A stretch of 64,000 nt of DNA, taken from Haliotis asinina (lineage: Eukaryota > Mollusca > Gastropoda > Lepetellida > Haliotidae). Made by a program: the position numbers and the translations under genes. Under the pieces are notes generated by a model. The model made no database searches. It was not told the DNA's origin and worked only from the letters and a program-made list of their open reading frames with translations. Shown here piece after piece: positions 1 to 64,000 of the stretch; position 1 is the stretch's first letter, and each line of letters begins with the position of its first letter. Where the stretch lies: assembly GCF_037392515.1 (NCBI RefSeq), contig NC_090280.1:28153118-28217117 (forward strand), read 5' to 3'.

Positions 1-640
1 CTCATGTTGATCGCTTACAATATTGTCAGAAGTGATTCACCGATTATCAGGAGAGTTATGTACGTTTGCGGGTAAAAGAAAGTGTAGTCATGTGTTTGTC
101 AAGTGGTTAGCTGACAGAAAAGAGATCAAACACAGGGGCTTTTATCAAGAATTTTGAAAGTAGAAATATCGGGATTCCTTTTTTTATTTTCTACACCTCA
201 AGAAATGTATATGCAAGGATTTTGTACTTTTGAATTATACTCTTAAAAAAGGAGGGAAACTCCATTTTTAATTCGCGATTGAAAAATGCTGGCTATTTAT
301 TGGAGTCAATCAATGTTGATATGTTAACACTGAATGTTTTGAGAGTGCATCACCACCTGCACTTCCTTACGGCAGCAATTGTTAGTAGAGTAACAGCTCG
401 TGAAAAATGATTGGACTATGACGTGAAATTTTCATGTGGGTGAACAAAACCCGGCTAGAAACAAACATAACAACTGTTTGATGCAAGATTATTGTCAAAA
501 TTAATGGTCTTCACGGATTTATCGATCTCCTTGAAAATAAGAATGTAGAATGACACTCCATGCACGTGTATAGGGCTATTCCGTTGTGCACGTGGCTATA
601 TAATTGGACTTGAGTTAAACAGGTTGTTGTGTTATTTCAG

Positions 641-2876
641 GGCTGCTATGACAAGATCCTGGATCTAGTGGAGGAGAACCAGCTGTACGCCATACTTGGC
701 CTGGTAGGCCTTCTGCTGCTCCTGGTGAGGCCCGGCGAGTCTTTGAGTGAATTAGATTTAAACAGTATGTCAGCTGTTTGTTGTGTAATCTCGCCCTCAG
801 CAATATTCCACCTATATGGAGGCGGAATGTAAATAATCGCGTCTGGATCAGACAATCCAGTGATCAACAACATGAGCATCAGTTTACGCAATTGGGATAC
901 AATGACATGTCGTCAGCCAAATCAGCAGTCCTCACCACCCGATCATCTTAGTTTGCTGGTTGGGTTGCTGAAGACCAATTCTGACCTGGATCTTAGTGGG
1001 GTTCAGTATGTCAGTTATATCACTGCTATGTGCGGTCCCACTTGTGTACTTGATGTATTGTGGAGAGTGTAAGGACACAGCGAAGAGTATACAGTCTTCC
1101 TAATTATCATGCATCATGCCATTTAACTAAGTTAATCAACATGCTCAGAGAGACGGGTACCTCTAAAAAGAGTTCCGAACGTTTTGTTCAGAAAGTTTGT
1201 TCTGAACATTGTCTCAATCACGGTTTAGACCCTTCTGGGCCTGCGTTGTCATAGATACCAATATGGCAGTGATTTGCCATGTTCCAGCAATAGCACGCGG
1301 AGGACACTAGATATATGTTTCAAACTTTACGACAATGTGTTGAATCGAACCCGGATCTTCAGTGTGACGAACGACCGCTTTAGCGAATTGACTGCCCTAA
1401 CGAACTTGAATAAAGGGCGATGGACCGAGAGTCATTGAGTGAGTGAGTTTAGGTGTACGCTATTTTAAGCAATATTCCAGCAATATCACGGTGGGGGACA
1501 CCAGAAATGGGCTTCACACATTTTACCCATGTGCGGAATCGAACCCGGGCCCTCAACGTGACTAGCGAACACTTTAACCACAAGGCTATCCCACAGCCTC
1601 GAGAGTCATGGAAGAGTGAAGACGTTTTGGTTTCGAAATTCCAATAATCAGGGTGTTTTTGTCACGCAGACTTCGGAAGCATTTTTGTGCTTGGTACGTT
1701 GCAACACAATTACATTGAATTACCAGCTCAGTTTGAAAGCGTGTGTCTCTTCGATCCTTCTCATTACCCCCACGTATGACCGCTATCAAGTCTGAAATTC
1801 AATTACAGGGGCATTCATCTCGCTCTACTGAGGGTTACTATGACAACGGCACTCAAAAGCAAAATTGGCGTGCATGTATATGATGTTTTCTCTTTTAGCG
1901 AAGCACCAGATAGTGCACAGTTAATTGCACAGAAGTACTGAAAACGTTAGGTTTACTGTTTTTCAATAACAGCCCCTTCTAACCAGTGATGAATGATTTT
2001 TAAACATCTGCATTAAACTTTTCGACAATTTACGTTTCACACAGTGAATACACCTCACAGAGCTGACGTGCATTCATTGCTGGCTAATAGTGGGCGTTGT
2101 CCAGTGTGGAATAGATAATAGATACAGAAAGCTACGTTTATAATGAACCACGAATAATACGAAATAACGGATGTAACGAGCTGTAATATTTGATGAATAT
2201 TTTAGTTGAGATGCGTGTAGCGAACTGCGGTTATTCCGAACTGAATTAGTGGGTCATTATAATTTATTTTGACCAATCAGAACACGGCTTACCATGTCGC
2301 GAAATTTGAGATTCGCAGCTCTCTGTTGAACTTTTACCTCGAAGAAGTGTGTATCCGAACTATTCCGACTGCCCACTGAGTGGATCATTGACTTAATTAT
2401 AATTTATTGTTCAAAACTGTACTTACGGCTACTGGCTTTAAGTTTGCAAATGTACATGAACATGTTAATGCTGAATTTAGATTGGACAGTGTTACGGGAC
2501 AGTATTCTGTAGCCATAAACGATAGTTCGTGGTGTCCTACTTAAACAATATGCAGTAGCACGATGGCACTATTTCAGATTTATGTAAAACAGATGATTGA
2601 TAAATTGACAATCAATATTTATTTCAACGTTATTATTGTGATTTCGGGCAAATTCTATCCACCTCCCCACCCCCACCCCCACCCCCCAAGAAAAAAGGAA
2701 GGAAAGAACGAAAGAATGGAAGTGAAGCAACAACAAAAACAGACTTGTAATTGTTAAATTGTTCAAAACAATCTTCTCAATTGTTTTCCTATTGCTTCTT
2801 TCAGTTGCTGGAAGTTATTTTCGCCATCGTCCTTATCAAAGACATCAGCGACAAGGCCAAAGTGGGTCCCGTTTAA
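641..2876 (+). CDS. Tetraspanin A, 3' part (last two exons; gene starts upstream of the window)
   Basis: Two exons, 641-724 and 2805-2876, are visible, each bounded by consensus splice sites (ttatttcag / gtgagg, then tttctttcag). The first encodes GCYDKILDLVEENQ followed by a leucine-rich stretch: the GC end of the large extracellular loop and the fourth membrane helix of a tetraspanin. The second encodes LLEVIFAIVLIKDISDKAK and ends VGPV-stop. Both lengths and phases (84 nt, phase 0; short terminal exon) match exons 6 and 7 of the downstream tetraspanin B, so the two are tandem paralogues. Tetraspanins are four-helix plasma-membrane organisers of receptors and integrins. The first five exons, including the start codon and the CCG motif, must lie upstream. 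Positions 1-640 look like intron only. Confidence 0.85.
786..1005 (-). repeat. SINE family 2 copy in tetraspanin A intron
   Basis: Read on the minus strand this has the family 2 layout: a head with CCTGG/TCTTCAGCAACCCA, a middle with GATCACTGGATTGTCTG, and a tail with TATAGGTGGAATATTGCTGAG. It is diverged. Confidence 0.65.
1266..1397 (-). repeat. SINE family 1, degenerate copy
   Basis: The minus strand carries the B-box-like GGTTCGATTC and the tail core CGTG..ATTGCTGGAACATGGC. It is strongly decayed and lies 40 bases from a better copy. Confidence 0.5.
1434..1598 (-). repeat. SINE family 1 copy
   Basis: The minus strand has a tRNA-like head (GGGATAGCCTTGTGGTTAA, A box), the B box GGGTTCGATTCC, the conserved GAAGCCCATTTCTGGTGTCC block and a tail ending in CACTCACTCA. 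This is one of the best-preserved copies in the window. Confidence 0.8.
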
Positions 2877-3189
2877 CCAGCCGCCTTGCAGTGTTGATGA
2901 GGTTCATTCCGGGATTCAACAGGGATTTATGAACGTTTGCGGTTGAATTCGATATCACTTTGTGGCAGTTGACAGGTTTTGCTGTGTTCATCGATAAACT
3001 GCCGTCACATTGTTTTTTGTATCTTGATATACGCGGTTCATTGTTACAAAGCCTCGGTCTTGCCTCTTGGAAAAAAAACCCAGAAACATATCTCAGAACA
3101 TTTAACTGCGACTGTATTACACCCTGGACACCTACCAACAATATCCCTCACCCCGACTCTAACAATGATGTCCCAAGCAGATCCTCATA

Positions 3190-3195
3190 AATAAA
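3190..3195 (+). promoter_or_regulatory. Candidate polyadenylation signal of tetraspanin A
   Basis: AATAAA lies 314 bases after the tetraspanin A stop codon. It is a plausible cleavage signal, but it has not been confirmed by transcript data. Confidence 0.4.
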
Positions 3196-4140
3196 ACGAA
3201 TTGACTGAAACGGCATGAAAATGGCTGACAATGCAATGCATTCTTACCTACCTTGGTGTGGAATAACATCACAGAGTTTGTTGTACTACGTTTAACTCAC
3301 TAACTAAAACATATTTAAATATGTAAATGAAACATTAAATGACCCAATGTCCCCATGACCTGTCATTCGACATAGAGAGTATACAATGAGCATTTTGTAA
3401 CTCTGCAGATCTGGTGGCATGATGTATTTGTACATCCTCCCTGTAATGACCACATGTACATCCTTCTTCCTGCCAGTGTGTTGCTTTTGTGAGTACTGAA
3501 ACAATAAACTACTGTTTTGTCGAATTTAAAGGAACCAAAGTAAATGCTTCGAGTTGTCGGAAGTTCGACGCTATCACAAAAATGTTATAATTCCATTACG
3601 AAGTTGCATATTAAGAAATATTATTCTGTCCATCCAAACCTTGATAAATTTGCAGCTTTGTTAAATAACACAAACCGTACTATGCTTCAAAACTTGTCCA
3701 TGTTTGCTTTCTATGCCATGTTGTTTAGAACAGAATATATCTTAGAACGCAATGTAAGCTACAGTTAATTATTGTCTCGTTTTCAAGTATAATTTATGTA
3801 CGTGTAAATATCGATGCAATAATGTTTTTTTTCGTACTACAGGCCTGTGGCCTTTCAATACAGGAAATAAAATAATACTAAAAAATGTTATAAATAAGTA
3901 AGAGGTAGAGATCAATTTCGTATTACTTTTGGCTCATGAAAGTTAAGACATCAGAGTGTTTGACTGATAAATATCCGTATGACACATGTTTGAAGCATTC
4001 AGTCTTTGTTGAACATATGAACATATATTGAGAGATATATACAAGTTTTGTTTACGCTCCTGTGACAGATTCCCCGTTGATGTGATTTTGTTTCATATTT
4101 ACAAATAACCGTTTAAAAACTCTCATTTTGTATAAAAATA

Positions 4141-4142
<2 letters not shown>

Positions 4143-4177
<35 letters not shown>

Positions 4178-4203
4178 ATAGAGCCTGTTTTTTATTATAT
4201 ATG

Positions 4204-4238
<35 letters not shown>

Positions 4239-4293
4239 ACGTACGTACATACATACATACATACATACATACATACATACATACATACATACA
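4143..4293. repeat. Compound microsatellite (AT)n (AC)n (GTAC)n (ATAC)n
   Basis: Runs of AT (4143-4175), AC (4206-4236), GTAC (4237-4248) and ATAC (to about 4293) follow one another with one short interruption. The antisense 80-codon ORF over it is only the repeat. Confidence 0.95.
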
Positions 4294-4309
4294 CAGTATT
4301 ACAGCGTCA

Positions 4310-4367
4310 CAGTTTAGCATGGACACCTGCGACCTTCCGCTACAACCACTACACCACGGAGAGTCCC
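4310..4367 (-). repeat. tRNA-derived SINE head, fragment
   Basis: The minus strand reads CCGTGGTGTAGTGGTTGTAGC, which resembles a tRNA A box. No B box or tail is preserved, so this is a low-confidence fragment. Confidence 0.35.
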
Positions 4368-5162
4368 GAACTGAGTGTTGAGGGTGTTCTTAATGATGAT
4401 ACAGTGTATCCTCTAAACAAAAAATGGTCACGCTTGGTTCCGAACTACTACACACGGAGTTGTCACCCTAGGCAAACCATAGGCATCTGATCCTGGATTA
4501 GAATCCCTAACGGTGGCAGAAGTCTGATACATGCACTGTTTGGGACTGACACACCCCGATGTTTAACTGGAATATTGCTCAAAGCGGCGTAATCTTTTCC
4601 CTCGAGTGAAGTTAATGAATGAAGTGCATACAGTGTAACTCACAATGAGGTCGGTGGGTGAGCCTAGCGGCTGAGCGAAGATAATATGGTTGAAAAGGAC
4701 AACGCATATATAACAGACAATGTGACCAAAAGGGAAAACAAAATAGACTACGCGAACGTGAGGGACAATGCAAGTATCACTGACAATTCGGATGGATAGA
4801 AAGGAAAAAACAAACAAACAAAAACAAAAACAGTAAAAACAATAGAAAGAAATCCAACCCGCAAGGTGTGTACTTTCTTCTGTACGTCAGCATAAATCAT
4901 GACATCTCACGCTACAAGATGTCGCAACTCCATGTTATACATGTACTTTGATCAGTAAACGAATCGAGGCCTTAGAACTCCATCTGGTCAGTAATCTCCT
5001 CGTCTGTTTGTACATAAAGGGCGGTCATCGTACCACACCATAGTTTCACAATACTTTTCATACATTAGGAATGCCGACATTCGGTATTGGATATCTACCC
5101 ATATTATCATATGACCTATTTATCAGATTACTTTAATATTTCTTTGTATAACGCTCCACTCT

Positions 5163-5292
5163 GCAATACTCAAGCAAAATGGCGGCGATCTGTAGATAAT
5201 CGAATGTGGACCAGACAATCTAGTGATAAACATTATAAGGATCGATATATGCATGACTGCCTGATCCCGTTAGTCGTCTCTTATAACAATCA
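5163..5292 (-). repeat. SINE family 2, partial copy
   Basis: The minus strand shows AGAGACGACTAACGGGATC, ATCACTAGATTGTCTGGTCC and CGCCGCCATTTTGCTTGAG: head, middle and tail of family 2. Confidence 0.65.
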
Positions 5293-5638
5293 TAGTGTAA
5301 TGGAGATAAATTCTAGTTTGAATTTTCACCTTCATCATGACCCAAGTTCCGTTAACTGTTTGCTGCAATAAGAAGATGTAAGAGCTAAATATAAATTGTT
5401 TTCTACTTATACACTTACGACCAGATTCAGACAACACTGAAGTAACAAACCATAGTAATATGATACAGCCATATCGACTTGTCCACGGTGTGATAAATCA
5501 TACAGGTCCTTGTAATTTAGATCACAGATGGCTTGACTGGAGATATCTTTATCACAACATGCGCGCTGACAATGCGCAGATATATCCCACCATCACCTGA
5601 TAAACCCGACTGAGGTGTGTTAACCCAAAAAACACGAC

Positions 5639-8600
5639 ATGGGTTTCCTCTCAAGCGTAGGACAATGTGTTTTGGTTCTCTTGAACATTATTTTTGTGGT
5701 AAGTACCAAATATGCTGTTTATGAATTTGTTTATGAAAGAGGCTGCGGTATTGATGGTGGTTCAACAGGTGCCTGGAGTCGAAGAGGATGAGCGAAGTTG
5801 TGACGCAGTTTCAAACATGGTGTTTGACGTTTAGAGACATCTTACAGGAAAGCCATTGTCGTTTCGATTTCATGTCGATTTAGTCTGACTTGTAGTGTAT
5901 AAAGACATATGATAAGAGCCTGTGTAACAGTGATGATATAAAACCGTTTGTACGTGTCGGAAAACGCTCACTCCCCAACCACTAAGTGGATAGGTTGGAG
6001 AGGGTCAATGTAGACCGATGCTCGTGATATCAATCACGGAATTTCCAACGAGATCCGATTATCCAGTTTCAATTATGTACAATGGATATGGAGCTTCAAA
6101 GGTTTAATGCCAGCGTTGAACATATTTAATATTAATTACTTGGTATTGATTAGCACCAAATGTGTTTTGTGGTCTAGAAATGGTTATTTATCTAACTCAG
6201 GCTCCTTTAACGAAGCAATCTTTACTACGGGTAACCTTAACTCCCATTCTTTAACACTGCACCAAGGTTATCTTAGTGACTTACGATGACCATGGTCCTT
6301 TTGAAAGGAGTCCCTAACAAAGATCAAATATACTCATGCAACTGTTAGAGGGGAGAGAACATCCTCGAACATTCAGGCACAATTTTTGAAATAGTTCTAC
6401 AAGTAAATAACTTTTATAAACTCGAAACATTCAGATAAGTGCTTTCGAGCGGACCGTACGTCGAACTTTAAAACACTAGACTCTTTGGTCCAACTGTGGG
6501 TTTCATTCAGCAAATCAAGAGCCACGAGTCCGGTTCGACTTGCTACAATGAACCTTTGAGCAACCCTGATGGAAATGGTCTCCAGCAACCCACTCTAGTC
6601 GTGAGGAGCGACTAAAGGAATCGGGTGGTCAGTGGAGCTGGTTCACACGCATCATTATATCCCAACAGCGTTGATCGATGCTCATGATGGTGATCACTGG
6701 ATTGTCTGGTCCAGACTTGATTATTTACAGACTGACACAATCTAACTGTAACAGTGCCGCTTAAACGGCGACCTTCGAACCTTTGAGGAAGGGGGGATCA
6801 CTATCCATTAAACCTGCTGTATAATTCGTACAAGGTCTGTTTACATTGAGGGCAAATGTTAAGATGTTGTTATTCTTGATGGGAAGAAGATGTAAACAAA
6901 CAGTCATACACTCTTGTGTCGAATTTTGACACGTCGAAATTATGGTTGTAAACTTGAGTGCAAGCTGAGCACATATTCCTCTTGAGTCAACCTTGGCTTT
7001 CTCGAAAATTTACATAGGTTTTTTCACAATCGAATGCTTGCTTGTTGTTCGCAAGATTATTCCATCTTTATAGCGGCGTATGTGTACGTGTGTGTGTAGT
7101 TAAATGTCCTGGTCGATAAAGTCCTTGTTTTATCCCTTATAAACCGAAGCAAGAGTCTCATTAACCAATTCAGACAATGACCTACTTTTCAGTCGATCCG
7201 AATTTTCTCGTGTGAAAATGAAACGAGACACTACAAAACTATGGTTATACCGAATTCCAATTCTATGTTTCATAAGAAAATGGTATTTACAAATGGATTT
7301 TAATTTTTCAACTTTAAAAGATCGTATTTCTTTATTTTATGACGAGGTTTAGGCACCATGTTAACTTCGACGGCACAGTCTGACCCGTTTGCCGAGGTTG
7401 CACAATGATTCACGATTCATCTGGCAGACTGGTTATACCGATCATGTGTTTTTGCACTAATTAACTGTACTTTGGTAACATGCAATGTGATTGATATAAT
7501 ATCAACTCCGTACCAGACCGTCAAAGATTTCTTGCAACTGTGTCTAGTTTTGACATTTATATATCCATATGAATAAGTTGGTGTCGTAATTCTGGACTGG
7601 TTACTGTACTATGTTGCGTGAACGGACGGAACCCAGTCAGCGGTAAACGAAACTGCTGTGTAATGAATGTTTTGACATTGCCGAACGCAAGGCACACTAA
7701 CATCAAATATACGGTATCGAACCACCAACAACTCTCCGCTTTCCGGATAGACGCTTTATCCAGTAAACCCCAGCTGTTGCTATTGAACTACCTCTTTTCT
7801 GCATATGATGATGATAATTATTGGGATTCCTATCGTGAGGACAGTGGGATAGCATACCGCTCACTCATTACGCCGAAGACCCTGGTTCGATTCCCCACAT
7901 GGGCACAAGGTGAGAAGCCTGTTTCTCGTGTTCCACGCCATGATATGTTGAAATATAGCAGCGTAAATTTCAACTCACTCTCTCATTTCTATAGCGAATG
8001 TGTTTTTACGCCGCTTTAAGCAATATTAAAGCAATATCACGGAGGGGGACGCCAGAAATGAGTTCATTGTACCCATGAGGGGAATCGAATCCAGGTTTCG
8101 GCGTGTCAGATTGATGTGGGAAGAAACCTCGACGTGATGCTGGTCTAAGACGTGAATCAGTTTGCCGAGTGTTGACAATCGTAATCACACATTGTATCCA
8201 CTTGTGGAATCGAACTCGGACCTTGGCGTGACGAACGAATGCTTTATCCACTAGGCCATCCAGCCGCCCCCCAGGAGGTATGAATGGGCCATCATCAGAT
8301 AACGCACTAGAGACGTACCCCAGATACTTGAGTGCTAACTCTACCATAGCTTAGTTATATACATAATTGGTGGCATGAGGGGCGGCGTGACGAGCGAACG
8401 CTTTCACCACTAGGCTACCGCCCCGATTCCTGTAGTGTCACTGAGTATAACTGTAATGATGACTTTGACGTTGATCACTGTTCACAGCTGCTGTCCCTGG
8501 TGCTGGTGGTGGTGGGGGTCATCCTCAAGTTCTTCCCCGGTGTCCTCATGCAGTTCCTGTTTGAGGGGGCGAAGGGCATCACTCACTTCCAGCTCCCCGA

Positions 8601-11600
8601 CGGTTCTTCTGACCTCAACACAGTCCCTCTGCTGGACGAGCTGGGCTTGTCCGTCCTCATATTCGGAGTGGTGTTGTTCTCTGTGTCCTTCCTGGCGTGC
8701 TGCGGAGCCTGCTATAAGATCAGGTTCTTCCTTGGTCTGGTGAGTACGTCCTTCTGTTGATGGGAGTACATCCTTCTTTTGATGGGAGCACATCCTTCTG
8801 TTGATGGGAGTACATCCTTCTGTTGATGGGAGTACATCCTTCATGGCTGGTGTGTCGATCCTGTTTGCGGATGTAAATTCATATCCTCGCGGCTAGTGGA
8901 TAGATTCTTTCTGAAACTGGGGTGTACATCCTTCTGGGTAGAATTTTCCTGGGATTGGGGTGTATATCCTCCAGGGAATGTGTGAAAATACGTCTGTTGG
9001 TGGGTGCAGATCCTTACGGGGAAAGGGCGTGGTGTCTTTTGGATAAGAGGTGTACATTCTTCTGTGGATTGGGTGTCGATTCTTCCAAAAAGGATGTAGG
9101 TTCTTCTGAGAACGGTGTGTAAAATGTTTTTTTTCCGACGGGGTGCAGATCCTTCTGTGGACTGCCTGTACATCCTTTGCTGGCTGGGGTTTAGATTTTT
9201 CTGTGGATTTGGTGTGAATCTTTCAGCGGATAGGTGTAGATCCTTCTGGGAATGAGGAATGTATATTCTTTGGGGATATTCTGTAGATTCTTTTGAGGAT
9301 GGGGTGACAGATTCTTCTGGGACTGGCAAGTTGATCCTATTTAGGCCCGTGAGCTTATCATTAAGGAGTTGGTAAGTAATTCTTTTTCGAGACAGATGAG
9401 TAGCTGGTGAATATCCTTCCTCAATAAAACATGATCGAAAGCAGAAAGGCTGCTTTCCTCTCGGAATTAATGGCAGTTAGTCTTGAGGATGCCGTGTACA
9501 TTCCTCTTGTGTTTGTGGAGTATACAGTGTTGTCAAAGCAGATTATTAACATCGTCACGTGTCTTTTGCTTCAGTTCTGCATCCTCGTCATCATCCTCAT
9601 CCTCTCTGTGGCCACTGTGGGAGGCCTCTTCTTCAACAGAGATTCACCGGTAGGTTATTTGGTCTTATATCACCTCTTAAATGTGCTCGTACAAACAGTA
9701 TCAACCTAGCACAATACTGTAGACTTTTACTTGTCGACACAATGTCATGGTTCATTATGGAATCACTCATAATGGCATATAACGTAGTGTTTGTGTGTGT
9801 GTGTGCGTGTGTGTGCGTGTGCGCATGCTTATGCCATAGCCTGCTTTGTGTGTTTGTATGGATACCCATTATCTTGAAACGTTTGTCTTTTGTGTGTGTG
9901 TTGCGTGCGTGGCGTGTGCATGTGTGCGTTATGCGTTGTGTGTGTTATGCGTGTGTGGTGTACATGTGTGTGCTATGTGTTATGTATGTATGTGTGTGTA
10001 TGTGTGTGTACGCGTGCATGCGTGCGTGCGTGCGTGCGTGCGCGTGTGTGTGTTTATGGGTGCTCATTGGAAAATCTGTGTCAGTAGTCTGGTGAAGACC
10101 AGTGGATTCTGGTACATTTTGGGGAGGCAACAAAGTATGTGAGTGTTTAGCTGGGGGCAAACCAAACACTATACGCAACTAGTCAGATGGATACTAGACG
10201 CTATATAAGTGAATTATTATCATTATCATTATCATGTTAACAAGGAGCCAAATGTGCTCGGTGTTAGTGCTTGTGTATGTATGCGAGTGCATGCGTGCAC
10301 ATTTTTGTATACCTGCGCCTATTCCTCTCCAGTTACATACAAAGATCAAGAACGAGTTCAAACAAAAGGTGCACGATGACTACACTGGACCCCAAAAGAA
10401 GGACGTCTTCTCCCTCCTCATCAACATCCTCTGCTACTCTGTGAGTCAAGTGACATCACCAGCGACTCTGCTATATGCCGTCACGAATCAAAGACTACAT
10501 CACAAACAACAGACTACTGGGTCTGCAGTGATTGCTATTTGCACAGACATTATGTTTCATTAAAATCATTGCCACCTTTAGCTTTAATACTTAAGGGCGG
10601 TGGGGTGGCCTTGTGATTGAAACGTTCACTCGTAACGCATAAGACCCGGGTTCGAATCCGCATCTGATTAAAATAGGTGAAGACCATTTCTACTGTTGCG
10701 CACCATGATATTGCTGGAACATTACTAAAAGCGGGGAAAGCGAGGTATCCGACTCGAGTACTCCGCCATCGAATGTCTATCTACTGAAGTTTTAGTTATA
10801 AGCCGTTATTAAATATCGGATAGCGTACTTACCCTTGTACGTCAGTTTACATCTTTGGCACAAACCACCACCCTCCTACTTCACCCATCCCCTTCACCCC
10901 CCTCCATTTTATCCCCTCCACTTTCACTTCACCACCTCCCCTACCACTTCACATCTCCGCCTCCCCACCACCACCACCACCACCACCCTCCACACACACA
11001 CATGTCACACGTTCCCTCACACTTCACGCGCCCCACCTCATCTCCCACTTAACCCTTTCCCTTCCACTTCAGCCTCTCTCCTTCCCACTTCACCCGTCCC
11101 CTCGAGCTCCCACTTCACACACCCCCTCCCCCCCCCTTTCTTTCGACTTCACTCGTTTCCTCCCACTTCACCCCTCCCCTCCAATTTCACCTCCGCCCCT
11201 CCTTTCCCGCTCCCTCCCACTTCACCCGTACCCTCCCACGTTACCTGTTCCACTCCTTTCCCACTCACTCCCCAAACACTGGTTGGAAACGTTTCATTGT
11301 TGACGACATCAGTGACGTGGTGTTGTTTTGTTAGTTGAACTGCTGCGGCATGGCTGGACCTGACGACTTTGACCACACGGCGCCGTGGACGAACTACAAT
11401 ATAAAGAGTGGGGGCACATACCACATTGACGTCACGCCGGCATGCTGTGTCCACAGTTACCTCAAGGCTAACGACCTCTCTTGTGCTCGGAAACAACCTG
11501 GGGGTGGGTATGACACGAACAAGACAAATACAATGGTAAGTACTTTTCCCTTTCAGATCTGGTTGGTGAGGTAACCTGGTGGTTTAAAGCGTTCGCTCGT

Positions 11601-12730
11601 CACGCCGAAGACCCGGTTCCATTCACCTCTTGGGTACAATGTGTGAAGCCCATTTCTAGTGTTCCCCGTCGTGATATTGCTGGAATAATCCTAAAAGCGG
11701 CGTACATCTCAACTCACTCACTTTCAGGACGCCTCTGTGGCCAGGCGTCTGTTTGTTTGTATGTCATTAAACTCCACACTTAGCACAATTCCAGTTACAT
11801 GGCAACGATTTGAAAATCAAGTGGATGGTATCATGAGGGTCGATCTACGTATCTGGGGTACGATGACTCGCGTCAAATGAGTCAACGATCCTGACCAGTC
11901 AATTGCGTTTGACCAATTCTAACCGGCCCCTGATCTTGTGGCCGGGACATCTGCTCTAAGAGTGGAAGGTCGGATTTCGATGTCATGGCCGTACCTTAAT
12001 GACGGTACTTTTTGTTACTCTGCCTGGTGGCATTCAGGGGAAAACCAACGAGCAGTCATTTTTATCCGTTTTCAGTATACTATGAGCAATGAAGCTATGT
12101 GATTTGAAGCCCCAAAATATAACACTTTACATGCCAAAAGACAAGCTTGACATCATAAACATGTGTGTTTCGATGTTACAATTAAAAAAAGTGTTTATTT
12201 TCTGTATCCCCGATCTGTGTTTCAGGGTTGCTATGATAAAATTCTAGACGAGGTTAATAACAACAAGAAATTTGGCATCATCGGCATTGTGGTCATCATT
12301 GTCCTATTGGTCAGTATCACCTAATATGTCACGTCCTGAGATAATACTGACGTAACACCTCTTGTCCTGTGGCAATAATGACGTAACACGTCATATTATG
12401 TGGTACTACTGACGTAACACGTCATAACGTAAGATTATAAGGAAACACTTCTTATCCTGTGATAATAATGACACGCATTGTTAGGTGGTAAATATGACGT
12501 AACAAGTATTGTCCTGTGGTAATAACGACGTAACATGTGTCATTCTGAGGTCCATAAGACGTTCCTTTCTGAAGCAAATATTCACCGGGAACGGCACCGT
12601 CCGGTTTAACGGATTTCATATCATAACATATGCGTTGACGGAGTCCTGCACTTGTTGTTTTCAGGCTCTGGAAGCGGTGTTTTCTGTTGCTCTCATCAGG
12701 AGCATCAACAAGGGGGTATCCCCTGTGTAA
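5639..12730 (+). CDS. Tetraspanin B, complete seven-exon gene (281 aa)
   Basis: The coding exons are 5639-5698, 8488-8739, 9575-9649, 10333-10440, 11335-11535, 12226-12309 and 12665-12730. Every junction is GT-AG and all are phase 0. The start is the ATG at 5639, encoding MGFLSSVGQC and leading straight into the first membrane helix, which is completed in exon 2 (LLSLVLVVVGVIL). Exon 2 also holds the small extracellular loop and helix 2, ending in CCGACYK, likely palmitoylated cysteines. Exon 3 is helix 3. Exons 4-6 form the large extracellular loop with the family signature CCG (residues 168-170), CC (202-203), C215 and GC (233-234). Helix 4 spans exons 6 and 7, and the tail is short (KGVSPV). 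The layout and size are standard for a tetraspanin, a membrane-microdomain scaffold. I cannot assign it to a named vertebrate orthologue. Confidence 0.9.
6588..6745 (+). repeat. SINE family 2, partial copy
   Basis: Contains GAGCGACTAAAGGAATCGGG and then GATCACTGGATTGTCTGGTC and ATTATTTACAGACTG; it is 3' truncated. It lies in tetraspanin B intron 1. Confidence 0.7.
7839..7986 (+). repeat. SINE family 1 copy
   Basis: The B box GGTTCGATTCCCCACATGGG is intact, followed by GAAGCCTGTTTCTCG and a tail ending in ACTCACTCTC. A 133-codon ORF over this region is SINE sequence, not a gene. Confidence 0.75.
8002..8110 (-). repeat. SINE family 1, tail half
   Basis: The minus strand holds the B box, the CTGGCGTCCCCCTCCGTG block and the tail TTTAAGCGGCGTAAAAACA. 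It sits head-to-head with the + strand copy just upstream. Confidence 0.7.
8180..8275 (-). repeat. SINE family 1, head half
   Basis: The minus strand reads GGCCTAGTGGATAAAGCATT (A box) and later GGTCCGAGTTCGATTCCAC (B box), ending after TGGATACAATGTGTGA. Confidence 0.7.
8382..8425 (-). repeat. SINE family 1, head fragment
   Basis: The minus strand has only the tRNA-like A-box region, GGTAGCCTAGTGGTGAAAGC. It lies about 60 bases upstream of tetraspanin B exon 2. Confidence 0.65.
8740..9330 (+). repeat. Degenerate minisatellite starting at the tetraspanin B exon 2 splice donor
   Basis: Near-perfect 22-base units (TACATCCTTCTGTTGATGGG) run from 8745 to about 8842. They then decay into irregular blocks built on GATCCTTCTG up to about 9330. 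The array begins inside the first bases of the intron. A 162-codon antisense ORF here is an artefact of the repeat. Confidence 0.8.
9789..10065. repeat. TG-rich low-complexity block
   Basis: Interrupted (TG)n, (TGCG)n and (TGTA)n runs lie in tetraspanin B intron 3. Cysteine/valine-rich ORFs across it are repeat translations. Confidence 0.9.
10183..10236 (+). repeat. LINE-type 3' tail
   Basis: TAGACGCTATATAAGTGAA followed by (TTATCA)n is the typical 3' end of a non-LTR retrotransposon. No coding part remains. Confidence 0.5.
10594..10742 (+). repeat. SINE family 1 copy
   Basis: The head GGTGGGGTGGCCTTGTGATT, the B box CGGGTTCGAATCC and the tail GATATTGCTGGAACATTAC are all recognisable. Confidence 0.75.
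10860..11270. repeat. C/T-rich low-complexity tract
   Basis: Irregular repeats of CTCCCACTTCACCC fill the end of tetraspanin B intron 4, just before the exon 5 acceptor. This is effectively a greatly extended polypyrimidine tract. Open frames through it are compositional. Confidence 0.85.
11564..11731 (+). repeat. SINE family 1 copy
   Basis: Full length: a head with AACCTGGTGGTTTAAAGCG, then ACGCCGAAGACCCGGTTCC, GAAGCCCATTTCTAGTG and a tail ending in CACTCACTT. It lies 30 bases after the tetraspanin B exon 5 donor. Confidence 0.8.
11772..11930 (-). repeat. SINE family 2, strongly decayed copy
   Basis: Only scattered family 2 blocks survive on the minus strand (CATGTAACTGGAATTGTGC, GATTTTCAAATCG). 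Confidence 0.4.
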
Positions 12731-12814
12731 CATGTAAGTGTCATGAGACGTTAATAATTATGTTTACATGATCGCTGCGTGGCTTGGACTAAACCATGTG
12801 TTTGACTGAGCGCT

Positions 12815-13025
12815 AGCTTTTACGCCTCATTCAGCAATCAGTATTTCTGCAATATGACGGCTGTCTGAAAATAAGCAATCAAGTGATCAATAGCATGAGC
12901 GTCGCCCTATGCAAATGGTATATATGGTGTGTCAACTACGTCAGCGAGCCTAATCCTCATCCCTTTTGTCGCCTCTTACGACTAGCATCGGTTATTGAGG
13001 ACCAGTACTAACCTGGATCTTAGTA
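12815..13025 (-). repeat. SINE family 2 copy
   Basis: The minus strand has GTAAGAGGCGACAAAAGGG, a TGACGTAGTTGACACACC block, GATCACTTGATTG and a tail with GCAGAAATACTGATTGCTG. It is diverged and lies just downstream of tetraspanin B. Confidence 0.6.
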
Positions 13026-14816
13026 ACATACGGGAGTCAGTCTGCTTTAAAGAATGTAGAAAATACGCAAAATGTACAACCAATGTCACACACTATCAAA
13101 CACTGTAGCTCCCAAGATATCAAAATGTGTATATCGGTATACAGGTACCAGATCCGCAATATAATGCAATATGATGCATTTGCCAACACACAGTTCTATT
13201 ATCCATATTATATATTTCGTTTCAGGTTTGTCGGGCGGGGGTGAGGGCACGTGCACATAAATGTATACATATTTCATTTATTAACAAGATTGTCATAGAC
13301 TTCGATCTTCACGGCAAATCCCCAGTTACTGATCTGACGAAATCAGTTGCCGTATGACTTTGTAATAGGTCTACATATTACAGATGAGGCTCTGTTAATA
13401 CACAGTTTGTGTGGAAGAACCACGGATTTTCAGTCAGCCTGTGGGGATCACATATAAAGTGTGTCTCAAGTATGTCTTACATTGTTTACATGTTAAGGCT
13501 TCCTGTTGAAAAACTATTTTCCTTATAAACTGAAGCACAAAAGAAAGGTCTCACCTGGTGTTTTGTGTACATTTTTATCCAAACGATGAACTTATTTTGG
13601 CCGGTTTTCTCCAATTTCTTATAAACACACGGTGTGTACTTTCTTTTGTAAGTCGGTTTATTTTTACCGTCCCTTCTGAAACCATCTCCTTTGAAAATGT
13701 GGAAACACAACTGTTGAAAAAGAATGAGCGAATGTTATTTAACGCCAATATTCAGCCATAATTTGACGGCCTGCACAATGCCTGAAACAGGAAACCAGAT
13801 TGATACAGCCATGCCATTTTGGTACAGTGACATCCAAAAAACAAAGTCAAACAGTTTGGCCACCCGATCCACTTTAATATCCAAGACGATGGGGTAGCGT
13901 ACTGTACATGTTTAAAGGGTTCGCCTACCATCAAGTTGAACATCCAACATGAACGTGTAAACTGTACAAGATGTTTTATGGATTAAAGGTTTTTTATTCT
14001 TTCTAACATAGCGTTTCAGGGTCATTACAGATCCCTTTATCTGTAAATTGTATGTGTTGAACCGAATGAATGGACACCTGTTTATCTAAACTGACGTACG
14101 AAAGTAAGTTCACGTCAGACTTTTTGGGGCTTCCATCCAAAACAGCAACGTAAATAGTTTGGTAACTGTTTTTTGATTGTGTCTCACAAAGATAGTGTTC
14201 GTGCTGCCAAAACACCACAGACATCGTTGGTTATTGGAACGTTGCCAGCGTCTCTCACTCATCGACAGACATAGAATTCAGTCGATGCTGTCGGATTATT
14301 GACTTGTGGGGCATCATCAAACACGTTTCAACATATTTACATTTTTTGTGGGAAAATAATCCCAAATAACTTTCTTTTGCATGTATACTACAAACCAAAA
14401 GTATGGGAACACCCTGAAATCATACATAAACTGTATAGTGATGAGGGCATTTACACTCTAAGGTACATGCAACTTATTTGTTTGCTTAATGAACACCGAA
14501 AACAGGTTGAAACATGCAGTGAAGCAACCAGTGCAATATTTGTTGAGTTTGAAAACATTGGCAAAAACATGGGTGGTTAACACACCAGCGTCAAATATCA
14601 AAATCACCAGAATCAGTGTTTCAGAATCCTTGGGTTTCACTGTTTTTGAAATAAATTTTCATTTCACTCAAACTCAACGGATATTGAATCCGGTGCTTCA
14701 CTGCAAGCTCTAACATGTCGCTTAAAGTGTTCATTAAGCACAAAAAGTTGCATTGCGTATTTCACATATCCCATACGCAGGCTTCTGTGTGCTAGTAAAT
14801 ACTAATATATTACCGA

Positions 14817-15402
14817 CCGGACAAAATCCACCCGGACAAAATCCACCACAAAATTGCCACCCTGACAAAATCCACCTCTTCTTAACAGATTAATGGACAA
14901 AATCCACCCTTCTGAAATTGCTGCTGTCAAAAGTTTTAGAGCGTCCTGATCTTTTATCAAGATGTTTTTCTCAAGCATTGCAAGCATTGTTTTGATAGCA
15001 TGTACGTTCCTGGATGTTGTTTCAAACATTAAAGGTTTCTGCATTTCTGACATTTTGATCACTGAATGGCCTACCTAAAAGACACCGTCTCCGAGGACCT
15101 TGAGCCACTCGCTGACTACTTCGACAAGACTTACGTCACAGGCACCTACCGTCAGATTCGCCACCCAGGACAGTCGTTACTGCGTCAAGCCGCGTCAAGC
15201 CGATGTATCCTCCACAAGTTTGGAACGTCCACGAGATCACTCTTGAGGGTGGTTCTCGAACAAACAATGTGTGAAAGGCTTGTAACCACGCGTTTAAGAA
15301 ACCGATAAGACATTCCAACCCCCTGGGTAGAGACTCATCGACTAGGATTTTGTCCTAGGTTGCAATTTTAGGGTAGATTTTGTCCAGGTGGATTTTGTCC
15401 GG
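14817..15402 (+). mobile_element. MULE-like DNA transposon, internally deleted, with inverted repeats
   Basis: The ends are about 42-base imperfect inverted repeats. The left end reads CCGGACAAAATCCACCCGG and the right end reads GGTGGATTTTGTCCGG, each built from tandem GGACAAAATCCACC modules. Between them is a decayed transposase fragment (15066-15345). No clear target-site duplication was identified by eye. Confidence 0.65.
15066..15345 (+). pseudogene. MULE-type transposase C-terminal fragment, broken
   Basis: Frame 1 gives MAYLKDTVSEDLEPLADYF and continues DKTYVTGTYRQI. After a frameshift, another frame gives PPQVWNVHEITLEGG followed by SRTNNV, then an in-frame TGA and NHAFKK. The combination of VWNVHE, a glycine-rich turn and RTNN is what I recognise from the C-terminal part of MULE transposases found with FLYWCH domains in metazoans. 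The frameshift and stop show that it is dead. Confidence 0.6.
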
Positions 15403-15748
15403 ACTTTGTCCTGGATTCGCACAAGACACGCCCACTGCTGGAGTTGTCTCACTACAGTTCGATAAATCTTCTACTTTACAAGTCGGTTCTCGTTTCAGTG
15501 TATGTTCTGTGCAAAATACAGAAAAATCTTTATGAACTGTAATCCTGTTTTTTTTCCCTGTGCTTTTTGTCAAATAGTTGACACTTGACTGTTACACTCA
15601 ACTAAAGTGATGTCGGAAATTGTATTATAATTGACGAATTACCATGGAAACCGACATGACAAACATTTAGTTAAACATTGCACAACATAAAAGTATAAAA
15701 GTACTTGAAATATTAGACATATACAGGAGAAGTGTACGTTAGACATTA

Positions 15749-15925
15749 ACAGACATATACTGTTAGTAGACATTATGTGAAACAACAGACATATACTGTT
15801 AGTAGACATTATGTGAAACAACAGACATATACTGTTAGTAGACATTATGTGAAACAACAGACATATACTGTTAGTAGAAATTATGTGAAACATTAGACAT
15901 ATGCTGTTAGTAGAAATTATGTAAA
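15749..15925 (+). repeat. 36-bp tandem repeat (about 5 copies)
   Basis: Units begin at 15749, 15785 and 15821 with exactly 36-base spacing (ACAGACATATACTGTTAGTA core), and two more diverged units follow. Because 36 is a multiple of 3, an antisense ORF stays open across it. Confidence 0.9.
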
Positions 15926-16477
15926 ACGTTCTACGATGTACATATGACTGAGTGTGTACGTAGTGAAAACTGTATTCTGTCGGTTTCCACATTTTTTCAC
16001 ATGATTAACTAAAGATATTAGGATTATTGGGCTGATTTGTTTGCGTGTTGTGCAAATTCGGCTTTTCCAGTGTAATGAAACGTAGTTCCAACACTTCGTA
16101 TCACTGACAAACAAACTATGTCACAGTTAACATTTTGTCTTACAATGAGAAGCGTGCCATGTATCATCATTTCATCATCCGTTGTCCGTCAAGTGAGACC
16201 AGTATCTCTGTATAAAGTTATAAAAAATCTGCGTGGTTTCCTCGAAAATTGTTTTCCTCGAAAATAGAAACATGCATATAGTGATACTCATCTAGCTCAG
16301 ACATGAGACAATAATATATTCCTGATGGTAAAGCATCCAAATGCATTATCCCTACTGCTATAAGTTACTGATAGACTGGTATAAATATGATTACACGATG
16401 CCATTTAGAAAGTGGTCAAATGCAACATATGTCATATTTGGGATTTCACTTTCTTAGTAAAGTACAAATTCTAGTAC

Positions 16478-16530
16478 TATTTTCGGTTGAGTCCCATCCG
16501 GGATTCGAACCCGCACCCTCAGAGTCAGGC
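16478..16530 (-). repeat. tRNA-related SINE fragment
   Basis: The minus strand reads GTGCGGGTTCGAATCCCGGA, a perfect B-box/T-arm, followed by TGGGACTCAACCG. There is no complete cloverleaf, so I treat it as SINE-derived rather than a tRNA gene. Confidence 0.4.
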
Positions 16531-16820
16531 ACCTAATATGTACTGTTCCGAATATTTACAGAAATAATGTTCAGCGGTCAACATGAATGCCATGCATTAG
16601 AAGAGAATACCCTTTTGGGTTATGTATAAAATCAAACATTAGCATATAAAGGCATACAGGCTACTCGCTTATTATTTCTTAGCTGTTTTAATCAAAAACG
16701 GGAATTGCAGAATAGCTGTGAATGTCCACAGTGCTCGAAGAAGGTATAATTTATACTGGTATGTAGAAACGTTCACTTCACGTTTTATGTGGTTGTCTCC
16801 CCTGCCCATTGACATGCGCT

Positions 16821-16835
16821 GTGGTCCCTGGCAAC
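16821..16835 (+). promoter_or_regulatory. X-box-like RFX site in the CFAP44 promoter
   Basis: GTGGTCCCTGGCAAC lies 16-30 bases upstream of the CFAP44 ATG. The right half (GGCAAC) matches the RFX X-box half-site perfectly. The left half departs from GTNRCC by one extra base. RFX factors drive ciliary genes in animals, so position and gene function both fit. The assignment is by motif only. Confidence 0.5.
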
Positions 16836-16850
16836 CGACATCACATCGCG

Positions 16851-19800
16851 ATGGACGGGGAAGAGGAACAAGCTATTTCTGCAGGAGATACGAATAATGG
16901 TAATATTGTACAGCTTATGCACTATAAATTATATGTTATGTCGTTTCTATTGCCAATGTTGGTGGTAATCATCTGGCGTTTGTGCTGATTATTGATGAGT
17001 ACAATGCCGAAAATATTTCATGATTGTTTATGTTCTATTTTCGATCACACACAACACCTGTCCGTACGTAAATTTCACTTATGCTGTCTGAAATGATGTA
17101 TCATCTGAAAATATATTTCAGTGTCAAATAACTAACCACCACCTATTAACTTAACTCAGGCTATGGCAAGTTGTCTTTAACTTTTATGCACACTCTTAAC
17201 TCAAACAGGCAAGTGGTTGTCAGTGAGTCAGAAATGTATCAAGTCCACCTAAATAAACAAATATAAAAAATACTGAGTATAACTGAAACAAATCTAATTA
17301 TGAGTAATTCTGCAAAAGACAGTTCAGGTATGATGGTAGAAATATTGTATGCGTTTTGCCTGATTCATGTCATGTGAGCATTGCATAGCATATTAAAAAG
17401 CCAGAGCACACCATCTAGCAGCACACCATTAAGTAGCGCTGATTTTGATCATATCCTGTAAAAATATTGGCTGTGTTTTTTTTTATCAGTTTAATATTTT
17501 ATGGTTGGTGCAAGCAGGAAACCTTTACATTGAAAGTATTGTGATTTGATGTGACACATAATAGTAGGCTGCCAAGTCCCTGTCTGATATCCCTACAGTT
17601 CTATGACTGTTAAAGAAAAAGACTATTATCCCACTTGTATCAACATCATTCTGTTGGCACAAAACTTATTATATGATGATAATATTTGTGGGGCTATTAT
17701 GAAATAGCTCTAGCTGTTGGAGGCACATGTGCTTTTCCTGGGAGCTGTTACAGTACATCATAGTGCAGGAATTCCTAGATGACATTTCTTCCATTACAAA
17801 GATTGGGATATGGAGGCATTCTGTAACAACTTAACATGGTTGTTGGATATTTTATGATTGTATAATTTTTCACGTATGAAATAACCAAATATCTGCAAAA
17901 TTACAAATATTGTGTAAATGGCTTTGCACTAACCAACAGCTTATGTTATACTTGAATCTCATATTTTCAAAATATTGCTGTTAATCCAAATTAATCAGTG
18001 TTCTCTATTATTAAAATTAACATAACTAGATAATCTACTAAACATGCTTTTATAGAATTAGTTTTAGAACTATGATGATAACGCAAGATTTTTGAGTGTA
18101 TTCATGACCCACTTCAGCTACCCCTGATGAGTCTAGATCCACCCCCACAGTGGGGAGGAAATCACGTAATCTGAAGGAAGCCACCATCCATCTGAAGGAG
18201 GAAGCGTTGCGGAGATACAGGCTGAAGCATGGACATGATCCCCCTGTTGATGCTGACCTCGACCGAGAAAGTCCACATCCACAAGAGGCCGGTGAAACCA
18301 AGGATGGAGGAGATGCTGATATTGACAGAGGCAAGTCTCTGGAGCTGACAGCTGAGGCAGATGTTGAGATGAAGAAGTCTACAAATGAAGATGCCGATGC
18401 TAGTAATTTGAACGTGAAACAGAGAGAAGCCACACAGTCCCCAAGTCAACATGCAGGACTTGATGAAGGGGTTACTGGAAGTGTTGTAGAATCTGGCTTA
18501 GGTACTGGAACCAATAACCAAGGTGATATAAAAGATAAATCAGTATCAAATCTAATGGAGGAAGAGGATGCAAGCAAACCAGTTGACTCTGAGGTAGCCA
18601 TGTCTGAGGATCACAAAGACACTAATTCAGCAACTGGAACAAACACAGCAAAGGCAGATGACCTGGAATCAAGTCAGTCGGGTGTCATGGCAGCTGTAGA
18701 TAGCGCAGCTGTAGCTGAAGACTATGGGACAGGGAAAGCTGTTGATAACAGTTCCCCACCAGCTGAACCTCAGTCATTAGGTATATAGTGTGTGATCCAC
18801 CCTCACTCTGTCTCCACGATTCTGGCTGCCCCGTGTTGGCAGTTCCAACAACTCTTTGAACCTCAACCAATGATATGTTGATGATTTGCATGAATAATTA
18901 TCATAATCCTCTTTTGTATGTTGGTAATGGTTTCTTTGCTATGTTTGTTTGATGAATGTGTTGGTGATTTGCATGTTTCATCCCATATTAATCCTCCTCT
19001 GTATACTGTTATAATTTGTTCACAGTGTGACATTTCACTCATTCTGCAGTTCTAATCTGTATATCTAACATCCATGTACCCACAGAGTGATTAACATTGC
19101 TCTCCCACTGAGTTTGTGTCTTGGAACAGTTCTATTGTACTAGTTTTATTACACTGATCTATGCTTTCAATAGCAGTCCAATAGTGTGAACCCCTAAGTT
19201 GAGTAAAGTTTATGGTAAAATTGGCTATGTCAATTGTTTTATTATGAGGAATTTGAAGTTTTGAGTATACTCCTTCATTGGGGAATGATAAAAAATGACA
19301 TAAATACATAACAATACACATTGGCAAGAATTTATTGATGTCAACTTCTATGATGTTAAGAGTATATTCTCACTCCTTCATCAGGTGATGTTCAATGCTG
19401 TGCAGCCCTCATGATGTAGAAGACATCCATAAATTCTCTCCATTACATGCATCACATATAAATGCTGTTCATTTACTTTTTACAATAGATATTCTCTGAA
19501 TAACATCAAGTTCTCGTTTGTAGACTCAATCTTGTTTAGGGCCAAATTACAATAGACAAATTTATATTTGTAGTGAAACTTTCACATGTAGTTAGTTTTG
19601 TGAGAGTTTTACGTCATAATTTTTATCTTTACTTCATAATGAATCCTATTAAATCAGGACTGATACTACACCCTAAGTGAGGGTATAAGAAATCAGTAAT
19701 TTTATTAAAAGTGAGAATTCATGGGTGAATATATACGTAAAATTTTGCCTCTATGTGCAACACTTCTAAATGCCATTCAGACAGTAATTCTATTGCCACT

Positions 19801-20454
19801 TAGAGAACATTATATCCCATTGGTGCTTGTTGTGTTACAGCAAGATACTGTTCTGTACCCCCCACTAGTTTTGGTATTCTAATTATGTTGTAAAAATGTA
19901 GTCTTACAGAATCAGCAGGTAATGAGAGTTACATGTGATGATTCATATGTATATAAAATTCAGTAGTAACATGTTTTTAGATTTAGGAACAGTATTGACT
20001 CCAGTGTTTAGGATATGCATATTTCTGATAACTTTTAGAAACCCCCCAAAGTGGATTGGTTCTTAATGTATTTTGATGTTGAAAAGACATATCTTAAAAA
20101 CTGTTTGACAATAATGAAAAAAGAATAAGTTGAAAATTAGTAACAGTGAACGTAAGATGAGACGTGTTTGGTCAGTTTTACTTTTTAATTACACATAGTA
20201 AATAACTGGAAGGTAGATTAAACTTTCATTTTTGTGCCTGTCTGTTTTCTGTCAGTATCTTTTGCAGCCCCACATAATAGTTGAGATGCATAAAACATTT
20301 TTCACGTCTGATATGAATTTACCAATATTGAAATGAGCTATGTACGCTTTCTCATAATAGAGCCATGCATGTAACCCAGTCATACATATACAGATGCTCA
20401 AGAACTGCTGTATTCTGTAACTGTGGACACTTGTAGATATATAGAGTACTTCAC

Positions 20455-20502
<48 letters not shown>

Positions 20503-23500
20503 CTCTAATCTCCAGTAATTGTCCTTATGTATGAAGATCACTAATAGAATCACTGACAGATTAATCCATGTATAGTGGCAAACAAAGATATGTTGGACTG
20601 GCGCAGAGAATGCGTTTATGAGAAGCTGGTGATTTGGTTTGTGAAAAAGCAGGTGCAGGCCAGCACATGCATGGTGCATGATAATGAAATTGATTCTGCG
20701 TGTTAGCTGTATACGCCTTGCTCGTGAGACTCTCATGGTTGGTGTAGCTAGTTAGTAACATTATACACTGTGGCCCCTTTGCACACAGTGACAAGTTCCA
20801 GTAGGTGGCACACGTACATGCTAGTACAGGTCAGTTGTCAGGTCGGTGCTCAACTTATCCTTGTTTGCCAGTAGCTGTGTGTGAATCTCTAACTCAACCA
20901 TATATACTTGTATATCCATGTACTTCTGTAACAGTGTTACTCAGTGTAACAGCACCATCAGAAACATCATTGTAACAGCGTAACAATCCATCATGTTGTA
21001 AGTGTAACTTGCCATCATGTGATGTGTGTTTTAGTGTAGTATTAATTGTTGATTGTTCTACCGTGACCAATGTGTTTTATGTTTCACTAACATTCATAAG
21101 CAAGTCTCTTGTGTGTGATGAGAGCTTTCAACAGAGAGATATTATGTAATATGGTTGTGTGTTTTCAGAAACTGGTCAAGGCGAGATAACTCAAGACACA
21201 GGCGAAGCCCCAGTTGAAGGTATGGCTAACCTACCCTACTTGAAATGTCATTTTCATTATAAAAAATTTCAGAGTTTTCATTATTTGTTATTTATTCAAA
21301 TTTGAATACAGCCCACACTTGACATATTTTTTTATTTACATTTAGATGTAAAATTGTGGTGTTTCACCTCCTGACATTCTGTGTGTTATATATCTAGTGT
21401 CTGAGCAAGGTGCCAACACCAGTCGACCCCCGAGTGGGTTGGGAACACAAGCAGGTGAAAATATCACTATATAGCCTAGCCTTTAGACTAGTTACCATGG
21501 TATATAACATATATAAACTATATATACTATTTTCTTCTTCCCTCTATCTCAAACTCTCTGAAAATATTATATAGCTTAGCCTTTCTTCTACTTACCACCA
21601 GATATAACGTGTACATGATTTTTCTCTCCCACTCTCTGTGTCTCTCTCTAAAAATATCGTTAACCAACCCTATCATTTGGTTACCACTGTACAGAACATA
21701 TATATGCTTATTCACTCTCTCCCACTCTTTCTTTCTCTCCACCCTTTCCTTCCTCCCTCTTCCTGTATTATTAGTGCAGGAATTCAGTATGTCTTGCCTG
21801 ACACACTCTGAAAGCAGATTTTGCATTGTTGACTTAATGCTGACAATGGTTGCAACATCTCTGAAATAGAATAAGACTGAAATTGCATAAACAGGCAGAT
21901 ACATTAGCTGAGTTGGTTGTTTAAGGTGATACAGATATGTAGTCCAGGTGTTGTTCAACTACAGTTGAACCCCGTTTATCTGGATGTTTTGGTTTCACTT
22001 GAAAATCGTCTGGATAGCAAGACATCTGGTTAAATTTCAATGGAAATCTATGGGGATGATTTGAAAATTTGCCATCTGGGTGTGGAAGCCGGGGGTCTGG
22101 TTAAGTGTGTACAATTAATGAATGTAAGTTTCATTTCACATAAAAATCGTCTGGAAGGCGGGGTTTCCAGATACGTGGGGTCTGAGTAAATGGGGGTTCG
22201 ATGGTATCTATTTTGCATTATATTACTTTGCACATAGATGTTGCTTTCTGAGTGGCTGAATGTTCTTTTGTTATTTTCAAGTGAGTAACATTTCTGTGTA
22301 CCCCGCTAGGAATGTGAAACTTATTTGGTACTTCGTGGTAGTATGAATAACATTGAATCATGTATGGTGAATGCAAATTAATGATGTTTGAAAGAGTGAT
22401 AATTCAATATCTGCTTTTCTTGCCATCTGCAAAATCTAGTAATGGCAACAGAAAGATTTATACTCATGTTTCAAACAATTCCAAGTTAACATTGCGGTGT
22501 TCAGTTAGATAAATATGTTGTTCACTTGTCCCTCAGGGTCCATGGGTTGATGTACCATTCAGGCTCAGAGAACATAAACAAACATCAAGGGTACATCAAC
22601 CCTGGATGTCCTCCTCGTGACCATGATGTATCCATAACTAGTTTCACACAGTACAGAACAGTATCAGAATACATATAAGTCTTGTAATGGGAAACATTTT
22701 CAATTGATCTTGTGCACAATCACATCTGAGTTCTGACAGTGGCCAGTGGCCCCTTCATGGCTGCTAGTGGTTAAAGCATTTGCTGGTCATGGCAATGACC
22801 CGGGTTCGATTCCCAACATGGGTATAGATGTGTAAAGCCCATTTCTGGAATTTCTCGCTTGATGTGCTGGAATATTGCCAAAAGCACTGTGGGTTCGATT
22901 CCCAACATGGGTATATATGTGTAAAGCCCATTTCTGGAATTTCTTGCTTGATGTGCTGGAATATTGCCAAAAGCACTGTGGGTACAACTAAACCCACTAA
23001 TTGATGGCTGCTTACAGTAGGATGCTGGCAAGGATCACCACATTAACTCATTAAGGCGGAGAGCCACGTATGGGCGGCAAATTAATTAACTTCTCACAGC
23101 GAGAACCGCGTATTGGGGGTGATAAAAAGCACCTCTTATTCAGCGAGAGCCGCGTATTGGGGGTTATAAAAAGCACCTCTCCTTCAGCGAGAGACTCGCA
23201 TATGCAATTTACATTTTAAATTTGTACTGTACCTATAATTTCAATCAATTTAGCAGTAATGATCAAAGATTAACTTTTCTTACGAGAGAGGTTACTTTCT
23301 GTGTTAATCAGAAGAACTGTTAATGTGTTTTGATAACAATTGCTTGCAATGTCGGGGGCTTATACAGGCAAATGAACACATGTCTGAGAGAAAGGGGATT
23401 ATGAGATGTTGTTACAGGAGGTAAGTGTTTGTTTCTCGTCACTGGGAGTGAATACTAAGATACTATGTTTGCACATTGATTGAATTAACGGTGACAAGGT

Positions 23501-26500
23501 TACAAAATCTTCTTCTAACTTAAATCATTCATTCATTCATTGTAATAGTTCATATAATGAATCGTACACATAAATAGCAATACTGTAGTACACCCATGTT
23601 CGTGTTGATTTGAAATAAACCAAGTTAATAATTTAGACCTAATTCATTTGCGACTATTGATTTTTAAAGTTGACAATAATACATAATCGAATATGAAGTG
23701 ATAACTCTTGCATCTACTCATAATATACATATATAGTACACATAAACCATACAAAGGTAACTTGGGCATTTTGTTCAAGCTGTTTCATGTTGATTTGAAA
23801 TGCGATTTTTCAATGCAATTTACATAAGCATTGTGTAAGAAACGTTTGTATTTGATCTCTGTAATTATCTTATCCAGTGTAATGATCACGTGTATCAGAT
23901 CCATTGTCAATAAAAGGAGGATAATATATCAGTTACGGAATTGATGTGTATAATCATTCAATCAGACAACACTAAATGAGATATATGAACACCTCTTTCA
24001 ACCTCAAAATAACAGCCTCTGGCCGAATGCATGTCCAGGTAAACTTTTGTCCCGTGACAAGTGTAAAACAAACTTATGCGCTGTTACATCATTGGACAAC
24101 CTGTTTGTGGAGTCATGCCCATTGTCATTCTTCTGAACCTCGTTTGCTTTCAAAACAAATATAAGTATGCCCATCTTCATAAATATTTGGGGAGATTCAA
24201 CTACAAGTGTATACATCACAATAAATCAGCATTGTGTAACCTTTTTGAATTCTATAATACATGTACTTGAATTATGATATTTATTCGTAACAATGTGCAG
24301 ATTATATTGAAATGTTCAGCAAGCCATTATGTTTGATGTACAAGTAGTGTGCGCAAAATGTATATGCAAATAAATACTATCTCTACTCAATGATTGGATT
24401 GGGTTATCTGGGGTAAAAATAATCAGATTGTAGCGCTTTGAGTGCTTCAAAGAAAAATAAACTCGTCAATGTGCTTGTTAGTCCTACGTGTACATTCAGG
24501 CATCCTTACGATTATTAGAGTTGTGACGATTAATCGATACACAAGTTATCGCGATTCAAGAGCTGCACGATACGATACATCGATACGATTGTCGTGTATC
24601 GATTCAACACGATACTTATATACCTAAAAATAACCCTATACCATACCTGAAAAAAATTAGTCAATAAAATCGTTACGATAAACAGCGAGGAACGGTCATG
24701 TTTCAGGTTGCTAAGCAAAGCCAACTCTCGCAGTATTTACAAGTAAAAAAATGGGGGATGGGGTGGACGTGATGAACGAACGGTCACCTTCAAATTGAAA
24801 GATATTATGGTTTTAGCGATTTCCTACAAGAGTATCATGATTTTATTCCAAATAGAAAATATATCTTCTAATTCTTTGGAACCCTACCTTGCATTACATA
24901 AAGGGAACAGCTGTTCTGATATATTCCACAAATGTTTGTGAAATGCAAGTTCAATAATTTAAGACTTGACTTATCTTCACAAGTGGTTGTTCATTATTTT
25001 TAATGTGGTCAAGTTATCATTAATATTGAATCTTGAATGATGAGCAACTGCCACATCTTTCAAAATCTTTGAAAATGTTGTGAGTTTAGCAGTTTTATCA
25101 TGCTTCTATTTTCGTGGTAAATATTGTTATGGACATGCTCTGACTAAGATAATTTTCACAAATTTTTTGTTATCTGTGCAAAAAAGACAGTTGTGCCAGT
25201 GTTGATCCATGCTGTTCCATTGTTTGGGAAAACACAACTTTACTGAAACATGCCAAACATTTTTAATAAAATGTCTTCCATGATGACATGTTATATTTTT
25301 CTTGGTAGAAGAATACCTTCCCTGAAATGATAACATAACAGCACATTCTTTCCAGTACTTTTATTTTTCTGCATACGAGGACTAAATATCGTGATACGTA
25401 TTGTATCGTATGTATCGGACTACCAGTATCAGGATACGTATCGTATCGTGGCATTGGCATATCGTCACAACTCTAATGATTATGTATGTTCACGATAGAA
25501 AAACTTTTTCATGATAGCTAGAGTTGATAAAGCTGAAATCTAGCATATTGATTGGTCAGTGATCTAACCAATAGTCAATCTGTATCCAAGCTGTCTAGTG
25601 ACCGAACGTGCTCTTCAGAAATTTAGCCCACGCCCCATCACCTGTCATTTCCTCTGTGACAGGTATCTCATGATACGATTGGTCATAGATAACAAATCAG
25701 GGACTATATTGAACAGTTGAGATACAAAACTTTGATGACGCCCATCCCATGACCCTTTGTCTTAAGTATGTGCAAGGAATATCATTATACAATATGTGTA
25801 CATGTATGTTCGTGCAATAACGTATATTTTCTGCGTTAAATCAAGATGAACCAAAGTGACAAACTGTGAATCTGTTCCATGTATGTCACACACTAGCTTA
25901 TTAGTGGTTACCTTAATATATTCAGTATACACTAGCAATGTATCAGCGAAAACGCTTCTTTCATTGACGTTTATTAGGCATGTGCATAAATTCTTCTTTA
26001 CTGCCATTGACATAGATGTTTTGAACAATTTAACCTCACACAATGATATGAGAGTGACAGTTTGTTTAAGTATGTCTTACATACAAAGAATACAAACAAG
26101 TGTTAAGAAAATACACATGCACACGCCACCAAAAGTCAACAAAAGAAAGTGCAATAAAATTACCTAAACGTTGCATATATGACATGTATTCATTCCTGCT
26201 TTCTTTCAACATATATCTTTACAACGCAATTAAACAATTAAACAATCAGGACTTGCTTGTATGAAATCTCCGAAACCTGTCAGGGATATCAGGCGTGAAT
26301 AGCCCTAATTAACCTCGCCACAGCCAGTCAGGCAATCAGCACGGGGCTCCAGGTTTTGAGCAGTGAAGTGGCTCTCGAACTTAATAAGTTAAACACTGCT
26401 GCTGTATCTGGGATCTAATGATTCCTTAGAATAGTTGCTTTATGACCCCATCATGCCAAATGTAGACCTAGTGTAGAGCTATGTTAGCATGGTATCACTG

Positions 26501-29500
26501 TGTTTTACTCGAGAATCGGAACTTAATGTCCATGGTAAACAAACTGCAGATGTATTTATATTCTGACCATTTCAGACTTATTTCAGAAGCGTATTTGGAT
26601 TGTGCAGTAACTATGATTACATTGCATTTGATTCAATAATTTGAAACGAAATGTCCCGGAGTCTTTCTGTATATTTCTCCTGTAATGAGTAAGATGCAGT
26701 CTCCAAGATTAAACCATCACATTTGTTATAACTTTACTATCACGAAATGGGACATGCTATTTATGCTTTTTTTAGATGTTTAACCCTGATTTGTTTTGAC
26801 TGGATGTACCATGAGATCAGTGACATACAGTTAAACACTTGTTCATTCCCTCTCCTTGAAAGGTGAATATGCTAATGTCATAAGAGGTGATTAACATGAT
26901 CGGGTGGTCAGACTCGCCTACTTGGTTGACACATGTCATCAGTTCCCAATTGCACACATTGATGCTCAAGCTGTTGATCACTGGATTGTCTGGTCCAGAC
27001 TTGATTATTTACAGACTGCCACCATGTAGCTGGAATATTGCTGAGTGAGGTGTAAAACTCACTTACTCACTCACTCACTCCTTCTTGTAATACAGAGTAT
27101 TTCAGTAATATATGATGTGCATTCTTGTGTATTCAGGTGAAGCTACAACAGCTGAAGGTACAGTGAATGTTAATGAGACAGAACCTGAACAAACAGAGCA
27201 GAGTGAGGATAAACAGGAAGATGGGACCCTGGAAGCAGGACAAGAAAAATCTGAAGAGCCAGCAGATGCTCAGGATCCTGAAGAGTCCCAACAGGAAACT
27301 GAGCCCAAGAGTCAAGACGAACCCAAAACGGACAAGATTACCGATGGCCAGAAAGAAATAACATCTGAGGATCAGAAAGAAACTGCAGGTGAAGATCAGA
27401 AAGAAAACACAGGTGAAAATCAGAAAGAAACAGCTGGTGAAGAGCAGAAGGAAACAAGTGAGGAAGCTGCTGATGTCAGTGGAGGTCAGCAGGAGGCAAC
27501 AGCTGAAGTGAGTCCTCCCCAGACAGAAGGAGAAGCACCTGCTGATGCCCAGCAGGAGACCCAGGAAAAGGGTCAGCTGGATGAGCAATCCTCTGAGAAA
27601 CCTCCTGAACAGACTGGGGAAGGGTCTGGGGATAAACCTTTGGAACAGAGTGAGGAAACAAAAGAAGGGGAAGTAACTCAAGAGGAAGCAAAATCAGATG
27701 AGACAACAGAGCAGGCAGCCAAGACAGGGGAGGTAACTGGAGACGGAGAGGCTGCAGGTGACAGCAATCAGAATGCGGAGGGAGAGGAAGCTGACCAGTC
27801 CCAGAATGCACTTGAGGGTGAAGAAGGTAGGGATGTGACTGGGAATATCTAAAATGGGTCATTGGCTTGATCTCTTGACACCAGGATGCAAATTTGATGA
27901 TTTGTTTTATTCTGTGCGTGGAGTAATTAGTAATAAGAAGTTTATGAGTAAAAGCAATAATTTCCAAATAATAATTCTTTTGGAACCTGTAAGACAGAAA
28001 GTAATTTTAGTGAATCTCTTTGTGATCTTCAGAGGTCAGCAGTTCACCATCAGAACATAATGAGTTTCGGCAAACAGATATTTGTGTTTTGCTAACTAAT
28101 GTCAGTGGGCTTGTCATCAAGGCGAGCACATATGCTCTGCCCTACTTAGGTGAAGACCTGATTCAGAATTGGTCTTCAGCAACTCAGCTTGTCATAATTT
28201 ACTTGACCAAAGGGATTTGGTGGTCAGACTGGCTGACTTGGTTGATATATGTCATTGTATCTCAATACCATATTAGATGATCATGATCTCAATCACTGGA
28301 CTGTCATTCCTGAGACAGTTATTTACAAACCGCTACCATATAGCTGGAATAGTGCTGAGTGTGGCTTTAAACATCAAATAAACAAGGCCTTTCTGCATGA
28401 ACAGTTCAAACAGGTTGTGTCTGTTCCGATAGCTGGTACAACTATCTTATATATATGTGTGTGTAGGCGAGCAGAAGATTAAGCCTAAGGAACAGGAACT
28501 CCTCATCCCTGAGGATTTCTACTACAACTTTGATGAACAAGTTTCCAAGGCGATGGTCACACAAGACTCTGGCCTTCCAGAAGATTTGCTCACTCTACAG
28601 TATCCTTGGAAGTACTGGCTAAGGACGTATTGCTGGGTAGCTTGTTAAAGAAACTACAGACAGTTCTATTGTGAAATAGACTCTTCAACTAGCTCATATG
28701 CTGTAATGTCATCGGATATATATGTTCCTCTTTTTTGGTGTTTCTGTTATAAAATATAGATGATACTAAGAGTCTCCCTTCAGGTGGCAGTGGGGTAGCC
28801 TGGTGTTTAAAGTGTTGGTTCACCACAGTGAAGGCCTGGTTTCAATGAATGAAGCCCACTGATGTAGGAAAGATAACAATATATGGATGAACTATTTGAT
28901 CATATGCAGCATCCTTTTGCTTGATAGTAGTGTTAAGACCTACATCAAATATTGTCCTATCGTAATGAAGATATCATTCATCCATATACTGTTATCCTTA
29001 TTTTCAACTTCTAAGAGACATCATTAGTGATGTCATTTGAAGGCGTTTTGTGAACATAAAAAGAAATCTCACAATGCCAAGAAAAGACTGAATATCTGTT
29101 ACATCCAATTTGTTGTGACCCTTGACCCCCATGCAGACATTCATTTGGTTACGACTGTTGTCGCCGTGCCAACCTATTCATGCTAGACTCGAAAACATTG
29201 ATCTTCATCGCTGGTAACCTGGTCCAGTTGCTGGATATCAACACCAAGGAACAGCGCTACATCCGCAGCACCAGTGGAGGTGGGATCGGTGCTCTGGCAG
29301 TAAGTGGCAGCAACAACAGCAACATCTACTTGCATGTAGCAGGAAGAAATCATTACACCCAGCAATAAATGACTAAACTGTAATGGATGGTCAGGCTGAT
29401 AGCTAATGTGGGAAATAGTTTCCAAATTTTGCTATCCAGTCAGGCTAGCTATGCTTGAATGTTACTAGCCCACAAAAAATACACTAGCCCGAAATTTCAA

Positions 29501-32500
29501 TGAAGAAACTGATCAAGAGAAACAAAAGTTCATGAGAATAAAATATTGTTGGCATGACTCAGGTTTCATCATTAAGTTGTTAATGTGATTGAACAAACTG
29601 ATCAGGCCTTAGTCTTATATGATTTAAGAGTGCATTACAACTTAACAAGTTGCAAAGAGTGATGCATTTACAAAATGGCCCCATGAAAATTCACTACCCA
29701 GTCTCTACCCAGACTACCCAGTATCGCACACTGCAGATAGGCCATCATGTCATTTCAACATTTCCAGATTGATTAATATCACATGCATGCCAGTTTGTTA
29801 TTCCATGTGTCTTTCTGTATAGGTTTGGGCATTTCTGATGTTTATAAATCTTGATCATTTGTGCATTGAAGCTATGACAAAAAGCTATTTTTGATTTTAT
29901 TATCAATTATGTTGGTGTAGTATTGATGTAGAGTAAAACAATATTCATGCTGACTGTTGTGGCTTCAGGTTCATCCCAGCAGGAAGTACTTTGCTGCAGC
30001 AGAGAAGGGTGATGGTCCCAATATTAACATCTTTGAGTTCCCTTCTCTGAAGCTGTATCGGATCCTGCGAGGGGGCACAGAGAAGTCCTACTCCTCTCTA
30101 GACTTTAGGTACTGCATGGCTCTGTTCATGTGTTTTACTTCAGATTCTTCATGCGTGTAGAACTGGCAACTTGACAAATGTCAAACACTCCTTGTAACCA
30201 TGCAGGATGGTCATTCTGTGATAGGTGGAGGCCTGCATGTGAGTGAGCTGGTGATACTGTCCTCTGGGATGGTGAGCGTGAAGTGTGATATGGTGACAGT
30301 GGTGTGTGAAAGGTTGACAGTGATGTCATATGATGACAGTGGTGTGTGATATGATGTCAGTACTCTGTGAGATATGGTGAGAGTGGTGTGTGTAATATGG
30401 TGATGATAGTGTGTGATATGGTGATGATGGTGTGTGATCCTCTGTTGTTTGAAGGCTGTGTGTGTGATGCTGCAACCTGTAGTGCAACAGCGTTGTGATG
30501 ACAAGCCACCTCACATTGCAGTTCTGATGGTGAACTGCTGACCTCTGTTGGTGGAGAGCCAGACTTCATGCTGACTGTGTGGAACTGGAAGCAGGAGAAG
30601 ACCATGCTGCGATCCAAGGCGTTCTCCCAGGAGGTGTTCCGTGCAACATTCTCTACCGAGCTTGAGGGACAGCTCACCACAGCTGGAACAGGACACATCA
30701 GGTGGGGAATACTTACCTCAAGCTTCCTTTCTGTCAGTTGTAACTGTAGTCCACTGGAAGGAGCATGCATGGAGTAGCCTAGTGGTTAAAAATTTGCTTG
30801 TCACACTGAAGACTCGCTTTTGAATCCTCACATTGGCACAGTGTGTGAAGCTTATTTCTGGTGTCCCCAGCTGTAATATTACTGGAATATTGCGAAAAGC
30901 AGTGTAAAACTAGACTCACCGACAAAAGCAGCAAAATCATGTTTAATCCCAAATTATGATCATTAGGATCAAATAGACAAAAATTAACAAAAGAAATGAT
31001 ACTTTGACTTTGGGATCATAGATATTTGAATGTCATATGTTTTCTCACTAGGACCCTAAAGAAGGGTGCTGCATCACACAGACATTGTAAACTCATGAGT
31101 GATAGCTTCTGTTAAGGATCTAGTTATCTTTTTTCACGTTTCACTACTGTTCATGTGATAGTGGAGACAACAATAGATGTGGTAAAGTGTCTGAAAACCC
31201 ATTACACAAGAACGTAAAATAAATACTTTCTAATAGTGACTTTTTGATGCATTCTTAAAGTTACATGTTGTTTCTAAATTGGTGAAATTTTTTAGATGGT
31301 CAATTTTAATCAAGTAAGAAGAATATATCATTGTCAGATAGACTGGATAATTACTGTGAGCATAGGGTTTGACTGACATTATTACTTGGGTACTTAGGGT
31401 GTGGATTTCTTGGGGCGTGGATTACCAAGTGCGTGGATTACTCAGGGTGTTAATTGCACAGGTGTATAGTTGGTGATAAATGCTAGGCCAATCTTTTGAT
31501 TATGTTGCTCCCAGGTTCTGGAAAATGGCGGACACATTCACTGGTCTGAAGCTACAGGGAGAACTGGGGAGATTTGGTAAGACAGAAATCTCGGATATCG
31601 AAGGTTACGTGGAGCTGCCTGACGGCAAGGTGTTGTCAGGGACAGAGTGGGGCAACATGCTGCTGTGGGAAGGAGGACTCATCAAGGTGGAAATAGTTCG
31701 CAAGAACAAGAAGTCCTGTCACCATGGTCCCATACAGCAGATCCTGCTGGATGAAGGAGAGCTGATGACCATCGGGGTGGATGGATTCATCAGGGTAGGT
31801 GTCAAAGACAATCATGGGGATAGATGGGTAGGTGTCATGCTGGGTTTGTTAGGATAGGTTTCTTGCTGGATTTGTCACGGTAAGTATCATCCTGGGTTAG
31901 TCTGAGTAGGACTGTCATGTGCCATCAGGGAGGATGGATGGGTTGATGTCAACCTGGGTTAGTCTGAGTAGGTGTCATATGCCATCAGGGAGGATGGATG
32001 CGTTGATGTCATCCTGGGTTAATCTGAGTAGGACTGTCATGTGCCATCAGGGAGGTGTCATCCTGGGTTTGTCCGAGTAGGTGTCATGTGCCATCAGGGA
32101 GGATGGATGGGTTGATGTCATGCTGGATTTGTTAGTATGGATGTCTTTGTGGGTTTCTTAGGGTAGGTGTCATGGTGAATTTGTAAGTATAGGTGTCACT
32201 GTTGGGTTTGACAGTATGGAGGTCATGCTGGATTTGTAAATATGTGCCATTCTTGTGTTTGTCAGTGTAGGTAACTGCCTAGGCATGCATGATTTAAAAG
32301 AAGATGCATGGACTGCATACTTGTTGCAGATGTGGGACTTTGAGTCTATAGACACAGCAGACTCCACTGATGACACAGCACTGTTTGAGATGGAGCCAAT
32401 GAATGAGTTACAAGTGAACCCTGATGCCCAGCTCCGCTCCATCGTTAAGTCAGTGGATGACGAGAATGAACCTACCATCTGGTACTCACAGGTAGGTCTA

Positions 32501-35287
32501 ACTAACATGCACTGTTTAGAGTTGCCTCCCTAAGGTATGTCACAAACAGTGATCATATGTTAAAACAGCAGAGAGGTGGTGGAGTTGCCTAGAGCTTAAT
32601 GCCAAAGACCTGGGTTCAGTTTCAAACATGAGTGAAGCTCATTTCTGATGTCTCCTGTTGTGATATTGCTGGAGTATAGCTAAACCATTCTCACTCTTTC
32701 AAACCTCAGATTTGCTTTCGGTAATTTTTCCATGATACTGGGATGGGTATCAGAAACTGATCATAGTGTTAGGATGATCATCACTCCCATATGTTAACAC
32801 AGTGAGTTAGTGAGTATGGTTTTACACTGCTTTTAGCAGTATTCGAGCAATATCACGGTGGGGGACACCAGAAATGGGCTTCACACATTGTATCCATGTG
32901 GGGAATTGAATCCAGGCCTTTGTCACAAAGAGCAAACACTTTAACCACTAGACTACCTCACAAGCTCATAGCTATCTTAAGACTATGAAAGTAGCTTAGT
33001 GCAATGGGACCCTGGTTCCTTGCTGTGAAACTGGACTTGTTTTTCTTGGAGCAAGGAATGTTGTTTAGGGTGTTCCAAGAGAATTCCATGACCACTTTTG
33101 CTGTATGTCTGCAGGATGCTAATGGTGGGATCTGGAGGCTGGACCTGTCTTTCTCACACACATCCCAAGCTCCTGAGAAGCTTATGACGTATCATGCTGG
33201 CCCCATCACTGACTGTAGCACCTCCCCCATCACACACCTCACAGCAACCATTGGTGTGGACAGTAAGTATACTGGCTGCTCAGTCAGAATGACATCATCA
33301 CACCTCCCCCATCACACACCTCACAGTTGCCATTGGCGTGGACAGAAGGTAGTCCAAATATGAGCCCCAAGTGTTCATGCTCCACAAGCCAACAACACAA
33401 CGATATGCACTTGTTCCACTGATTGTGAGAGGTGTTGTGAATCACCAAATATTTGCTACTTCATATGATTGTTTTTTATGTAACACACTCAAATGCATCG
33501 AAGAACAGTGTGTGAAAAGATCACACTGTGGACTGAAATCGTCAAAAGGTACGTTTCTGTATGTAAAAACATAACAGGGGTAAACATATGTAGTACCATT
33601 TCTAATGACCCTTCAGCACAGCTAATTCTTATCACCTTAATACTACCCCATCACAAATCTCCCCACCAACATATTGATGTATACGGGTATGAGGCTGTCT
33701 CTATTGAACACATGCCCCTTGGATTGCATTGTAATAACTGCCTGCATGGATGTGAGTTGAAGAGATCCGGAGAAGTTTTTAATAGTGCTATGGTGCTGTG
33801 TCTCCCAGTGTATCAGCTATTTTACTGTGTGTGTTTCAGACACTGTGCGTGTGTTTGACTATGTCCAGCAGAAGCAGGTGTGTGAAGGACGCTACACTGC
33901 CAGCGGAAGCTGCATCCTGTGGACCCCTCAGATAGTATGTATTCATCTGCCAGCTGAAATGGAATCTGATCAGCTTGTTAAAAAGTCGGCCTGTGAAGAT
34001 CCGGTTTAGAATTGATCTTCAGTAACCCATGCTTATTGTAAGAGGCGACTAATGGGATCAGGTGGTCAGGCTTGCTGACTTGGTTTGCACATGTCACAGC
34101 ATTGTAACTGTGTAGGTCAATGCTCATGATGTTGATCACTGGATTGTCTGGTCCATGCTCGATAGCTGGAATATTTCTGAGGGCGGCGTGAAACTAAACT
34201 CAATGTTTAGAAGTCCCTGTCAGGATGGACCAGTTTAAGGACCTATTTACCAAGCCTGGACATTAACACTTTAAACAATCAATTCTCCTCCAGCTGATGA
34301 CTACTTGGGGGACGCACAGGTCTGTTTGTAGCTGCTGCTTGACCATTCTGTGCCTGCTTTCACATCGAACATTCTGATGGTCCTACTGAATTCCACATCC
34401 TGATAGAACTATGGTACTGTGTGTTTTACTTTGAAGTACGGTATCTCAAGTAGTGCTGACTTCCACAACTGGTCATGTTGTCTATCCCCAGGTTGACACC
34501 AAGGGAAGCATGTTAGTGGCAGGATTTGAGGACGGAGTGGTCAGAGTACTGACCGTCAACAAACTTCCTGAACCGGCTCGACATCGAGGCAAGACAGATG
34601 AGTGTGAGCTGGCTCTCAAACAGGTGTTCAAGCCCCACAAGACCACAGTGACAGCGCTGGCCATAGACAGCAAGGGGGAGATTCTTGCTTCAGGGGTAGG
34701 TGCTCAAAAGGAAGAAACATGAGGTTAACTCTGAATTGTTCAAGGTGGAATTATTTTAGCACTTTTAGATTTCAATATTTATGTATGTGGCATATGACAT
34801 GACTACTGTTTGTGTTGCCAGGGTGCTTATTACATATGTGCTCTCTATGTAGCATACTAAATTAATGTGGCATATGTATAGGAGAAAAAACGCCTCCGAA
34901 GTTTTGGTAGAGAATGTAAACCTGAGGGGTAGGGAAATCCCGAGGGGCGTAGCCCCGAGGGATTTCCCGACCCCCGAAGGTTTACATTCTCTACCAAAAC
35001 TGAGGAGAAGTTTTTTCTCTTGCTTATAAACCGTCATTTTAAATATTGCGTTATAAGGAATTAGGACCTCACTATACCGCGAACATTCGGAATGACAGCA
35101 ATGTCGCAACTCTAATGCACAAGTTAGAAAACGCACGGGATTTTCACGCAGTGCACGTGTTTTTTGTGAGTGAGTCAGTTATATACCACGTGGTTACTTG
35201 AATCCGCTCATTGCTAACCATGGCAAACCAGAGCGAAGACGAAATGTTTTTAACACAGTCGCAGTTTAAGAAAGATGATGACAATGC

Positions 35288-35344
<57 letters not shown>

Positions 35345-38300
35345 GTTCCGTTTCGCGGCACCTTTGACTGAGGAAGATATTGAAAGGAAATTATCTCGAT
35401 GTGTTCCAAGAACGACAAGGTACAAAAATGATTGGGCGAAAGGAGTATTCAGGCGATGGCAAGAAGAGCGTCGGACGAGGTCAATGGATGCAAACATCGC
35501 GCTGTCGTCGTCCGTCTTGACTGAAGACTTGCTGGATATGACTGCTAAAGATATAAATACAGCCCTAAAGTATTTCCTATTCGAGGCGAGGAAAGTGGAC
35601 GGGACTTGCTACCCAGCTGTTACTGTGTATGGGCTATTCACGGCAATAGCGTCACACTTGAAAGCTAACAAATCTCCTTACAATCTGATGGAAGGCGAAG
35701 AGTTCCAGGACAGCAGACAGGCACTGGACGCATGCATGCGTGAGAGGTCCACAGCTGGTCTTGGAGCAGACGTGAGAAAACCTACAGAGGTGATAACTCG
35801 AGACGAGGAGAACACTCTGTGGGAGAAGGGGGCTCTTGGAGAAGGCACGCCGCAAAAACTCCTGGACACAGTCCTCTACTTAACTGGTGAGTTGCATTTT
35901 GCATTTGATTTCCCTGTCGAAAAGTCGGATATTAGCAATTTTGGTATTTACAATCAAACCTTCACATCGAAAATAAATGTGATTAACTGGAACAAAATGC
36001 CCGACTTCACTTTGAGGCAAACCAAACCAAACAAAGTTTGGATGGATATTTTGAATCCCGTGTTAAGACCAAAATAGATAAACATTATATAATTGTGTAC
36101 GGAATTTTATTTTCCAGGACTTAACTTCGCCTTGAGAGGTGGAAAGGAACATCGGAGTTTAAGACTACACCAACAACCTCAGATTACAGGCCCACATACA
36201 GACCAGAACGGCCGCAGGTACCTGCAGTATGTGGAAGACGTCTCTAAGACAAATGCCGGGGGAGTGAAAGACAGGAAACTGCAGAAGAAAAAGGTGCGAG
36301 CGTATGAAAATACCAAGAACCCGGAACGATGTTATGTGCGCCTTTTCATGAAGTACAAGTCACTTTGGTATGTATTAGATGTTTTCTGATACATTTCTGA
36401 TACATGTTATACATTCTTTAGATATACCACTCATTTAATCACATCATGCGGGTGACTTGACCCATACTGCATGTAAATTGTCTTATAATTTTACTCCCTG
36501 ATGATGATTGCACGCATTGGTTTAGGGGCATATAAATGACAAATGCAAACATTTCATACTTAATTGATTCTATGTCAACACAATTTAACTTTCCAGCCTA
36601 CCATCTTCAACTCGAGCAAATGCGTTTTACTTCACCCCGATGAAGAAACCTAAGGATGGAAAATGGTACCTAGAGTCGCCCATGGGCCACAACACAATCC
36701 AGACAACGGTGAAGAGAATATGTGCTGAAGCCGGAATTGAAGGAAGGAAAACGAACCACTCGCTCAGATGCACTGCTGCTACCCGTCTCTACGAGGCAAA
36801 CATAAGCGAGCAACAGATTTGTGAACAAACTGGTATGTAACTCAATGAATATCTGCAAAACACGAATGAAACTTGAAGTGACTGGGCCAAATTCCAATTT
36901 GGCGATTTTAAATGCTAGAACTTGTGATGTCAACATGTGTTATGGTTAACATGCCAAGATCCGGGTTCGAATCCCAATGATGGCCCCAAGCAAAGCGATT
37001 ACAATATCATATAAATTGCTTTTCAAACGGTTATGTACAATTTGAAATGACTTATCAAGATGAATTCTTTTATTGTAGGTCACAAAAGCGAGGCAGTGAG
37101 GGTTTACAAGAGAACCAGTGATCAACAACAAGCAATGGCGTCAGATGTTCTCTCATGTTCAGCTCCAAAGAAAACTCAGACGTCTGCGACAGTGTCGGTT
37201 CCTACTTCAGAGGGAGATTCCGGTACAACACAAACTGTCGCTCACGGAAGTGTTACAATGACGTTCAATTTCAATTAAAACACTGTTGTCAGAGTTTTTG
37301 TTTTTCCTTTCCTGTGAATGCAGATTTCGGTGGCTGATCGCTCCAAACCGGTACTTTCGGGACGAGGGTTTACTCCTAGTAAAACCTGGGAATAGGTTTT
37401 ACTTAAATCTAGTTAAACCTATTCCCAGGTTTTACATTGGGAGTAAAACCTCTTACCGGGTATTGGTGCAAGTAGAAAGGATAATGACCATTAAAGGCAG
37501 TGATCAGAATTAGGTTTATAAGACATGACAACTGTTTGTGTTGCCAGGGTGCTAATTACATATGTGTTCTCAATGTAGCATACTAAAGTAATGTCTGAAA
37601 TAGAAAAAAAATGTCTTTTTGCATTTGTATCTACATAAGTCCTAAGTGATTTATTTCAACCAGACCATGACTTTATGCAAATTAGTTTGTGATGATATTG
37701 TATTGCAAATGACACTAATTAAAAGATCATTCTAAAACTTAACTTACCTTCATTATTAATGGTAGCTGGTGCAAAATTTAATAACTTTAATACTGAAACT
37801 ATTAAGGATGCAGCTGCCAAGGAGTCTCACTATCACTGTAAAAGGAAACAGGTAGGAGGGATCGTCTTAAATGATGTGTCAGGACAGGGTGTCACAGATG
37901 GTGGTTGGGGTCCGACTGGGGAATAGAGAGATCAGCTAAAATGTGATAAACCTTCAGGGGAATTAAGCTGGGGAAGTACACTTTTGGTCAGAACAATTTG
38001 CAAATAATATCCAGCCCAATCGATCTTCTGGTGGTCATGCCACCTTTGAATTTTGAGACATTTTATAAGATGGCTGAATTAAGCTTTTCTATAGGTATTG
38101 TACACATTTACGTATCTAAACATAGACCTCATGAAAAAAGATGCATAACATGTTAATCAAGAGATGAGACATATTCAACCACATGGAAAGGCATACTATA
38201 TCTCTGAGATGGACCCATGTGCCTGTAGGCAGCACATGCATTTCATGCTAGCTGAGTTGATGGTTCGTCGTCATACCTGGCTGGGTGATCTTATTGCCAA

Positions 38301-41300
38301 CTATGGTCTGATCTACTGTTTTCAGCAGCTATTCATATTTTTTGAAAGTTTTGTCTGATTTTATAAGTAAACATGCTTTTCTAGATATCCTACTGCACAT
38401 CCCACTGAATGCCGAGCTAGGCCAATGTGGGTTATTTTGATGTTTTGCTGTTTGCAGTTGTGTAAATTTTAGGGATACAGACTAGCAGCCAAACAACATT
38501 TTTTTTCTATTTCCGACACTACTGAAATAGATTACTAATGTTTGTGTTGACAGGCTGCTGATTACGTTTGCATTCTTTATGTAGCATACTAGATGACTAC
38601 TGTTTGTGTTGCCAGGGTGCTGACAACACTGTGTTCTTCATGAACTTTGGGAACAAAGAGCTGGAGCCGATTGGCTATGTCCCTGTCCCAGCGCCAGTGC
38701 GCAGCATGCAGTGGTCACCAGACAAGTTTGTGAGTACACAAATCCAGTCCCTTTAACTGTACATCCATCAACTCCCTTAAATTGTACATTCATCTAGTCC
38801 CTTTAACTGTCCATCCGTCTAGTCCCTTTTAACTGTACATCCATCAACTCCCTTAAATTGTACATTCATCTAGTCCCTTTAACTGTCCATCCATCCAACC
38901 CCATTAACTGTACATCCATCAAGTCCCTTTAACTGTACATCCATCAACTCCCTTAAATTGTACATTCATCTAGTCCCTTTAACTGTACATCCATCCAACC
39001 CCTTTAACTGTACATCCATCAAGTCTCTTTAACTGTACATCCATCAACTCCCTTAAATTGTACATTCATCTAGTCCCTTTAACTGTCCATCCATCCAACC
39101 CCTTTAACTGTACATCCATTAAGTCCCGTTAACTGTACATCCATCTAGTCCTGATGGAGAAGATTAAAACATTCTTTATGTCCTGGGGGGTTGTTTAACT
39201 TGCTCTGCTGTTCTGGTTGCAGAACAAGACAACACTGCTGGTGTTCTGTGAGGAGGGCAAGGTGGTGGAGATCCAGGCTCCGGAACCGGGCAAGTTTGAC
39301 ACGTCTCACTCCTACCACATTACTGGACTCCAGATGAAGACATTCACCTTCCGCAGCATCAAGTCCAGGCTTCGGGTGAGAAGACAGCAGCCTCCGTTCT
39401 TGGAAAAAACTGCATTATCACTTTTTTCATGTCATCATGATGTTGAGTGTGAGTCTTGCAGAACATTGACCAAAACCCAAACTGGGGTATGGTGAGTGAA
39501 CTGTTTTAGGCACGTGGCTAGTGATCCAGCATGTTTAAGGTGCTGGGATGGTGTCCACCAGTCAGCTTTGTGTGCAGACTCTTTCAGTGTTGTCACAACC
39601 CCTAGTGTACAGCACACAACCCTGTGCGCTTAGAAGAACTCACAAATTTGTTGGTAACTGACTAGATGGTGGCCACATGACTAAACAAACTCCTAGTTGT
39701 TGGTACAAGAATGTGCAGTAAAACTTGGAGAAAGTATAATGACTATATGTTCACTCAGCTGTGAATATGTACCTTCTAAGGAGGGGAAAACCACATTAAC
39801 TCTGTACACCTAGTTACTCCACAGGTTGCATTATGCCCAGGGAGTTGAGATTAAAAATATGATGTTCTGATGAGATTGACATCCAAAGATTGAAGGAAAC
39901 AAAGCACTTTGAGTATGTGTGTAGATAGGATTGACAATAGAGCTATGTAAATACACATGTAATAATAGTAAAAATGTTAAACTCAGTTCAAACTGAAATC
40001 CTGTTCCAACTGATATGAACACCAACTCATTGTTCCTGCAGCATGAAGAGGAGATGGAGAGGAAGCGCATTGAGGAAGAGGCTCGCAAGAAGAAGGAGGA
40101 AGAAGAGAGACGGAGGAGGATAGAGCGAGGACTAGAGACAGAATCTGAACATGGGGACGAAGAAGGTAGGTGTCCCGAGAGTACTCAGTATTGATGGCAG
40201 ATCATAGGGTTCAGCATCAGTTGTTCATGATAGTATCAAAGCAGCAAGAAGGACATTATACTTTATGGATGACAACTTCTCTATTATATTATCACATCTT
40301 TTCAGGTTGTTAATGCCTAGGGTGGTGGAGTAGCCTAGTGGTTAAAGTGTTGGCTTATCACACTGAAGACCTGGTTCAATTCCGCACAGGGGTACTATGT
40401 GGGAAGTGTCTCCTGGCATGATATTGCTGGAATATGATGTTGCTAAATAAGGTGCATAGAAACCATTCTCACTTACAGTTGTTAATACCTTTCATGCCTA
40501 CCATCATGCTGTCTTTGATAATTGCTGTTACTTGTATTTGTCTGTTTTGGACTGTTGTATTTCGCTATTGCTTGACAAGGGTGTATGAATCTAACATCAT
40601 ATTATAACAGAGAAGTTGTCATCCACAAAGTATCAGCCTTTCTTGTTACTAATGAGTGGTGGTGGGGTAGCCTCATGGTCAAAGTGTTTGGTCATCATGC
40701 TGAATTGTCATGGGATCGATGCCCCACATATGAAGCTCATTTCTGGTGTCCCATCATGATATTGTTTGAAGGTTGCTGAAAGCTTCATAAAACCATACTC
40801 ACTCACATAGTCACTATTACTAATCAACTTGTAAAATTTCAGTTGAACAGATCATTCAGAACAGTGTTTGCTTGTATTGAATTTGCTATATTTGCTGCCC
40901 ACATTCTGATGATGACTGATTAATGGGGTCACAATTCCTATGATGGTTTTGAAAGGGTACATGAAACATTAAAATGATCAATAGAAAGGGGCGAGGGATG
41001 ATGTTTGAGATGACGTTGGGTGTCTCTGTGTGTGTGAATAATGACCATGTGTGACTTGATCTTCACAGAGGAAGAAACAAAGCCTGTTGAAGAAGAATGG
41101 CATCCTTACATCCCGGATGTCCCCAGTCCTATAATGCAAGGCTTCTATTCCCAGGAGGGCTACTTCTGGTTGTCTATGGTAGGTCATGTCTATAAACACT
41201 TCAGTACATCTTGGATGTTCCCATCCCCATAATGCAAGGCTTCTATTCCCAGGAGGGCTACTTCTGGTTGTCTATGGTAGGTCATGTCTATAAACACTTC

Positions 41301-44300
41301 AGTACATCTTGGATGTTCCCATCCCCATAATGCAAGGCTTCTACTCCCAGGAGGGCTACTTCTGGTTGTCTCTGGTAGGTCCTGTCTTTACACATTTCAG
41401 TACATCCCTGATGTTCCCAGCCCACAATGCAAGGTGTCTATTCCCAGGAGGGCTACTTCTGGTTGTCTATGGTAGGTCATGTCTATAAACACTTCAGTAC
41501 ATCTTGGATGTTCCCATCCCCATAATGCAAGGCTTATACACCCAGGAGGGCTACTTCTGGTTGTCTCTGGTAGGTCCTGTCTTTACACATTTCAGTACAT
41601 CCCTGATGTTCCCAGCCCACAATGCAAGGTGTCTATTCCCAGGAGGGCTACTTCTGGTTGTCTATGGTAGGTCCTCTCTATACACACTTCAGTACATCCA
41701 GGATGTTCCCAGCCCACAATGCAAGGTGTCTATTCCCAGGAGGGCTACTTCTGGTTGTCTATGATAGGTCCTGTCTATACACACTTCAGTACATCATGAA
41801 TGTTCTGTCTAAGCAAACTTAACTCTACATCATAGAGGTCCCCAGCCTTCAGGTTAACATATGTCGGGGGATGTACAGGAATAGAGTTTTATGTTATTTT
41901 TCCTCTGCAGGGTGGTTTTGATGCAGGCTACCTGTATGAGTGTAAGCTCCTCACTGACACAGAGAAATCTGCGATGGCTGAGCAGTCAGTGGATGAACCA
42001 ATACGAGCAGTCCCAGTCCTGGAGTCTGATGATGTTCCTGTCTCGGTCATTGAGTTCAGGTTGGCACCTTGCACCTTGTCTTGTTCTTAGAGAGCTACCT
42101 GCTCTTGGCTGTAGGAGGCCTGGTGGGGCCCTGTAGATCTCACAAGGCAAAAATGAGATTTTCTTTTCGTAAATATTTTATTGAAAAATATACTTACAAC
42201 CATCGTAGGATTTTAAAATGGACATTTTAATGCTTAGATGAACCCCAAGGAGAACTTCCTCTGGAAAAGAATCAGTAACCTCTACAGGTTTGTAGGAATA
42301 TAATTATATGCCTACAATTACTTTTGTGTTGGTGTATATGTAATAGTATTAGAGTGTTTTTATTCTGAATTGATATTGTTTATCATCCCTAATGTTTGCA
42401 CATCCTTGACTTATTCAGTGGTTTTCTATCATTCAGCAACTCTGGCCAACAAGCACTCTTTGGTATGGAGAACGGGATGATCAGAGTTCAGCAGTTGGAA
42501 AATAAGTTTGACATCTCTGACTTGGGTCCATACTGGTCACTGAGTATCCATGACAACAACTATGGTCATGTGACAGCTCTCAGAACGAGCCACGATGGGA
42601 CAACACTGTTGTCGGTTGGAGCTGATGGCAACTTTTTCCAGTTTGGCTTCATGGACGAGGAGAAGCTTGTGCAGAAGATTGCTGAGAACAAGGCCAAGAT
42701 CCCATCAGCGAGGGTGAGCAGATTACTTAATCTGCCTTACAGACACATTCTGTACTTCATCCTCCATAATGCAGGGTGTTATATCTTTAATGATGTAATA
42801 CCTCGGTCCTACCTGAAACGAATGCTTTATTTCTGATATCATGTCATTAACCCATTATGCATGTCTCCAACACAACTGCCCTTTTGTGAGACTAATTTGA
42901 TTGAAGAAGTAATCGTAGCATTATGCTGTCAAATTGGGATCAGAGTGGAGCAATGGTATTCTTGGAATATAGAGATAGGAAGTACACTTGTTGTTTGAGA
43001 AGGGCGGTGGGGTAGCCTAATGGTTAACCTGGGTTGATTTCACACATGGCTACAGTTTGTAAGGCCAATTTCAAGTCTCCTTTAGCCGTGATTTTGCTGA
43101 ATAATGCTAGAAGTGACATAAAAGTAAAATTCACTCACTCACTCACTCACTCACTGTTAAACTGAAGTTGGGCAAACTAAAACATCTTGAACTTTAAATT
43201 GTAGATTACTTTCAATAATTTGAAGGGTCTCACTGGTGAGAATTAGCCTTTAATTGTCTAACGTGACAAATTATATGCTCTGCTGTGGAGATATTTGACC
43301 CCAGATGTGTCAATTACCAAACTGTCTGATATAGCTGCTCACAGGTTGTTATGTAAGAAGGTCATTTTATAGTTGCCAAGGTGATTTAGAGTTAATAACA
43401 GGACCAGTAATCAAGCAGTTAAAAGTATCAATGCCTGTTTGGACAATATGGTTTTCTGTACTTCCATGTTTTTCATTTCAGATAGTGTTTAAAGTGTTTT
43501 GAAACTTTCCAATTGTAACAGACTAATAAATATTAGGCATGTGAAAAAGACATATATCAAGATATCTTACAGGGATTGTAATGTTAAATAATATGAATTC
43601 ATTTTATTAAATCATTTTCCTGGTAGTAACAAGGTTTACCCCCATGTAAATTTGTAGCTACATATTTACAACTAAGGTTTTATTGATGCTGACCTGTGTT
43701 TTCAGAAACAAGAAGACAGAGAGCGGGCTATTGATGACATAGATGATCCCAATGCCTACAGGTGAAAAACTGAATGTAGTCATGGAAACCAGTGTGGTTG
43801 CTTGTGATGGTTACATGTGGAATGTTGGGAAGATATAGACATGGGATGGTGTTGAAGGCTGTCGGTGAGTGTGTGGAATGTTGGGGAGATATAGACACAG
43901 GATGGTGTTGAAGGCTGTCGGTGAGTGTGTGGAATGTTGGAGAGATATAGACATGGGATGGTGTTGAAGGCTGTCGGTGAGTGTGTGGAATGTTGGAGAG
44001 ATATAGACATGGGATGGTGTTGAGGGCAGACGGTGAGTGTGTGGAATGTTGGAGAGATATAGACATGGGATGGTGTTGAAGGCTGTTGGTGAGTGTGTGG
44101 AATGTTGGGGAGATATAGACATGGGATGGTGTTGAAGGCTGTCGGTGAGTGTGTGGAATGTTGGGGAGATATGGACATGGGATGGTGTTGAAGGCTGTCG
44201 GTGAGTGTGTGGAATGTTGTGGAGATATAGACATGGGATGGTGTTGAAGGCTGTCGGTGAGTGTGTGGAATGTTGGGAAGATATAGACATGGGATGGTGT

Positions 44301-47300
44301 TGAAGGCTGTCGGTGAGTGTGTGGAATGTTGGGGAGATATAGACACAGGATGGTGTTGAAGGCTGTCGGTGAGTGTGTGGAATGTTGGAGAGATATAGAC
44401 ATGGGATGGTGTTGAAGGCTGTCGGTGAGTGTGTGGAATGTTGGAGAGATATAGACATGGGATGGTGTTGAGGGCAGACGGTGAGTGTGTGGAATGTTGG
44501 AGAGATATAGACATGGGATGGTGTTGAAGGCTGTTGGTGAGTGTGTCGAATGTTGGGGAGATATAGACATGGGATGGTGTTGAAGGCTGTCGGTGAGTGT
44601 GTGGAATGTTGGGGAGATATGGACATGGGATGGTGTTGAAGGCTGTCGGTGAGTGTGTGGAATGTTGGGGAGATATAGACACAGGATGGTGTTGAAGGCT
44701 GTCGGTGAGTGTGTGGAATGTTGGGGAGATATAGACATGGGATGGTGTTGAAGGCTGTCGGTGAGTGTGTGGAATGTTGGGGAGATATAGACATGGGATG
44801 GTGTTGAATTCTGTCGGTGAGTGTGTGGAATGTTGGGGAGATATAGACATGGGATGGTGTTGAAGGCTGTCGGTGAGTGTGTGGAATGTTGGGGAGATAT
44901 AGACATGGGATGGTGTTGAAGGCTGTCGGTGAGTGTGTGGAATGTTGGGGAGATATAGACATGGGATGGTGTTGAAGGCTGTCGGTGAGTGTGTGGAATG
45001 TTGATGAGATATAGACATGGGATGGTGTTGAGGGCTGTCGGTGAGTGTGTGGAATGTTGGGGAGATATAGACATGGGATGGTGTTGAAGGCTGTCGGTGA
45101 GTGTGTGGAATGTTGGGGAGATATAGACATGGGATGGTGTTGAAGGCTGTTGGTGAGTGTGTGGAATGTTGGGGAGATATAGACATGGGATGGTGTTGAA
45201 GGCTGTCGGTGAGTGTGTGGAATGTTGGGGAGATATGGACATGGGATGGTGTTGAAGGCTGTCGGTGAGTGTGTGGAATGTTGGGGAGATATAGACATGG
45301 GATGGTGTTGAAGGCTGTCGGTGAGTGTGTGGAATGTTGTGGTGATATAGACATGGGATGGTGTTGAAGGCTGTCGGTGAGTGTGTGGAATGTTGTGGAG
45401 ATATAGACATGGGATGGTGTTGAGGGCTGTTGGTGAGTGTGTGGAATGTTGGGGAGATATAGACATGGGATGGTGTTGAAGGCTGTCGGTGAGTGTGTGG
45501 AATGTTGGGGAGATATAGACATGGGATGGTGTTGAAGGCTGTCGGTGAGTGTGTGGAATGTTGGGGAGATATAGACATGGGATGGTGTTGAGGGCAGACG
45601 GTGAGTGTGTGGAATGTTGGGGAGATATGGACATGGGATGGTGTTGAAGGCTGTCGGTGAGTGTGTGGAATGTTGGGGAGATATAGACATGGGATGGTGT
45701 TGAAGGCTGTCGGTGAGTGTGTGGAATGTTGGGGAGATATAGACATGGGATGGTGTTGAAGGCTGTCGGTGAGTGTGTGGAATGTTGGGGAGATATAGAC
45801 ATGGGATGGTGTTGAAGGCTGTCGGTGAGTGTGTGGAATGTTGGGGAGATATAGACATGGGATGGTGTTGAGGGCAGACGGTGAGTGTGTGGAATGTTGG
45901 GGAGATATGGACATGGGATGGTGTTGAAGGCTGTCGGTGAGTGTGTGGAATGTTGTGGAGATATAGACATGGGATGGTGTTGAAGGCTGTCGGTGAGTGT
46001 GTGGAATGTTGGGAAGATATAGACATGGGATGGTGTTGAGGGCTGTTGGTGAGTGTGTGGAATGTTGGGGAGATATAGACATGGGATGGTGTTGAGGGCA
46101 GACGGTGAGTGTGTGGAATGTTGGGGAGATATGGACATGGGATGGTGTTGAAGGCTGTCGGTGAGTGTGTGGAATGTTGGGGAGATATAGACATGGGATG
46201 GTGTTGAAGGCTGTCGGTGAGTGTGTGGAATGTTGGGGAGATGTAGACATGGGATGGTGTTGAGGGCAGACGGTGAGTGTGTGGAATGTTGGAGAGATAT
46301 AGACATGGGATGGTGTTGAAGGCTGTTGGTGAGTGTGTGGAATGTTGGGGAGATATAGACATGGGATGGTGTTGAAGGCTGTCGGTGAGTGTGTGGAATG
46401 TTGGGAAGATATAGACATGGGATGGTGTTGAAGGCAGACGGTGAGTGTGTGGAATGTTGGGAAGATATAGACATGGGATGGTGTTGAAGGTAGACGGTGA
46501 GTGTGTGGAATGTTGGGGAGATATAGACATGGGATGGTGTTGAGGGCTGTTGGTGAGTGTGTGGAATGTTGGGGAGATATAGACACGGGATGGTGTTGAG
46601 GGCTGTTGGTGAGTGTGTGGAATGTTGGGGAGATATAGACATGGGATGGTGTTGAGGGTAGACGGTGAGTGTGTGGAATGTTGGGGAGATATAGACATGG
46701 GATGGTGTTGAGGGCTGTTGGTGAGTGTGTGGAATGTTGGGAAGATATAGACATGGGATGGTGTTGAAGGCTGTCGGTGAGTGTGTGGAATGTTGGGAAG
46801 ATATAGACATGGGATGGTGTTGAGGGCTGTTGGTGAGTGTGTGGAATGTTGGGAAGATATAGACATGGGATGGTGTTGAGGGTAGACGGTGAGTGTGTGG
46901 AATGTTGGGAAGATATAGACATGGGATGGTGTTGAAGGCAGTAGGCGATTGTGTGGAATGTGGTCTGCCTTTTACATCTCTTGTACAGTATGCCTGTTAT
47001 AATCCCTGTACAGTATGCCTGTTATATTTCCGGCAAAGCATGCCTGTTATATCCCCTGTACAGTATGCCTGTTAAACCCCATGTACAGTATGCCTGTTAA
47101 ATCCCATGTATAGTATGCCTGTTATATCTCCTGTACAGTATGCCTCTTAAATCCCATGTACAGTAGTCCTGTTATACCCCCTGTACAATGTGGCGGTTAT
47201 ATTCCTTGTGCAGTATGCCTGTTATTCCCCCTTTACAGCATGTCTGTTTAATCCCTTGTATAGTATTCCTGTACAGTATTCCTTGTACTCTATACAGTAT

Positions 47301-50300
47301 GTCTTGTAAAGCATTCCTGTCATATTCCCTGTGCAGTATTCCTGTTATAGTCACTGTACAGTACGTCTCTAATACCCTGTGTACAGTATGCTTGTTATAT
47401 CACTTTACAATATGCCTGTTATATTCCCTGTACAGTATTCCTGTTATACTCCCTGTACAGTATGTCTCTAATACCCTGTTTACAGTATGCTTGTTATATC
47501 ACTTTACAATATGAATGTTATATTCCCTGTACAGTATTCCTGTTATACTCCCTGTACAGTATGTCTCTAATACCCTGTTTACAGTATGCTTGTTATATCA
47601 CTTTACAATATGCCTGTTATATTCCCTGTACAGTATTCCTGTTATACTCCCTGTACAGTATATCTCTAAGACCCTGTGTACAGTATGCTTGTTACATCAC
47701 TTTACAATATGCCTGTTATATTCCCTGTACAGTATCGAGGATGCAAAGCAGAAATCAGAATATGACAAGATGATGAAGGAAGCTGAGGAAAAGAAGAGAG
47801 AAGTACGACGCAACATCGCTAAGCTGCGGCGCCAGTTCCGTGGTGTGCTGGAGAAGAACGAGTCCCTCCCCAAACACATTCAGCTGCTGAAAGGGGTGAG
47901 TAGAGTCACACTAGGTCATTAAATTCTGTAAAACTGTGAAGATTATTTAATATCTTTAGAAACACAAACAAGCTTATTATTTTCTCAGTGAGAAGCCATT
48001 ATCACATTTTCATTTTCTGTTCATGCAGACATGTTTGAAAATAACCTTCACAACTCTAAAAGAATATTCCTTTCCAAATAATATCCATCCCTCCTCTATT
48101 CTTTGACAGTCTTTTTAAGAATCCCATGGCAAATTTACTTAAATTCTACATGCCACTTTTCAACATTCTTTTAAAACTTCTGCAGTTAAATACTTGAAAA
48201 AAAAAAAACAAAAAATGATAAAGAATTTCAAAATTCTACAAACCCAAAGCAGTTACTGTTAGAGTCATCATGTTCAAGGTACAACTGGCAGTTCTTCTTT
48301 TCTTAATAATAATAATAATGATGAGTCCACTTATATGGCGCCAACTCCATACACCATGTGTATGCTCATAGTTCTGCAAATGTGTTACAATGTTAACTCG
48401 TGTCACACAAAACACAAGGCAGTAGATTTATATCCAGGTATAGTCCGTTTGGCGCATAAGCGGACCTATGAATTTATTATGCAGTCTAGCTCGAAAAATA
48501 ATAAACGTAACATACTCAATGAAATGCTGATCATAATCAGAACATCAACCATCAAACACATGTACACATGCTTGTACAATTGGAAACCAATGTAGACTGA
48601 TGAGCACAGGTGTTATGTCCTGGATGTAATCCTTGCCTCCATGATCTGTCTCCTCTGTATTCTGGAGAACTGTGAGATTTCAACCAACAGTTTTGAGAGG
48701 ACGGCCTCTGACCAGCATGTGGGCAGCGTTCTGGTCAGGAGATGTCTGATACTGCCAATATTTCTCAGATGAAAATGGCATCCTTTGCAGATCATACCGT
48801 GATGGCTTGTGTTTTATCAGTGTTGAGTTCTGACAAGATGATTTTTAGATTTAGAAAGATGATCTGAAACAGTACTCTTATGAGTGTGATCAGGAATGAC
48901 ATTAAAAACTATACAAAATAATGTTACGTTTGATAGTCTTGAATCAGCTTTCAAAGTAAATTCCGCAGCAGAAAAATGGCAAATTCTGCAGGTATTTTTG
49001 CATGTTTTTTCCGCATACCAGACAGTTTTCTGAGTTTAGAAAAAAAATGAAATCTCATAAAAGCAAGCATTCATGTTTATGTCTTCCATATAAAAAACAT
49101 TGCATTTCTTTTGCTGTTCAATATAGGTTATGCTTAAATAAGTAGATTATCTGGCACAGACGTAAATATTTACAGAATGCAGTCATATGACTTTATGGCT
49201 TACACATGATTTTTGCTGTGAAAGTGTGTGATATTGTTTGTTACATTGCATGTCCTCCAGGAGTTTGAGATGGATCGGGAGATCAAGTCAGAGCTGGAGA
49301 GACATACCAATGAGAAGATTGAAGTGGTGCGTCGGGAACTGGCCTGGGAGTCAGAGAAGCACAGGATAGCCCTCGAGAAACTCCGCAAGAGGTAGCCATA
49401 CTGCTGTCATTTACTCTCAAACTGGGTGGATTGTGTAGCCTCGTGCCAACTGTTTGCTTGTCATAAAGACCTGGTATCAATTCCTCATGTGTACAGTGTG
49501 TGAAGCCTACAGCTGGTGTCCACTGCCATTATGTTGCTTTAATATTGCTAAAAGTGGCATAAAACCTCCCTCGCTCACTCGCTCTCTCCCTCCCTGACAG
49601 ACTCACTGACTGACTGACTGACTGACTCACTGACTCACTGACTCACTGACTCACTGAGTCACTGACTGACTGACTCACTTGTATAATATATTCCACTTCA
49701 CAGCTGGTTAGGTGGTTAGTACCCTTGAAGAGCCATGTTGCAATTGGTCTACAGCAACCAGTCCTTCCTGTTAGTTTGTACAATTGTTGGGGGCACAGTG
49801 GGTTAGCTTAGTAGTTAAAGCATTTATTTCCAAATCCCCTCATGGGCACATTGTTTTGACACCATTTCTGGTGTCCCCCATCATGGTTTTGCTGGAATAT
49901 TGCTAACAGAGGTATAAACTACACTCATTCACTACAATTGTTTGAAGAATCAATTGGAAAAATAGGGCTGTCAACTTGATAGTATTAAATATTTATGCCT
50001 CTTTTGAAGGATGCTTCAAAGCATTTCATCTGTAAGTGGATATTCTTGACTCAGACCACTGTTAATATGTTACTTGTTGTGTCCTCCAGATTCAAAGATG
50101 TTGTGGAGTGTGATAGGATTGTACTAAAGGCCTTCCTCACCCCCCATGAGGTCTCCAGCTTCCGTGCCAGCAAACTTTCGGATGATTTCTACCAGCTGAA
50201 GGCCGACTTTGAGCGTCGTCGCACACTCCACTCCACCAAGGACGACTTGACTCGGGACCCCACTCGGGATCTGGCCACTGGTCAGTTCTGGCTTGTAGTC

Positions 50301-53300
50301 TCCATTACAATTCTGCTTAAGATAAATGATGGGAACAAATATTTCTTGTAATTTCATGAATTTTGAGGCATATGTTAATCTTGACATTGTACAATATTTC
50401 ACTGTTGTTTGTACTGAACGTAATGTTTGATCCTGTGGTTTATGATGGCCATGTGGCCAGTTTGTCTCTTGTTTTGTAATAATCTAAGCAAACAATATGA
50501 CTGTAACTTGTGGAATATTCTTCAGATCTAGAAAATACAAAAATATATTTATATGAAATGCACCATTATTGTAATTTCTTGAAAGCAAATTTTGATATTG
50601 AATGGAAAATATACATCCAGTCACACACACACCACAGACGTGATGGGAAGCCTCATGTCACTTCACATGAGAAAGCATTAACAGTTGTTGAAAATATTAT
50701 TCTGTCATGAAACATGTTGTTCTGATGAAGGTGAGATTGCTATGACGCACTGGAAGCCTAGTGTCTCCATAGTTATTAGAATCTCTCTGTTCTTGGTGCA
50801 GGCCAACATCGGGGTGAAGACAGCGGAGACGGCAGTGGTGAGAAGACAGATGAGTCGATGGGGGCGAAGGTGGTGACCTCTCTGAAAGGCAGCATGGGAG
50901 AGAGGATCACAAAGGCACTCAAGAAGGTGGAGGAAAAGAAGAAGAAACGTGCAGCCAGGAGGGCACAGGTGAGTGGTGATAACATGAGCTTGGAAATAAC
51001 CTAAAATGACCTTAGTCTGGGGATATACCCAAGTGAACAAGGTCAGAGATGCCCTTAGTCTGGAGATATACTCAAGTGAACAATGTCAGTGCTGACCTTA
51101 GTCTTGTTATACCCCAATGAACGATGTCAGAGATGCCCTTAGTCTTGAGATATACCCCAATGAATAATGTCAGAGATGCCCTTAGTCTCGAGATATACCC
51201 ATATAAACAATGTCAGAGATGCCCTTAGTCTTGAGATACACCCCAATGAACAATGTCAGAGATGCCCTTAGTCTGGAGATACACCCCAATGAACAATGTC
51301 AGAGATGCCCTTAGTCTGGAGATATACCCCAATGAACAATGTTAGAGATGCCCTTAGTCTTGAGATATACCCCAAAGAACAATGTCAGAGATGCCCTTAG
51401 TCTTGAGATATACTCAAGTGAACAATGTCAGTGCTGACCTTAGTCTTGTTATACCCCAATGAACGATGTCAGAGATGCCCTTAGTCTTGAGATATACCCC
51501 AATGAATAATGTCAGAGATGCCCTTAGTCTTGAGATATACCCATATAAACAATGTCAGAGATGCCCTTAGTCTTGAGATATACCCCAATGAACAATGTTA
51601 GAGATGCCCTTAGTCTTGAGATATACCCCAAAGAACAATGTCAGAGATGCCCTTAGTCTTGAGATATACTCAAGTGAACAATGTCAGTGCTGACCTTAGT
51701 CTTGTTATACCCCAATGAACGATGTCAGAGATGCCCTTAGTCTTGAGATATACCCCAATGAATAATGTCAGAGATGCCCTTAGTCTCGAGATATACCCAT
51801 ATAAACAATGTCAGAGATGCCCTTAGTCTTGAGATACACCCCAATGAACAATGTCAGAGATGCCCTTAGTCTGGAGATATACCCCAATGAACAATGTTAG
51901 AGATGCCCTTAGTCTTGAGATATACCCCAAAGAACAATGTCAGAGATGCCCTTAGTCTTGAGATATACTCAAGTGAACAATGTCAGTGCTGACCTTAGTC
52001 TTGTTATACCCCAATGAACGATGTCAGAGATGCCCTTAGTCTTGAGATATACCCCAATGAATAATGTCAGAGATGCCCTTAGTCTTGAGATATACCCATA
52101 TAAACAATGTCAGAGATGCCCTTAGTCTTGAGATACACCCCAATGAACAATGTCAGAGATGCCCTTAGTCTGGAGATACACCCCAATGAACAATGTCAGA
52201 GATGCCCTTAGTCTGGAGATATACCCCAATGAACAATGTCAGAGATATACAGCAGTATATGTTACACTTTACTGTCTATGACAACAGTGGGAGGACCTGT
52301 ATATCCAGAAGCCCGATGATGACTATGAGGACCCAGCAGACGTATCGGCCATCAAGGAAGCCAAGGAGAACATGGGTGACTACAAACTGAAGACTGCCCC
52401 TGATTATGTAGTGCCGGACCACCTCCGCATGAACGTGGAGAAAGCCAGGGGGAGACTACTTGTACTCAAAGACCTAGTCAGTATATGAACTGTGTCTTGT
52501 CTTCCACTTGGTAGAAACTGGTGATGGGTGTGTGTGTTACAAATCTTGTATCAGGAAGTCAGCATTTTCTATTTATGACCAAGTGAGTTAGGTTTTATGC
52601 CACTTTTAGTAATATTCCAGCAGAATCATACATGAGTGGGTTTCACACAGTGTGCACATATGGGGAATCAGATATGGATCTCTGGTATAGTGTGCAAACT
52701 CTATAAATCCTTGGCTACCTGATTCCCCTCTGAAGATATGAAAACCAGAGGAAAAAATTGACTAACACTGTATTTTTAATACTTTACACAATGTAAACAC
52801 AGGTTTTAATTTCAAGGCTGGTTGGACCAATATAATGCTGTTTGAAAAAATGTTCTGTGTGAAGAGTTGAGCTTGTCATTGTTGGAGATTGTGATGCTGT
52901 TGCTGTAGATCCATGAGCACAAGTACAACTTCAACGTCAAGCTGCTGGCACTGAGGGACAAGAAGATCCGCATCATCGAGGACATTCGCAACTACGTGCA
53001 CCAGCTGCACAATGTGCAGACACGCCTCTCCCCAGACAGACACCAACCGATCCCTGATATTCCAGAAATGCACATGGAGGAGATCCCTGAGAAGTAGGTC
53101 ATCATACATCTTTCTAGGTCATGAGGGGCTCAGACGGCAAAACTGCTTTATTCTGTGTACAGTAAAATCTGTTAATAACAGACTCATGTATCAGGAATTA
53201 ACATATATGACAGAGGGCATTGTCTGCTACACATAAAGGCTGTTATGTGTTGGCATGTGTGGAGTGGTACCTATGATTGTGATCATATCTTGGTTCTCCC

Positions 53301-56300
53301 TGATTGTGTTTCACACAGGTTTTTCAGGTTTTTGAAGAGTTTTTATGGATGTTAACTTCATTATTATGAGGAGCACATTGTTTCAGAGTATGTCCTTACC
53401 CATTCATCAAGCCATTCATCTAATGAAGGTGTAAATGTATGGATATACTCTGAAATGTTGTGTTACTCGTAACAAGAAGTCGACATCCATTAAACTCTCT
53501 TCCTCAAGTTCTTCAGCACTATGGCTTTCATCAAACTCTCAGGACTTGATTCATTCACTTGATATTTAATCATTTCTACAGCAGCATTTCATCAATGGAC
53601 ACACTACCCAATATGTTGTCAAAGTATCAGAGTTTAATCATACACTAAGTGTTGTATGAATGTGTACTGTATGTTCAGACGCCTGGAGTATACAAGAGAG
53701 ACACTACTGCAGTTCAAGAAGGACATGGAGTCCCAGAGATTAGAAGAGCAGAAGAATAAGGCAGGAGGGACTGGATTCGGTGCCGGCTTTGGAGGCTTTG
53801 GTGGCGGCGGCGGTGGTGGAGAGCAGAAGGTAGATGATATAGCCTAGTGTGTTGTAACTTCTTTGAGAGGCATTTAGAAGTTGAACTAGTAAGGAAGGAT
53901 AGCAATATATGGATGAACAACTTCTTTATTGCCGTGAGGTGGATGTTTTGGTATAGGACCTGTAGGACTTGTTCATCCACATGATATTACCCTCCTTACT
54001 GTGTCATAGTTATGTGGTCTGATTGTGGATCACATTAACTGAGGTGAAGTAGGGTTGAAAGTCATTCTGAAGATTGTTGCACAGCAGTATGTAGATGGCC
54101 TTGTGCATAGAGCTCAGTTCACAAATTGGTTGAAGTTTTGCAACACTGGTCATACAGAGTCCTTGGATGAGTGACTGTGGCAGCTTGACTCCACATGTTT
54201 TCTCACCCAAGGCAAATGGGTTTGTTCAAAATTGCCCCGTCTCTGTTCACCCAGCCTTCAACCTGGTGGGATAAGTCATATAACTATCTTTCACCTCAAA
54301 GGCAGTTTTGATTATTTTGGGTAGTAATGTGCTTGATGATGTTGAAGAGCATGTCTCTGTGGCATGAAGTACACAGCTAAATAAGTGACCTTATTATTGT
54401 CACTATTATTATTGTCTGTTCGTCTGTGTGTGTGCATGTTTTTGGGTATGATGTTTGTGTGCATGTGTGCTTGCGTGTGTGTGTGTAGATCAAATCCTCA
54501 CACATTTATTTTGTTGAAGCAGAAATCATCATTTAGATTGGTTGTATCCACATAGATTTAGAATTCTCTTTATCATGCTAAATCCTGACGTGTGTCTTGA
54601 CCCTAGGCTCCTGCCTCGACCACACACCACCGTATTTCCCCACCTCCAGCAGCCAAGCAGTCTTCTCTGCTGAGTGCTCCAAAAACTGAGTCATCCACAG
54701 TCAGTGCAGACAGAGAGGGAGAGGAAGAGTTGTCTCCCCTGGAGCAGCAGATCAGGCAGATAGAGGAGATCAGGTAAGGCTTTATGTCAAAGTATCCCAG
54801 GGTAGAACAGAGACAGTTAAGTATACTTGTGTAATGTAAGGTAGTTCAGTATACTCACACAGTATATCTATGAACCAGTACTTTTATAACTCCCCGTAAG
54901 GAGGTGAGTTGAGGTGAGGTGAAATGGGGAGTAATGTCGTACTTAAGATTATTTCGCTTATATGACAATGTGCCTGCTTGTAGTAGTCCCGACTTAAACT
55001 GGTTTTATAGTGCTAGAGATACCATGCCTCAGTTAAGCCTGAATACCCCACACAGACACATTATACTGACTCCGAGGTGACCAGTCCTTGTTGTACCCAT
55101 TAGTGCTGAGTACCAGGCAGGGACCAACAAGTACCATATTGTAACGTACATCATTTGGTAAGACACGGACAGGAATCAAACCCACGATCCATGCTGTCTG
55201 CTACACCATGGAGGTGGCTTCCACCTTAAGGAAGATAACTAAATAGGTAATGGGTGTGCCATTATGATCTGATTGTTTAATCCAGAAGTATATGGTTTCT
55301 CATGATGGTATTTTTAAACATTTGTTAAGCCCTTTTCATATCCATTTGAAAGTTTAAGACCTTCGACAATGTCTGTATCACAAATAGAATGCATTCTTAT
55401 ATTACGATTTCAGTTTCCGAGTCCTTCAGAATACAATTACTGAAACGGTCAGACTGCTGACCTGTTCCATGAGTAATTTGGATCTCTGGGAAGTTGCTGT
55501 ATGTTTCAGACTTATATATGAGCAGGACGACCTCCTCAACAAGATAGAGGAGCTTGTGAAGAACTTTGACGCTGAGCTCCGTCTCCTCCGACATGACAAG
55601 TTTGAGCTGGACATTGTCATGAAGAATGCTGATCTCAGGTAAGAGGATCTTGTGTATTCTTCTCCCCACTGAGTTATGAAGTGGAAAGGTGATGGGGAGT
55701 TTGAGTGGTTAAAGGTATTAAGAGTATCCCCTACATGAGTACAGACAGAGAAGCCATTTGTTGTAATGTCTTCAACCCTCCATCCTCATCAGAGATTTCT
55801 TGTAGTATTGAAGGCAGTGGGGTAGCCTAGTGCTTAATGTGTTCCAGGTTCAATTCCCCACATGGGTATAATTTGTGAAGCCCATTTCTGGTGACCCTTG
55901 CTGTGATCTTGCTGGACTATTACTAGAAGTTGCTCAAAACTAAACTCATTCACTCTTGTACTACTGGAGCAGCAAAGAGTCACTGACTCCTGCAGATGCT
56001 GCAAGATGCTGGTTTCATTAGCTGTTCCTTTAGGTGTTGGTATCTGTGTAGTGGGAGATAGCGCAATGTCACTGTACCAAACTGTTGACACCATCTGTGA
56101 CTGACAGGTGACACTGTTCAAAGAGCTAGTCCTTCAGATGCTGCTATCAATGTGATATAAGCCATGTATCTGTATGCTTGTGTTAATCTATTACAGACAG
56201 GTGACACTGTTTGAGGAGCTGGTCCTTCTGAAAGAGTATGAGAAAAGTGAGGATGTCCTGGCAGCCAAGGTCACCGGCAAACAACAGGAGAAGCTGGACA

Positions 56301-59300
56301 TGCAGAACAAGGTTTGTATGTATGGACTACACAGTGACCACTGAGTCCCAACATCATCTCCTTTAGCAGGACCAGGACCACTTGTCACAAGGCGCATGCA
56401 ATGATTGATGTAACTCCCATAATTAAATACAGACTTACGTCAGTTACTGGTATGTCCCTTTGACTGCTTTGTGAAACGGGGCCCAGGATCTGCTAATTGT
56501 GGATTTTCATTTGCAATTTGTTATGTCTGGACTAACTCATGGGTACACTGGTTTCTTGATTGGCTAGAATATGTGCATCCCACTCTGTGTATAAGTTCAG
56601 GAATTGGCACCATACATTCTTTCCTCCATTACTGTAGTCCTGAAGATCTGCTAGTCTCACTTATGACCATCTGTCATCTGTATGTCCCTTTCTTATCTGC
56701 TTCTGCTTTCAGATCCTGGAGGTGCAAGGGAAGATGGATGCAAAGAAGAAGGACATTGAAAAGCTGCAGGAGAAGGAGAGAACTCTACACGCCACCTTTG
56801 TTACCTCCCTCGGAGACAACAACAAGTTTGCTGACTACCTCACCAAGGTGTTCAAGAAGAAGATCAAGAGGACAAAGAAGAAGACTGCAGAGGGAGACGG
56901 TATGCAGGAAACTATGTTTAAAACAAAATTGCTTGTTTTCACTGAAATGTGTTGAACATTTTACAGCTTTTGTAAACAGAAATTAGTGGTCCTGTTGTTT
57001 TGCCTATATCCATTGTGGGGTGGTGGAGGAGGCACTGTGGTTAAGGTGTTTGCTTGTCACATCAAAAACCTGGGATTGGTTCTCAACATGAGTAGAATGT
57101 ATGAATCCCATTTCTGGTGTGCCCTTGCATGATATTGCTGGAATATTGCTAAAAGCAATGTAAAACTAAACCCACTCACTCATGTACTACCATAGTTTAC
57201 ATTACAAGAAATCCGCCAACTGTAGGAGACTGATGACTGTGATGAGATAACACATTGTAAGCCTGGCCCTGGTTGTGTAATGTTATGGTCATAATACAAG
57301 CATTATAAGAATATTGGTATATTTTAAGCAATGCTGCAGGCAATTCTTGCACTGTCATGTCAAGTAGATTAAGTTTGAAATTGAATTCTGCCCATCTATT
57401 ACCCACATGGTCATTGTATGGGTAGTGGCATACTAATCTTGTACGTCACATGAGAATCTTATCACATTGACTTGTGTCGTAACGACTTGACCTGAGATTC
57501 TAACTATTTGATTGGATCACTGATGAACTTTCAGTTATGTCATGTTGTGAAGAAACTATTTTTTCATTTACAACAAACAAGTGAATTTATTCATTTTACA
57601 ACAAAAGATGACTATTTTGTTGTAAGAGAATGGCATCATTAGAGTGTGATGTCATGCAAAAATTGTGCTACAGAAAAAAATTCTTACGTAACCTCTTCAC
57701 TTGTGTCAGGGTTGTATCCCCGTTGTGTGATATGTGTGATAGGATTACTGGTAGATCACCTGAATGGATTATACGATGTGATAGGTTGACTGGTATCTCA
57801 CTTGAATGGATTATACAATGTGATAGGTTTACTGGTATATCACCTGAAAGGATGTGATAGGTTGACTGGTATATCACTTGAAAGCATTATACGATGTGAT
57901 AGATTTACTGGTGTATCACCTGAAAGGATTATGAGATGTGATAGGTTTACTGGTATATCACTTGAATGAAATATATGAAGAGATTGGTTCCCTGTGCTTC
58001 ATCCAGAGGAGATAATACATCACATGCCTGTGTCAACAAGACAGGTCTCTGTCTCACAGCTTACATCTGTGTCTAGGTTCTGACGAGGACAGTGATGAGG
58101 ACTCTGATGATGAGTCTGACTGGGAGGAGTCAGATGAGGAGTCTGATGAGGAAGCTGGAGGATTTGACCTGGATGTGTGTCCTCCTGGTTGTGACCAGGT
58201 TGGTACCATTGTTAAACATCTGATTGTAAGCACCTTCACGTAGTAACACACAGTGTCCCATTGTTGGACTTTTCAGTAAAAGTCCCTGATAGATGAATGT
58301 GACAGATAGGATTGGTTTGATTGGTTGATTATGTGTCATCAGCCCTGCCACTAGTTATTGGTGATGGATTGGTATGTCTGGTTCTTGATTAAATCTGTGG
58401 GTTATACTCTGACTTTTTTTTATAGACTCTGTACGACAACACATGCCAGCTGCGTGAAAAGAAGCTGGACCTGGAGGAAGCATTGGCTGAGGAGAAGAAG
58501 AACCAGGACACCATGAAGAAGGAACTGGAGGGTCTCAATAAAAAGGCCAGGGTCATTGATGCTGCCCTAAAGACAGCACAGAATGATCTTGAGGCCTTCC
58601 AGGTAGGAAGATTTTCAGTCTTTTAGCCCTAACTTTGGGGTTGTTCATAACTTGGGGGGATGATGATGATTTTTATTGAGAAGCAGGTACATGACCCCCT
58701 CTAATGTACAAAGTAAGTGACACACTACCCCTGCCTGGCCCCGCCCCATGTCATGTCAATCAATCAATGACAGTCTCCCTAGTACACATGTACAAACTTG
58801 ATGAACTCCCCAGAAGAAAATGGGTGACCCTTTTCTGTGACTGCATCTGTTTGTTTTTTCTGATTGCCTCTGATTGTTCTCTGATTGCTGTTGATTGTTA
58901 TGAGATTGTTCTCCCTCTGATAGTTTACTGCATCTGATTGTTCCCTGTTTGCCTCTGATTGTTCTCTGATTGCCTCTGATCATTCTAATTGTTCTCAGAT
59001 TGCGTCTGATTGTTTTTCTGATTGCCCCTGATTTTTCTTTCTCTTATAGTTCTCTGATTGCCTCTGCCTATTCTGTGTCTGATTGTTACCTGGTTCCCTC
59101 TGATTGTTATCTGTCTGATTGTTACCTCATTGGCCTCTTTTTGATTGTTATCTGACTGCCTCTGATCACTCTTTCATTGTTCTATGACTGCATCTGATTG
59201 TTTTTTGACAATTACTGTAAAATCATTATTATTCGCGGGGGGTTAATTTTCGCGCTTTTCGCACAAAAAAATTATCCGCGAAAATAAAACCTCCGCAAAT

Positions 59301-62300
59301 AATTTTGATATACATTCATTCATGACTCAGTGAAACAAAAAGATACATAAAAACAAATTAAATAGTTGATTCAACACATGTCATTTTCAGTGTCTCTGAT
59401 TGACACGATACGCACGACTTTACTAAATTAAATATGTCAGGTCACCTGCTACTAGTGAATTAGTCCGAAAGTCCAGCTTGGCGAAATCCGCTTTGGATTA
59501 AATCCTTCCTCTTGGATATGTTGTCGTAGGTCTGGATAATCCATTGCGCATGTAGTGGTTTGACAATACTGGTACACGTGCACAGAGCTTTCTGAGTAGC
59601 TGATTGGCTGAGCGCGTCATGGGTCGAGGTCACATAGGTCAATGATTTCTTACGCAAATCTCAACATGGATTCTTCAGTGCTCCATTGCATCTCTCAACG
59701 TAGCGGAAGGCCCATGTTTCCCCAGCTAATTAGGCAGGTGACAGGACGACAGCTAGGGTCAGTGTTTTCTTTACAGTTTACAGTTACCTGTGTTATACTC
59801 TCGTGATTTCTGTACTTTGATGATGCACGAAAATTAAACCGCGCGAATTAGTCAATTTTTCTGTTTCCGCGAAAATTAAGCCGTGCGAAAATAAATGATT
59901 TTACAGTATATATCTATCTTTAGCTCTCTGACTGCTAACCTGACCAACCTCTATATAGGGCTGTACATCTGACTAACTCTTTAGATACAACAGCTATCCA
60001 AATTTGCATCTGATTGTCTTCTATCTGTTTCCAGCTTGAGAAACAGCAGAAGCTGAACGAGCTTGATGTGGTGGTGACACTGAAGCTGAACCAGATCCAG
60101 TACATGGTGAACAATGTGTTGCCCCAGGACTTGAGCCAGACCCTGGTGTTCGAGTCCAATGGCGTTGTTCGTCTACAGCAACGCATCAAAGAGCTGGAGC
60201 ATGAGAAGTTCCTGCAGAAAAAACAGATGAAGTTAGTAAACTCTCCTTATATACTGATCACAACAAATAAAGGAACATGTACAACTAGAAGCATTTATTA
60301 GAACTTATACATCTTTATATCACTCATTTTACCTTATCCTGACTCATTTGTAATAACATGTCTGTTGGAATATTTTCCCTATCAGTAAATATTTCATGAA
60401 AGAATGGGGAACAGTCTTTGTATACATGAACTGCATCATCATAGAGTGGGAAACTGCCATGGAATACATGAAGTGCTGAACAACATTTGTGACTGACAAT
60501 AGCCGTAAACACCAAAACTCATTCATAGTTACATTTGTTTGAAGCTTGGAATAGATTGTGCAACAAACAACCCCCTCACCTTCTGGTCTACAGGGATGTT
60601 GGGGTAGCCTCGTGGTTATAGCGTTTTCTCATTATGCCACCATATAGCTGGAATATTGCTCAGTGTGGCAATAAACAAGAACCCAACCAACCAACAAGTC
60701 ACATGTAATACTGATAACACTTTGAGGATTGTTGGAGTGTAACATGAGGTTTTCTGTCTCAGGGAGTCACGCCGGAAGCATGTGCAGCTCATCAAAGACC
60801 GCAAGGTATTTGAGCAGAAGATTGTGGAGATGGATGAGACGTGCAACCAGATGATGGTCAGCAAGTTTGGCCGCATCGTGGACCTGGAGAAGCTGGAGAC
60901 TGTGACAGTGAACCGCAACATCGAGGAACTGAAGGAGAAGTGCCACATCACTGAGATACAGTGTGCCGAAGAGCTGTCTCACTGGGATGTGAGTACTGTA
61001 TTGAGGGAAATATAGGGTCCTACTAACTCACTCATTGTCACTGAACCACACCCCATTTGCACAGAAATATTTAAAATATTTTCAGTCAGTTATGAAAAAG
61101 GTGATTTGCAGATCTGACAGTAGATAATTAATTACTTTCAGAAACTGATAGCTGAGAAGCGCAGTCGAATCACAGATTTGATCCGAGATAACACAAACCG
61201 CCTGGAGCAGCTGAACATGCTGATGACAGAGAAGAAGGACTTGGAGTCATCACTGGATTCTCGCCAGAAGAACTTGGTAAGCATTTGATCACTGTGTGAA
61301 ATGACAGTAGACTGCTGAACTCTACTTTGACTGTGTGTATGAAGTGCATAATTGTAGTTATATGATGTGATGACTGCAGTGGGGTACCCTTGTGGTAAAG
61401 CATTCACTTGTCATACTGATGACCCAGGCTTGATTCCTCCAAAAAGTACAATATGTGAAGCCCATTTCTGGTGTCCACTCTGTCATTGCTTGTTTAGTCT
61501 GTACCTGACTCTAAACCATATCCAACAATACAAGGTCAGAGATATTCATAATGATAATACATTGTTACTAGTCTCATAGTGAAAGTTGGACGCTTTGTTG
61601 TGGGATCTGGAGATAAGAACATTTAAAGCATTATGTGGTTAGCCAATTAAGCACAACTGGAACTTAATTTATAAAATATGTGAAAATTATGAGCTGTGAC
61701 CATTCCCTTACCGTACAAACCAAATACGATGCTACAGTAAAAGGAATCACAGCGGCTCTTAGTTCCACTAGACTTATAACCTATGGCTACAAGGCCTTCA
61801 GCACAGTTGGCCCTTGACTGTGGAATGATCCTCCTGTTCAACTCAGGACTGCTACCTGTTTAGACTCTTTCAGGTTGAAACACAAAACATTTCTTTACAG
61901 GAAAGCATGTTTCTGTTAAACAAATTTGTAGTGCTTTGAATATGCACTATTGCATGGAGTCTAGTGCTCTACAAAAAACCCGTGAAGGTCCCGGGGTAGA
62001 ATAGGCTTTCAGCAACCCATGCTTGCCATAAAAGGCGACTCAGCTTGTCGTAAGAGGCGACTAACGGGATCATGTGGTCAGGCTCGCTGACTTGGTTGAC
62101 GCATGTCATCGGTTCCCAATTGCGCAGATCGATGCTCATGTTGTTGATCACTGGATTGTCTGGTCCAGACTTGATTATTTACAGACCGCCGCCATATAGC
62201 TGTAATATTGCTGAGTGCGGCGTAAAACTCAACTCACTCACTCACTCACTCACTCTACAAAAAAACTGTTATTGTTATTATCATCGTTATCAATATTATG

Positions 62301-62517
62301 ATTTGTGTGTTCACAGGGCGAGGAGTACACCGGCCAGCGCAAGGCTGACCTCAATGAGAAGCAGCGCCTCATCCAGCTAGTGCAGCTGCAGGCCCAGGAG
62401 ATTGACGCCCTGAAGGAGGAGATCATGCTGCTTTCCAGGAAAGGAGGTCACATCCTACCCCCTGCCCAGCCTCCCCTACCTCAGAGTCCCCCCAATCTAC
62501 ACAGCATCAACCACTGA
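16851..62517 (+). CDS. CFAP44: Cilia- and flagella-associated protein 44 (38 coding exons, 2,276 aa)
   Basis: Exons: 16851-16899, 18118-18780, 21169-21219, 21398-21454, 27137-27826, 28467-28599, 29137-29299, 29969-30108, 30522-30701, 31515-31794, 32330-32491, 33115-33262, 33840-33934, 34492-34695, 38616-38729, 39223-39375, 40042-40165, 41069-41178, 41911-42059, 42437-42713, 43706-43761, 47733-47895, 49261-49391, 50090-50280, 50802-50968, 52288-52476, 52909-53093, 53679-53829, 54607-54773, 55510-55638, 56197-56311, 56713-56899, 58077-58198, 58426-58602, 60035-60231, 60763-60988, 61142-61276, 62317-62517. All junctions are GT-AG and all phases agree (6,831 nt). Landmarks I recognise from CFAP44/WDR52: [67 protein letters not shown], and coiled coil after the WD domain. 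In Chlamydomonas and Tetrahymena the protein is part of the tether of the I1/f inner dynein heads; in mammals its loss impairs sperm flagella. The start ATG opens [13 protein letters not shown] with a purine-rich context. It is longer than the human protein (about 1,850 aa) mainly because of the N-terminus. Confidence 0.93.
16900..18117 (+). other. CFAP44 intron 1
   Basis: 1.2 kb of AT-rich sequence. I see no repeat, ORF or RNA gene in it. Confidence 0.6.
18781..21168 (+). other. CFAP44 intron 2
   Basis: 2.4 kb, mostly unique AT-rich sequence. The only clear feature is a (GT)n microsatellite at about 20459-20500. Confidence 0.6.
20459..20500. repeat. (GT)n microsatellite
   Basis: An uninterrupted GT run of about 20 units in CFAP44 intron 2. 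Confidence 0.95.
21962..22204. mobile_element. TA-flanked MITE (pogo/Tigger-like ends)
   Basis: The left end is CAGTTGAACCCCGTTTAT and the right end, reverse complemented, is CCATCGAACCCCCATTTA. TA dinucleotides flank both ends (21960-21961 and 22205-22206). The 243-bp interior repeats CATCTGG/GTCTGG blocks and has no ORF. The terminal motif resembles mariner/pogo-class MITEs; the family assignment is inferred. Confidence 0.6.
22750..22991 (+). repeat. SINE family 1 copy with internal 89-bp duplication
   Basis: The head (CTAGTGGTTAAAGCATTTGC) and B box GGGTTCGATTCCCAACATGG are present. The stretch from the B box to the tail is then repeated, with B boxes at 22802 and 22891. It lies in CFAP44 intron 4. 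Confidence 0.8.
23047..26388. mobile_element. TTAA-flanked DNA transposon (piggyBac/Kolobok class?), non-autonomous, 3.3 kb
   Basis: TTAA tetranucleotides at 23043-23046 and 26389-26392 flank about 21-base imperfect inverted repeats. The left repeat begins CTCATTAAGG and ends GGAGAGCCAC; the right reads GTGGCTCTCGAACTTAATAAG. Just inside the left end is a subterminal tandem repeat of about 58 bases (GCGAGAGCCGCGTATTGGGG), present about three times. No transposase frame is visible. A hAT-like element is nested at 24516-25475. The 3.3-kb spacing makes chance pairing of the ends possible, so confidence is moderate. Confidence 0.5.
24516..25475. mobile_element. hAT-like non-autonomous element, 960 bp, with 8-bp target duplication
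   Basis: Terminal inverted repeats TAGAGTTGTGACGAT / ATCGTCACAACTCTA are perfect over 15 bases. The subterminal regions are dense in ATACGATAC / GTATCGTAT motifs on both sides. The flanking octamers are acgattat (24508-24515) and atgattat (25476-25483), 7 of 8 identical, the duplication length of hAT elements. No transposase ORF is present. Confidence 0.75.
26862..27090 (+). repeat. SINE family 2 copy, nearly complete
   Basis: Reads CATAAGAGGTGATTAACATG, GACTCGCCTACTTGGTTGAC, GTTGATCACTGGATTGTCTG, GACTGCCACCATGTAGCTGG and a tail ending in (ACTC)n. It ends about 45 bases before CFAP44 exon 5. Confidence 0.85.
28150..28375 (+). repeat. SINE family 2 copy, diverged
   Basis: GTGGTCAGACTGGCTGACTT, CAATCACTGGACTGTC and ACCATATAGCTGGAATAGTG occur in the family order, in CFAP44 intron 5. 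Confidence 0.75.
28783..28866 (+). repeat. SINE family 1, truncated head
   Basis: GTGGGGTAGCCTGGTGTTTA and GAAGGCCTGGTTTCAATGAA are present. The copy is cut off by the fold-back element that follows. Confidence 0.65.
28865..29004. mobile_element. Fold-back MITE
   Basis: The inverted ends AGATAACAATATATGGATGA (left) and TTCATCCATATACTGTTATC (right) are about 90% complementary over some 25 bases. Similar ends (AGCAATATATGGATGAACAA) occur at 53888-54000, so this is a small family. It lies in CFAP44 intron 6. Confidence 0.6.
30230..30440. repeat. Degenerate tandem repeat in CFAP44 intron 8
   Basis: About 20-base units around GTGTGTGATATGGTGACAGT are repeated irregularly. Antisense His/Thr-rich ORFs are translations of it. 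Confidence 0.8.
30764..30925 (+). repeat. SINE family 1 copy
   Basis: AGTAGCCTAGTGGTTAAAAA (A box), a decayed B box, GTGTGTGAAGCTTATTTCTG and TGGAATATTGCGAAAAGC. It lies 60 bases after the CFAP44 exon 9 donor. Confidence 0.8.
31795..32265 (+). repeat. Degenerate minisatellite beginning at the CFAP44 exon 10 donor
   Basis: Variants of GTAGGTGTCATGCTGGGTTT and GCCATCAGGGAGGATGGATG alternate through most of intron 10. The first unit coincides with the splice donor GTAGGTGTCA itself. Confidence 0.75.
32571..32700 (+). repeat. SINE family 1, diverged copy
   Basis: GGTGGTGGAGTTGCCTAGAG, AAAGACCTGGGTTCAGTTTC, GAAGCTCATTTCTGATGTC and TGATATTGCTGGAGTATAGC. Confidence 0.7.
32798..32965 (-). repeat. 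SINE family 1, well-preserved copy
   Basis: The minus strand has AGGTAGTCTAGTGGTTAAAG, GGATTCAATTCCCCACATGG, GAAGCCCATTTCTGGTGTCC and a tail AAAAGCAGTGTAAAACCA ending in (CTCA)n. It is inverted relative to the copy about 100 bases upstream. Confidence 0.85.
33990..34203 (+). repeat. SINE family 2 copy
   Basis: GATCTTCAGTAACCCATGCT, GTAAGAGGCGACTAATGGG, GTTGATCACTGGATTGTCTG and a tail TGAGGGCGGCGTGAAACTAA. It lies in CFAP44 intron 13. Confidence 0.85.
34796..34860 (+). repeat. Duplicate A of the CFAP44 exon 15 acceptor region
   Basis: GACTACTGTTTGTGTTGCCA followed by GGGTGCT is the sequence that immediately precedes and opens the true exon 15 (38593-38622). Here it continues into non-coding sequence (TTATTACATATGTG). 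It lies 20 bases upstream of the recombinase element. Confidence 0.8.
34881..35022. repeat. Long hairpin at the 5' side of the Crypton-like element
   Basis: The arm at about 34881-34922 (containing GTTTTGGTAGAGAATGTAAA) is complementary to 34979-35020 (TTTACATTCTCTACCAAAAC). An inner arm pair, GAAATCCCGAGGGGC / GCCCCGAGGGATTTC, closes on a 3-base loop. The whole 140 bp is an imperfect palindrome. Confidence 0.85.
35220..37278 (+). CDS. Crypton-type tyrosine recombinase (DUF3504-like), four exons, 450 aa, apparently intact
   Basis: Exons 35220-35886, 36118-36367, 36597-36832 and 37079-37278 join in phase with GT-AG sites. The start ATG at 35220 has a strong context (accATGg). After an acidic N-terminus with poly-Ala and poly-Asp runs comes an N-terminal SAM-like/core-binding part ([29 protein letters not shown]). 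The catalytic domain follows: [11 protein letters not shown] (R229), HSLR (H360, R363), GHKS (H386) and VRVYKR (nucleophile Y394). This is the full R-H-R-H-Y set of tyrosine recombinases, in the arrangement of Crypton transposons and the related ZMYM/QRICH1/KCTD1 domains. It sits on the same strand inside CFAP44 intron 14, with no other TE gene nearby. Intron 1 is also open in frame to 36077, so its retention would give a 285-residue product without the catalytic domain. Confidence 0.85.
37347..37461. repeat. Long hairpin at the 3' side of the Crypton-like element
   Basis: GTAAAACCTGGGAATAGG (left arm) pairs with CCTATTCCCAGGTTTTAC (right arm). The pairing extends outward through GGGTTTACTCC / GGGAGTAAAACC and CCGGTA / TACCGGG. 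The loop is about nine bases (TTAAATCTA). The sequence differs from the 5' hairpin. Confidence 0.85.
37522..37588 (+). repeat. Duplicate B of the CFAP44 exon 15 acceptor region
   Basis: It matches duplicate A across about 65 bases with few differences (ACTGTTTGTGTTGCCAGGGT, then ATGTAGCATACTAAA). It lies 60 bases downstream of the 3' hairpin. Confidence 0.8.
38537..38593 (+). repeat. Duplicate C of the CFAP44 exon 15 acceptor region
   Basis: TTTGTGTTGACAGGCTGCTG followed by TATGTAGCATACTAGATG: a third, more diverged copy directly abutting the functional acceptor at 38614-38615. Confidence 0.75.
38740..39150 (+). repeat. Approximately 24-bp minisatellite in CFAP44 intron 15
   Basis: Alternating variants of CCCTTTAACTGTACATCCAT and CCCTTAAATTGTACATTCAT repeat about 16 times, beginning about 10-20 bases after the exon 15 donor. 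Confidence 0.9.
40319..40470 (+). repeat. SINE family 1 copy
   Basis: GTAGCCTAGTGGTTAAAGTG, AAGACCTGGTTCAATTCC and CATGATATTGCTGGAATATG, in CFAP44 intron 17. Confidence 0.8.
40655..40816 (+). repeat. SINE family 1 copy
   Basis: GTGGGGTAGCCTCATGGTCA, GAAGCTCATTTCTGGTGTCC and a tail ending in CATACTCACTCAC. Confidence 0.8.
41190..41805 (+). repeat. Approximately 97-bp minisatellite built from CFAP44 exon 18 and its splice donor
   Basis: Six downstream units repeat the last ~65 bases of exon 18 (GGAGGGCTACTTCTGGTTGT, CTATG) plus the donor GTAGGT and ~30 bases of intron. Most keep a consensus donor; the last has ATAGGT. Units from about 41370 on also gain an acceptor-like TTTACACATTTCAG just before the exon-like part. 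Confidence 0.9.
43002..43156 (+). repeat. SINE family 1, internally deleted copy
   Basis: GGCGGTGGGGTAGCCTAATG at the head is followed directly by ACCTGGGTTGATTTCACACA, and the tail ends in (ACTC)n. The A-to-B-box spacer is shortened. Confidence 0.75.
43810..46962. repeat. 56-bp minisatellite, about 56 units, in CFAP44 intron 21
   Basis: The unit is 56 bases (GTGTGTGGAATGTTGGGGAG, then ATATAGACATGGGATGGTGT, then TGAAGGCTGTCGGTGA) with three main end variants: CTGTCGGTGA, CAGACGGTGA and CTGTTGGTGA. Blocks of eight units recur: diagnostic variants at 43893 and 44341, and at 44173 and 44621, are both 448 bases apart. All three antisense frames are open for about 1,000 codons because the unit lacks antisense stops. 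Confidence 0.97.
46966..47732 (+). repeat. Approximately 25-bp / 99-bp higher-order array ending in the CFAP44 exon 22 acceptor
   Basis: Short units of the type TATGCCTGTTATATCCCCTGTACAG repeat from 46966. From about 47402 they are organised in 99-base higher-order units (ACTTTACAATATG at 47402, 47501, 47600 and 47699). The last unit supplies the real acceptor CCCTGTACAG at 47723-47732. Confidence 0.92.
47896..49260 (+). other. CFAP44 intron 22
   Basis: Apart from a possible LINE-like tail around 48305-48400 (AATAATAATAATGATGAGTC, then TTATATGGCGCCAACTCCA) and a short A run, I see nothing recognisable. Confidence 0.5.
49423..49590 (+). repeat. SINE family 1 copy
   Basis: TGTGTAGCCTCGTGCCAACT, GACCTGGTATCAATTCCTCA and a tail AAAAGTGGCATAAAACC. 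It runs into an (ACTG/ACTC)n tract (49592-49680). Confidence 0.75.
49789..49938 (+). repeat. SINE family 1 copy
   Basis: GGTTAGCTTAGTAGTTAAAG, CATTTCTGGTGTCCCCCATC and TTGCTGGAATATTGCTAACA, in CFAP44 intron 23. Confidence 0.75.
50998..52250. repeat. 43-bp minisatellite (about 29 units) in CFAP44 intron 25
   Basis: The unit is about 43 bases (CCCTTAGTCTTGAGATATAC, then CCCAATGAACAATGTCAGAGATG). A distinctive variant (CTCAAGTGAACAATGTCAGT) recurs at 51071, 51413, 51669 and 51968, marking higher-order blocks of roughly 6-8 units. The array ends about 40 bases before exon 26. Confidence 0.95.
52583..52722 (-). repeat. SINE family 1, decayed copy
   Basis: The minus strand has GGTAGCCAAGGATTTATAG, TGATTCCCCATATGTGCAC and ATTACTAAAAGTGGCATAA. 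Confidence 0.6.
53373..53470. repeat. Fold-back element in CFAP44 intron 27
   Basis: ACATTGTTTCAGAGTATGTCC on the left pairs with GGATATACTCTGAAATGTTG on the right around a roughly 55-base loop. Confidence 0.55.
53888..54000. mobile_element. Fold-back MITE, second copy
   Basis: The outer ends AGTAAGGAAGG / CCCTCCTTACT and inner ends AATATATGGATGAACAA / TTGTTCATCCACATGATATT pair over about 30 bases. It shares its arm sequence with 28865-29004 and lies in CFAP44 intron 28. Confidence 0.6.
55040..55215 (-). repeat. tRNA-headed SINE of a third family
   Basis: The minus strand starts with an A-box-like CCATGGTGTAGCAGACAGC and a B-box-like GGGTTTGATTCCTGTCC. It continues into a central block (GGTCCCTGCCTGGTACTCAG, TGGTCACCTCGGAGTCAGTA) that I recall as a conserved core in molluscan SINEs. 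Confidence 0.5.
55811..55958 (+). repeat. SINE family 1 copy
   Basis: GTGGGGTAGCCTAGTGCTTA, GTTCAATTCCCCACATGGGT, GAAGCCCATTTCTGGTGACC and a tail ending in CATTCACTC. The head spacer is shortened. Confidence 0.8.
56103..56140 (+). pseudogene. Partial duplicate of CFAP44 exon 31 (pseudo-exon)
   Basis: GACAGGTGACACTGTTCAAA, then GAGCTAGTCCTTCAGATG, repeats the first 38 bases of exon 31 about 94 bases upstream with a handful of substitutions. It reads TAG in the exon frame (CTAGTC for CTGGTC) and has no good donor, so it is not a usable exon. Confidence 0.65.
57015..57183 (+). repeat. SINE family 1 copy
   Basis: GGAGGCACTGTGGTTAAGGT, GAATCCCATTTCTGGTGTGC, TTGCTGGAATATTGCTAAAA and a (CTCA)n tail, in CFAP44 intron 32. 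Confidence 0.8.
57730..57966 (+). repeat. Approximately 43-bp tandem repeat in CFAP44 intron 32
   Basis: Five to six units of the type TGTGATAGGTTTACTGGTAT, ATCACCTGAAAGGATTATAC repeat with slight length variation. Confidence 0.88.
58856..59207. repeat. Degenerate CTGATTGCCT tandem repeat in CFAP44 intron 34
   Basis: Irregular units of 10-24 bases, such as CTGATTGCCTCTGATTGTTC. Open frames on both strands here are compositional. Confidence 0.85.
59215..59906. mobile_element. TA-flanked MITE with TTCGCG-rich ends
   Basis: The ends CTGTAAAATCATTATTATTC / AAATAAATGATTTTACAG are inverted repeats of about 20 bases flanked by TA on both sides (59213-59214 and 59907-59908). Subterminal CGCGAAAATAAA / TTAATTTTCGCG motifs lie just inside both ends. 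The 692-bp interior has no long ORF. The superfamily is uncertain (mariner-like or another TA-inserting group). Confidence 0.7.
60599..60672 (+). repeat. Chimeric SINE (family 1 head, family 2 tail)
   Basis: GGGGTAGCCTCGTGGTTATA (family 1 A box) joins directly to GCCACCATATAGCTGGAATA and TTGCTCAGTGTGGC, the family 2 tail. Confidence 0.65.
61375..61495 (+). repeat. SINE family 1, 3'-truncated copy
   Basis: GTGGGGTACCCTTGTGGTAA, GACCCAGGCTTGATTCCTCC and GAAGCCCATTTCTGGTGTCC; the tail is missing. Confidence 0.75.
61752..61919 (+). pseudogene. LINE ORF2 C-terminal remnant
   Basis: One frame reads [19 protein letters not shown], then stop (61815-61817), then [32 protein letters not shown], then stop. 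This is the characteristic C-terminal block (TYG-x-x-AFS-x-x-GP-x-LWN-x-LP, FK-x-x-LK-x-x-LF) of non-LTR retrotransposon ORF2 proteins. The TGA replaces the usual Arg codon, so the copy is dead. It lies in CFAP44 intron 37. Confidence 0.8.
61920..62300 (+). mobile_element. LINE 3' tail interrupted by a SINE
   Basis: The LINE 3' region (TAGTGCTCTACAAAAAA) ends at 61978 and resumes at 62253 with CTCTACAAAAAAACTG and an ATT/ATC-rich tail. The SINE at 61979-62252 splits it. Confidence 0.7.
61979..62252 (+). mobile_element. SINE family 2, full length, with 12-bp target duplication
   Basis: The most complete family 2 copy: GTCCCGGGGTAGAATAGGC, GTAAGAGGCGACTAACGGG, GGCTCGCTGACTTGGTTGAC, GATCACTGGATTGTCTGGTC, ACCGCCGCCATATAGCTG, then GAGTGCGGCGTAAAACTC and (ACTC)n. 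The flanks CTCTACAAAAAA (61967-61978) and CTCTACAAAAAA (62253-62264) are identical, marking the insertion. Confidence 0.88.
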
Positions 62518-62790
62518 CAGCTGCACTCTACTCTCCATCTGCAGCCACCAGCGAGCTTTAAAACCTTGGAACATGATCTACTGGTTTTCTTGGGAACATG
62601 ATCTTCTGACATACCATTGAAAATATGCCATAATCTTGAAGTTTTACAGATCTTTTCTGTTTTGCAAACTGTAAAATGACTATTCAGATTTTTCATTAAC
62701 TCTTTGTCATTCACAAAGTTAAATGAAGACATATCTCTGAATATTTGCCATAAACTTGAAGTTTTACAGATCTTATATATGTTGCAGGAC

Positions 62791-62796
62791 AATAAA
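62791..62796 (+). promoter_or_regulatory. CFAP44: Proximal polyadenylation signal of CFAP44
   Basis: AATAAA lies 274 bases after the stop codon and would give a short 3' UTR. Confidence 0.5.
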
Positions 62797-63355
62797 ATGA
62801 CTCATGGCAGTACATGAAATAAGGCACGTCTGATTGCCTGAGATGGGCTACAGTAAGCCAGTTTGATGATCTGGTAAAAAATTTAGATGTTAGATACATC
62901 TGAGTAAATTCACAATATCTTATTGTCTAGTCTGGTTCAATCTGTTTCGGGCTGGTAACATTTTGAAGTTGCCAGTCCTGTTGTCTGGCTGGCTTTATTA
63001 GCATTTTTCATACACTGCTCTTTGATTGTCAGACTTTTTAATCACTGTTTGTCATTCACAGATGTTAAATGAAGATTAAGTGATAACATTTTTCATGGAA
63101 ACATCAAACAAGTCAATTTCCGTTACAGTGGCATGTGAAAATTTTTCATATCAGTAATATGTTTAGTTTTTCTATTTAAACTGGTTGTACTGAAGAACCG
63201 ACTCCCGTAAATACGACATCACAAGTGTCAGTCTTTCATCCAAGTTCATACTAGCCAAAATATACAGTATTATATTTCTCTGAACAGTGTGTTTCCTGAC
63301 ACCCATTGGGGTATGTAGAAGCTGTACATGCTATGTGATGCTTGTGTCTGTGTGA

Positions 63356-63452
63356 GCTGGGTACAATGTGTGAAGACCATTTCTGGTGTCACCAGCTGTG
63401 TTGTTCCTGGAATATTGCCAAAGTGGCGTAAAACCATACTCACACACTGTAT
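63356..63452 (+). repeat. SINE family 1, tail half
   Basis: GGGTACAATGTGTGAAGACC, CATTTCTGGTGTCACCAGC and TGGAATATTGCCAAAGTGGC, ending in CATACTCACACAC. Confidence 0.8.
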
Positions 63453-63752
63453 GTTCTCTTGTCATGTGTTCACTGAGGGAGGTAGATGCTACTGATAAAT
63501 AACACCTAGCACAGTCCCAGCATATCATGGTGTCTTACCTTGGTGTCTTGTCTCATACCATGTCTTTATATTCCTGGAATATCAGGTTTTAGAATTCTGT
63601 TAACTGCTTTTTAATTATTTATCAGTTTCAAAGCATTATTGTTGATGTTTTCATTCCAGTTTACATACACTCCGTCCATGAAATTATATGTGTTTATGCA
63701 TCTGTGATCACTTATTTTGCATGTATATATGTAACTGTGAATATAAATATGA

Positions 63753-63758
63753 AATAAA
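63753..63758 (+). promoter_or_regulatory. CFAP44: Distal polyadenylation signal of CFAP44
   Basis: AATAAA about 1.2 kb after the stop codon offers an alternative, longer 3' UTR. Confidence 0.35.
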
Positions 63759-64000
63759 TTATACATAACAGATCACATCTTAATGTGATATTTAGAAGGT
63801 GTATGCTGTATAATACCTGATTTTTTGTCCCAGATTGTGTTCCACAGACGAAATTGCATGAGTGAGATCAAACGATATCTTGGACGATATCCTGGGAGAT
63901 ATCTTTTTGTACAGTAGATTTTGTACAATGGACTGACATCATTTATTACATGATTCACAATGCTATGATGTCAAAAAACTGATGATGTCACAATGCTATG

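Follow-up and report, generated by a model that had tools for sequence, protein, structure and literature searches.

A 64,000-nucleotide stretch of the Haliotis asinina genome (the window) contains a mobile element that, taking all parts of the reading jointly, is very likely a young, probably active Crypton-type DNA transposon, one that has a palindromic end carrying a copy of its own joined ends and that would form a circle and then insert at TAW. The element has been dispersed to roughly 100 places as DNA, with its introns and by precise insertion. Its only recognized gene encodes a tyrosine recombinase (YR) with intact catalytic residues. Six element families of this genome, including that of the window (family A), carry an inverted copy of their own joined ends in which the spacer is 2 nt shorter.

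The recombinase is of the DUF3504/Crypton kind. Its four exons join in an unbroken frame, as the initial annotation had proposed; the phases are 1/2/1, with GT/AG at every junction, and the product is 450 amino acids followed by a stop. The R-H-R-Y tetrad is also complete as claimed there, with R229, H360, R363, H386, and Y394 all found. Pfam searches match DUF3504 (3.7e-34), the QRICH1 domain (4.9e-12), Phage_integrase (1.1e-10), and DUF3435. The nearest solved structure by sequence is QRICH1 (1e-8), and the integron integrase IntI4 is matched weakly (8.9e-4). The GT/AG sites are retained in 19 of 19 aligned copies, and therefore the introns have been kept; together with the open frame, these sites suggest that the gene is spliced as modeled. 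Exons on both sides of the element match CFAP44 (7.8e-25), which bears out the proposed location within an intron of a ciliary gene; the recombinase lies in the sense orientation. The same annotation had called the poly-Ala and poly-Asp runs unusual. The runs are present, but they are explained as an unstable coding microsatellite that varies among copies from A4 to A13 and from D1 to D13. Seven other frames in or across the element (64-154 aa) have no Pfam match, and the scan of these frames and the recombinase revealed neither a reverse transcriptase nor a DDE transposase.

Table 1. Features of the element and its left flank (positions in the window)
Feature	Position	Strand	Evidence
Target trinucleotide TAT, left flank	34873..34875	+	TAT or TAA in 23/28 left flanks
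Whole mobile element, 2646 bp, GTATAGGAG...AGGTTTATAA	34876..37521	+	Edges where 19 copies cease to match; exact empty sites
6-nt spacer GTATAG at left end (spacer of joined ends)	34876..34881	+	End comparison
Left-end imperfect palindrome; predicted hairpin, -60 kcal/mol, z -13.8	34882..35019	.	Folding
Internal complementary region: right and left ends repeated in inverted form, 4-nt spacer	35010..35035	-	Comparison, shuffling, folding
Recombinase exon 1	35220..35886	+	Splice-frame reconstruction
Coding microsatellite (GCT)8(GAT)10, poly-Ala/poly-Asp	35286..35339	+	Repeat count and copy comparison
Recombinase exon 2	36118..36367	+	Splice-frame reconstruction
Recombinase exon 3, carrying H360 and R363	36597..36832	+	Splice-frame reconstruction
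Recombinase exon 4, carrying H386 and Y394, then stop	37079..37278	+	Splice-frame reconstruction
Second palindrome near right end, in 19/19 aligned copies	37358..37458	.	Copy alignment
Right-end box GGTTTATAA, predicted to pair with internal copy	37513..37521	+	Sequence match, folding

The mobile unit (34876-37521) exceeds the gene span of 35220..37278 that had been annotated. A genome search with exon 3 produced 748 first-look candidates, 150 of which were scored, and by hand count ~80 of these 150 listed rows are exon 3 of the element. Thirty-three of 40 scored copies, counting that of the window, are full-length at 98-100%. A search with the right end gave 100 candidates, and all 40 that were scored are identical across 192 nt. 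Among 19 aligned copies, mean pairwise substitution divergence is 0.0030 (~0.3%), and the frame is open in 16, a count that is biased toward intact copies because these were chosen by an open exon 3. Coding changes between copies comprise 20 non-synonymous and 5 synonymous differences (site ratio 3.5); this is about neutral, and the changes are too few for a dN/dS reading of selection. The copy search that the initial annotation had recommended thus yields, in this genome, ~100 near-identical copies, and most of those fetched have open frames. That annotation had left the choice between recent transposition and domestication. The many dispersed, near-identical copies and the exact insertion sites decide for the former and against the latter.

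Three empty sites (a nested copy, L010/L029; the window's own tandem unit; and L020) reveal exact insertion without target duplication. The left flanks have T at -3 in 24 of 28, A at -2 in 27 of 28, and A or T at -1 in all 28, such that insertion usually occurs after TA(A/T). A check for direct repeats at the element ends finds this TAW on the left flank and TAA at the right end; in fungal Cryptons, such repeats measure 4 or 6 bp according to the available text of PMC3212892. A 77-bp repeat that flanks the element (D1) was considered as a target duplication and rejected, because the flanking units differ by 8%, whereas element copies differ by 0.3%. Two more D1-related stretches are present at 38531-38621. 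This divergence and the further stretches indicate that the CFAP44 intron held tandem units before the insertion.

In family A, the left end forms a long imperfect palindrome. Its inner foot is occupied by the joined ends in inverted copy, comprising right box, spacer, and left box. All 27 loci whose fetched sequence includes the left end retain this internal copy; they correspond to 30 records, 3 being repeats. In five copies, 101 bp of the stem are missing but the feet are still there, and thus the full stem may be dispensable. The three of these that were read almost completely have no diagnostic base in common, and 8-bp direct repeats border the deletion. It is possible, judging from these alignments, that the stem was lost by recurrent slippage rather than in one mobile stem-less variant. 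A comparison of the left 40 nt with the right 40 nt reveals no terminal inverted repeats, and Rfam at gathering scores has no match within 34500-38000.

Six of the seven examined families with an end palindrome contain an inverted copy of their own joined ends (A, B, C, D, F, and I, but not H). In each of the six, the spacer is 6 nt in the joined ends versus 4 nt in the internal copy, and the far end lies 2.3-2.9 kb from that copy. The ends of families A, B, D, and F were fixed by copies with differing flanks. The right end of family C was predicted from the internal copy and then located. Family I is a single locus in which the internal copy helped in recognizing the far end, which is therefore not a blind prediction. 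Ends match the copy of their own family at 9-12 of 12 positions and those of other families mostly at 3-8. Shuffled inner feet matched as well as the observed ones in 3 of 5000 trials for A and 1 of 5000 for B. When each left end was folded with each right end (one copy per family), the gain was largest with the right end of the same family in 6 of 6 cases.

There are exceptions to this rule. The right end of A fits the copies of A and D equally (9 of 12 in each case). Two 12-mers from elsewhere in element A, and one from D, equal the own-family identity, and the left end of C fits the copy of F (11) better than its own (10). Families C and F are related, so the independent cases number fewer than six. 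Of the seven C loci, four no longer carry the internal copy; these were duplicated together with their flanks and may not have moved. Family H (L054 and L055) has the terminal palindrome, but a search on the expected side did not turn up its predicted far end; the sole match, in L055, is on the wrong side and contains errors. Because H copies diverge within the coding frame, this far end may have been lost. Two further DUF3504 loci, L057 and L058, have no such palindrome beside the gene. A weak palindrome occurs at L002, which is outside the families set against the rule.

The element resembles CryptonA, as described in the available text of Kojima and Jurka 2011 (PMC3212892), in being a YR-only DNA transposon with a DUF3504-type recombinase and a full tetrad, and in having no end-to-end inverted repeats, no target duplication, and perhaps a short TAW/TAA match at its ends. 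However, the same text reports very low copy numbers in most hosts, medaka excepted, and animal Cryptons without terminal repeats of any kind, whereas the abalone element has ~100 near-identical copies, a long terminal palindrome, and an inverted joined-end copy. The domain family is also shared with the domesticated genes QRICH1, ZMYM2-4, KIAA1958, KCTD1, and WOC. According to that source, these genes are conserved and not multicopy, and their catalytic residues are gone, the catalytic tyrosine being absent from the vertebrate examples; the recombinase of the window is multicopy, with residues intact. Although an open frame and intact catalytic residues would fit a host gene, the possibility that the recombinase has been domesticated is vanishingly small, and it is excluded by the copy number, the low divergence, and the edges common to dispersed copies. 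Searches of viral contigs and genome contigs confirmed no prokaryotic or viral relatives.

For the element to move, the recombinase would cut at the fixed boundary where the right box (..TAA) meets the 6-nt spacer (GTATAG), the cut ends would be joined into a circle, and the circle would be inserted through exchange at a TAW target. Less surely, the substrate may be a single folded strand: the internal copy would base-pair with the joined ends, and a 2-nt bulge would adjoin the exchange point. Integron attC sites are recombined as a folded strand with two box pairs, an unpaired spacer or bulge, and a variable stem. The predicted fold of the abalone ends, judged from a single copy per family in six families, runs in the same order (right box, spacer, left box, stem, left box', right box'). 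It leaves bases close to the exchange point unpaired and has a stem that varies in length and sequence. This resemblance is one of layout only. We propose only tentatively that an animal transposon recombines as a folded single strand, with an attC-like hairpin, a 2-nt bulge, and exchange of one strand. If so, integron-style recombination would occur in animals, and the internal complementary region of DIRS elements would have an origin in DNA transposons.

Alternatively, the internal copy may be a double-stranded accessory site that aids synapsis or restrains the enzyme, with both boxes bound by the recombinase as a duplex, a 4-nt spacer that blocks exchange, and a stem that is a mere linker. 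This is a serious contender, if somewhat short of probable. All six families retain both boxes with a shortened spacer between them, the five copies without most of the stem retain the feet, and sites of tyrosine recombinases are typically spaced by 6-8 bp in the available text of PMC3212892. However, an accessory site leaves unexplained the long palindromic stem of six copy-bearing families and the foot-to-foot placement of copy and ends in a hairpin. It is rather unlikely that the copy is a functionless by-product of fold-back copying, in which the joined ends were inverted once and conversion between arms maintains the likeness. Within family A, arm conversions, an inverted center, and partial loss (L011, L012, L013, L017, and L020) are consistent with such copying. 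Yet the copy tracks both ends in all six families and its spacer is always shorter, and the part that corresponds to the distant end is beyond the reach of conversion between palindrome arms.

The likeness to DIRS1-like retrotransposons raises the further possibility that the element is an RNA-copied DIRS relative without reverse transcriptase, whose internal complementary region templates circle formation. In the available text of PMC3266345, DIRS1-like elements have an internal region complementary to both ends, an end-joined circle, no target duplication, and a ~3-bp junction, and some recombinase loci of the genome look DIRS-like by eye, with an apparent long RNase H-like frame next to the recombinase. 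Nevertheless, this origin is very improbable: the scanned frames have no match to reverse transcriptase, introns are retained in 19 of 19 copies, family A has no inverted terminal repeats, and the recombinases at L003 (DIRS-like by eye) and L006 match PF00589 only, not DUF3504. Moreover, the complementary region of the window element occupies the foot of a terminal palindrome, unlike that of DIRS1-like elements.

Within the literature searched, hairpin-capable matching ends appear to be new for Cryptons. No palindrome, hairpin, attC-like site, or internal complementary region is described for Cryptons in the available text of PMC3212892, PMC3627910, PMC4157794, PMC9345347, PMC3266345, PMC8969392, PMC6681497, and PMC9004415, from a search that also covered Cryptons of molluscs and Haliotis, mostly without subscription papers and without Repbase. 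Cryptons lacking repeats of this sort are described in two of the papers. A Crypton origin is suggested for tyrosine-recombinase retroelements, through combination with an LTR element (available text of PMC4157794 and PMC6681497), and an end design that DIRS retroelements have in common with an element made only of DNA is relevant to that origin. As a young, intact, multicopy system, the element is suited to direct tests of Crypton movement. Crypton boundaries are described as hard to characterize for want of terminal repeats (available text of PMC3212892); with the end rule, both ends can be found from sequence alone, even in a single copy, as the predicted right end of C and the end reached at locus I illustrate.

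The four recombinase exons join into an intact frame, as the initial annotation had proposed; the frame encodes 450 amino acids, GT/AG stands at every boundary, and the predicted protein retains all of the catalytic residues named there (R229, H360, R363, H386, and Y394). Pfam detects DUF3504 (3.7e-34), a QRICH1 domain ahead of it, and a phage integrase domain at the protein end. Host exons on either side match cilia- and flagella-associated protein 44 (CFAP44) in the same orientation as the recombinase, which bears out nesting within a ciliary gene intron. This intron also contains several near-copies of an ~80-bp unit (34792-34868, 37522-37594, 38531-38594, and 38580-38621). The 3' end of the intron, together with the first bases of the exon, forms part of this unit, and the near-copies may offer decoy splice acceptors.

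Features of element A, the Crypton-type element of the window (34876-37521, 2646 bp)
Feature	Position	Remarks
Recombinase exon 1	35220-35886	GT/AG boundary
Recombinase exon 2	36118-36367	GT/AG boundary
Recombinase exon 3	36597-36832	GT/AG boundary
Recombinase exon 4	37079-37278	GT/AG boundary
Left-end imperfect palindrome	34882-35019	folds at -60 kcal/mol, z -13.8
Inner foot	35010-35035	inverted copy of right end + left end, as they would be joined in a circle

Element A is a mobile element. From searches with the integrase domain, the whole unit, and the right end, each with a limited number of candidates scored, we estimate roughly one hundred copies in the 1.143-Gb genome searched (G000). 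The integrase-domain search had 150 of 748 candidates scored, and by hand count ~80 of those 150 rows are exon 3 of element A, with near-equal scores on contigs C1 to C16. Among 40 copies scored in the DNA search, 33 (the window's copy included) are full units at 98-100%, five are without part of the left palindrome, and two are shortened or split. The right-end search returned 100 candidates, and all 40 scored are identical across 192 bases. In 20 fetched loci, likeness to the window ends sharply at 34876 and 37521. Pairwise substitution divergence among 19 aligned rows (the window's copy and 18 others, with L010 and L019 set aside as incomplete within the fetched stretch) has a mean of 0.0030, a median of 0.0020, and a maximum of 0.0126, with microsatellite and palindrome columns included. 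The initial annotation had offered recent transposition or domestication, to be decided by a search for many near-identical copies; such copies, with shared edges, favor transposition, and a host gene is rejected.

Frames are open in 16 of the 19 aligned copies, a sample picked by exon 3 and so biased toward intact copies; L015 counts as open despite an internal deletion, and of the other three, L017 and L028 are frame-shifted and L024 has lost its start. Splice sites are kept in all 19. Because the aligned copies keep introns, element A moves as DNA. The poly-Ala and poly-Asp run noted earlier is a coding microsatellite whose length differs across copies (A4-A13 and D1-D13).

A copy nested within a same-family copy converts the target GAGTGGTAT/ATCTAAAG to GAGTGGTAT-element-ATCTAAAG. 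The window's copy interrupts one of the tandem units in the intron, and the neighboring unit has the uninterrupted sequence CATAT/GACATGAC; L020, sited in a tandem repeat, has the same exact insertion. No target bases are duplicated or lost at these three sites. On the left, the final three target bases are TAT (13/28) or TAA (10/28), with A at -2 in 27/28; in right flanks (n = 30) the first base is free, with weak preferences for A/T at +2 (26/30) and for A at +5 and G at +6 (16 each). The pattern is consistent with a tyrosine recombinase rather than a DDE transposase.

Element A is a young tyrosine-recombinase transposon whose end structure is matched to its two ends as they would be joined. 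Past its inner arm, the left palindrome runs on as reversed GGTTTATAAG, the right end of element A plus one base; the inner foot is therefore an inverted copy of the joined ends. It is present in all 27 fetched family A loci that extend to the left end; these came from 30 records, of which 3 are repeats. A further palindrome lies close to the right end. The left palindromes of L011, L012, L013, L017, and L020 exhibit an arm rewritten from the other arm, an inverted centre, or partial loss, which point to hairpin or snap-back copying.

Chance was tested by fetching further DUF3504 loci of the same genome. Family B (L030-L039), which has no blastn match to the window element, starts with GTATACGTTAGC and ends with GTGGTGTAA; its inner foot is GTGGTGTAAGTAGGTTAGC reversed, kept in 9 of 10 loci. 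The inner foot likewise carries the inverted joined ends in the three copies of family D (L045-L048) having both ends, where the palindrome is on the opposite side of the gene, and in family F at three differently flanked sites (L049-L051).

For family C, the right end TTTGTTTTAA was predicted beforehand from the inner foot and was located downstream of the gene in four of the five loci first examined (L040-L043), and also in L052 and L053; the sole match in L044 is weaker and upstream of the left end. Copies of this family share flanks, so the right end lacks proof from divergent sites, and the internal copy has been lost from four of the seven loci (L042, L043, L052, and L053). Family C (L040-L044, L052, and L053) travels with its flanks inside larger duplications. 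The foot of family I (single locus L056) points to TCATGGTTTAA, found once in the locus on the expected side; this far end was recognized together with the foot rather than predicted beforehand. In family H (L054 and L055), the predicted far end is absent from the expected side, and L055 has one match with errors on the wrong side. No such palindrome adjoins the gene in L057 or L058, and L002 has a weak palindrome.

In an ungapped comparison of 12 bases, right end and internal copy of the same family agree at 9 (A), 11 (B), 12 (C), 10 (D), 12 (F), and 11 (I) positions. Matches to other families' copies number 3-8, except within the related C/F pair (11 in both directions) and for the right end of A, which matches D's copy at 9 positions, as many as its own. 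Other 12-mers reach the family's value twice in element A and once in D, and never in B, C, F, or I. For the left box, each family scores 10-11 against its own copy, the best value of its row except for C, which fits F's copy better (11 versus 10). The observed right-end match is reached by shuffled feet in 3/5000 (A) and 1/5000 (B). In all six families, the spacer between the two boxes is 6 nt in the joined ends and 4 nt in the internal copy.

With the joined ends folded as a single DNA strand (one copy per family), 9-15 of the last 16 bases are predicted to pair with the internal copy, and bases close to the joint stay unpaired. Whichever left end is taken, the own-family right end gives the largest folding gain (-7.9 to -14.6 kcal/mol); other right ends give 0 to -5.4 kcal/mol, except C/F at -8.6 and -9.3. 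Because C and F are related, this comparison amounts to at most five independent tests.

Integron attC sites have the order right box - spacer - left box - stem - left box' - right box'. The joined ends of element A are predicted to fold into this order (compare PMC9345347), and element A shares with DIRS elements a region complementary to both ends (PMC3266345). The boldest reading the data allow, less likely than not, is that the recombinase would act on a folded strand. About as likely, though also short of probable, is that the internal copy is a double-stranded accessory site. Five stem-collapsed copies of element A retain both feet, which fits a dispensable stem, but these copies may be recurrent deletions. 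Animal Cryptons are reported to have no terminal repeats (PMC3212892), and Cryptons are described as having short direct repeats only and, in general, few copies (PMC8969392), whereas element A has an end palindrome with an internal copy and an estimated ~100 copies.

Other matches in the genome deserve mention. On contig C15 (44.16-44.49 Mb), 13 of the DUF3504 matches listed lie close together, in both orientations and in long open frames (486-904 aa); they are perhaps a host gene cluster derived from Cryptons. On C4, DUF3504 matches in 203-aa frames lie ~250 kb apart (13.10, 13.34, 13.60, and 13.85 Mb), a spacing that suggests large segmental repeats. The strongest integrase-domain match among those scored (L001) is on C132, a contig late in the contig list, and may be foreign DNA.
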